This document shows positions 1-41,611 of a stretch of 41,611 bases of DNA, one piece after another (position 1 is the stretch's first letter; the number at the start of each line of letters is the position of its first letter). The notes beneath the pieces were generated by a model. That model was given only the letters and a program-made list of their open reading frames with translations. It did no database searches and was not told where the DNA came from. The position numbers and the translations under genes were made by a program. This stretch comes from Opitutaceae bacterium (lineage in GTDB: Bacteria > Verrucomicrobiota > Verrucomicrobiia > Opitutales > Opitutaceae), in the NCBI GenBank assembly GCA_014879845.1, contig JACSRI010000270.1, positions 1 to 41,611 on the forward strand, read 5' to 3'.

Positions 1-212
1 ATGCGGAAGGTGATGCGCGCCTTCTCCAGGTCGTAGGGGCTCATCTCCATCTTCACCATGTCACCCGCGGCGATCTTGATGAAGTGCTTGCGCAGCTTGC
101 CGGAGATGTGGGCCAGAACGACGTGCCCGTTCGACAATTGCACCTTGAACATCGTGCCGGGCAGGACCGCAACCACCTTGCCCTCAACTTCAATCGCGTT
201 GCCTTCAGCCAT
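1..212 (-). CDS. infA: Translation initiation factor IF-1 (3' end beyond window)
   Basis: IF-1 binds the 30S A site during translation initiation. The minus-strand frame from the ATG at 212 gives 70 residues beginning [20 protein letters not shown] and reaching KARITFR, where the window ends. The family is about 72 residues long, so only the last few are missing. The S1-like OB fold is recognisable from [21 protein letters not shown] (residues 22-42) and from the GD-MVK-ME-SPYD-L-KARI block. There is no Shine-Dalgarno sequence before the ATG; the upstream bases read CTCCCTCC. The gene is divergent from tadA across a 324-bp gap. Identification is near certain; only the stop is unseen. Confidence 0.95.
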
Positions 213-278
213 GGAGGGAGGATCGGGACGAGCCGGCGGTGGTTTGGTTCATGCAGTAGGTCGGTGCGGAAAAGCCAC

Positions 279-309
279 TTGTAAGCCCGATCTACCCCCC
301 CTAAGTCAA
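279..309 (-). promoter_or_regulatory. Possible infA promoter
   Basis: On the minus strand TTGACT (309-304) resembles a -35 box. TTACAA (284-279) follows after 19 bp, or GCTTAC after 17 bp. The -35 is close to consensus, but the -10 is weak or badly spaced. The position, about 70-100 bp ahead of infA, is reasonable. This was judged by eye only. Confidence 0.3.
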
Positions 310-333
310 GGTTTTAGGCATCCCGGATATGGC

Positions 334-510
334 GAATGTGGAAATCAGGAACGCGGGATCCGGCCGCTGGCAGGTGACTGCTTGGCAATTGGACCTGACT
401 TGCTCGGGAACTCAGGAACTCTGGAACCACGGTCGGATTATGGTATTTTCCCGGCCTTCCTGAGTTCCAGATCGGATTTCAGGGTTCCTGCTTTCCCGAT
501 TTCCACATTC
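334..510. repeat. Nested inverted-repeat element in the infA-tadA gap
   Basis: Outer arms GAATGTGGAAATC (334-346) and GATTTCCACATTC (498-510) are perfect 13-bp reverse complements. Inside them GGAACTCAGGAA (407-418) and TTCCTGAGTTCC (457-468) form a second perfect 12-bp pair. The arms and adjacent bases are made of degenerate GGAA-rich units. The element ends 26 bp before the tadA ATG and fills most of the 324-bp gap. It has no coding content. Confidence 0.75.
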
Positions 511-536
511 ACTTTTCCGCGCCCTCCACCGCCTCC

Positions 537-1055
537 ATGACCCAACCCGCATCCGCCCTGCCCTGCCCATTCGAGAAGCGGTTCCCGTCGCAACTCGTGC
601 GGGACGACGGGTTTTTCATGAGTCTGGCCTACAACCAAGCGATCGATGCCTGGCGCCAGGACGAGGTGCCGATCGGCGCCGTGGTCGTGCGCGAGGGCGA
701 GATCATCGGCGCCGCGCACAACCTCCGCGACTCCTCGCGCGATCCGACCGCGCACGCCGAGATCCTCGCCATCACCCAGGCCGCGCACGCGATCGGCGAC
801 TGGCGCCTCAATGAGGCCACGCTCTACGTCACGAAGGAGCCGTGCCCGATGTGCTCGGGCGCGATGCTCATGGCGCGGCTCGGCCGCGTGGTCTTCGCGG
901 TGAGCGACCCGAAGATGGGCTGCCTGGGCGGCGCGACCGATCTCAACACCCTGCCGCGCGTCAACCACCGCTGCGAGATCACGCGCGGTGTGCTCGAGCG
1001 CGAGTGCCTGGAGTTGATCCAAGCGTACTTCAAACTCAAGCGCACCGAGGAGTGA
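537..1055 (+). CDS. tadA: tRNA adenosine(34) deaminase
   Basis: Converts A34 to inosine in the anticodon of tRNA-Arg(ACG). The protein has 172 residues. The zinc site of the cytidine-deaminase fold is complete: H73-A-E75 (E75 is the proton shuttle) and P-C103-P-M-C106, followed by ARLGRVVFAVSDPKMG as in TadA. The start at 537 gives an N-terminal tail of about 27 residues before FFMSLAYNQAI. The ATG at 618 would remove it, but VRDDGFFM looks like the usual DD-x-FM beginning of TadA, so the longer form is kept. The gene stands alone, with sodA 135 bp downstream. Confidence 0.93.
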   Translation: MTQPASALPCPFEKRFPSQLVRDDGFFMSLAYNQAIDAWRQDEVPIGAVVVREGEIIGAAHNLRDSSRDPTAHAEILAITQAAHAIGDWRLNEATLYVTKEPCPMCSGAMLMARLGRVVFAVSDPKMGCLGGATDLNTLPRVNHRCEITRGVLERECLELIQAYFKLKRTEE

Positions 1056-1190
1056 GCGGTGTGCCGCGACGGGGCGTGACGGCGGCGAGGGCGCGACGCC
1101 TCCATTCTTCGAACCACAGTTGACCCCGTCCGGGAATTGGCTTTCGGTGCGCTTTTCTTTCCAACCGCACACAACCTCCACGATACCAAC

Positions 1191-1826
<636 letters not shown>

Positions 1827-1867
1827 GGCATCACGCGACGGGCGCCCCGCACGACGCGGGGCACAAC

Positions 1868-1897
1868 GAAAAGGCCGCCCTCACGGGCGGCCTTTTC
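1868..1897. terminator. Bidirectional intrinsic terminator
   Basis: A perfect 13-bp stem (1868-1880 with 1885-1897) and a TCAC loop read GAAAAGGCCGCCC then GGGCGGCCTTTTC. The A-run on one side and T-run on the other let it serve both sodA (+) and the convergent TolB-like gene (-), whose stop is at 1935. Confidence 0.9.
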
Positions 1898-1934
1898 GCA
1901 TTCCCAGGGCGCCGCGTCGGCACCCCGCCCGCGC

Positions 1935-3137
1935 TCAGCGCAGGATGAAGCTGGCCTGGTAGCACTTGCCGTAGTTCGCCGGGCTGATCTCGGTCACCCG
2001 GCCGCTCTGTGTATCCAGGACGCAGATGCGCTGCGAGCTGGCCGTGCGCTTGGTGAAGACGAGATGGCGGCCGTCGCTGGTCCAGCACGGCTCGATGCCG
2101 TCGCCCGCGACGTTGCTCACCACCTTGGCGCTCCCGGTCGCGAAGCTGAAGACCGCGATCTGGTAGCCGCGCCCGCTCGCCGCGGTGAAGGCGATGAGGT
2201 TCCGGTCCGCGTGCGACCAATCCGGCTCGGCGCAGTAGCCCGAGACGTTGGTCGGCACTCGCGTCGGGGTGCCACCGCCGGCGCCGACGATGTAGAGCTG
2301 GGGTTTGCCCGTGGCCTGGGCGTCGGAGGTGTAGACGATGCGCGCGCCATCCGGCGACCAGGAGGGCGTGGCCTCGATCTGCGTGGGCGTGCGCGTGAGC
2401 GGCGCAAAACCGCGCCCGCCCGCCGTGCCCACATACAGGTCGCCCTTGCCCAGCACCGCGGCGACGCGCGAACCGTCGGGACTGAACCGCCCGCCGGTGT
2501 TGGTGCCCTTCACGCTGACAAACGCCGTGCGCGAACGCGCCCCCGTGTCGATCAGGTAGATGTCGGGCGCACCGTTGGCGAAGTAGCTCGTATACAGAAT
2601 CCGGCGACCGTCCGGGGCCCAGCGCGGCGTGATGCACTGCGCGCGATCACTCGTCATGCGCAGCGTCTCGCCAAAGAAGAGGTCGGAGGTGTAGACCTCG
2701 CTCCGGCCGGTCTGCTCGCTGATGAAGGCGAGCTTGCCCGCGAAGAAGCCCGGCTTGCGCGTGATCTGCGACACCGCGGCGTCGGCCGCGCGGAACAGGG
2801 CGTTGCGCAGCGAGGTGCCGGCCACGTCCTGGGTGAAGCCCGTCTGGCCGCCGCGCTGGATCGCCACGCGCACGCTCGTGCCGCCCGCGGCGGAAAATCG
2901 GATGACCGTCGGGGCCGAGGCGCTCACCGAAAACGCACCGTGCGTGCGGAAGGCCATCGTCGCGATCTGCTCGAACTCGGGCTGGTCCGAGACGATGCGG
3001 ACGGGCGTGACGGCGGCGTCACCCGGCTTGGTGATCACGCCGATATTCTCGTAGTCCTGCGCACATGCGCCGACGATCGTGACACAAAGCAGCGCGATCA
3101 CCGCACCGGCGGTGGAGAAAAAGCGAAAGCGAGTCAT
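1935..3137 (-). CDS. TolB-like periplasmic beta-propeller protein
   Basis: An exported protein of 400 residues from the ATG at 3137 (MTRFRFFSTAG). The N-terminus has a hydrophobic stretch (AVIALLCVTIVGACAQ), which could be cleaved by signal peptidase I after ACA or be a lipobox (VGAC). The N-terminal domain (about 30-150) resembles the TolB alpha/beta domain. From about residue 155 there are repeated PD40/WD40-like blades: PRWAPDGRRILYTSY, GRFSPDGSRVAAVLG, PSWSPDGARIVYTSD, PDWSHADRNLIAFTA and PCWTSDGRHLVFTKR. TolB partners Pal and the Tol complex in envelope integrity. No pal or tolQRA lies next to it, so it may be a TolB paralogue. It is divergent from mrp. Confidence 0.85.
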   Translation of the reverse strand: MTRFRFFSTAGAVIALLCVTIVGACAQDYENIGVITKPGDAAVTPVRIVSDQPEFEQIATMAFRTHGAFSVSASAPTVIRFSAAGGTSVRVAIQRGGQTGFTQDVAGTSLRNALFRAADAAVSQITRKPGFFAGKLAFISEQTGRSEVYTSDLFFGETLRMTSDRAQCITPRWAPDGRRILYTSYFANGAPDIYLIDTGARSRTAFVSVKGTNTGGRFSPDGSRVAAVLGKGDLYVGTAGGRGFAPLTRTPTQIEATPSWSPDGARIVYTSDAQATGKPQLYIVGAGGGTPTRVPTNVSGYCAEPDWSHADRNLIAFTAASGRGYQIAVFSFATGSAKVVSNVAGDGIEPCWTSDGRHLVFTKRTASSQRICVLDTQSGRVTEISPANYGKCYQASFILR

Positions 3138-3146
3138 GATGTGGGT

Positions 3147-3188
3147 CAAAACGCCGGCACTTGTTGCGCGCCGGCACGGGGCGTTTTG
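3147..3188. promoter_or_regulatory. Inverted repeat in the TolB-like/mrp divergent region
   Basis: CAAAACGCC (3147-3155) and GGCGTTTTG (3180-3188) are perfect 9-bp arms. A second GCCGGC pair (3153-3158, 3170-3175) overlaps the same place. It begins 10 bp upstream of the TolB-like ATG, so it could be an operator or a hairpin in the leader. No function can be read from it. Confidence 0.4.
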
Positions 3189-3278
3189 TATTTGCTCCAC
3201 CGCAGACCGCAGCAACTTAAATCGCGTTCCGCGCGGCACCCGCCTGCACAGAAAAATCCTTCCAACCGAACAACCACG

Positions 3279-4343
3279 GTGAGCTTCTCCTCCCTCCAGG
3301 ACGCCCTCAAATCCATCAAGTATCCCGGCTTCAGCCGCGACATCATCTCCTTCGGGCTCGTGCGCTCGGCCGAGGTGGTCGAGGGGCGCGCGATCGTGAA
3401 GCTCGCGGTCACCACCGCCGACGCGACCATTCCGAAGAAGATCAAGGAGGAGGTGGAGCACGCCGCCCTCGCGACCGACGGCGTGCGCGATGTGATCGTC
3501 GAGATCGCCGTGACCGCGCCGAAGGCCGCGCCGCAGCCCGGCGCCTCCGCCGCGCCGACCGGCCTGCCCGGTGTGGGGCACGTCGTCGCGATCGCCAGCG
3601 GCAAGGGCGGCGTGGGCAAGTCGACGTTCGCCGTCAACCTCGCCTGCGCCCTCGCCCAGATCCTCGGCGGCGGCCGGCGCGAAGCCCGCATCGGGCTGCT
3701 CGACTGCGACATCTACGGCCCGTCCGTGCCGCTGATGATGGGCCTGTCCGGTCGCCCCGAGATCGAAGGCGAGCACCTGCTGCCGATGGAGCGTTTTGGC
3801 GTGAAGGTCATGTCGATGGGTTTTCTCATGGACGATGATACCGCCGTGGTCTGGCGCGGCCCGATGGTCATGAAGGCGATCCAGCAGTTCATCCAGAACG
3901 TGAAATGGGGTGAACTCGACGTGCTCCTCGTCGACCTGCCTCCGGGCACGGGCGATGCCCAGCTCTCGCTCGTGCAGACCATCCCGCTCAGTGGCGCGCT
4001 CCTCGTCACCACCCCGCAGCTCGCCGCCACGCAGGTCGCGCGCCGCGGCGGCCTGATGTTCAACAAAGTCAACGTGCCGCTCCTCGGTGTCGTTGAGAAC
4101 ATGAGCTACTTCGAGCTGCCGGGTGGCGAACGCACCTACGTGTTCGGCCAGGGCGGCGGCGAACGCACCGCGCAGTCGCTCGGCACATCCCTGCTTGGGG
4201 AGATTCCTCTGCTGGGCGAGATCCGGAAAGGCGGCGACGACGGGGAACCTCTCGCCGCAGCGGCGAAGGATGGCGCGGCGGGCCGTGCCTTTACGGCCAT
4301 CGCCCGAGTCTTACTGGAAAAGCTGCACCACCCGCAGGGTTAG
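3279..4343 (+). CDS. mrp: Mrp/ApbC P-loop ATPase, Fe-S carrier
   Basis: Mrp/ApbC/NBP35 proteins bind and transfer Fe-S clusters in the cytoplasm. No ATG lies at the right place. The GTG at 3279 (VSFSSLQDALKSI) gives 354 residues and starts exactly at the MIP18/DUF59 domain (1-80). A Pro/Ala linker (81-98) follows, then the deviant Walker A GKGGVGKS (108-115), the LLDCDIYGPSVPLMMG block and the LLVDLPPGTGDAQLS motif. The CxxC pair that normally bridges the cluster after ENMSYF is absent: the sequence reads ENMSYFELPGGERTYVFGQGGG. Other Mrp lineages also lack it, so cluster-carrier activity is less certain than the family. Confidence 0.92.
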   Translation: MSFSSLQDALKSIKYPGFSRDIISFGLVRSAEVVEGRAIVKLAVTTADATIPKKIKEEVEHAALATDGVRDVIVEIAVTAPKAAPQPGASAAPTGLPGVGHVVAIASGKGGVGKSTFAVNLACALAQILGGGRREARIGLLDCDIYGPSVPLMMGLSGRPEIEGEHLLPMERFGVKVMSMGFLMDDDTAVVWRGPMVMKAIQQFIQNVKWGELDVLLVDLPPGTGDAQLSLVQTIPLSGALLVTTPQLAATQVARRGGLMFNKVNVPLLGVVENMSYFELPGGERTYVFGQGGGERTAQSLGTSLLGEIPLLGEIRKGGDDGEPLAAAAKDGAAGRAFTAIARVLLEKLHHPQG

Positions 4344-4344
4344 T

Positions 4345-4372
4345 TTGACACACGTGTTCGCGATTCTAGCGT
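4345..4372 (+). promoter_or_regulatory. Putative sigma-70 promoter
   Basis: A perfect -35 TTGACA (4345-4350) is followed after 16 bp by TAGCGT (4367-4372), which matches 3 of 6 positions of the -10 consensus. It starts one base after the mrp stop and points at the small gene at 4520. It would leave a leader of roughly 140 nt. Confidence 0.4.
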
Positions 4373-4519
4373 TAGCCTCACACTGAAGTTTCCGATTAGC
4401 ATACTTCGGTGAGTCTCCTGTTCGCCCACTCCTCATACCCGAGGTTCTTCGCTCCCGCCTCACGTGCATCAGGACGCACGGTGTCCGTGTGGCGGACGTC
4501 GACCTCAGCCGCGTCCACA

Positions 4520-4828
4520 ATGCCCGACACGAAGAACCAGGCTCCGGCCGAAAGCCAGACTGCCTTCGTCACCACCGGTTCCCAACTCTACCAGGAGTTT
4601 CTGGCGGAGCGGGAAGAAATCCTCCGCCACAAGTGGCTCGAGTCGGAGCGGCTCGGTTACGACATCGGGTTCGAGCGCGCCCTGCTCGATTGGATCCGCA
4701 AGCACCGCGAGGACTGGCGCCGCGCGCGCCGACAGGCCTCCGCCGGGGCGATTGGACAGCCACAGACGGTGTCCGCCCAAAACACCAAGGGCGACATGCT
4801 CTCGCGGTCGCCCTCGCATCAATCCTGA
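4520..4828 (+). CDS. Small conserved protein with HKW-SE-GYDIGFE motif
   Basis: The ATG at 4520 gives 102 residues. An in-frame ATG at 4409 would add 37 low-complexity residues and is less likely. The centre holds one recognisable block of about 45 residues: YQEFLAEREEILRHKW, then LESERLGYDIGFERALLDWI and KHREDWRRARR. It is predicted helical and strongly charged. Short proteins or protein tails ending in HKW-x2-SE-x-G-x-D-(I/V)-G-x-E-x-A-x2-DW are, from memory, widespread in unrelated bacteria, without a function I can name. The last 30 residues are unstructured. There is no signal peptide or membrane segment. A hairpin terminator follows. Confidence 0.7.
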   Translation: MPDTKNQAPAESQTAFVTTGSQLYQEFLAEREEILRHKWLESERLGYDIGFERALLDWIRKHREDWRRARRQASAGAIGQPQTVSAQNTKGDMLSRSPSHQS

Positions 4829-4871
4829 CTGAATCGGGCCGCACCGGCGTGGCTCACGCGGATGGCCCCGA

Positions 4872-4893
4872 GGTGGCGTGATCGCACGCCACC
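4872..4893. terminator. Hairpin between convergent genes
   Basis: GGTGGCGTG (4872-4880) and CACGCCACC (4885-4893) form a perfect 9-bp stem with an ATCG loop, followed on the plus strand by CCTTT. It sits between the gene at 4520 (+) and rpmG (-). The short T tract makes it a moderate terminator. Confidence 0.6.
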
Positions 4894-4909
4894 CCTTTCG
4901 ACCCGGAGA

Positions 4910-5077
4910 CTACTTGATCTCCTTGTGGATCGTGTGCCGCTTCAGGTGCGGGTTGTACTTCTTCTTTTCCACACGCTCGGACTGAACCTTCTTGTTGCGC
5001 GTGGACATGTAACGGGACACGGGCTTGCCCTCTTTGCGGGCCTCCGTGCATTCGAGGATGATGATTTCGCGTGCCAT
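4910..5077 (-). CDS. rpmG: 50S ribosomal protein L33
   Basis: A 55-residue basic protein of the large ribosomal subunit. [20 protein letters not shown] and the [22 protein letters not shown] blocks are diagnostic. Only one cysteine (in LECTE) is present, so this is the zinc-free (C-) type of L33, without the paired CxxC ribbons. The ATG at 5077 has no Shine-Dalgarno sequence. It is a single gene, 121 bp downstream of the FAD protein on the same strand. Confidence 0.96.
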
Positions 5078-5198
5078 GGCTGAAAGTTGGAACGGGTGAA
5101 CACACAGACCGACCCGGACCGGCGCAACAAAAATAACTGCGTCCTCGGCAGTCGGCTCCGCACCGGGTTCACCGACCCGAGTGGGTAGCCGGCACCGC

Positions 5199-6443
5199 CT
5201 AGACGAGGACCTTTTCCAACACGGCCTCGGCGGCCAGTCTGCCGGACTCGAGTGCGCCGTTGATGGACGCGATGTTGCGCCAATCGCCGGCGGCCACGAG
5301 CCAATCCTGGAGGCGGGGCGAGCGGCGAACCTCCGCCAGGACCCCGGCCGACTGATCCGGCAGGGCCCGAGGGATCCTGTAGACGCGCTCGAGCTTCCAC
5401 TCGCCCACCCGCATGCCGAACCAATCGACCAGTTGACGGCGCACTTCGTCGTCCAGCGCCGCGTCGTCCCGCGTGGGCACGCCCAACACCGAGACACTCG
5501 CGAGCGCACGCCCGCGCGGAGCGTAAAGCGAGGAGACCTCGGACATGAAAGTGATGTTGTTGACCACGCCGCGCGGCTCGCCGTTGAGCAGGAGGAGCGG
5601 GCCCCGCACCGGCGGTTCGCCGAGGCTGTAGTAGAGGTTGGTGACGCCGCGAAAACGCGGCTCGGGCAACCCGTCAATCAGGCGCACCGCCGTGCCCGGA
5701 TCCGTGGCGACGACGATCTGGGAGCAAAGCAGCGTGCGTCCATCCGCCACGTGGACGCAGCCCTTCGAAACGCGCTCGACCGGGCAGTTGAGCTGCAGCC
5801 GGCCGGCCGCGAGTCCCGCAGCCAGTTGCTCGGGAATGCGCCCCATGCCCGCCGCCGGCACGGCCGCACGCCCCTTGGAGAACATCCGGAACGCCCACCG
5901 GAATTTCCGGCTCGAGGTGCTCAGTTCGTTTTCCAGGAAGACCCCGCCCAAAAACGGCCGGAAGAACGCCTCCACGATCTCGTCGCCAAAACCCTCGAGC
6001 CGCAGCGCCTCACGCGTGGTCACCTCGGGCTGGGCAAGCAGTGTCTCGAGGTCAGGCGAGGTCACGCGCGTGCGCAGGCGGGCGATCCGGACCTTGTCGA
6101 GCGCCGAGCCGCAGCCGCTGAACAACGAACGCACCAGCGCCGACGGCCGGCGCCACGGGTCGACGAGCGGTGAAAACCGCCCGCCACGATAGACCACCGC
6201 ACCTGCCTCGAAGAACTGCAGGTCGAGCGCGCCGAAGTCCAGGAGCCGACCCGCCTCCGCATAGCTCGTGAGAAACACCTGGAACCCACGATCGAAAAGG
6301 AAGCCCTTGTGCGCGTCGGTGCGCACGCGACCGCCCGGGGCGTCGGAGGCTTCGAGCAGGACGAAGTCGACTCCCGCCTCCTGCAGGCGCAGCGCACACG
6401 ACAAGCCGGCCAATCCGGCCCCCACGATGACGACGTCGCTCAT
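5199..6443 (-). CDS. FAD-dependent amine-oxidase/phytoene-desaturase-like protein
   Basis: A flavoprotein oxidoreductase of 414 residues, substrate unknown. The start at 6443 ([13 protein letters not shown]) puts the Rossmann dinucleotide motif G8-x-G10-x2-G13 at the very N-terminus. The ATG at 6461 would only add [21 protein letters not shown] is the E-x7-GGR-x4 signature of the flavin amine oxidase / protoporphyrinogen oxidase / carotene desaturase superfamily. The C-terminal [26 protein letters not shown] is the usual flavin-binding end of these enzymes. [11 protein letters not shown] and [18 protein letters not shown] resemble bacterial FAD proteins usually annotated only as NAD(P)-binding. 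No carotenoid, haem or polyamine gene is adjacent to give a substrate. The epimerase upstream (75-bp gap) may be co-transcribed. Confidence 0.82.
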
Positions 6444-6518
6444 CCGCCTCGTTTCAATCAAGCCGCCCGCGTTGACGCTACCGAAAAGGACGACGCCTCA
6501 CAGGACGCGCCCGCACCG

Positions 6519-7409
6519 TCACGTCGCGAGCACATGCCGCAGGGCCGGTTCGATCTGGGGATGGCGAAAGACAAATCCGCTCTCGCGCAACCGCGCCGGC
6601 ACGAGGCGCGCGCTTTCCAGGACAGTCTCATCCGCCATGCGGCCGAACATCAGGCGCAACGCCACGGCCGGCGCCCGCACCGCCGCGGGCCGCCCGAGCA
6701 CCGCGGCGAGCGCGCGGGAGAAGTCCGCGTTGCGCACAGCCCCGGGGGCCACCGCGTTGACCGGGCCGGTCACGCTCAGGCTGCTGATGGCGTGAACGAA
6801 GGCCGCCGCGGCGTCGTCGAGCGTGATCCAGCTCACCCACTGCCGGCCGCTGCCGGCCGGTCCGCCCAGACCGGCCCGGAAAATCGGGAGCATCTTGGCC
6901 AGCGCCCCGCCATGCGCAGCGAGCACCATGCCCAGGCGCATCGCCACGACACGCACGCCCAGCACCTCCGCGCACCGTGCCTCGGTTTCCCAGTGCCGGC
7001 ATACGCGCGCCAGGAAGCCGTCACCCGCGGCGCCGCTCTCATCGATCTCACGATCGCCGCCATCGCCATAGTATCCCGAACCCGAAGCACAGACGAGCAC
7101 GGCCGGGCGCTCCCGCACTCTTGCGATGGTGTCGACGAGGAGTCGCGTGCTCTGCACGCGACTCTCCAGGATCTCAGTGCGCCGCGCCTGCGTCCACCGG
7201 CCATCCGCCACGCCCGCACCCGCGAGATTGACCACGGCCGTCGCCCCCTCGATCACCGCCGGATCCAGCACCTTCGCGGCCGGATCCCAGGCCACCACGC
7301 CGGGGCCGGGACGCCGCCCGAGGCGCACGACGTCGTGTCCCGCCGCCGCGAGCACGGGCACGAGGGCCGACCCCACGAGTCCGGTGGCGCCAGCGACGAC
7401 GATCTTCAT
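6519..7409 (-). CDS. TIGR01777 family epimerase (SDR)
   Basis: An extended short-chain dehydrogenase of 296 residues related to YfcH/SDR39U1. The N-terminal motif GATGLVGSALV (7-17) is the G-x2-G-x2-G NAD(P) site. The catalytic region appears as VCASGSGYYGDGGD, with a Tyr in the TIGR01777-typical S-G-x-GYYG. VSWITLDDAAAAFVHAI and GPVNAVAPGAVRNADFSRAL are family hallmarks. The C-terminal DUF1731-like end (LRLMFGRMADETVLESARLVPARLRESGF) is complete. The physiological substrate of the family is not known. It is divergent from the oxygenase gene at 7528. Confidence 0.9.
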   Translation of the reverse strand: MKIVVAGATGLVGSALVPVLAAAGHDVVRLGRRPGPGVVAWDPAAKVLDPAVIEGATAVVNLAGAGVADGRWTQARRTEILESRVQSTRLLVDTIARVRERPAVLVCASGSGYYGDGGDREIDESGAAGDGFLARVCRHWETEARCAEVLGVRVVAMRLGMVLAAHGGALAKMLPIFRAGLGGPAGSGRQWVSWITLDDAAAAFVHAISSLSVTGPVNAVAPGAVRNADFSRALAAVLGRPAAVRAPAVALRLMFGRMADETVLESARLVPARLRESGFVFRHPQIEPALRHVLAT

Positions 7410-7527
7410 GCCGCCACGATGGCAGGTGCCCGCCTTTTTTCGAGCCGGACCTCCGGATTCCCGCGTCCACCGGGCGGCCGGCTCGTTTTCCCTTCGACTG
7501 CACGCCGTGATGGGCGAGCCTCACGCC

Positions 7528-8145
7528 ATGCCCGTCCGCGCCTGGTTTCCCACCTACATCTACTGCGACAAACTGCAGAAGACCGGCCTCGCCCGCCTCA
7601 ACGACGAACTCGCCGACGAGTGCGCGCGCCTGCGCGATTTCGACGCGGCCGGCCGCCGTTGGTCGGCGAAAAATTACCCCGGTGGATACACGAGCTATGC
7701 CTCGATGTGCGAACTGCACCGGTTCTCGTCGTCGTTCACCGAGCTGGAGCGCAAGATCCGCCGCCACGTCATGACCTACGCGAAGGCGCTGGAGTTCGAC
7801 CTCAAGGGCCGCGAGGTCTTCATGACCGACTGCTGGGTGAACATCATGCCGCCGACCGCCGTGCACGGCCTGCACCTGCACCCGCTCGCGTTCATCAGCG
7901 GCACCTACTACGTGCGCACGCCCAAGGACTGCCCGGGACTCAAGTTCGAGGACCCGCGGCTCGACCGCTTCATGGCCGCGCCGCCGCGCCGGCTCGAGGC
8001 GCGCGCCGAGCAGAAGGCCCACGTCACCTACCCGGCCGAGGCGGGCAATGTCGTGCTCTTCGAGAGCTGGCTGCGCCACGAGGTGCCGCAAAACCGCGTC
8101 GAGGCCGAGCGGATCAGCATCAGCTTCAACTACAACTGGCGGTAG
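7528..8145 (+). CDS. TIGR02466-type putative 2OG-Fe(II) oxygenase
   Basis: A 205-residue protein resembling the TIGR02466/PF13759 group of putative 2-oxoglutarate/Fe(II) oxygenases. It begins MPVRAWFPTYIYCDKL (ATG 7528; another ATG at 7510 would add six residues). Supporting blocks are KNYPGGYTSYASMCELHRFS, the metal-binding-like HGLHLHPLAFISGTYYVRTP, and LFESWLRHEVPQNRVEAERISISFNYNW at the end, the usual strand with the distal His and the Arg that binds 2-oxoglutarate. The first ligand motif is HLHP rather than HxD. The substrate is unknown. It is monocistronic and convergent with the photolyase. Confidence 0.8.
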   Translation: MPVRAWFPTYIYCDKLQKTGLARLNDELADECARLRDFDAAGRRWSAKNYPGGYTSYASMCELHRFSSSFTELERKIRRHVMTYAKALEFDLKGREVFMTDCWVNIMPPTAVHGLHLHPLAFISGTYYVRTPKDCPGLKFEDPRLDRFMAAPPRRLEARAEQKAHVTYPAEAGNVVLFESWLRHEVPQNRVEAERISISFNYNWR

Positions 8146-8199
8146 GGTCGGCCTCGCCGGACCGCTGGAGGGCGCCCGGCCCTCCGCGCACGAGCAGCC

Positions 8200-9630
8200 C
8201 TACCCGCCCTTCTTCAGCTCCGCGAACGCCGCGAGCGCGGCGTCGCGGGCGGCCTTGTGATCGACACAAGGTTTCGGATACGTCTCGCCCAGGCGCACGC
8301 CGGCGGAGGCGAGCACGGCGGGCGGCGCCTCCCAGGGCGCGTGGATGTGCTCGGCCGGGAGGCGCGCGAGTTCAGGCACATGCGTGCGCACGTAGCTGCC
8401 GTGCGGGTCGAACTTCACGCCCTGGAGGATCGGGTTGAAGACGCGGAAGTACGGCGCGGCGTCCGCGCCACAGCCCGCGCTCCACTGCCAGCCCAGCGTG
8501 TTGCTCGCGAGATCGGCGTCGACGAGCGTGTCCCAGAACCAGCGCGCCCCCTCGAGCCACGGGAGGCGCAGGTGTTTCACGAGGAAAGACGCGACGATCA
8601 TGCGCACGCGATTGTGCATCCAGCCGGTGGCCCAGAGTTCGCGCATGCCGGCATCGACGATCGGGTAACCCGTGCGCCCGCGCTGCCAGGCGCGCAGGCG
8701 GGCGTCGTCGTCGGCCCAGGGGAAGCGCCCGAACTCCGGCCGCAGCGGCTCGGTCGTCGTATGCGGGAAGTGATACAGCAGGTGATGCGCGAACTCGCGC
8801 CAGCCCACCTCCTTGAGGAAGACCTCGGCCCCGTGGCCCTGGGAGGCGCGCTGCACGGCGTGGTGGATCTGCACCGGGCCGATCTCGCCGAAATGCAGGT
8901 GCGGCGAGAGCCGCGAGGTGCCGCGCAGGTCAGGTCGGTCGCGCTCGCGCGCGTACCCCTCGACCGCCTCGTGCAGGAAACGCGCGAGCGCCGCGCCCGC
9001 GCCCACCTCGCCCGGCTGCCAGTGCTCGTAGAAACCGTGGTCCCACGGGATCGACGGCTTGAGCCGCCACGACTCGAGCGCCTCCGATGCGGGCCAGCGC
9101 GCCGGTGCCGGCAGCGCACCGGCCGGCGCGGCCACCTCGTCGCGTACGCGCAGCGCGGAGACGTGCTTCCAGAACGGCGTGAAGACCTGGAAGGGTCGCC
9201 CGCTCTGGTTGGCGATGGATTGCGGCGCGTGCAGGAGCGCCCCGTTGAAGCTGCGCGCGTCGACGCCGTCGTCGAGCAGGGCCTGCTTGACCGCGGTGTC
9301 GCGCGCGATCGCGGCCGGTTCGTACCGGCGGTTCCAGACAACAGCGCCCGCACCTGTTTCCTTGATCAGCCGGCGCAGCGTCGCGAGCGCGGGGCCGGCG
9401 CGCAGGACGAGGCGCGAGCCGTGCCCGCGCAGCGAGGCGTCGAAGCCGGCGAGCGACTGGTGCAGCCACCAGCGCGAGGCCGCGCCCGGCGCCCACTCGC
9501 CCTCCTCATCGGGCGACCCGATGAACACGGGCACCACGGGCGCACCGGCCGCGAGCGCCTGGGCGAGCGCAGGGTTGTCGTGGAGACGCAGGTCCTGCCG
9601 GAACCAGACGATGACCGGGGAGAGTGCCAT
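8200..9630 (-). CDS. phrB: Deoxyribodipyrimidine photolyase (class I type)
   Basis: Light-driven repair of cyclobutane pyrimidine dimers. The product has 476 residues from the ATG at 9630 (MALSPVIVWFRQDLRLHDNP). The N-terminal alpha/beta antenna domain covers about 1-130. The helical FAD domain begins near residue 200, with RGTSRLSPHLHFGEI, VGWREFAHHLLYHFPHT, GRTGYPIVDAGMRELWATGWMHNR and DADLASNTLGWQWSAGCGADAAPYFRVFNP, the FAD and DNA binding core of class I photolyases. The usual electron-transfer tryptophans appear present. Cryptochrome function cannot be excluded, but sequence this close to PhrB favours repair. Confidence 0.93.
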   Translation of the reverse strand: MALSPVIVWFRQDLRLHDNPALAQALAAGAPVVPVFIGSPDEEGEWAPGAASRWWLHQSLAGFDASLRGHGSRLVLRAGPALATLRRLIKETGAGAVVWNRRYEPAAIARDTAVKQALLDDGVDARSFNGALLHAPQSIANQSGRPFQVFTPFWKHVSALRVRDEVAAPAGALPAPARWPASEALESWRLKPSIPWDHGFYEHWQPGEVGAGAALARFLHEAVEGYARERDRPDLRGTSRLSPHLHFGEIGPVQIHHAVQRASQGHGAEVFLKEVGWREFAHHLLYHFPHTTTEPLRPEFGRFPWADDDARLRAWQRGRTGYPIVDAGMRELWATGWMHNRVRMIVASFLVKHLRLPWLEGARWFWDTLVDADLASNTLGWQWSAGCGADAAPYFRVFNPILQGVKFDPHGSYVRTHVPELARLPAEHIHAPWEAPPAVLASAGVRLGETYPKPCVDHKAARDAALAAFAELKKGG

Positions 9631-9728
9631 GGTGATTGAGTCGACGTGTCGACGCCTCCGCGGATCGCGACCACCCGCATCCGCCTCGACGCCCCACAAC
9701 ACCGACGGTGCTCAGAACCCGTCGGAGA

Positions 9729-11171
9729 TCAACCGATGTCGCGGTAGAGCGCCTCGTAGCCGCGCGCCGCCTTGGTCCACGAGAAGTCGTGGCGCATGCC
9801 GTTCTGGATGACCTGCGCCATGCGCGACTTGTCGGCGAAGAGCGCAAGCGCCCGCGCCAAACCCTTGCGCAGCGAGGCGACCTCGGGCTCGACGACGATT
9901 CCGGTGCCGTCGGTCGGCGCGGCCTCGAAGTCGGTCACCGTGTCCGCCAGGCCGCCCACGCGGGTGACGATCGGCACGGTGCCGTAGCGCATCGAGTACA
10001 TCTGGTTGAGCCCACACGGCTCGAAGATCGACGGCATGAGGAAGAAGTCCGAGCCCGCCTCGATCAGGTGGCTCAAGGTCTCGTTGAGCCCGAGCGTGAG
10101 CGAGACGCGGCCGGGATGTGCGGCGGCCAGCTCGCGGAAGGCGTTCTCGTAGCGGGGATCGCCGCCGCCGAGCAACACGAGGCGCACGTCGTTCTGCAGG
10201 AAAAAGTCCTTCGCGCCGAGGATGAGATCGAAACCCTTCTGGTGCGCAAAACGCGCGACAATGCCGAAAACCGGGCCGGCGAACTCGGGATCGAAGTCGC
10301 TCTTCTCCAGCAGCCGCTGGCGGCAGATGGCCTTGCCCGCCATGTCGTCGGAGGCGTAGTTGGCCGGAAGCAGCGCGTCGGTGGCGGGGTTCCACACCTC
10401 ACCGTCGAGTCCGTTGAGCAGGCCGGTGAGGTCGGCGGCGCGGGAGTTGATCACACCCTCCAGTCCGCAGCCGAACTGCGCGGTGCGGATCTCATTGGCG
10501 TACGTCGGGCTCACCGTGGTGATGCGGTCGGCAAAGACGATCGCGGCCTTGAGCATGCTCATCTGCCCGTAGTACTCGAGGCCCTCGACGCTGTAGAAAT
10601 CCTCCGGGAGATTGGTGAGCGCGAAAGCCTTCTTCGAAAAGAGGCCCTGGAAGGCGATGTTGTGGATGGTGAGCGCCGTGCCCAGCGCGAGCGTCTCGTC
10701 GTGACGCTGCTCGGACGCGCGCAGGAGCACGGGGACGAGGCCGGCCTGCCAGTCGTGACAATGCACGACGTCGGCCTTGAGCTGCGCGAGGCGCAGGATC
10801 TCGACCACGGCCTTGTTGAAGAAGATGAACCGCTCGGCGTTGTCGTCGTAGTCGCGCGTGCCGATGCCGTAGGGCGCCCGCCGGTCGAAGAACTCGTCGC
10901 GACGAACCACATACAAAGTGCGCCGACGTCCGAGAGAGAGCTTGTAGACCTCGCCGCGCAGAAACTCGTCGCCCATCTCGACGCGCACCTCGAACTCGAG
11001 CCGCGCCGGGGCAAACTCCGGGTGATCGAGCACGGCCCGAAACCCCGGCAGGATGACCGCCACGTCGTGCCCGAACTCCGCCAGCGCCTTGGCCAGCGCC
11101 GCCACCGCATCCGCCAGACCGCCGGTCTTGATGAGGGGAAACAGCTCGCTTGCGACGTGGACGATTTTCAT
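9729..11171 (-). CDS. glgA: Glycogen synthase (ADP-glucose)
   Basis: Transfers glucose from ADP-glucose to the alpha-1,4 glucan. The ATG at 11171 (MKIVHVASELFPLIKTGGLADA) gives 480 residues, the normal GlgA length. K-T-G-G-L-A-D is the GT5 donor-site motif. HDWQAGLVPVLLRA, TIHNIAFQGLF, TTVSPTYANEI and the C-terminal MPSIFEPCGLNQMYSMRYGTVPIVTRVGGLADTV, which carries the catalytic E-x7-E motif, are all present. No other glg genes adjoin. The region upstream to rnr (175 bp) carries a repeat element. Confidence 0.95.
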   Translation of the reverse strand: MKIVHVASELFPLIKTGGLADAVAALAKALAEFGHDVAVILPGFRAVLDHPEFAPARLEFEVRVEMGDEFLRGEVYKLSLGRRRTLYVVRRDEFFDRRAPYGIGTRDYDDNAERFIFFNKAVVEILRLAQLKADVVHCHDWQAGLVPVLLRASEQRHDETLALGTALTIHNIAFQGLFSKKAFALTNLPEDFYSVEGLEYYGQMSMLKAAIVFADRITTVSPTYANEIRTAQFGCGLEGVINSRAADLTGLLNGLDGEVWNPATDALLPANYASDDMAGKAICRQRLLEKSDFDPEFAGPVFGIVARFAHQKGFDLILGAKDFFLQNDVRLVLLGGGDPRYENAFRELAAAHPGRVSLTLGLNETLSHLIEAGSDFFLMPSIFEPCGLNQMYSMRYGTVPIVTRVGGLADTVTDFEAAPTDGTGIVVEPEVASLRKGLARALALFADKSRMAQVIQNGMRHDFSWTKAARGYEALYRDIG

Positions 11172-11222
11172 GAAGGATAGTCTGTAAATTGCATCGGCTG
11201 CGGAATTTCCACCTTTATCCCC

Positions 11223-11340
11223 GGAGAGCTGAGAGCGGTCGGCTTTCAGCCGCCAGCTCTGGACCAGCCCCATGCAGCCACCCGACTTCCCCGAGCCATC
11301 CACTCTGGCCGTCAGCTGAACGCTGATCGCTGAACACTCC
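11223..11340. repeat. Degenerate heptamer arrays in inverted arms between glgA and rnr
   Basis: On the plus strand AGCTGAA, CGCTGAT and CGCTGAA run in tandem (11314-11334), ending about a dozen bases before the rnr ATG. On the minus strand of 11223-11260 five looser heptamers follow the same plan: AGCTGGC, GGCTGAA, AGCCGAC, CGCTCTC, AGCTCTC. Within the left arm AGAGCTG (11225-11231) and CAGCTCT (11254-11260) form their own 7-bp inverted pair. Confidence 0.6.
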
Positions 11341-11346
11341 CTTTCC

Positions 11347-13899
11347 ATGAATCTCCGCGAACACATCCTCCAGCATCTCAAGCGCCACGACTACGTGCCC
11401 GAGACGGTGCCGGTCCTCGCCGCCAAGCTCGGTGTCGCCCGCCGGGATCGGCGCAAGCTCGCCCACGAACTGCGCCTGCTCGAATCGGAGGGCGCGATCG
11501 TGCGCGTGAAGAAAGACCGCTACTGCATCCCGGCCGACGCCGACCTCGTCACCGGCAAGCTGATCTTCCGCCAGAGCGGCGCCGCCCTGCTCATCCCCGA
11601 AGTCCCGCCCGGCCAGCCCGAGCGCGAGCCCATCGAGATCGCCGCCGAGGACACCGGCGTGGCCATGCACGGCGACCGCGTGGTCGTGCAGCTCTCCAAG
11701 CACGTTTTCAAGCGCATGGTGCGCGGTCCGTTTCGCGACGGGCCCGACCGCCGCCGGACCGGCCGCGTCGTGCGCATCCTCGAGCGCGCCCGGACGACCG
11801 TCACAGGCAACCTCCAGCGTTCGCGTCTCTTCTGGCTGGTCGAGCCCGACGACCCGCGGATCGTGCACGACATCTACGTGGCCGACCCCGCCACGACCAC
11901 CATCCGTCCCGTCCCGGCGGTGGGCGACAAGGTGCTCGTGCGCCTGCACGAGTGGACGCAACGCCACCTCAACCCCGAGGGCGAGATCCTCGAGGTGCTC
12001 GGCCGCACGCACGAACCGCAGGCCGAGCTCAAGGCGATCCTGCACAAGTACAACCTCGAGCCGAACTTCCCCGAGGCCGTGCTGCGCGAGGTCGAGGCCA
12101 TCCCGCAGGAGGTCGGTCCGGCCGAACGCCGCGGCCGTCTCGATATCCGGCACATCCCGACGATCACGATCGACCCGGACGACGCGAAGGACTTCGACGA
12201 CGCGCTCTCGCTCGAGGAGCTGCCGGGGGGCGAGCTGCGCGTCGGCATCCACATCGCCGACGTGCCCGCCTACGTGCGCCCGGGTACCGCGCTCGACGCC
12301 GAGGCGCAGAAGCGCGGCAACTCCACCTACCTCGTCGGCGTGGTCGTACCCATGCTGCCGCACGCCCTCTCCAACGGCGTGTGCTCGCTCAAGGAGGGCG
12401 TCGACCGCCTGACCAAGTCGGTCTTCCTCACCTTCACCCGCGCGGGCAAGCTGCGCGAGACGACCTGCGCCAACACGGTCATCCGCTCGATCAAGCGCAT
12501 GACCTACAAGCAGGCGTATGTGCTGCTCAAGGACGACGACCCGAAGGCGATCCGGAAACTCCCGCCGCCGCCCGCGCACCAGACCGGCTTCGCCGGCCGG
12601 CCGTTCTCCGAGCTCGCACACAAGGAGATCGAGCAGCTCCGCGCCATCGTGCGCACGCTCTGGTCGATCGCCTCGCGCCTGCGCCGCGACCGCATGCGCC
12701 ACGGCAGCCTCGACCTGGAGATGCCCGAGACGAAGATCTACGTCGACGCCCAGGGCTACGCCGACCGCCTCGAGAAGGTCGAGCACGACGAGAGCCACCA
12801 GCTCATCGAGGAGTTCATGCTCGCCGCCAACGAGGCCGTCGCGCGCCTGCTGCGCGAGGCCGGGCTGCCCGCGCTCTACCGCGTGCACGACGAGCCCGAC
12901 GAGGACCGGCTGCTCGAGCTGCAGGAATTTCTCGGCACCTTCGGCGTGCAGTGCGGCGACCTGACGCAGCGCGCCGAGCTCAACCGCCTGCTCGAGACGC
13001 TGCGCCACCACCCGCAGGGTCACCTCCTGCGCACGCAGGTGCTGCGCAGCCTGAAAAAGGCCTGCTACCGCGGCACGCCCGACGGCCACTTCGGCCTCTT
13101 CAAGCGCGACTACCTCCACTTCACGTCACCGATCCGCCGTTACGCCGACCTCGTCGTGCACCGCGTGTTCGTGCATTACCTCGCGCGCTTCCACGGGCAG
13201 CCGCTCGTGCCGGGCGCCAAGGTCGACTACGCCGCGGCCAAGATCGCCTCGCTCGGCGAGCACGTGAGCACGACCGAGACGAACAGCGCCGAGGCCGAGC
13301 GTGAGTCGGTCAAAGTGAAGCTGCTTGAGTTCTTCGAGCGCGAGGGCCGCAAGAAGAAGAAGACGCGCTTCGAGGCCGTGATCACCGAGACGCGCAACCA
13401 CGGCATGTTCATCGAGCTGACCGAGTCGATGGCCTTCGGCCTCGTGCACATGTCCACGCTCGACGACGACTTGTACTATGTCAGTGACGACGGCACGGCG
13501 CTGGTCGGCCGCCGCACGAAAAACCGCTACACGGTCGGCGACCGCGTCGAGGTGGCCGTGCACCGCGTCGACCGTTACAAGCGCCAGATCGACTTCAAGA
13601 TCGTCGGCCGCGTCAACGGCTCGGCCGCCGCCACGGCGTCGGCTCCGGCGCGCGGTCTCCAGCCCGCACCCGCGCCCGCCGACGCCCGTGCCCGCGGCCC
13701 GCGCGAGGAGGCGATCTTCCGTCCGGCGCGCCTGCGTGAGCGCGACCGCAAGCAGCGCGAGCAGCAGCAGGACAAGACCTCGCGCACCGACGGTCGCTCC
13801 GATCGCATCGACCCGGCCGAGTTGCACCGCCGCGGCAGGATCCGCGAAGAGCGCAAGTTCCGCCAGGGCCAGCAGCACCAACGCCGCCGGCGCCGCTGA
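11347..13899 (+). CDS. rnr: Ribonuclease R (3'-5' exoribonuclease)
   Basis: Processive degradation of structured RNA. The protein has 850 residues. An N-terminal winged helix (1-62, MNLREHILQHLKRHDY) is followed by two cold-shock-like OB domains (about 65-220) and the RNB catalytic domain (about 262-590). Its magnesium cluster is D276, D282, D284 and D285 in TIDPDDAKDFDDAL. HIADVPAYVRPGTALDAEA, NGVCSL and HFTSPIRRYADLVVHR are diagnostic. An S1 domain follows (about 676-757), with a highly basic Gln/Arg tail to the end, as in other RNase R proteins. The ATG at 11347 fits the family start. The tail is rich in RRGR-like runs, typical of RNA-binding extensions. Confidence 0.96.
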   Translation: MNLREHILQHLKRHDYVPETVPVLAAKLGVARRDRRKLAHELRLLESEGAIVRVKKDRYCIPADADLVTGKLIFRQSGAALLIPEVPPGQPEREPIEIAAEDTGVAMHGDRVVVQLSKHVFKRMVRGPFRDGPDRRRTGRVVRILERARTTVTGNLQRSRLFWLVEPDDPRIVHDIYVADPATTTIRPVPAVGDKVLVRLHEWTQRHLNPEGEILEVLGRTHEPQAELKAILHKYNLEPNFPEAVLREVEAIPQEVGPAERRGRLDIRHIPTITIDPDDAKDFDDALSLEELPGGELRVGIHIADVPAYVRPGTALDAEAQKRGNSTYLVGVVVPMLPHALSNGVCSLKEGVDRLTKSVFLTFTRAGKLRETTCANTVIRSIKRMTYKQAYVLLKDDDPKAIRKLPPPPAHQTGFAGRPFSELAHKEIEQLRAIVRTLWSIASRLRRDRMRHGSLDLEMPETKIYVDAQGYADRLEKVEHDESHQLIEEFMLAANEAVARLLREAGLPALYRVHDEPDEDRLLELQEFLGTFGVQCGDLTQRAELNRLLETLRHHPQGHLLRTQVLRSLKKACYRGTPDGHFGLFKRDYLHFTSPIRRYADLVVHRVFVHYLARFHGQPLVPGAKVDYAAAKIASLGEHVSTTETNSAEAERESVKVKLLEFFEREGRKKKKTRFEAVITETRNHGMFIELTESMAFGLVHMSTLDDDLYYVSDDGTALVGRRTKNRYTVGDRVEVAVHRVDRYKRQIDFKIVGRVNGSAAATASAPARGLQPAPAPADARARGPREEAIFRPARLRERDRKQREQQQDKTSRTDGRSDRIDPAELHRRGRIREERKFRQGQQHQRRRRR

Positions 13900-14062
13900 G
13901 CGTGTCACCGACTCGTTGACACCAGGCCTGACGGACCCCGCGCAGCTCGCAACCCGTGTTAAGGAACGGATGACACCGCACGGGTGGGCGCCGGATGGTC
14001 GCGTGCGGTGCGTTTGCGCTTTCGCGAAACATCACTCTCCATTCGCCGTCGCCCGCACTCTC

Positions 14063-14103
14063 GCGCACGCTCACGTTAACGTTCACCCTCACTCCCGCTC
14101 CAC
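14063..14103. repeat. Hexamer tandem repeat before the DUF5069 gene
   Basis: GCGCAC, GCTCAC, GTTAAC and GTTCAC follow one another without gaps (14063-14086), a four-unit array of the form G-C/T-N-N-A/C-C. A CT-rich stretch runs on to the ATG at 14104. The rest of the 204-bp gap after rnr (13900-14062) shows no gene or hairpin I would defend. Confidence 0.5.
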
Positions 14104-14634
14104 ATGATCCACTACGATTTCCCGAAAAAGTTCCGCGATGTCTACGAACGCGCCATCGCTTCGTACCGCGACGGCTGTCGCGAGGCCGCTTCGCTGCTCT
14201 CCAAGGCCGACCTCGAGTACGCCGTTTCGATCGGCTCGCGGGCGCAGGACTTTTTCGACTACGCCGAGGACGCCGCCAACTACGGCGAACCCGACTTCGA
14301 GACCGCCCTCCTCGTGCAGGCGATCCGGCGCGACTATTTTCTTCAGGTCCAGAAGGGCCGGGCTTCGAGCGTGGTGCTCGACGTAGAAAAGATGCCCGCC
14401 AAGACCGACGCCGTGCGCGGCATCGAGTGGCTCCCGCGCATCATCCCGAAGACCAAAGCCAAGCTCCGCGGCGAACTGCCGTCGTCGCTGATGTATGGCT
14501 GCGGCGGCGACCGTCGTTTCTTCAAGCAGCACGACATCCATCCGGCCGAGTTCCTGCATGTGGTCTGGGCCAACGAGAACGACGACGAGGCCATCATCGC
14601 CTGGGTCGAGGCGCGGGCCAAAGCCGTCCGCTGA
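14104..14634 (+). CDS. DUF5069-like protein
   Basis: A cytoplasmic protein of 176 residues without known function. The last 70 residues match the DUF5069 pattern as I know it: IEWLPRIIPKTKAKLRGEL, then MYGCGGDRRFFKQHDI, and FLHVVWANENDDEAIIAWVE. The first 100 residues are an extra helical region starting MIHYDFPKKFRDVYERAIAS. That region includes SRAQDFFDYAEDAANYGEP, which looks like a separate small alpha-helical domain. No signal peptide or membrane segment. DUF5069 proteins are, from memory, frequent in Verrucomicrobiota, which fits the host guess. It is followed by the YugP-type gene after 247 bp in which I see no gene. Confidence 0.75.
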   Translation: MIHYDFPKKFRDVYERAIASYRDGCREAASLLSKADLEYAVSIGSRAQDFFDYAEDAANYGEPDFETALLVQAIRRDYFLQVQKGRASSVVLDVEKMPAKTDAVRGIEWLPRIIPKTKAKLRGELPSSLMYGCGGDRRFFKQHDIHPAEFLHVVWANENDDEAIIAWVEARAKAVR

Positions 14635-14881
14635 CCTCGCGCTCGGCCGACCGGGCCCAGCACGGTGTGACATTGTGGCCGACCGTCCATGCGCGAGTCG
14701 GCAAATTCGGCGCAGCGCCCCCGCGCCGCGTTTTGCCACCTTCCCGGACTCCACGCCCGCAACCCGCTCATCAGCCAAACCTTAGCCCGCAGATCGCACG
14801 CGCGAGGCCCACCACGGGAAACTGGGCCGCGAGCTGCTTCGTCTCCGACATTCATCGGACACCTCCACCCTACCATCGACC

Positions 14882-15571
14882 ATGACACTCTGGATCGTCC
14901 TCATCCTCATCCCGATCCTGCTCGGCCTCTGGGCGCAGATGAAAGTCTCCAGCGCCTACGAGAAAAACGTGCAGGTCGCCTCGCGCGGCCGGATCACGGG
15001 CGCCGAGGCGGCCGATGCGGTGATGCGCGCCGCCGGCATCCACGACGTCGCGATCGTGCGTGTGCCGGGCAAACTCACCGATCACTACGACCCGATCAAC
15101 AAGCGCCTCGCGCTCTCCGAGCAGAACTACCACGGCACCAGTCTCGCCGCCCTCGGCGTCGCGGCGCACGAGGCCGGCCATGCCATCCAGCACAAGGTCG
15201 GCTATACCATGATGCAGGTGCGACAGAACATGGCGCCCGTGGTGCAGTTCGCCGCGCCCGTCGCCTACATGGTCACGGGTTTCGGCATGTATCTGCTCGG
15301 CTCGATGGGCGGCATGTTGCTCACGATCGGCATCGCCGCGCTCGGCGTGATGACCCTTTTCCAGCTCGTGACCCTGCCGGTCGAGTTCGACGCGAGCCGC
15401 CGTGCCAAGGCCCAGCTCGTGACGCTCGGCATCCTCGGCCGGGACGAGATGGAGGGTGTCGACGAGACGCTCGATGCGGCGGCGCTCACCTACGTGGCCG
15501 CGTTCGTCTCGTCGCTCGGCTACCTGCTCTATCTGCTCACGGCATTCGGAGGCGGTCGAAGCGACGACTGA
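14882..15571 (+). CDS. YugP-type membrane zinc metallopeptidase (PF04298)
   Basis: A 229-residue integral membrane protein. A hydrophobic N-terminal helix (TLWIVLILIPILLGLWAQM) is followed by a cytoplasmic or periplasmic section with ITGAEAADAVMRAAGI and HYDPINKRLALSEQNYHGTSLAALGVAAHEAGHAIQH. Here HEAGH is the zinc motif and AHEAGHAIQ is the family signature. Two more hydrophobic segments follow (about residues 120-165), then LPVEFDASRRAKAQL, the conserved downstream E/D ligand region, and a final helix. Substrates are unknown; the family is thought to act in membrane protein quality control. It ends with a strong terminator. Confidence 0.9.
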   Translation: MTLWIVLILIPILLGLWAQMKVSSAYEKNVQVASRGRITGAEAADAVMRAAGIHDVAIVRVPGKLTDHYDPINKRLALSEQNYHGTSLAALGVAAHEAGHAIQHKVGYTMMQVRQNMAPVVQFAAPVAYMVTGFGMYLLGSMGGMLLTIGIAALGVMTLFQLVTLPVEFDASRRAKAQLVTLGILGRDEMEGVDETLDAAALTYVAAFVSSLGYLLYLLTAFGGGRSDD

Positions 15572-15601
15572 CCGTCCCCGCACGTTCCCGACAACGACTT
15601 T

Positions 15602-15632
15602 GGCCGCACCCGCCGGGTGCGGCCTTCTTGTT
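15602..15632 (+). terminator. Intrinsic terminator
   Basis: A 10-bp stem GGCCGCACCC (15602-15611) / GGGTGCGGCC (15615-15624) with a GCC loop is followed by TTCTTGTTG. It lies just after the YugP-type gene and before the convergent EamA gene stop at 15643, so it may work for both. Confidence 0.85.
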
Positions 15633-15642
15633 GTCCACGGAG

Positions 15643-16521
15643 TCAGTGCGTCCCGACCCAACCCAGCACCCCGATCGCCACGGCCGCGACGACGAAGCAG
15701 GCCCAGCGGCGCGGACCGATCAGTTCCCGGTGCCAGGCCACGCCGAGCACCGCGGTGAAGAGCACCTGCGTGCCCGCCACCGCCGCCCAGACGCCGAGCG
15801 ACCCCATCGTCAGCGCGAGCGCGGAAAAGCCCGAGCCGATGACCGTCGGTGACGAGGCGATCGCGATCGCCCGCACGCGCGTCCGCAGGTCGACCGGCAC
15901 GCCCACCCTCGCGTAGCGCAGCGCCAGCGGGCCAAACAGCACGAGGCCGCCGCCAAACTCCCACACCCACGCAGTGAGCAGCGGGTGGGTCGCGCGAGAG
16001 AGGCGCGCCACCATGAGCCCCATGCACGCGATCAACACCGCCGCCCCGACGGCATACCACGCGCCACGCCGGAGATCGGGTTGGAACTCATGGGTCGCGT
16101 GCCGACCCAGCGCCGACAACACGGCGCTGCCGACCACGACCACGCTGAGGCCGATCTCGGCCGGTCTCATGCGCTCGCCCAGCACGGCCCAGCCAAGCAG
16201 GCCGCTGAACGCCGCGATCCCCGACACCACGAACGCCGCGCGCACGCCGAACGGCATGAGTCGCGAGGCCTGCAGCATCATGAGGTTCGCGGCCGCGGTC
16301 ACGGTGAGCAGGATCGCCACGTCCGGCCAGCGGTCGGCGAGGGTGGGCCACGCGGCCGCCGGGACGAAGAGCAGCCACGGCGCCATCGTCACGCCCAGCG
16401 AGACGCCGCGCCACGCCGCCACCTCGGTGCGCGAGTGCAGGCGAGCCAGCCGGCCGACGAGGATGTCGTTGACCGAATAGGCGAACCGCGAGACCAGGCA
16501 CAGGCCGAGGAAGAGAAGCAT
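15643..16521 (-). CDS. EamA/DMT superfamily transporter
   Basis: A polytopic inner-membrane protein of about 292 residues from the ATG at 16521 (MLLFLGLCLVSRFAYSVNDI). An upstream ATG at 16620 would add 33 Gly/Pro/Ala-rich residues that do not look like protein. About ten hydrophobic segments fall into two similar halves, as in drug/metabolite EamA carriers. The first half has ASRLMPFGVRAAFVVSGIAAFSGLLGWAVLGERM, the second SGFSALALTMGSLGVWAAVAGTQVLFTAVLGVAWHRELI; each carries the G-E/R-x-pro-type motif after helix 4. The substrate is unknown. It is divergent from korA across 281 bp. Confidence 0.8.
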   Translation of the reverse strand: MLLFLGLCLVSRFAYSVNDILVGRLARLHSRTEVAAWRGVSLGVTMAPWLLFVPAAAWPTLADRWPDVAILLTVTAAANLMMLQASRLMPFGVRAAFVVSGIAAFSGLLGWAVLGERMRPAEIGLSVVVVGSAVLSALGRHATHEFQPDLRRGAWYAVGAAVLIACMGLMVARLSRATHPLLTAWVWEFGGGLVLFGPLALRYARVGVPVDLRTRVRAIAIASSPTVIGSGFSALALTMGSLGVWAAVAGTQVLFTAVLGVAWHRELIGPRRWACFVVAAVAIGVLGWVGTH

Positions 16522-16673
16522 GCGTCTCCCATCGACCCAGCGGCGCGCCGCCCGCGCAACCTCCGAGTTCGCCGGCGCCGCGCCGCACTCGGGCCCGCCC
16601 CCGGGGTCTCCACCGGCCACGAAGGCCCGTCAGCCGGAGCTATTATGATCTCTATCAAACAACCGCACACTCT

Positions 16674-16702
16674 TTAATTGCGCGCACTGTCCACCCTAGA
16701 AA
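16674..16702 (+). promoter_or_regulatory. Possible korAB promoter
   Basis: TTAATT (16674-16679) and TAGAAA (16697-16702) are 17 bp apart, in the only AT-rich stretch of the 281-bp EamA/korA divergent gap. The -10 matches consensus in 4 of 6 bases and the -35 in 3 of 6. Nothing else in this gap stands out. Confidence 0.4.
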
Positions 16703-16802
16703 TAGTGCGAAATCCCTGCCGTTCCTTTTCGTGAGCGGCGCGGGCGTTGTCCGTCCATCCCCTGTTTCTCACCGGCCCCGGCCGGAATCGCGTTCACCAT
16801 CC

Positions 16803-18641
16803 ATGGTTTCTCCCACCTCCTCCACGGCGACGCCCGAAGGCGGCGCCCCTTCCGTCGAAAAGCTCAAGGACGCTGTCATCCGCCTCGCCGGCAACTCGCA
16901 GGATGGCATCCAGACCATCGGCGGTTTTCTCGCTCGTCTGGCCGGCCGCAGCGACCAGGACGTCATGACCTACATGACGATCCCGTCGACCATCTCGGGC
17001 GGACCGTCGATCTTCCAGGTGCGCATGGGCAGCGGCGAGGTGCTCTCCGCCGGCGACCAGGCGGACTTCCTCGTCGCGTTCTACCAGCACAGCTACGAGA
17101 GCCACATCAGTTTTCTCCGCGAGGGCGGCGTGCTCATCTACGACACCGACCACGTCAAACCCAACCTCGACGACAAGCGCTTCGTCCACTGCGGCGTGGC
17201 CATCACCGGCCTGACGATCGAGGCCTGCGGCGGCGCGGCCAAGGACAAGGGCAAGAACATGTTTGTCCTCGGCCTGCTCGCCCGCCTCTTCAGCCTGAAG
17301 GTGGACAAGCTCCGCGCGCTCATCACCGAGCGTTTCGGCACGAAGGACGGCGACGTGTTGCGCAACGCGTTCCTCGCCTTCGACGCCGGCTACGCCTACA
17401 CGGTCGAGGGCCTGCTCAAGCGCTACTACGCGTTTGAAGACCCCGTCCGGCCGAACGCCTGCCCGCAGGTCACGATGGACGGCAATCAGGCCATCGCCTA
17501 CGGGCTGATCGCCGCCGGCTGTCGCTATGGCGCCGCCTACCCGATCACGCCGTGGTCCTCGATCATGGAGATCCTGCGCACCGAGCTGCCGAAATACGGC
17601 GGCACGTTCGTGCAGTGCGAGGACGAACTCGCGGCCGTGTCGCTCGCGCTCGGTGCCGCCTACGCGGGCCACCTCTCGATGACCGGCAGTTCCGGTCCGG
17701 GCCTCTCCCTCAAGATGGAGGCGCTCGGCTGGGCCGTGATGGCCGAGATGCCGCTGGTCGTGGTCAACATCCAGCGCGGCGGTCCGTCCACCGGCCTGCC
17801 GACCAACGTCGAGCAGTCCGACCTCATGCAGGCGATCTACGGCAGCCACGGCGACGCCCCGCGCGTGGTCGTCGCGCCGCAGAACGTCGAGGATTGCTTC
17901 TACCTCACGATGGATGCGTGCCGGATCGCCAAGGAATACTCGGTCCCGGTCATAATCCTCTCCGACCAGGCCCTCTCCTCCCGCATCGAGGCCTTCGACG
18001 AGCCCGACCTGGAGAAGATCATGGTCAAGCCCGTGCTCGACCTCTCGCCGCGCGGCGAGGACTTCAAGCCCTACCCGCTCGACCGCATGACGCGTCATGC
18101 GCCGCCGGGTACGCCGATGAAGGGCGCCTACCCGACCGTGACCGGCCTCGAGCACGACGAGGGCGGACATCCCACCGGCAACCCGGCCCTGCACATGAAG
18201 ATGACGGCCAAGCGCCGCGACAAGCTGCGCCAGCTCGCCGCCACGCTGCCGGTCCCCGAGGTCTGCGGCGACCAGGACGGCGACGTGCTGCTCGTCGGAT
18301 GGGGCTCGACCTGGGGTCCGATCCGCGAGGCGGTCAAGCGCGGCCAGGCCGCCGGTCAGAAGATCGCCCACCTGCACCTGCGCCACATCCACCCGCTCCC
18401 CAACGGCCTCGAGCCGATCTTCGCGCGCTACCGCCAGGTGTTCGTGGTCGAGGTCAACGACGAGGGCCTCTACGGCTTCGGCCAGCTCGCCACCCTCCTG
18501 CGCGCCCGCTACGCGCTCAACAAGATCCGCTCGATCACCAAGACCGACGGCCTCACCTACCGCGTGCGCGAGATCCTGGAGGGCGTCCGCCGCCTCAGCG
18601 GCGAGCAGACCTCGACGTTCTCGCTGTATCCTGGAGCCTGA
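16803..18641 (+). CDS. korA: 2-oxoacid:acceptor oxidoreductase, alpha (fused gamma-alpha) subunit
   Basis: With KorB it oxidatively decarboxylates a 2-oxoacid (probably 2-oxoglutarate) to the acyl-CoA and reduces ferredoxin. The product has 612 residues from the ATG at 16803 (MVSPTSSTATPEGG). The N-terminal gamma domain (about 25-200) includes NSQDGIQTIGGFLARLAG, VRMGSGEVLSAGDQADFLVAF and the IAITGLT-like core. The alpha domain (about 215-590) has GNQAIAYGLIAAGCRYGAAYPITPWSSIME, GSSGPGLSLKMEALGWAVMAEMPLVVVNIQRGGPSTGLPT and EQSDLMQAIYGSHGD, all diagnostic. The fusion is the usual two-subunit KorAB form. The exact substrate is not readable from sequence. korB follows 62 bp later. Confidence 0.93.
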   Translation: MVSPTSSTATPEGGAPSVEKLKDAVIRLAGNSQDGIQTIGGFLARLAGRSDQDVMTYMTIPSTISGGPSIFQVRMGSGEVLSAGDQADFLVAFYQHSYESHISFLREGGVLIYDTDHVKPNLDDKRFVHCGVAITGLTIEACGGAAKDKGKNMFVLGLLARLFSLKVDKLRALITERFGTKDGDVLRNAFLAFDAGYAYTVEGLLKRYYAFEDPVRPNACPQVTMDGNQAIAYGLIAAGCRYGAAYPITPWSSIMEILRTELPKYGGTFVQCEDELAAVSLALGAAYAGHLSMTGSSGPGLSLKMEALGWAVMAEMPLVVVNIQRGGPSTGLPTNVEQSDLMQAIYGSHGDAPRVVVAPQNVEDCFYLTMDACRIAKEYSVPVIILSDQALSSRIEAFDEPDLEKIMVKPVLDLSPRGEDFKPYPLDRMTRHAPPGTPMKGAYPTVTGLEHDEGGHPTGNPALHMKMTAKRRDKLRQLAATLPVPEVCGDQDGDVLLVGWGSTWGPIREAVKRGQAAGQKIAHLHLRHIHPLPNGLEPIFARYRQVFVVEVNDEGLYGFGQLATLLRARYALNKIRSITKTDGLTYRVREILEGVRRLSGEQTSTFSLYPGA

Positions 18642-18669
18642 GACAGACCCGCCCGTCTCAATCGCAAAA

Positions 18670-18697
18670 TCCCGCAATCCGCATTCCGCACTCCGCA
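18670..18697 (+). repeat. Four tandem TCCGCA-type heptamers before korB
   Basis: TCCCGCA, ATCCGCA, TTCCGCA and CTCCGCA occupy 18670-18697 without a gap, with consensus NTCCGCA. They sit in the 62-bp space between the korA stop and the korB ATG (18704), so they would be part of the korAB transcript. Confidence 0.75.
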
Positions 18698-18703
18698 TTT
18701 CCC

Positions 18704-19636
18704 ATGTCCTCCACCGTCGAAGCTCCCGCCCCCCGCCAGCCGCTGAAGAAGAAGGACCTCACCGCCGATCACCCGACCTGGTGCCCGGGCTGCGGCGATT
18801 TCGCCGTGCTCGCGTCGTTCTACCGCTTCCTCGAGAAGGCGCAGATCCCGCACGAGAAGATCGTCGTGCTCGCCGGCATCGGCTGCTCCTCGCGCTTTCC
18901 CTACTTCGTCAACTCGCACAGCGGCCACTTCATCCACGGCCGCTCCATCCCGTTCGCCAGCGGCGTGAGCCTCTCGCGCGACGACCTGCATGTGTTCGTG
19001 TTCGGCGGCGATGGCGACGGCTTCTCCATCGGCGGCAACCACCTCTTCCACGGCGCGCGCAAGAACATCAACCTGACCTACGTCATCATGGACAACTCCG
19101 TCTATGGCCTGACGAAGAAGCAGACCTCGCCCACCTCGCCCATCGGCTTCAAGACCAAGACCGACCCTACCGGCGCGTTCGACCGCCCGGTCAACCCGAT
19201 GAAGGCCCTGCTTGCCAGCGGCGCCACCTTCATCGCCCGCAGCCACGCCGCGCAGGTCAACCACATGGTGGACATGTACGAGCGCGCGTATGCGCACAAG
19301 GGATTCTCGGTGATCGAGATCCTCTCCGAGTGCGTGGAGTTCTATCCCGGCGCCTTCGATGCGGCGGTGCCGCGCAAGGGCGGCAAGTTCGTCGAGGTGC
19401 AGCTCAAGAAGGGCGACGGCACGCCCGACGACGCCCAGCGCCATGACCCGAGCGACGCCGATGCCGCCTTCCGCCTCGCCAATCTCGAGGCGCCCGGCGT
19501 CTACGGCGTGTTCTACCAGGTCAATCCCCCTTCGAAGAACGAACTCGAGGCGCAACTCGTGGCCAAGTCGCGTGAGCGCGTGAAACACGCCGCCCACATC
19601 GACGTGCTGCGCGGCACGTTTGCCCGCATGCGCTGA
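18704..19636 (+). CDS. korB: 2-oxoacid:acceptor oxidoreductase, beta (TPP) subunit
   Basis: The thiamine-diphosphate subunit of KorAB, 310 residues. The ATG at 18704 (MSSTVEAPAPRQPLKKKDLT) precedes WCPGCGDFAVL, whose C27 and C30, with C61 in GIGCSSR, resemble Fe-S ligands of this subunit. The TPP/Mg site is GDGDGFSIGGNH (102-113) followed by NINLTYVIMDNSVYGLTKKQTSPTS. HFIHGRSIPFASGVSLSRDDLHVFV links the two. A fourth cysteine ligand expected further on would be C in ILSECVEFYPG. No ferredoxin gene is adjacent, so the electron acceptor lies elsewhere. It ends at a terminator. Confidence 0.94.
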   Translation: MSSTVEAPAPRQPLKKKDLTADHPTWCPGCGDFAVLASFYRFLEKAQIPHEKIVVLAGIGCSSRFPYFVNSHSGHFIHGRSIPFASGVSLSRDDLHVFVFGGDGDGFSIGGNHLFHGARKNINLTYVIMDNSVYGLTKKQTSPTSPIGFKTKTDPTGAFDRPVNPMKALLASGATFIARSHAAQVNHMVDMYERAYAHKGFSVIEILSECVEFYPGAFDAAVPRKGGKFVEVQLKKGDGTPDDAQRHDPSDADAAFRLANLEAPGVYGVFYQVNPPSKNELEAQLVAKSRERVKHAAHIDVLRGTFARMR

Positions 19637-19663
19637 GCGCCCGTCGCCGTCGCCGACACTTCC

Positions 19664-19691
19664 GGGCCGGCCGTCACGACCGGCCCTTTTT
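19664..19691 (+). terminator. Intrinsic terminator of korAB
   Basis: GGGCCGG (19664-19670) pairs with CCGGCCC (19680-19686), followed by TTTTTCTT-like bases. It is downstream of korB and before the convergent hybrid kinase stop at 19750. Confidence 0.8.
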
Positions 19692-19749
19692 CTTGCCCGA
19701 ACACGCCGCCGACCCGAACGCTGTGATGCGGGCGAGCCAGCGCCGCGCG

Positions 19750-22476
<2,727 letters not shown>

Positions 22477-22744
22477 GAGCTGGTATGGGAAGGAGAGCGC
22501 GGGCCGCGGAGGAAACCCGCAGCCTGCGTCTCGTTCATCGGGCCCCGGGCAATACCCCTTGAGGGATGCCGATACTCTACGGAACGAGCCCCGGAGGGAT
22601 TCGCGGAGGTTCGCGTCAAGAAACCGTCACAGGCGGCGCGGAGGTTCGGTTTGCGCGGGGCCGAATCGCGGGTACGCTGCCGCAGAGGCGCGGTCGCGCG
22701 ACCGCGGGACAATCACCCACCAGCAACCCCAGCAGAAGACCACC

Positions 22745-23485
22745 ATGCACATCGCCCCGCCCGTCTTCGAAAAGGCCCGTTCCTACCTCGACCTTCAGCT
22801 CACCCGGCCCCCGCTCACCGGGGGCGTGCGGGGCGCGCCGCCGTCGCAGTATGTCACGATCTCGCGCGAGTGCGGCTCGGGCGGTTCATCCCTCGCGCGC
22901 CTGCTCGCCGGCCAGCTCAACCGCCAGCAACCCGCCGCCGAGGGTCAGCCGCATTGGACGGTCTTCGACCAGGAGATCGTGCAACACATGCTCACCTCGC
23001 ACGACCTGTCGCCCAAGCTCGCGCGCTTCCTGCCCGAGGACAAGGTGTCGGAACTCACCTCGTCGGTGGGCGAGATCGTCGGCCTGCACCCCAACCTCTG
23101 GGACCTCGTGCAGCGCACCAACCATTTCCTGCGCGAGCTGGCCACGCGCGGGCGCGTCATCCTCGTGGGCCGCGGCGCCAACTTCGCCACCGCGGGCGTG
23201 CCTGGCGGTATCCACATCCGCCTGACGGCACCGACCGATCATCGCGACCGGCACATGGCGCGCGTGATGCAGTGCCCGCTGCGCGAGGCCTCCACCCACA
23301 ACCGCCAGGTCGATTCCGCCCGCCGCTCCTACGTGCGCTCGGTCTTCGACTGCGAGGTCGCCGACCCGCTGCACTACGACCTGCTCATCAACACAGCCCA
23401 GGTCGGGCTCGACCAGGCGGCTGCCGTGGTGAGCGCCCTCGTGGCCCTGCGCGCACCCGCGCCGGCCGCGGCCGCCGCGGTCTGA
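22745..23485 (+). CDS. Cytidylate-kinase-like family protein (PF13189)
   Basis: A P-loop protein of 246 residues. The start is the ATG at 22745 (MHIAPPVFEKARSYLDLQL). The kinase-like core begins YVTISRECGSGGSSLARLLAGQL, an atypical P-loop with SGGSS in place of GxGKS, as is usual for the cytidylate-kinase-like group. VFDQEIVQHML, VILVGRGANFATAGVPGGIHIRLTAP and HYDLLINTAQVGLDQAAAVV fit the same family. The last 20 residues are Ala/Pro. The nucleotide substrate is unproven and true Cmk activity is doubtful. The gene is divergent from the four-PAS kinase (268-bp gap with no feature I can support). Confidence 0.82.
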   Translation: MHIAPPVFEKARSYLDLQLTRPPLTGGVRGAPPSQYVTISRECGSGGSSLARLLAGQLNRQQPAAEGQPHWTVFDQEIVQHMLTSHDLSPKLARFLPEDKVSELTSSVGEIVGLHPNLWDLVQRTNHFLRELATRGRVILVGRGANFATAGVPGGIHIRLTAPTDHRDRHMARVMQCPLREASTHNRQVDSARRSYVRSVFDCEVADPLHYDLLINTAQVGLDQAAAVVSALVALRAPAPAAAAAV

Positions 23486-23529
23486 GCCGCGGCGCCGCCA
23501 GGGGCGCGATTCGCTGAAAGGGTGGCAGG

Positions 23530-23979
23530 CTACTTGGCCTGCGAACCGTTGGTATCGACCACGCGATCGTTCTCGAAGACGACCTCGAAGGTCTCGACGT
23601 AGGCGTCGTTGTTACCCAGCGGGCCCGACTGCACGCCCACGCCCCACGTGCCGACCGAGACGGTCGAGCCCTTGAGCGGATTGCTGCCACCGGCGCTGCC
23701 CTTCGTCTTGTAGGTCCAGACCTCGCGCGAACCCTGCCGCGTCTCGCGCAGTTCCTTTCCGGTCGGTTCGCCGATCGCGACCTCGACCTGTTTCGAGGTC
23801 ATGCCCTTCTCCACCCGCCCGTCGAGCACGGCCTGCTTCACGTCGAGCGGCCAGGTCTCGTACTCGGCGCGGTTGGCGTCGATGCGGTTCATCGGCGTGG
23901 TGGAGGTCGTGCAGCCAGACAGCAGCGCAGCGACCGCGAGGAGGGCGGAAAGGGCGAGCGAGGTCGGAAGCTTGATCAT
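23530..23979 (-). CDS. BamE/SmpA-like outer-membrane lipoprotein
   Basis: An exported lipoprotein of 149 residues from the ATG at 23979. The signal peptide MIKLPTSLALSALLAVAALLSGC ends in the lipobox LSGC, then TTSTTPMNRIDANR. Residues about 35-65 (VKQAVLDGRVEKGMTSKQVEVAIGEPTGKE) match the SmpA/OmlA (BamE) start: V/I-L-x-G-x-V-x-x-GM-T-x-x-x-V-x-x-x-x-G-x-P. The remainder, EVWTYKT..., VGVQSGPLGNNDAYVETFEVVFENDRVVDT, fits the following beta strands. True BamE is shorter, so this could be a paralogue. It stands 124 bp after the metal-efflux operon on the same strand and may have its own promoter. Confidence 0.75.
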   Translation of the reverse strand: MIKLPTSLALSALLAVAALLSGCTTSTTPMNRIDANRAEYETWPLDVKQAVLDGRVEKGMTSKQVEVAIGEPTGKELRETRQGSREVWTYKTKGSAGGSNPLKGSTVSVGTWGVGVQSGPLGNNDAYVETFEVVFENDRVVDTNGSQAK

Positions 23980-24103
23980 ACGGGACGGCACCATACTGCA
24001 GAGCGCCTCGGCGTCAAAACCGGTCCGCAGCGGTTCACCTCGGCCGAGCCCGGATGGCGCTCCGCCATCGCCCGCCGGGTGCGTGTGCACTCCCCCGGCC
24101 CGG

Positions 24104-24547
24104 TCAATGCCCCTCGCACGTGCACGCGTACTCGGCGCGCGAGCATCCCCCGCAATGCGCCAGATTGAGGTCGATGCGGTGATTCTGCGGTTTGTCCCCG
24201 GGCGCCGACCTCACCTGGAGGACGACACGATACGGCGCGCCGTCCGGCAGCGCCTCCTTGGAGATGAAGCCGGTCGCCGTGGGCTCGAGCGCCACGGTGG
24301 TGCGCCCGCCGGGCACCTCGGCCGTGAGCGTGACGACCTGGGTGCCGGGAGCCACCGGCTGAAGGGCCGCGTCGTAGAACACGACCTCGGCTTTCTTCTC
24401 GGGCGTGACGAAAAACTCCGCCCGGGCCGGCGTGGTTTCGAGCAGTCGACCGCCCTTGGGGCCGGCCTGGACCTTTTCGGCCCGGGCCGATGAGACGAAG
24501 GCGGCGCCGAGCAGCGCCGCGACGAGGATGGTGCGCAGGTATGTCAT
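24104..24547 (-). CDS. Exported Cys-rich-tailed protein of the metal-efflux operon
   Basis: A periplasmic protein of 147 residues with a cleavable signal (MTYLRTILVAALLGAAFVSSARA, cut before EKVQ). The mature start GPKGGRLLETTPARAEFFVT (29-48), followed by AEVVFYDAALQPV, resembles the PHGG...YVLD module found alone in the lipoprotein at 33673 and within CzcB-type adaptors. The C-terminus is HCGGC-x6-CTCEGH, with C132, C135, C142, C144, H131 and H147, a probable soft-metal site. It is the last gene of the operon. Its ATG overlaps the pump stop (ATGA at 24544-24547), so translation is probably coupled. Metallochaperone is the most likely role, by inference. Confidence 0.7.
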   Translation of the reverse strand: MTYLRTILVAALLGAAFVSSARAEKVQAGPKGGRLLETTPARAEFFVTPEKKAEVVFYDAALQPVAPGTQVVTLTAEVPGGRTTVALEPTATGFISKEALPDGAPYRVVLQVRSAPGDKPQNHRIDLNLAHCGGCSRAEYACTCEGH

Positions 24548-27500
24548 GTTTGGGATGGTTGTGAGATGGAAGCCGAACGAGGCGCCCGCCCGCCCTCGAT
24601 CCAGTCGTAGAGCACCGGCAGCACGACCAAGGTCAGGAAGGTCGCCGTGACGATCCCGCCGATCACCACGGTCGCGAGCGGGCGCTGCACCTCTGCGCCG
24701 GGGCCGGTCGACAGCGCCATCGGCACGAAGCCGAGCGAGGCGACGAGCGCAGTCATGAGCTTGGGCCGCAGGCGCGTGAGCGTGCCTTCGACCACCGCCG
24801 CGCGCACCTCGCGCCCCTGTGCGCGCAGCTGGTTGATGAAGCTGATGAGCATGATGCCGTTGAGCACGGCGATGCCGGAGAGCGCGATGAAACCCACCGC
24901 CGCCGAGATGGTGAAAGGCAGCCCGCGCATCCACAGCGCGGCCACGCCGCCGGTCACCGCCAGAGGCACGCACACGAAGATCAGCGCCGCCTGCCGCGCG
25001 CTGCCGAAACTCGCGTAGATGAGCGCGAAGATGAGCGCCAGCGCCACGGGCACGACGATCGCCAGCCGCGCCCGCGCGGCTTGGAGGTTCTCGAACTGAC
25101 CGCCAAACTCGAAACTGTATCCGGCCGGCCATGCCACGGCGGAGCGCAGCCGCGCCTCCGCCTCGCGCACGAAACCCTCGGTGTCGCGCCCGCGCACGTT
25201 GATCAGGATCGCGACCCGGCGCTGCGTGTTCTCGCGCGTGATCGTGCCCACGCGGTCGGCCACCTCGATGCGCGCGAGCCGGCCGAGGGGGACCTGGATG
25301 CCGTCGTTTTCCTCCGTGCGCACGGGAAGGTCGGCCAGCGCCGCGACGTCGAGCCGCCGCGCCTCGGGCAGCCGGACGACCACGTCGAAACGCCGGCTGC
25401 CCTCGATGATCGAACCCGCCGGCACGCCGCCGAGCGCGGCGGCGACAGTGTCGTTGATCTCGTCGGCGTGCAGGTTGAGCGCCTGCAGCGCCTCGCGCCG
25501 CGGCGTGATCTCGAGCATGGGCACGCGGCCCAGCGCCTCGAACTCGACGTCGCCGCCGCCCGGCACGTCGCGCAGCACATCGCGCGCAACCATGGCGAGG
25601 CGCTCGAGTTCCTCGAAGTCGTCGCCGTAGATCTTGAGCGCGAGGTCGGCGCGCGCGCCGGCCATCATCTCGTTGAAGCGCAGCTGCACGGGCTGGGTGA
25701 AGAGGTAGGTCTGGCCGGGCACGGTCTCCGCCAGCGTGTCACGCATGAGCTCGACGAGTTCCGCCTTGCTGATCGTGCGTCCGTCGACGCGCCGCCACTG
25801 TTCGTGCGGCTGGAGCTGCACGTAGGTGTCCGAGGTGTTCGGGCCCATCGGGTCCATCGCGATCTCCGCCGTGCCGATGCGCGAGAAGAGCAGGCGGATC
25901 TCGGGGAACTGCTCCAGCAGGAGTCGCTCCGAGCGCCGCTGCAGGTCGACCGAGGCGACCAGGCCCACGCTGTTGCCGCGGATCATCTGCAAGGCGATCG
26001 AGCCCTCGTCGAGCTGCGGGATGAACTCGGCGCCCAGCCGCAGGAAGACCGCGACCGCGCCGCCGAAGAGGACCACGGCGGCGAGCACGACCGCCATCCG
26101 CACGCGCAACGCCGCCGCGAGCAGCGGCGTGTAGATGGCCTTGGCCACGCGTACGAGCCAGCCGTCACGCTCGGCGATGCTGCCTGAGAGCATCCACGAA
26201 CACAGCACCGGCATGAGCGTGAGCGCGAGCGCGAGCGCGCCGCCGATGGCGAGCATCACGGCGATGGCCATCGGCCGGAACATCTTCCCCTCGATCCCGG
26301 CCAGCGCGAGGATCGGCACGTAAACCACGGTGATGATGAGCACGCCGAAGAACATCGGGCGCGCGACCTCGCGCGCGGACGTGCGCACCTCCGCGAGTCG
26401 TTCGGCTGCCGTGAGTTTTCTCCCCAACGCATGCTGCCGCTCGGCGAGGTGGCGCATGATATTCTCCACCATCACGATCGCCCCGTCGACGATCAGTCCG
26501 AAGTCGATCGCACCCAGGCTCATGAGGTTCGCGCTCAATCCGCCCTGCGCCAGCCCGGTGAGCGTGAAGAGAAACGAGAGCGGGATCGCCAGCGTGACGA
26601 TGGCCGCAGCGCGCCAGTTGCCCAGCAGCGCGAAGAGCACAGCCGCCACGAGGATGGCGCCCTCGACCAGGTTGGTCTCGACCGTGCGGATGGTGGCGTT
26701 GACCAGATCGGACCGGTCATACGTCACGCGCAGTTCCACCCCGGTCGGGAGCCGGCGCTGGATCTCGTGCAGACGCTCGACGGCGGCCTGGGCGACCAGC
26801 CGGCTGTTGCCGCCCGCGAGCATGATGGCCGCACCGGTGACCGTCTCCTCGCCGTCCTCGGTCGACGCGCCCGTGCGCACGGCCGAGCCGATACCCACTC
26901 CGGCCAGATCACCCACGGTGATCGGCCGCACGCCGCCGGCGAACTTCACCGGCAGCCCCGCGAGGTCGGCTGCGGTGCGCACGCGCGTATCCGCGCGCAC
27001 AATCACGGCCTCCCCGCCCAGTTCGAGGATGCCTCCGCCGGCGTTGTCCGTGCTCTTGCGCACCGTGTCGATGAGCTGCGCGAAACTCACGCCGGCGTGC
27101 GCGAGCTTTTCCGGATCGGGTTCGACGACAAACTGACGCTCGTAGCCGCCGATGGCATTCACCTCCGCCAGGCCCGGAGTGGCGCGCAACAGCGGCTTGA
27201 TCTGCAGGTCGTGGATGAGCCGCAGCGTGCGCAACTGCTCGTCGCGGTCGGTCGGTCGGTCCGGCGCGTCGGCACGATAACGCACGGTATAGTAGACGAT
27301 CTCGCCCAGGCCGGTGCTGATCGGCGCGAGGCCGGGCGCAAGCCCTTCCGGCAATGCTTCACGCGTGTGCGCGAGCCGCTCGGTCACGAGCTGGCGCGCG
27401 AGGTGGATGTCAGTGCCGTCCTCGAAGGTCATCGTGACCTGCGACAGGCCGAACTTCGAGAGCGAGCGCAGCTCGCGCAGCCCGGGCAGCCCAGCCATCT

Positions 27501-27714
27501 CGGCCTCGATCGGCACGGTCACGAGCGTCTCGATCTCCTCGGGCGCGAGGCTGTCGACCGCGGTGTTGATCTGCACCTGCGGGCTCGTGATGTCCGGCAC
27601 GGCATCGATCGGCACGCGCGTGGCGGACCACACGCCCACGACAGCGAGTGCCAGCACGCCGAACACGATGAGCGCACGACGCCGCAGCGAAAACTCGACG
27701 ATATGTTCGAGCAT
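24544..27714 (-). CDS. Heavy-metal efflux RND pump (CzcA/CusA family)
   Basis: A proton-driven inner-membrane exporter of 1056 residues, full family length. Twelve membrane spans are arranged as in RND pumps: one at the N-terminus, two groups of five, one near the end. Helix 4 carries DFGLIVDGAIVMVEN (404-418) with D404, D410 and E417, the acid set of divalent-cation HME-RND pumps (Zn/Co/Cd/Ni type), unlike the Cu/Ag CusA group. VPIDAVPDITSPQVQINT near the N-terminus and GAEFIPQLDEGSIALQM in the porter domain are diagnostic. The metal is inferred only. It begins 11 bp after the small adaptor-like gene and overlaps the downstream gene by 4 bp. Confidence 0.93.
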   Translation of the reverse strand: MLEHIVEFSLRRRALIVFGVLALAVVGVWSATRVPIDAVPDITSPQVQINTAVDSLAPEEIETLVTVPIEAEMAGLPGLRELRSLSKFGLSQVTMTFEDGTDIHLARQLVTERLAHTREALPEGLAPGLAPISTGLGEIVYYTVRYRADAPDRPTDRDEQLRTLRLIHDLQIKPLLRATPGLAEVNAIGGYERQFVVEPDPEKLAHAGVSFAQLIDTVRKSTDNAGGGILELGGEAVIVRADTRVRTAADLAGLPVKFAGGVRPITVGDLAGVGIGSAVRTGASTEDGEETVTGAAIMLAGGNSRLVAQAAVERLHEIQRRLPTGVELRVTYDRSDLVNATIRTVETNLVEGAILVAAVLFALLGNWRAAAIVTLAIPLSFLFTLTGLAQGGLSANLMSLGAIDFGLIVDGAIVMVENIMRHLAERQHALGRKLTAAERLAEVRTSAREVARPMFFGVLIITVVYVPILALAGIEGKMFRPMAIAVMLAIGGALALALTLMPVLCSWMLSGSIAERDGWLVRVAKAIYTPLLAAALRVRMAVVLAAVVLFGGAVAVFLRLGAEFIPQLDEGSIALQMIRGNSVGLVASVDLQRRSERLLLEQFPEIRLLFSRIGTAEIAMDPMGPNTSDTYVQLQPHEQWRRVDGRTISKAELVELMRDTLAETVPGQTYLFTQPVQLRFNEMMAGARADLALKIYGDDFEELERLAMVARDVLRDVPGGGDVEFEALGRVPMLEITPRREALQALNLHADEINDTVAAALGGVPAGSIIEGSRRFDVVVRLPEARRLDVAALADLPVRTEENDGIQVPLGRLARIEVADRVGTITRENTQRRVAILINVRGRDTEGFVREAEARLRSAVAWPAGYSFEFGGQFENLQAARARLAIVVPVALALIFALIYASFGSARQAALIFVCVPLAVTGGVAALWMRGLPFTISAAVGFIALSGIAVLNGIMLISFINQLRAQGREVRAAVVEGTLTRLRPKLMTALVASLGFVPMALSTGPGAEVQRPLATVVIGGIVTATFLTLVVLPVLYDWIEGGRAPRSASISQPSQT

Positions 27715-27725
27715 GGCGTGAACCC

Positions 27726-28202
27726 TCAGTGCCCGTCCGCGCAGCCCACGCCGCCGTTGACGGCCGAGATCTCGGCGAGCCAGAGCGCGTCCACGCCGGC
27801 CACCGCGACACGGTCGCCCTCGTAGAGCCCATCGCGGACCTCGACCCAGCCGTCCTCGCTCACGCCAACGGACACTGGCGTGCGCAGCAGCCAGCCACCA
27901 TTGTCCACGAAGACGAAGGTCCCGCGCACCGTGTGTAACACCGCGTCGCGCGGCACGGCCGTCGCGGCCGATGCCGAGGGAAGATCGCGCGTCTCCACAT
28001 CGCCAAGACGCAAGCCCACGAAGGCCGCGGCCGTCGCCCCCAGACGCACGCCATGGCCGGCCTTATACTCGGCGGCCACGGCCTCCGCGCCATGCGCGTG
28101 GTGATCGTGACCGGCGCCCTCCGCGACGCCCCTCTCGTGACGGGGCGAACACCCGGCCAGGGCGAACACCAGCGAAAGAATCGGCAGCAGGCGCGGGCTC
28201 AT
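27726..28202 (-). CDS. Miniature RND adaptor-like lipoprotein (internally shortened)
   Basis: It occupies the adaptor position of a CzcCBA operon but has only 158 residues; CzcB/CusB adaptors have about 400. The signal peptide ends in the lipobox LAGC (C18). A His-rich stretch follows (H22, H32, H34, H35, H37). Then VRLGATAAAFVGLRLGDVETRDLP (52-75) matches the opening of the adaptor core. Directly after it, AVPRDAVLHTVRGTFVFVDNGG, RTPVSVGVSEDGWVEVRDGLYEGDRVAVAGV (82-137) matches the last, membrane-proximal domain. The alpha-hairpin, lipoyl and beta-barrel regions between are missing. The frame is intact, with a good start (ATG 28202 overlapping the upstream TGA) and stop, so it looks maintained rather than broken. 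The C-terminus is GCADGH. Confidence 0.72.
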   Translation of the reverse strand: MSPRLLPILSLVFALAGCSPRHERGVAEGAGHDHHAHGAEAVAAEYKAGHGVRLGATAAAFVGLRLGDVETRDLPSASAATAVPRDAVLHTVRGTFVFVDNGGWLLRTPVSVGVSEDGWVEVRDGLYEGDRVAVAGVDALWLAEISAVNGGVGCADGH

Positions 28203-29470
28203 GGCGCCACCTCCACCGCCTGCCAGGTCCCGCTGGTCAGGCCCTCAAGTTTCAGCCCCGCCTCAAGCGTGGCGCGCTCGATCGCGAGCACGCCCTCGAC
28301 CGCGTCAAGATAGGCGCCCTGCAATTCGACATAAGTGGTGATCGGCACGGCCCCGAGCCGGTAGTGCCGATCGGCCGTGGCCGCGGCCTCACGGAATGCC
28401 TCGATGGTCGCGGGCGGCCAGCGCTCGAGGTCGTCACGATGGGCCTGATACGCTTGCCGTGCGATGAGCACCTCGCGCTCGAGCTCGAGCTGAGCGGCTG
28501 CGAGCGACGCCTCGGCCTGTGCCCGACGCGCCTCCGCGGCGGCCGTTGCCGCCGGGGTGCGCCCGCCCAAGGGCAACGGCACGGAGACGCCGACACCCAG
28601 GGTCCGCTCCCGCTCGCCGGCGCGCTCCTCCTCGTAGAATGGCGCGAGCGTCACGGCCGGTTTGCCCTCGTGTCGCGCGAGGTCGACGCGCAGGCCCTGG
28701 CGTTCCAGTTCCACCACGCGCATCCGGAGCCCGAGGTTCTTCTCGCGCGCGAGCGCCGAGAGAACTCCGGCCTCGGGAACCGCCGCAAACTGCGAACGCC
28801 GGCCCTCCAGCGCGAGCGGCGTCTCCGGCGGCACGCCGCGCAGCAGGTTGAGCGCGATGAGCGCGGCATCGACCTCGAGCCGCGCCTGCGTGGCGCGACG
28901 CTGGAGCACGAGCTCCTGCGCCTCGATCACGCGGATCTCCAGCTGCGGCGTGAGGCCACCCGGCTCGCGCGCCAGGAACGTGGCCTTCAACTCGCCGAAA
29001 CGCGCCGCCACCTCCGCCGCGGCCGCGGCCGCGGCCCGCGCGGCGAGCAACTCGAGCGCGAGGGCGCGCACGCGACCCGCCAGTTCGGCGCGAAAACCCG
29101 CGAACCCCAACTCGGCGAGTGCGAGATCGCGGTCGGCCACCGCCTTGCGCAGCGCGAGGCGCCCGGGCCACTCGAAGGTCTGAGCGAGCGAGACGCTCCA
29201 GGCCGCTCCTTCGCGCGAGAGGCCGGCGTCACCGACGCTCTTGCGCCCGAGGCTGAAGGCCAGTTCCGGGTCCGCCCAAGCGCGCGCCGCACGACCCTCG
29301 GCGCGCGCGGCGGCGATCTCGGCCTCGTAGAAAGCCAGCTCCGGATGAGAGGCCGAGACCGACGCGACGAGGGCATCGACGCTGACGCGGGCCGGCTCGT
29401 CCGACGCGGCCAGGTGGGCGGCGCACGGGATCAGACTCAGAGAAATGAATACCGAACAAAGCGAACGCAT
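28199..29470 (-). CDS. TolC-family outer-membrane channel protein (CzcC-like)
   Basis: The outer-membrane partner of the efflux system, 423 residues with signal peptide MRSLCSVFISLSLIPCAAHLA. Two repeats of the TolC fold are visible. The first covers about 35-210 (VASVSASHPELAFYEAEIAAARAEGRAARAWADPEL, LAQTFEWPGRLALRKAVADRD). The second covers about 230-410 (ALAREKNLGLRMRVVELERQGLRVDLARHEGKPAVTLAPFYEEE, GVGVSVPLPLGGRTPAATAAAEARRA). The long Ala/Leu/Glu/Arg helices fit the trans-periplasmic tunnel. Its TGA overlaps the ATG of the mini-adaptor (ATGA). It lies second in the operon, 104 bp after the Cys-rich leader gene. Confidence 0.9.
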   Translation of the reverse strand: MRSLCSVFISLSLIPCAAHLAASDEPARVSVDALVASVSASHPELAFYEAEIAAARAEGRAARAWADPELAFSLGRKSVGDAGLSREGAAWSVSLAQTFEWPGRLALRKAVADRDLALAELGFAGFRAELAGRVRALALELLAARAAAAAAAEVAARFGELKATFLAREPGGLTPQLEIRVIEAQELVLQRRATQARLEVDAALIALNLLRGVPPETPLALEGRRSQFAAVPEAGVLSALAREKNLGLRMRVVELERQGLRVDLARHEGKPAVTLAPFYEEERAGERERTLGVGVSVPLPLGGRTPAATAAAEARRAQAEASLAAAQLELEREVLIARQAYQAHRDDLERWPPATIEAFREAAATADRHYRLGAVPITTYVELQGAYLDAVEGVLAIERATLEAGLKLEGLTSGTWQAVEVAP

Positions 29471-29574
29471 GATGATTGGGGACAGCGCGGCCGCTCGGCC
29501 GCAGGATTTTCGCAGCGCAGCGGGTCAGACAACCCCTGCGAGATCACGCGCGCGCCACGCGGCGCGCGCCCGGC

Positions 29575-29979
29575 TCAGGCCGCGATCCGTCCCGGAGCGT
29601 TCGCCAGCGGCGCCGCCCGACGCACAAACATCCACTGCCCCGCACACGCCGACTCCGGCGGCGGCCGCGGCAGCACTTGTTTCGCCTCGACGCCGGCGTT
29701 CACCGCCAGCGAGTTCTGCCAGGCGATCACGAAGATCGCCCCGAGGCCCGGCATGGCCACATCCACTGAGCCACACTCGGTCCTGAAGTGGCCGTCATCG
29801 AAGATGCCACAGTGATCGGCCACGCAGGCCCCCGTCGAGGCGACCGCCCCGTCGGATTCGTGCGAACAGCAGCGCGCCTCCGGCGACTCCTCGCCCAGCA
29901 TCTCGATCCCGCAATGCACGACGGCCGGCAGCCAGAGGGCGGCCAGCACGAACGCGATCACGCGGTGAACTCGGGACAT
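29575..29979 (-). CDS. Exported Cys/His-rich small protein, first gene of metal operon
   Basis: A secreted or anchored protein of 134 residues from the ATG at 29979. MSRVHRVIAFVLAALWLPAVVHCGIE is a signal-like segment. Seven cysteines (23, 37, 38, 52, 57, 69, 112) and H22, H40, H56, H64 crowd the first 70 residues, including ARCCSHES and ACVADHCGIFDDGHFRTEC. A second hydrophobic stretch (MPGLGAIFVIAWQNSLAV) follows. No named family is recognised. Position and composition suggest periplasmic metal binding or sensing ahead of the pump. It overlaps no other gene. A consensus-like promoter lies directly before its ATG. Confidence 0.65.
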   Translation of the reverse strand: MSRVHRVIAFVLAALWLPAVVHCGIEMLGEESPEARCCSHESDGAVASTGACVADHCGIFDDGHFRTECGSVDVAMPGLGAIFVIAWQNSLAVNAGVEAKQVLPRPPPESACAGQWMFVRRAAPLANAPGRIAA

Positions 29980-29988
29980 CGGCCGACC

Positions 29989-30017
29989 GATATCGGCGCG
30001 GATGATGCGCCTGTCAA
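29989..30017 (-). promoter_or_regulatory. Promoter of the metal-efflux operon, nearly leaderless
   Basis: On the minus strand a perfect -35 TTGACA (30017-30012) and GATATC (29994-29989) are separated by 17 bp. GATATC matches the -10 consensus in 3 of 6 positions. Transcription would start near 29982, only about 3 bases before the ATG at 29979. The rest of the 338-bp divergent gap to the kinase gene (30018-30317) contains nothing I can identify. Confidence 0.5.
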
Positions 30018-30317
30018 CTCCGGCCGCAGTCGAGCCCGGGGGGACCGGTCTGGCCAAGTCCTTGCAACGTCTGGGTAGCGTTCGGGTGTGGGCCGTCCGC
30101 AAGACCGCCAACTTCACGCGAGATCCAAAGCTACGTCGATCTGCACACCGCCGCGGCCTCAGGACGGGATGCAACAATCGACATGTCCCCGGCTCATGTC
30201 GGAGTTTCCGGGCCGACCCTCAATCGCCCTGCCCCGGGGTCGATACCCCAGATGCACGGGCATGGCTCTGCACCTCCCGAGGCCGGCACTCGAAGGCGCG
30301 GCGCCGGCCCCGCGCGC

Positions 30318-33179
<2,862 letters not shown>

Positions 33180-33222
33180 CGCCTGCGCCGCGAGGCCGCA
33201 GTACCCGGGGCACACCGTCCCG

Positions 33223-33636
33223 ATGACCATCCTCGAAAAGCGCGACGCCCTCGTCGAAACCCTCAGCCTGCTGCCCGATAACGACGAGCGCTTCACCTAC
33301 CTCATCTCCGCGGGTCGCCGCTACCCGACGATGGACCCGAAGGACCGCCTCGATGAGCGCCTGCTGCCCGGCTGCATCTCGCGCCTGTGGCTGCTTCCTG
33401 AATACCGCGACGGCCGCTGCTATTTCCAGATGGATGCCGATGCCCAGATCACCAAGGGCATCGCCGCGGTCGTCTGTCAGCTCTACAGCGGTGAGACGCC
33501 GCAGGACATCATCGCGCTCGAGATCGACTTTCTTGCCGACGTCGGTGTCACACAGCTCCTTTCGCCGAACCGCCGCAACGGCCTCTCGAGCCTGCGCAAG
33601 CGCATCAAGGCTTTCGCCGAGAGCTGCACGTCCTGA
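33223..33636 (+). CDS. sufE: SufE family Fe-S assembly sulfur acceptor
   Basis: SufE accepts persulfide sulfur from the SufS cysteine desulfurase. The protein has 137 residues and is cytoplasmic. The active cysteine is C51 in LLPGCISRLWL, which matches the conserved GC-x-S-x-x-W region. LLPDNDERFTYLISAGRRYP (17-36) and IVCQLYSGETPQDI-like AVVCQLYSGETPQDIIAL further support it. The LSPNRRNGLSSLRKRIKAFA end is typical. ATG 33223 is the natural start. No other suf gene is near. It starts 43 bp after the kinase stop and could be read through from it. Confidence 0.93.
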   Translation: MTILEKRDALVETLSLLPDNDERFTYLISAGRRYPTMDPKDRLDERLLPGCISRLWLLPEYRDGRCYFQMDADAQITKGIAAVVCQLYSGETPQDIIALEIDFLADVGVTQLLSPNRRNGLSSLRKRIKAFAESCTS

Positions 33637-33672
33637 GCCCGCGGCGGCCGGTCGCGCGCGGCAGCACCGCGA

Positions 33673-34185
33673 TCACTTCGTCGGCGCCGGCGAGCGAAAG
33701 GCGAAACGCACGTCGGTGAAGGTGGTCCCGCGGATGTCGATCGCCGGGATGTAGGCGTCAAACGCGACCCGGCCTTTCAACCATTCGGCAAATCCCGCGA
33801 ACTCGGCCGTGTCTCCGATCGTCTCGCCGGTCACGGGATTGCCGACCGCCGCCAGCGGCAGCGACTCGCGGCGCCCGTTCACGAGGGCGATGAGGGCAAA
33901 GCCCTGGATCGGCAGGCGCACGAAGTTCTCCGCGTGTGCATCGAGGACATAGGCGGTGAGGCGCCCGTCTTCCGCATCGTGCACCAGCTCGAGGTTGAAC
34001 TGGTGATCGCCGACCGCGACGAGCGTCCCGCCGTGCGGCGCGACGTGCTCGTGGTGCCCCGAGGCCGCCGCCTTCTCGCCGCCATGCGATTCCTCCTTCC
34101 GGGCGCACGCGCTGAGCGCGATCGCAAGTACCAGAAATACGACGAGCGGATCGAAAATCCGGTGGGTAACACGCGTGGAGTCCAT
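33673..34185 (-). CDS. His-rich lipoprotein with PHGG-YVLD module
   Basis: An exported lipoprotein of 170 residues (ATG 34185; an ATG at 34194 would add MRA). The signal MDSTRVTHRIFDPLVVFLVLAIALSAC ends in the lipobox LSAC (C27). A His-rich linker follows (H34, H44, H45, H47, H51), then APHGGTLVAVGDHQFNLELV, RLTAYVLDAHAENFV (49-90) and a C-terminal beta-rich part. This PHGG module also occurs in the operon protein at 24104 and in the N-terminal region of many CzcB-like adaptors. A metal-binding role in the periplasm is inferred. It is convergent with sufE and divergent from the ABC exporter. Confidence 0.7.
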   Translation of the reverse strand: MDSTRVTHRIFDPLVVFLVLAIALSACARKEESHGGEKAAASGHHEHVAPHGGTLVAVGDHQFNLELVHDAEDGRLTAYVLDAHAENFVRLPIQGFALIALVNGRRESLPLAAVGNPVTGETIGDTAEFAGFAEWLKGRVAFDAYIPAIDIRGTTFTDVRFAFRSPAPTK

Positions 34186-34292
34186 GGCCCGCATCCTGCC
34201 AGATGCGTCAAGCGGGGCGATCCTCGATCTCGCGAATTTGCTCTCCTGCTTGCCGGCCGGGGACAACGGCGTTCCACTCACCCCTTAAGTCG

Positions 34293-36071
34293 ATGCACAC
34301 GATCTGGCGCGTTTCCGGGTATCTCTTCCGCTACAAGGGCATGTTTGCCCTCACGCTCGCGCTCGCGCTGGGGAGCACGCTCTTCTTCATCGCGATCCCG
34401 CAGATCATCAAGGTGCTGCTCGACGAGGTGGTGGCGGCGCGCCGCGGCGACCTCCTGCTCTGGGGCGTCGGCGGCATCACGCTCTGCTACCTCCTGCGCG
34501 AGGTGCTCAACTCGATGCGGATCCGGGTGAACAACACCCTCGAGCAGCGTGTGCTCGTCGATCTGCGACGCGATCTGCACGCCAAGCTCCTCGACCTGCC
34601 CATCTCCTTCTACGACCGTCGCAAGTCCGGCGAGATCGCCTCGCGCGTGATCGAGGACGTACAGAACGTCGAGCGCGTGATCCTCGACGGCACCGAGCAG
34701 GGCCTGGTCGCAATCCTCACCGTCGGCGGCATCGCCGCGCTCCTGTTCGTGCAGCAGCCGATCCTCGCCGGCCTCGTCGTGCTGCCGCTGCCGATCGTGC
34801 TCTGGCTGGCCTCGCTCCATTTCAAGGCCACGCGCAAGAACTGGAAGGCCGTGCGTGAGAGCTCCGGCGAGATGAGTTCGCTTCTGGTGGAGGACATCCA
34901 GGGCAACCGGCTCATCCACTCCTTCGCCCTGCGCGGCCGCGAGAGCGCGCGCTTCGCCGCCATCGCCGAGGAACTGCGCACGCGCACGCTGCGCGCGATG
35001 TTCCGCTGGTCCGTGCACGGGCCGGGCTCGAGCTTCATCATGAGCCTCGGGACGGTCGCGGTCGTGGGGCTGGGCGGCTGGTACCTCATCGAGGGCAGGG
35101 CGCCGTTCACCGGCGAGTTCACCTTCGGCAGCTTCGTGGCCTTCTTCGCCTACTGCGCGATGTTGTACCAACCGATCGGCACACTCAACAACCTCAACCA
35201 CATGTTTGCCGCGGGCAAGGCCTCGGGCGAGCGGGTGTTCGAGATCCTCGACCACCCGGTGGAGGTCGCGGACCCGGCACAGCCGCAACCGTTTCCCCGC
35301 GGGCTGGTCGAGGTGCGCTATGCGGGCGTGAGTTTCTGTTACCCGGAACGCGCGGCGGTGGTCGAGGGCCTCGACCTCGTGCTGCCCGCGGGCAAGGTCA
35401 CCGCGCTCGTCGGCCACACCGGGGCAGGCAAGACCACGATCGCGAACCTCTTGCTGCGCTACTACGATGTGACCGCCGGCGCGGTGACTATCCACGGCAC
35501 CGATGTGCGCGCGATGGCCCTCGAGGACCTGCGCGGCCACATCGGCTACGTCGCCCAGGATCCGTTCCTCTTCGACGGCACGGTCGAGGACAACCTCCGT
35601 CTGGCGCGCCCCGGGGCGAGCGAGGCCGACCTCGTCGCCGCGCTCGAGGCCGCGGCGGCATGGGACTTCGTCCAGGCCCTGCCCGACGGCCTGCGCACGC
35701 TCATCGGCGAGCGCGGCATCCGCCTGTCGATGGGCGAGAAGCAGCGCCTGACCATCGCGCGCGTCATCCTGAAGAACCCGCCGCTCGTCGTGCTCGACGA
35801 GGCCACGGCGAGCGTGGACACGTTGACTGAGTCGCGCATCCAGCGCGCGATCGACGCGCTCGTGCGCGAGCGCACCACGCTGGTCATCGCCCATCGTCTC
35901 TCCACCGTGCGCAAGGCCGACCAAATCGTCGTGATCGAGAAGGGGTGCATCCTCGAGCGCGGCACGCACGACGAACTCATCGCCGCCCGCGGCCATTATG
36001 CCGATCTCTGGCGCGTGCAGACCGACGTGATCCCGGAGTTCGACCCGGTCGACGACGCCACGCGCGCCTGA
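34293..36071 (+). CDS. ABC exporter, fused permease-ATPase (MsbA-like)
   Basis: A half-transporter of 592 residues, likely a homodimer. Six membrane helices occupy about 10-310. The ATP-binding domain (about 335-575) has Walker A GHTGAGKTT (374-382), Q-loop AQDPF, the signature LSMGE (478-482, instead of LSGGQ), Walker B LVVLDEAT (D502, E503) and H-loop H534. All catalytic residues remain. VSGYLFRYKGMFALTLALAL opens helix 1 and PISFYDRRKSGEIASRVIEDV fits the intracellular loop of MsbA/LmrA-type exporters. The substrate is unknown; lipid A-core or another lipid is possible for an MsbA-like protein, but the ubiquitous family name is not proof. The start at 34293 is 107 bp from the divergent lipoprotein. 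Confidence 0.92.
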   Translation: MHTIWRVSGYLFRYKGMFALTLALALGSTLFFIAIPQIIKVLLDEVVAARRGDLLLWGVGGITLCYLLREVLNSMRIRVNNTLEQRVLVDLRRDLHAKLLDLPISFYDRRKSGEIASRVIEDVQNVERVILDGTEQGLVAILTVGGIAALLFVQQPILAGLVVLPLPIVLWLASLHFKATRKNWKAVRESSGEMSSLLVEDIQGNRLIHSFALRGRESARFAAIAEELRTRTLRAMFRWSVHGPGSSFIMSLGTVAVVGLGGWYLIEGRAPFTGEFTFGSFVAFFAYCAMLYQPIGTLNNLNHMFAAGKASGERVFEILDHPVEVADPAQPQPFPRGLVEVRYAGVSFCYPERAAVVEGLDLVLPAGKVTALVGHTGAGKTTIANLLLRYYDVTAGAVTIHGTDVRAMALEDLRGHIGYVAQDPFLFDGTVEDNLRLARPGASEADLVAALEAAAAWDFVQALPDGLRTLIGERGIRLSMGEKQRLTIARVILKNPPLVVLDEATASVDTLTESRIQRAIDALVRERTTLVIAHRLSTVRKADQIVVIEKGCILERGTHDELIAARGHYADLWRVQTDVIPEFDPVDDATRA

Positions 36072-36196
36072 GCAGGCGCCCCCCTCGACCGCCCCGCCCG
36101 GGCCGGCCCACTGGGCCGCACTCGTCGCATCCGTACAACCCTCCCCGTGCCCTGCGGACATTGCTTAGGGCCGGGGACTAGACCCCCAACGGTCCC

Positions 36197-36211
36197 GGCC
36201 GGATGCCGGCC
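36197..36211. promoter_or_regulatory. Small hairpin upstream of the condensation-like gene
   Basis: GGCCGG (36197-36202) and CCGGCC (36206-36211) pair around an ATG loop. It lies in the 186-bp gap after the ABC exporter. A TGCTAGGGT sequence (36224-36232) could be an extended -10, but no -35 fits. The function is not known. Confidence 0.25.
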
Positions 36212-36257
36212 AATCCCGGGTTGTGCTAGGGTGGACGCCTCAAAAGCAGGGCCGACC

Positions 36258-37124
36258 ATGAACACACCGACTTTCTCCTCCCGAAACACCCGCTCGAACC
36301 TCTGGGCACTCAAGCCGCGCGTCGGCGATGCATCGACATCGCGGGTACGCGCCTCGACCACGATCGCGACCAGCCTGCCCGAGAGTTCCTCGTGCCACTA
36401 CTGGATCCGCCGCTTTGCCGGCGAGGACCTCGAGCTCGAACTGCCGTTTGCCGACTCCGCACATCGGCTCGAGGGAACGGCCGTTTGCACCCCGATCGTC
36501 GAGATCGCGGCCGACGCCGCCGAGCGCCTCCGCATCCTCGCCCGCAACGAGCTGACCACGCCGTTCGCCCTCGTCCTCGCCGCGTGGCAGGTCGTGCTCT
36601 TCCGCCACAGCGGCCAGTCGGACTTCGTCGTCGGCTGCGGCACGCCCGGGGGCAACAGCACCGTGCAGCAGCGCCCGCTCCTCGTCCACGCCACCGTGAC
36701 CGGACAGGCGAATTTCCGCACGCTGTTGCGCACCGTCGCCACCCGCCGCGCCGAGGGCGCCACGCACGGCAACGTGACGATCCCCGACCTCGTGCGCGCG
36801 TTCGGCGCGAACACCAGCCCCGGGCGCCATCCGCTCTTCCAGGCCGCCTTCGTGCAGCGCAACTCGCTCGGCGAAAACGCGACCCACACGGCCGACAACA
36901 AGCACACCCACCCGGTCGACATCGCCTGCGTGTGGGAGGACAACGGTCGCACCATCCGCATCCGCATGGAGTATCCCGCCGGCGTGATCGCGCCCGACTT
37001 CGCCGCCCGCCTGCCCGCCCACGTCGCCAACGTGCTTCGCGCCGCGATCGCGCTGCCCGAGGCGCCCATCGCGACGCTGCCGATGCTGACCACTTCCGAG
37101 TACCTGGAGAAGGCCCGCGGTTGA
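36258..37124 (+). CDS. Orphan C-terminal half of an NRPS condensation domain
   Basis: A 288-residue soluble protein. Residues 1-45 are a low-complexity Ser/Thr/Arg leader. From residue 46 (CHYWIRRFAGEDLELELPFAD) it follows the second lobe of a condensation domain: LRILARNELTTPFALVLAAWQVVLFRHSGQSDFVVGCGTPGGN, a C6-like HGNVTIPDLVRAFG, a C7-like SPGRHPLFQAAFVQRNSL, then RMEYPAGVIAPDFAARLPAHVANVLRA and the post-domain LPMLTTSEYLEK. The first lobe with HHxxxDG, motif C1 and C2 is absent, and no adenylation or carrier domain adjoins. It has its own ATG (36258) and good codon use, so it looks maintained. No transferase activity is expected by itself; its role is unknown. Confidence 0.75.
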   Translation: MNTPTFSSRNTRSNLWALKPRVGDASTSRVRASTTIATSLPESSSCHYWIRRFAGEDLELELPFADSAHRLEGTAVCTPIVEIAADAAERLRILARNELTTPFALVLAAWQVVLFRHSGQSDFVVGCGTPGGNSTVQQRPLLVHATVTGQANFRTLLRTVATRRAEGATHGNVTIPDLVRAFGANTSPGRHPLFQAAFVQRNSLGENATHTADNKHTHPVDIACVWEDNGRTIRIRMEYPAGVIAPDFAARLPAHVANVLRAAIALPEAPIATLPMLTTSEYLEKARG

Positions 37125-37167
37125 AACTCGCCGCCGGGGCCGGCCGTTGACTGACTGCGCAGGCATC

Positions 37168-37626
37168 ATGCCTGCGCGCTCGGCTCCATCCGGCATCGTT
37201 CTCCGCACCATGCGGCCGGTCGACATCCGGCCGGTGCTCACACTGCTCGCGCAATGCGAGGGTGTGGGCATGCGCTCGGCCGATTCGCCGACCGCGCTGC
37301 GCCGGTTTCTCCGGCGCAATCCACGACTCAGCGTCGTGGCTTTCGCGGACCGTCGTATCGTCGGTTGCGCCTTTGTCGGACATGACGGGCGCCGCGGCTA
37401 CCTGCACCATCTCGCCGTCGACCGAGAGCATCGCCGCGCCGGCCTCGGCCGCCAGATCGTCGACCGTGCCCTCGCAGGCCTGCTTGCGATCGGGATCGAA
37501 AAAGTCCACTGCGACGTCTTTCGCACCAACCGCGCGGCCCTGCGTTTCTGGAAGGCCGCCGGCTGGCAGCGCCGCCGCGACATCGCCCGCCTCTCGATCG
37601 TGATCAGCGACGACCCGAACGCGTGA
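37168..37626 (+). CDS. GNAT family N-acetyltransferase
   Basis: An acetyl-CoA-dependent transferase of about 152 residues. Start options are a TTG at 37147, ATG 37168 (MPARSAPSG) and ATG 37210 (MRPVDIRPV); the last coincides with the usual fold start (IVLRTMRPVDIRPVLTLL), so the true protein may be 14 residues shorter. Motif A is LHHLAVDREHRRAGLGRQIVDRALA, with the R-x2-G-x-G/A acetyl-CoA loop (RRAGLG). KVHCDVFRTNRAALRFWKAAGW is motif B. The substrate is unknown. It follows the condensation-like gene by 43 bp; a functional link is only a guess. Confidence 0.87.
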   Translation: MPARSAPSGIVLRTMRPVDIRPVLTLLAQCEGVGMRSADSPTALRRFLRRNPRLSVVAFADRRIVGCAFVGHDGRRGYLHHLAVDREHRRAGLGRQIVDRALAGLLAIGIEKVHCDVFRTNRAALRFWKAAGWQRRRDIARLSIVISDDPNA

Positions 37627-37633
37627 ATCGCCT

Positions 37634-37679
37634 CCCGCGCCGATGTCACCCAATAGATGACATTGGGTCGCAGCGCGGG
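37634..37679. promoter_or_regulatory. Dyad and hairpin upstream of hypC
   Basis: ATGTCA (37643-37648) and TGACAT (37658-37663) form a perfect dyad with a 9-bp spacer, the shape of a dimeric regulator operator. Overlapping it, ACCCAAT (37648-37654) / ATTGGGT (37662-37668), with outer CCCGCGC (37634-37640) / GCGCGGG (37673-37679), can fold as an RNA hairpin. It lies 8 bp after the GNAT stop and about 75-120 bp before the hypC ATG. Confidence 0.5.
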
Positions 37680-37755
37680 GGCGGCGAGACTAGGCGTGCA
37701 AATGCCGTTGCGGGCAACGCCTGCAGCCTTAGCCTACTCGCCGTCACCCCACCCC

Positions 37756-38054
37756 ATGTGTCTCGCCGTCCCAGGGAAGATCCTGGAAATCCAGGGAGAT
37801 GATCCGCAGCTACGCTTCGGGCGCGTGAGTTTCGGCGGCATCGTCAAGCAGGTCAGCCTCGCCTGCGTGCCCGAGGCGCGCGTCGACGACTACGTGCTCG
37901 TGCACGTCGGCATGGCGCTGAGCGTGGTCGACGAGAAGGAGGCAGCCGAGGTCTTCGGATATCTGGAGAAGATGGGGGAACTCGAGGAGCTGGCGCCCGC
38001 TCCCCCGGCCGGTCCACCCGCGGCGACCGCGCGCGGCCCGGCCGCCACGGCGCC

Positions 38055-38058
<4 letters not shown>
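37756..38058 (+). CDS. hypC: [NiFe]-hydrogenase maturation chaperone HypC
   Basis: HypC with HypD carries the Fe(CN)2CO unit to the hydrogenase large subunit. The protein has 100 residues from ATG 37756. The N-terminal [12 protein letters not shown] with the essential Cys2 is diagnostic, as is [38 protein letters not shown]. The last 25 residues are a Pro/Ala linker not found in most HypC proteins (usual length about 75-90). The stop overlaps the hypD start (GTGA at 38055-38058). Confidence 0.96.
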
Positions 38059-39146
<1,088 letters not shown>

Positions 39147-39170
39147 CGCGTCGCGAATTCAGCCCTGCGC

Positions 39171-39320
39171 CACAGAGGTCACAGAGGCGACTCAGAGACC
39201 ACCGAGCGCGGGTCTGTTCACCCGGTTGACTCGAGGTCTCGGCGCACGCGTGGAGATTCGGGCGTCCGGCACCAAGATGACGTCTCTGTGACCTCTGTGT
39301 CTCCTCCGTGCCCTCTGTGA
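39171..39320. repeat. CACAGAG-type inverted repeat element between hypD and hypE
   Basis: CACAGAGGTCACAGAG (39171-39186) and CTCTGTGACCTCTGTG (39284-39299) are perfect 16-bp reverse complements 97 bp apart. The right arm continues with CCTCCGTG and CCCTCTGTG, that is, 8-bp units spaced 9-11 bp. Inside, GAGACC (39195-39200) and GGTCTC (39235-39240) form a further pair. It fills the gap between convergent hypD and hypE and may also act as a bidirectional terminator or barrier. Confidence 0.8.
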
Positions 39321-39344
39321 CTCACTCGGTCAGTTCGACAAACC

Positions 39345-40412
39345 TCAGCAAATCCGCGGCAGCTGCTCGCCGCTGAGCCGATCGAGGATGCGCTCGACGC
39401 CGACCACGCTGCGCAGGGTGACGCGCGGCCGTTTGGCCTCCCGCACGATGCCGATCTTTCGCGCGGGGCCACCATGCGCATGCGAGCTGATCGCGGCGAG
39501 CGCGCCCTCCGCGTCGGCCTCCGGAACGATCGCGATGAACCGGCCCTCATTGGCCACGTAGAACGGATCCATGCCGAGGATCTCACACGCGCCGCGCACG
39601 GGCTCGGTCACCTCGACGGCGCCCTCGTCGAGCGCGAGTTCCACCTGCGCCGCCTCCGCGATCTCGATTGTCGCTGTCGCCAGTCCACCGCGCGTCAGGT
39701 CGCGCAGGCAGTGCACAGACGCTCCACACGCGAGCAGCGCCTCGACCGCGGGCCAGAGGCACGCGCAGTCGCTTTCGATCGGCGATTCGAAGGCAAGACC
39801 CTCGCGCTGCGCGAGGATGGCCATGCCGTGGCGGCCGATGTCGCCGCTGAGCAGCACGATGTCCCCGGGCCGCACGGAGGCCGGCGCGATCGCGACGTCG
39901 CGCTCGATCACGCCGACGCCCGCGGTGTTGACGTAGAGTCCGTCGCCCTTGCCGCGTTCGACGACCTTGGTGTCGCCGGTCACGATCTCCACTCCAGCGG
40001 CACGCGCGGCCTCGGCCATCGACGCGACGACGCGGCGCAGCGTCTCGACCGGCAGGCCCTCCTCGAGAATGAAGCCCGCACTCAGCCAACGCGGTCGCGC
40101 GCCGCACATGGCAAGGTCGTTGACCGTGCCGCAGACGGCGAGTTTTCCGATGTCGCCCCCCGGGAAGAAGAGCGGACTGACCACGTGCGAGTCGGTCGTG
40201 AACGCGAGCTTCCCCGTGCCCGCGCCGAGGACGAGCGCGGCGCCATCGTGGCGGGCGTCCAGCGCCGCGTTGCGGAATGCCGGCGCGAAAATCGTATCGA
40301 TAAGTTCCTGAGTGAGCCGACCGCCGCCTCCGTGGGCGATCTGGATCTCCGCGCGCGTCGAAAGCGGCAGCGGACAGGAAAACGCCGCGGCGTTGGGAGG
40401 CGGGGTGGTCAC
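39345..40412 (-). CDS. hypE: [NiFe]-hydrogenase maturation protein HypE
   Basis: HypE dehydrates S-carbamoylated cysteine to thiocyanate, the cyanide source of the Fe(CN)2CO unit. The product has 355 residues and ends in PRIC, the essential C-terminal cysteine (C355). The N-terminal [51 protein letters not shown], and [25 protein letters not shown] are PurM/HypE ATP-binding hallmarks. [19 protein letters not shown] and [21 protein letters not shown] follow. Unusually for hyp clusters, it is on the opposite strand from hypC-hypD, facing them over 198 bp. It is 139 bp downstream of hupE on the same strand and could be its operon partner. Confidence 0.96.
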
Positions 40413-40551
40413 GCCGGTGAGTCAGGCAGAATCGCAGGCGAGGCGCGAGATCGAGAGAGTCGGGCGGCGACACGGCAGGGCGCGCTCTCCGAGCGTGCCC
40501 CGAATGACGAGCGACGTACGCGGCGCGTCCGGAGACCGCGCCCGGCCTCGA

Positions 40552-41154
40552 TCAGGCAAAACACAGCACCACGCCGAAGGCCGCGATCGCGCCGCCTGCG
40601 AACCGCACGAACTGCTCGCGTCCCGATTTCACCATCGCCCAGCCGAGCCCGATGCCCGCGAGATGCAGCGCGGCGGTCGCAAGCATGAAGCCCGCGCCAT
40701 AGGCCAGACCCGAGGTGCTCGCCGGCATCTCCGCGCCGTGCGCGTAGCCGTGGAAGATCGCGAACAACCCGACGACGAGTGCGCTCACCGCGACCGGCAG
40801 GCGCACCGCTGCTGCGATGAGCAGGCCGAGGATCAACACCGAGGCGACGATACCCGGCTCGACGAGCGGGACGGCGACCCCGGCCACACCCAGCGCGCCG
40901 CCCGCTGCCATGACCGCGACAAACGTCGCCGGCACCGCCCAGATCGCGCGGCCACCACGCTGCGCCGCCCAGAGGCCGACGGCGATCATCGCGCAGACGT
41001 GATCAAATCCGAACACGGGATGACCGGCGCCAGCGAGGAAACCGTGGGTGTGCCCGACACCCGTGTGGGCCTGGGCGATCATCGGAACGGCAAAGGCAGC
41101 CAGGCCGACAGCGAGGCCGCGCGCGAAGCGATACGAGTGCGAGGATGAGTTCAT
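40552..41154 (-). CDS. hupE: HupE/UreJ nickel/cobalt transporter-like protein
   Basis: A nickel uptake or hydrogenase accessory membrane protein of 200 residues. The ATG at 41154 starts MNSSSHSYRFARGLAVGLAAFAVPMIAQAHTGVGHTHGF, a signal followed by the H-x4-H-x-H region. GAGHPVFGFDHVCAMIAVGLWAA is the HupE/UreJ HP-x5-DH motif thought to bind nickel. Five or six hydrophobic helices follow, with FAIFHGYAHGAEMP as the second His motif and GWAMVKSGREQFVRFAGGAIAAFGVVLCFA at the end. The hypE gene follows after 139 bp; the Rrf2 gene is divergent, 62 bp away. Confidence 0.93.
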   Translation of the reverse strand: MNSSSHSYRFARGLAVGLAAFAVPMIAQAHTGVGHTHGFLAGAGHPVFGFDHVCAMIAVGLWAAQRGGRAIWAVPATFVAVMAAGGALGVAGVAVPLVEPGIVASVLILGLLIAAAVRLPVAVSALVVGLFAIFHGYAHGAEMPASTSGLAYGAGFMLATAALHLAGIGLGWAMVKSGREQFVRFAGGAIAAFGVVLCFA

Positions 41155-41192
41155 GTGAAGGTGCGTCTGGGTTTTCGTTGCTTGTGCCAAAC

Positions 41193-41211
41193 GACCGAGC
41201 AACTCTCGGTC
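41193..41211. promoter_or_regulatory. Inverted repeat directly before the Rrf2-type gene
   Basis: GACCGAG (41193-41199) and CTCGGTC (41205-41211) are perfect 7-bp arms around CAACT. The repeat ends 5 bp before the ATG at 41217, in the 62-bp region shared with hupE. It could be an autoregulatory operator or a translation-controlling hairpin. Confidence 0.45.
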
Positions 41212-41216
41212 CAGCC

Positions 41217-41611
41217 ATGTTGAGTCTGTCGCAAACCACCGGCTACGCGATCGAGGCCCTCGCCCACCTCAACCCGCCGGGCGGCGAGCCGCTGCTCCTG
41301 CGGGAGGTCGCGCGGCGCGCCAAGGTCCCCGGCGCCTACCTGGCCAAACGCATGCCCGATCTCGTCGCGGCCGGCCTGGTCGTGAGCCGGCGCGGCCAGC
41401 GGGGCGGCCTCGTGCTCGCGCGCGAGCCGGCCAAGATCACGCTCCTGGAAATCAGCGAGGCGGTGGAGGCGCGCCGCTGGCTCGACAGCTGCCTGCTCGG
41501 CCTGAGTGAGTGCAGCGACGAGCGCAACTGCCCGGTCCACACGTTCTGGAAACCGATCCGCGCGAAGATCGAGAAGACCCTGCGCACCACCACGCTCGCG
41601 AGCGTGATCGC
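41217..41611 (+). CDS. Rrf2 family Fe-S transcriptional regulator (3' end beyond window)
   Basis: The frame from ATG 41217 runs open to the window edge (131 codons), so the C-terminus is unseen. MLSLSQTTGYAIEALAHL is the Rrf2 opening. The winged helix includes LLREVARRAKVPGAYLAKRMPDLVAAGLVVSRRGQRGGLVLAREP, with the R-G-x-x-G-G wing. ITLLEISEAVEA precedes the probable cluster ligands C92, C99 and C105 in SCLLGLSECSDERNCPVHTFW, the spacing of Fe-S-binding members such as NsrR- or IscR-like regulators. It is divergent from hupE, so control of the hup/hyp genes by O2, NO or Fe-S status is plausible but inferred. Confidence 0.9.
   Translation, partial: MLSLSQTTGYAIEALAHLNPPGGEPLLLREVARRAKVPGAYLAKRMPDLVAAGLVVSRRGQRGGLVLAREPAKITLLEISEAVEARRWLDSCLLGLSECSDERNCPVHTFWKPIRAKIEKTLRTTTLASVI

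Follow-up and report, generated by a model that had tools for sequence, protein, structure and literature searches.

A putative RND adaptor reduced to its membrane-proximal domain in heavy-metal efflux operons of Opitutaceae

Adaptors of RND efflux systems are usually held at the inner membrane, and the periplasmic tips of TolC are the binding place of canonical adaptors. How a pump and its outer membrane channel work together when the adaptor gene between them is about 200 residues shorter than usual is the question raised by one operon in the window, by which we mean the whole stretch of 41,611 nucleotides from an Opitutaceae bacterium (assembly GCA_014879845.1, contig JACSRI010000270.1) that was analyzed. 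A first-pass annotation had described this gene as an in-frame, lipobox-bearing CzcB-like adaptor with a His-rich stretch, lacking the hairpin, lipoyl and barrel domains and coupled to its neighbours. The operon order is up, TolC, mini, CzcA and dn, with the following features:

29575..29979, minus strand: up, small Cys-containing protein ahead of TolC, start codon assumed
28199..29470, minus strand: TolC/CzcC-type outer membrane factor (OMF), 423 aa, OEP Pfam E 4.1e-23
Periplasmic tips of the TolC protein: REPGGLTPQLEIRVIEA and RHYRLGAVPITTYVELQ
27726..28202, minus strand: mini adaptor gene, ATG at 28202, stop ending at 27726, 158 aa
Parts of the mini adaptor: lipoprotein signal, short His-containing linker, membrane-proximal domain (MPD) at about 44-148, tail GGVGCADGH
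24544..27714, minus strand: CzcA/CusA-family heavy-metal RND pump, 1056 aa, motif DFGLIVDGAIVMVEN
24104..24547, minus strand: dn, small secreted protein with a Cys-rich tail, start overlapping the CzcA stop

The intact frame, start and stop of mini and its coupling to the neighbouring genes were confirmed on the minus strand, the plus-strand reading of 27726-28202 containing a stop. The mini start overlaps the TolC stop (ATGA, 28199-28202), the CzcA start lies 11 nt past the mini stop, and the dn start overlaps the CzcA stop (ATGA, 24544-24547), which places mini in an operon with an RND pump and an OMF. The lipobox was also found (LAGC, C18), within a signal peptide and accompanied by a short His stretch, and the product is a putative lipoprotein. 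The CzcA passed TIGR00914 (1225.8 bits, cut-off 701.45), and its motif DFGLIVDGAIVMVEN is presumably of the divalent-metal type; REPGGLTPQLEIRVIEA and RHYRLGAVPITTYVELQ are what we take to be the periplasmic tips by comparison with TolC. Two large hybrid histidine kinases with PAS domains flank the metal operon (19750-22476, minus; 30183-33179, plus).

The mini protein matched the adaptor profiles TIGR01730 (E 1.6e-10, residues 74-140 on profile positions 246-313 of 322) and TIGR00999 (E 2.7e-10), with scores under the curated whole-protein cut-offs (40.4 versus 94.9 bits and 39.8 versus 319.3 bits, respectively). The match exceeds chance and is confined to the C-terminal end of the profile. 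Pfam search of mini gave nothing useful; a CusF domain was found neither by Pfam at E 1 nor among the listed fold-search matches. An AlphaFold2 model built on a 32-row alignment had a mean pLDDT of 82.5, with 103 residues at 90 or above and block means of 89-98 over residues 41-150; it is confident over about 44-148 (pLDDT mostly >90) and contains one domain only. This model matched CusB 3ne5_C over model residues 49-148 (Z 14.2, rmsd 1.8, 100 residues), ZneB 3lnn (Z 13.1, rmsd 2.1, 98 residues) and BesA (Z 10.4, rmsd 2.4, 85 residues), and on the basis of the model the ordered part of mini is assigned as the MPD of an RND adaptor. The matched CusB range runs from 79 to 393 (first and last matched residue only), which suggests that both MPD halves are present and that the parts between them were cut out; no residues are left there for the beta-barrel, lipoyl and hairpin domains, which are absent. 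The domain reading of the first-pass annotation was thus borne out by matches to the MPDs of CusB, ZneB and BesA.

CusB, ZneB and CzcB share the MPD fold of mini (Z 14.2 for CusB and 13.1 for ZneB) and the same kinds of partners, and mini differs from them in its missing barrel, lipoyl and hairpin domains and in that the CzcB N-terminal domain is apparently a separate gene. BesA, the RND adaptor of BesABC from Borrelia burgdorferi, lacks the TolC-binding hairpin as mini does and shares an operon with an RND pump and an OMF; hairpin loss is already known from it. However, BesA keeps the lipoyl, barrel and MPD, whereas mini keeps the MPD alone and the mid form described below keeps barrel and MPD; mini is not of the BesA-type architecture, the lipoyl and barrel domains being missing besides the hairpin. 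BesABC also differs in that the operons related to that of mini include adaptor-less ones. The BesA partners, as far as the available part of PMC3807786 describes them, are not enlarged in compensation, and the same holds for the mini operons: CzcA was 1044-1118 aa in 17 mini rows, 1024-1067 in seven hairpin-less and 1033-1036 in four full rows, and TolC was 418-471 aa in 20 mini rows and 420-482 in nine outgroup rows (two partial mini-row frames, 404 and 334, were set aside). Compensation by a domain added to the pump or TolC was rejected on this comparison. The PN2 loop insertion of these pumps was set aside as a special adaptation because it resembles the 'Large Loop', a feature of CzrA-group pumps in the accessible text of PMC3637150.

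The SilB fragment 5a4g, comprising the N-terminal metal site and the MPD, was the top sequence match of mini (E 0.009) and ranked first in Foldseek with the mini model (Z 8.2, rmsd 3.1, 77 residues). By its entry title, this laboratory fragment has nearly the natural domain content of mini; it was cut from the full adaptor of a silver/copper system, whereas mini adjoins a CzcA whose motif is presumably of the divalent-metal type. YbjP of E. coli resembles mini by description only, being a small lipoprotein that acts with TolC, and it differs in working beside the full AcrA adaptor (available parts of PMC13082787 and PMC13095208).

In the genome of the window, one full match to mini was found, the next best having an E of 0.002. 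Among 57 relatives searched with mini, 35 matched at E 0.01, many of the matches being ordinary long adaptors. A ten-row profile at E 1e-15 matched 52 of the 252 genomes from the family of the window; the matches come from 19 of the 49 genera. When named genomes were scanned, the single mini protein gave no matches, whereas the alignment query yielded 40 loci, of which 38 bear a label of some rank within Verrucomicrobia (Opitutaceae being the most frequent) and two the label Nevskiales. A total of 24 mini operons were read, including 22 with TolC and CzcA neighbours and two (L166 and L170) whose pumps, 54-55% identical, are cut by contig ends; nearly all the mini operons belong to a single family, most likely Opitutaceae. 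In the 22 counted operons, the minis are 128-167 aa where the frame is clean, TolC always adjoins mini and the 4-nt overlap is found in 18 (the spacing differs in L157, L161, L167 and L171). The neighbouring CzcA proteins are mostly 71-78% identical to that of the window, L167 and L225 being lower. Broken or partial CzcA frames were met in L167 (two frames), L172 (split), L168 (contig end) and L276 (one internal TAG), and the adaptor was read from its conserved part, with the frame open upstream, in L066, L072, L074, L075, L154, L166, L170 and L171. A GC-rich palindromic repeat of the GGTCCGGTCTCCGACCGGAC type occurs in L066 (G010) in the gap between TolC and mini (about 5829-6181) and again past CzcA (2178-2315).

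A further 31 operons carry, in the same place, adaptors of 220-273 aa (L077, at 351 aa with a long His-rich part, excepted) that consist of barrel and MPD (mids), beside CzcA proteins 52-65% identical to that of the window. The model of a mid matched CusB over 47-224 (Z 14.9, rmsd 4.8, 178 residues) and has an extra barrel-like domain. The mini and mid sorts co-occur in several genomes, such as G036, G075, G082, G162 and G260. Longer adaptors of 342-388 aa also occupy this place (L077/L150, L126, L148 and L153), their extra length consisting by eye of His-rich extensions or inserts without lipoyl or hairpin. The mid adaptor of L153 (5122-6150) has no lipobox by eye and has a His-rich insertion in its C-terminal part, and the CzcA of L077 (G002) has His-containing insertions in two pump loops beside a 351-aa adaptor with 35 His.

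These relatives bear on the reading that mini, some 200 residues below the usual adaptor length, is a recent deletion, a pseudogene or an assembly artefact. Homologues of similar length recur in TolC-mini-CzcA operons, one of the 24 MPD-only operons lies in a single-contig genome (G013), and same-place relatives measure 128-167 or 220-273 aa and not uniformly about 400. Fourteen pairs among nine minis gave dN/dS of 0.12-0.32 at dS of 0.56-1.57 (partly saturated); these were the pairs of at least 60% identity among 36, the 22 under 60% being left out and the window's mini figuring in none. On these ratios the mini family is judged to be under purifying selection, seen in minis other than that of the window, for which no pair reached 60% identity. 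An explanation by recent damage was rejected on the relatives and the dN/dS of the other minis, and we regard it as extremely improbable. The mini frame is a genuine gene, conserved among relatives, that encodes a reduced periplasmic adaptor, to all appearance an MPD-only lipoprotein.

A pump search over the same 252 genomes revealed CzcA proteins 54-58% identical in genomes where the adaptor profile had no match. Of 15 such places (CzcA at least 54% identical), 12 were read (L226 and L266-L276), those in G255, G106 and G177:C454 being the other three. TolC runs straight into CzcA in these adaptor-less operons, the TolC stop and CzcA start overlapping as ATGA in 12 of 12, and one of them comes from G142, a single-contig genome with a listed completeness of 100%. 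At E 0.001 the adaptor profile gave weak matches in all 12 genomes (best 2.4e-12), none beginning before profile position 64 and nearly all lying in frames of at least 283 aa (exceptions 235 and 121 aa); these frames are probably other adaptors. Because the matches are weak and in long frames, there is no sign that a mini or mid was merely relocated.

To place the adaptor forms on the pumps, a CzcA tree of 50 rows was rooted on operons with complete adaptors, comprising 13 of the 22 minis, 17 of the 31 mids, 11 of the 12 adaptor-less operons (L276 is partial), six hairpin-less and three full; hairpin-less L235-L239 and L280-L282 and full L231-L233 and L285 were left out. All 13 mini rows formed one clade nested among the mids and all 11 adaptor-less rows formed another, each with a support of 100 from a quick method that uses no bootstrap, in a tree with long branches for L225 and L226. 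The mids form a grade around these two clades, and the outgroups have hairpin-less or complete adaptors; the five adaptor labels need four changes on this tree, which is the minimum. In a wider, rougher tree, 22 of 24 mini rows fell in one clade (100); the L170 row was a different CzcA and that of L166 was cut off, and both were placed later by their own pump starts. When these were added, the pair stood outside the main mini clade with a support of 92 on 290 columns only, the adaptor-less clade having 94. Given this position of L166 and L170, two separate losses of the barrel are possible, and the pair may represent a second origin of the mini form. Their MPD-only adaptors (L166 1332-2738, minus; L170 6603-7253, plus) have a different tail, RAGQAC, and belong to a separate pump lineage. 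By eye, the outgroup adaptors of L230-L234, L284 and L285 have a hairpin, and those of L228, L229, L235-L239 and L277-L283 are hairpin-less but have a lipoyl domain, the BesA type of architecture. The Opitutales relatives thus display a series in which the hairpin is missing, then the lipoyl domain as well (mid), then all but the MPD (mini), beside a parallel adaptor-less clade; hairpin-less adaptors stand at two places in the wider tree, so that the hairpin may have been lost more than once and the first losses may have come in another order. The full adaptors of L230-L234 have repeated Cys-rich blocks (CDPSKREKGRLWC...) ahead of the core, zinc-ribbon-like by eye.

The gene dn, in its family a secreted protein of about 145 aa positioned after CzcA, offers a further trace of a larger adaptor. 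Its profile matched hairpin-less CzcB-type adaptors at their N-terminal domain (probability 94.1, E 1.3e-7, 95 columns), and this adaptor domain appears to survive as the separate gene dn. It is present in 21 of 22 mini operons, the one miss being cut by a contig end, and in 26 of 31 mid operons, of which the remaining five have 0.9-7 kb of room. No dn was found after CzcA in any of the 12 adaptor-less operons; the sequence available there amounts to about 1 kb or more in nine and to less than 0.7 kb in three (L273, L275 and L276). In L272 a single weak match (39 residues, E 4e-4) lies at a distance of 5.4 kb. Thus dn and the adaptor tend to co-occur, which is what descent of both from one split adaptor would predict. 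The up protein was traced by tblastn (28% over 168 columns at 29584-30063), and its relatives precede TolC in mini operons, in mid operons and in six or more of the adaptor-less ones.

Features of the TolC proteins hint at an altered junction. Tips of closely similar sequence occur in mini and mid operons, with tip 2 near RHYRLGAVPxxTYxELQ (L225 has a deviant one), and tip 2 of this kind is retained in all 12 adaptor-less TolC tails; the tips beside hairpin-less or complete adaptors are unlike these. Among 51 mini and mid TolC rows (L162 and L167 left out), tip 2 ranked 12 of 368 windows in conservation and tip 1 ranked 36 of 366, with the non-tip stretch 98-112 conserved equally with the tips. 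TolC and a mid adaptor are joined in one frame at three of the 40 named loci, all in MAGs labelled Puniceicoccales:

L146, 614-2959: fused TolC-mid frame, linker of about 142 residues with 29 His
L147, 4279-6519: fused TolC-mid frame, linker of about 80 residues with 5 His
L149, 3287-5902: fused TolC-mid frame, linker of about 123 residues with 18 His; the sequence stops before any CzcA is reached

Neither a Met nor a lipobox was found in the three linkers. Among the unfused proteins, a pattern search recognized a lipobox in 20 of the 23 minis and in 27 of the 29 mids; Asp is at +2 in none of these 47. The +2 sorting rule for lipoproteins is known from E. coli; if it applies in these bacteria, the missing Asp would favour the outer membrane. 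Anchoring of adaptors is treated in the available part of PMC4446572.

The anatomy of the mini operon and its relatives was observed directly; from it we infer direct docking, outer-membrane anchoring and metal hand-off, which together make up a reading that we hold to be somewhat better than even: a reduced heavy-metal RND pump whose TolC docks at CzcA or close to it, with mini clamping the pump and aiding metal loading or assembly. The TolC tips would meet the docking domain of CzcA, or come very close to it, with no adaptor tunnel spanning the gap, unlike in AcrAB-TolC or CusCBA. Because TolC and CzcA are of ordinary length, direct or near-direct docking is the simplest way to a continuous path, an argument also made for hairpin-less BesA (PMC4446572, PMC3807786). 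The mini protein, attached through its lipid, would probably sit on the outer-membrane side, as judged from the missing Asp at +2 and the TolC fusions of relatives. It would clamp the CzcA porter beside the metal entry cleft and help to load metal or stabilize TolC on the pump; with the MPD as the only retained part, the pump would still be clamped close to where substrate enters, at the cost of the tunnel and of contact with the channel. The available part of PMC6975555 reports that the MPD makes extensive porter contacts, that the RND-binding boxes of AcrA-type adaptors are located in barrel and MPD only, and that the termini of one CusB copy lie at the PC1/PC2 cleft. Of the three options first offered for this gene, that pump and channel meet in a new way gained most, from the adaptor-less operons and the TolC-adaptor fusions.

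The option of a different adaptor, by contrast, keeps some weight and supplies the main rival to direct docking: the system would be tripartite in the usual way, its full-length adaptor being supplied by another locus, with mini as an accessory subunit in one of two adaptor positions. The accessible text of PMC4446572 refers to one pump that has two distinct adaptors. A search of the window's own genome for a separate full-length adaptor found 14 places that exceed the general RND adaptor cut-off by themselves and three others that do so together with their neighbours; nine of the 19 adaptor loci examined have no RND gene within 1.5 kb, but the other ten have their own, and some of the nine may by eye belong to ABC systems. 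The search for CzcB-type adaptors (TIGR00999) gave none over the cut-off in this genome, which says little, because none of 14 control genomes passed either. Long frames weakly matching the adaptor profile in 12 of 12 adaptor-less genomes could act in trans; the TolC tips of these operons, however, differ from those beside full or hairpin-less adaptors. On balance we consider a borrowed adaptor unlikely, though the strongest competitor of direct docking.

Less likely again is that mini is a metal-binding loader or regulator of CzcA without structural bridging, TolC being only loosely linked to it. The protein keeps the MPD together with possible metal ligands (His linker, Cys/His tail), the SilB metal-site fragment 5a4g heads both its sequence and Foldseek matches, and metal binding and partial resistance are ascribed to the first 61 CusB residues in the available part of PMC4446572. 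Against this stand the constant proximity and frequent overlap of TolC and mini (22 of 22 and 18 counted operons) and the TolC-adaptor fusions of the mid form. The His-rich stretch noted in the first-pass annotation exists in the window's mini as a short stretch but is not conserved, with 0-5 His among 20 minis; it was rejected as the feature defining the function, and because it varies the regulator reading is weakened, while a part in metal loading may still belong to mini.

Returning to direct docking, its bolder extension, to which we give somewhat less than an even chance, is a bipartite lineage in which TolC would sit directly on CzcA and the adaptor would be dispensable, left as an MPD clamp plus dn or gone altogether. 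If true, nature would here supply a case of the direct contact between pump and channel envisaged in 'deep interpenetration' models; the available part of PMC4446572 states that BesA, lacking the hairpin, agrees with direct RND-OMF contact but not with tip-to-tip models. A literature search that covered few subscription papers found no description of the loss of the lipoyl domain, the barrel or the whole adaptor on related pumps, of a separate N-domain or of TolC-adaptor fusions. The operon family forms a natural deletion series on related pumps, from complete adaptor to none, through which the least that an adaptor must do becomes directly testable, and it provides compact two- to three-component pumps for structural work.

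A P-type ATPase with a His/Cys-rich N-terminus lies downstream of the mini operon in L067 (4368-6350), L160 (10929-12902) and L159 (10971-12953), the E1-E2 Pfam match having been tested in L067 and L160.
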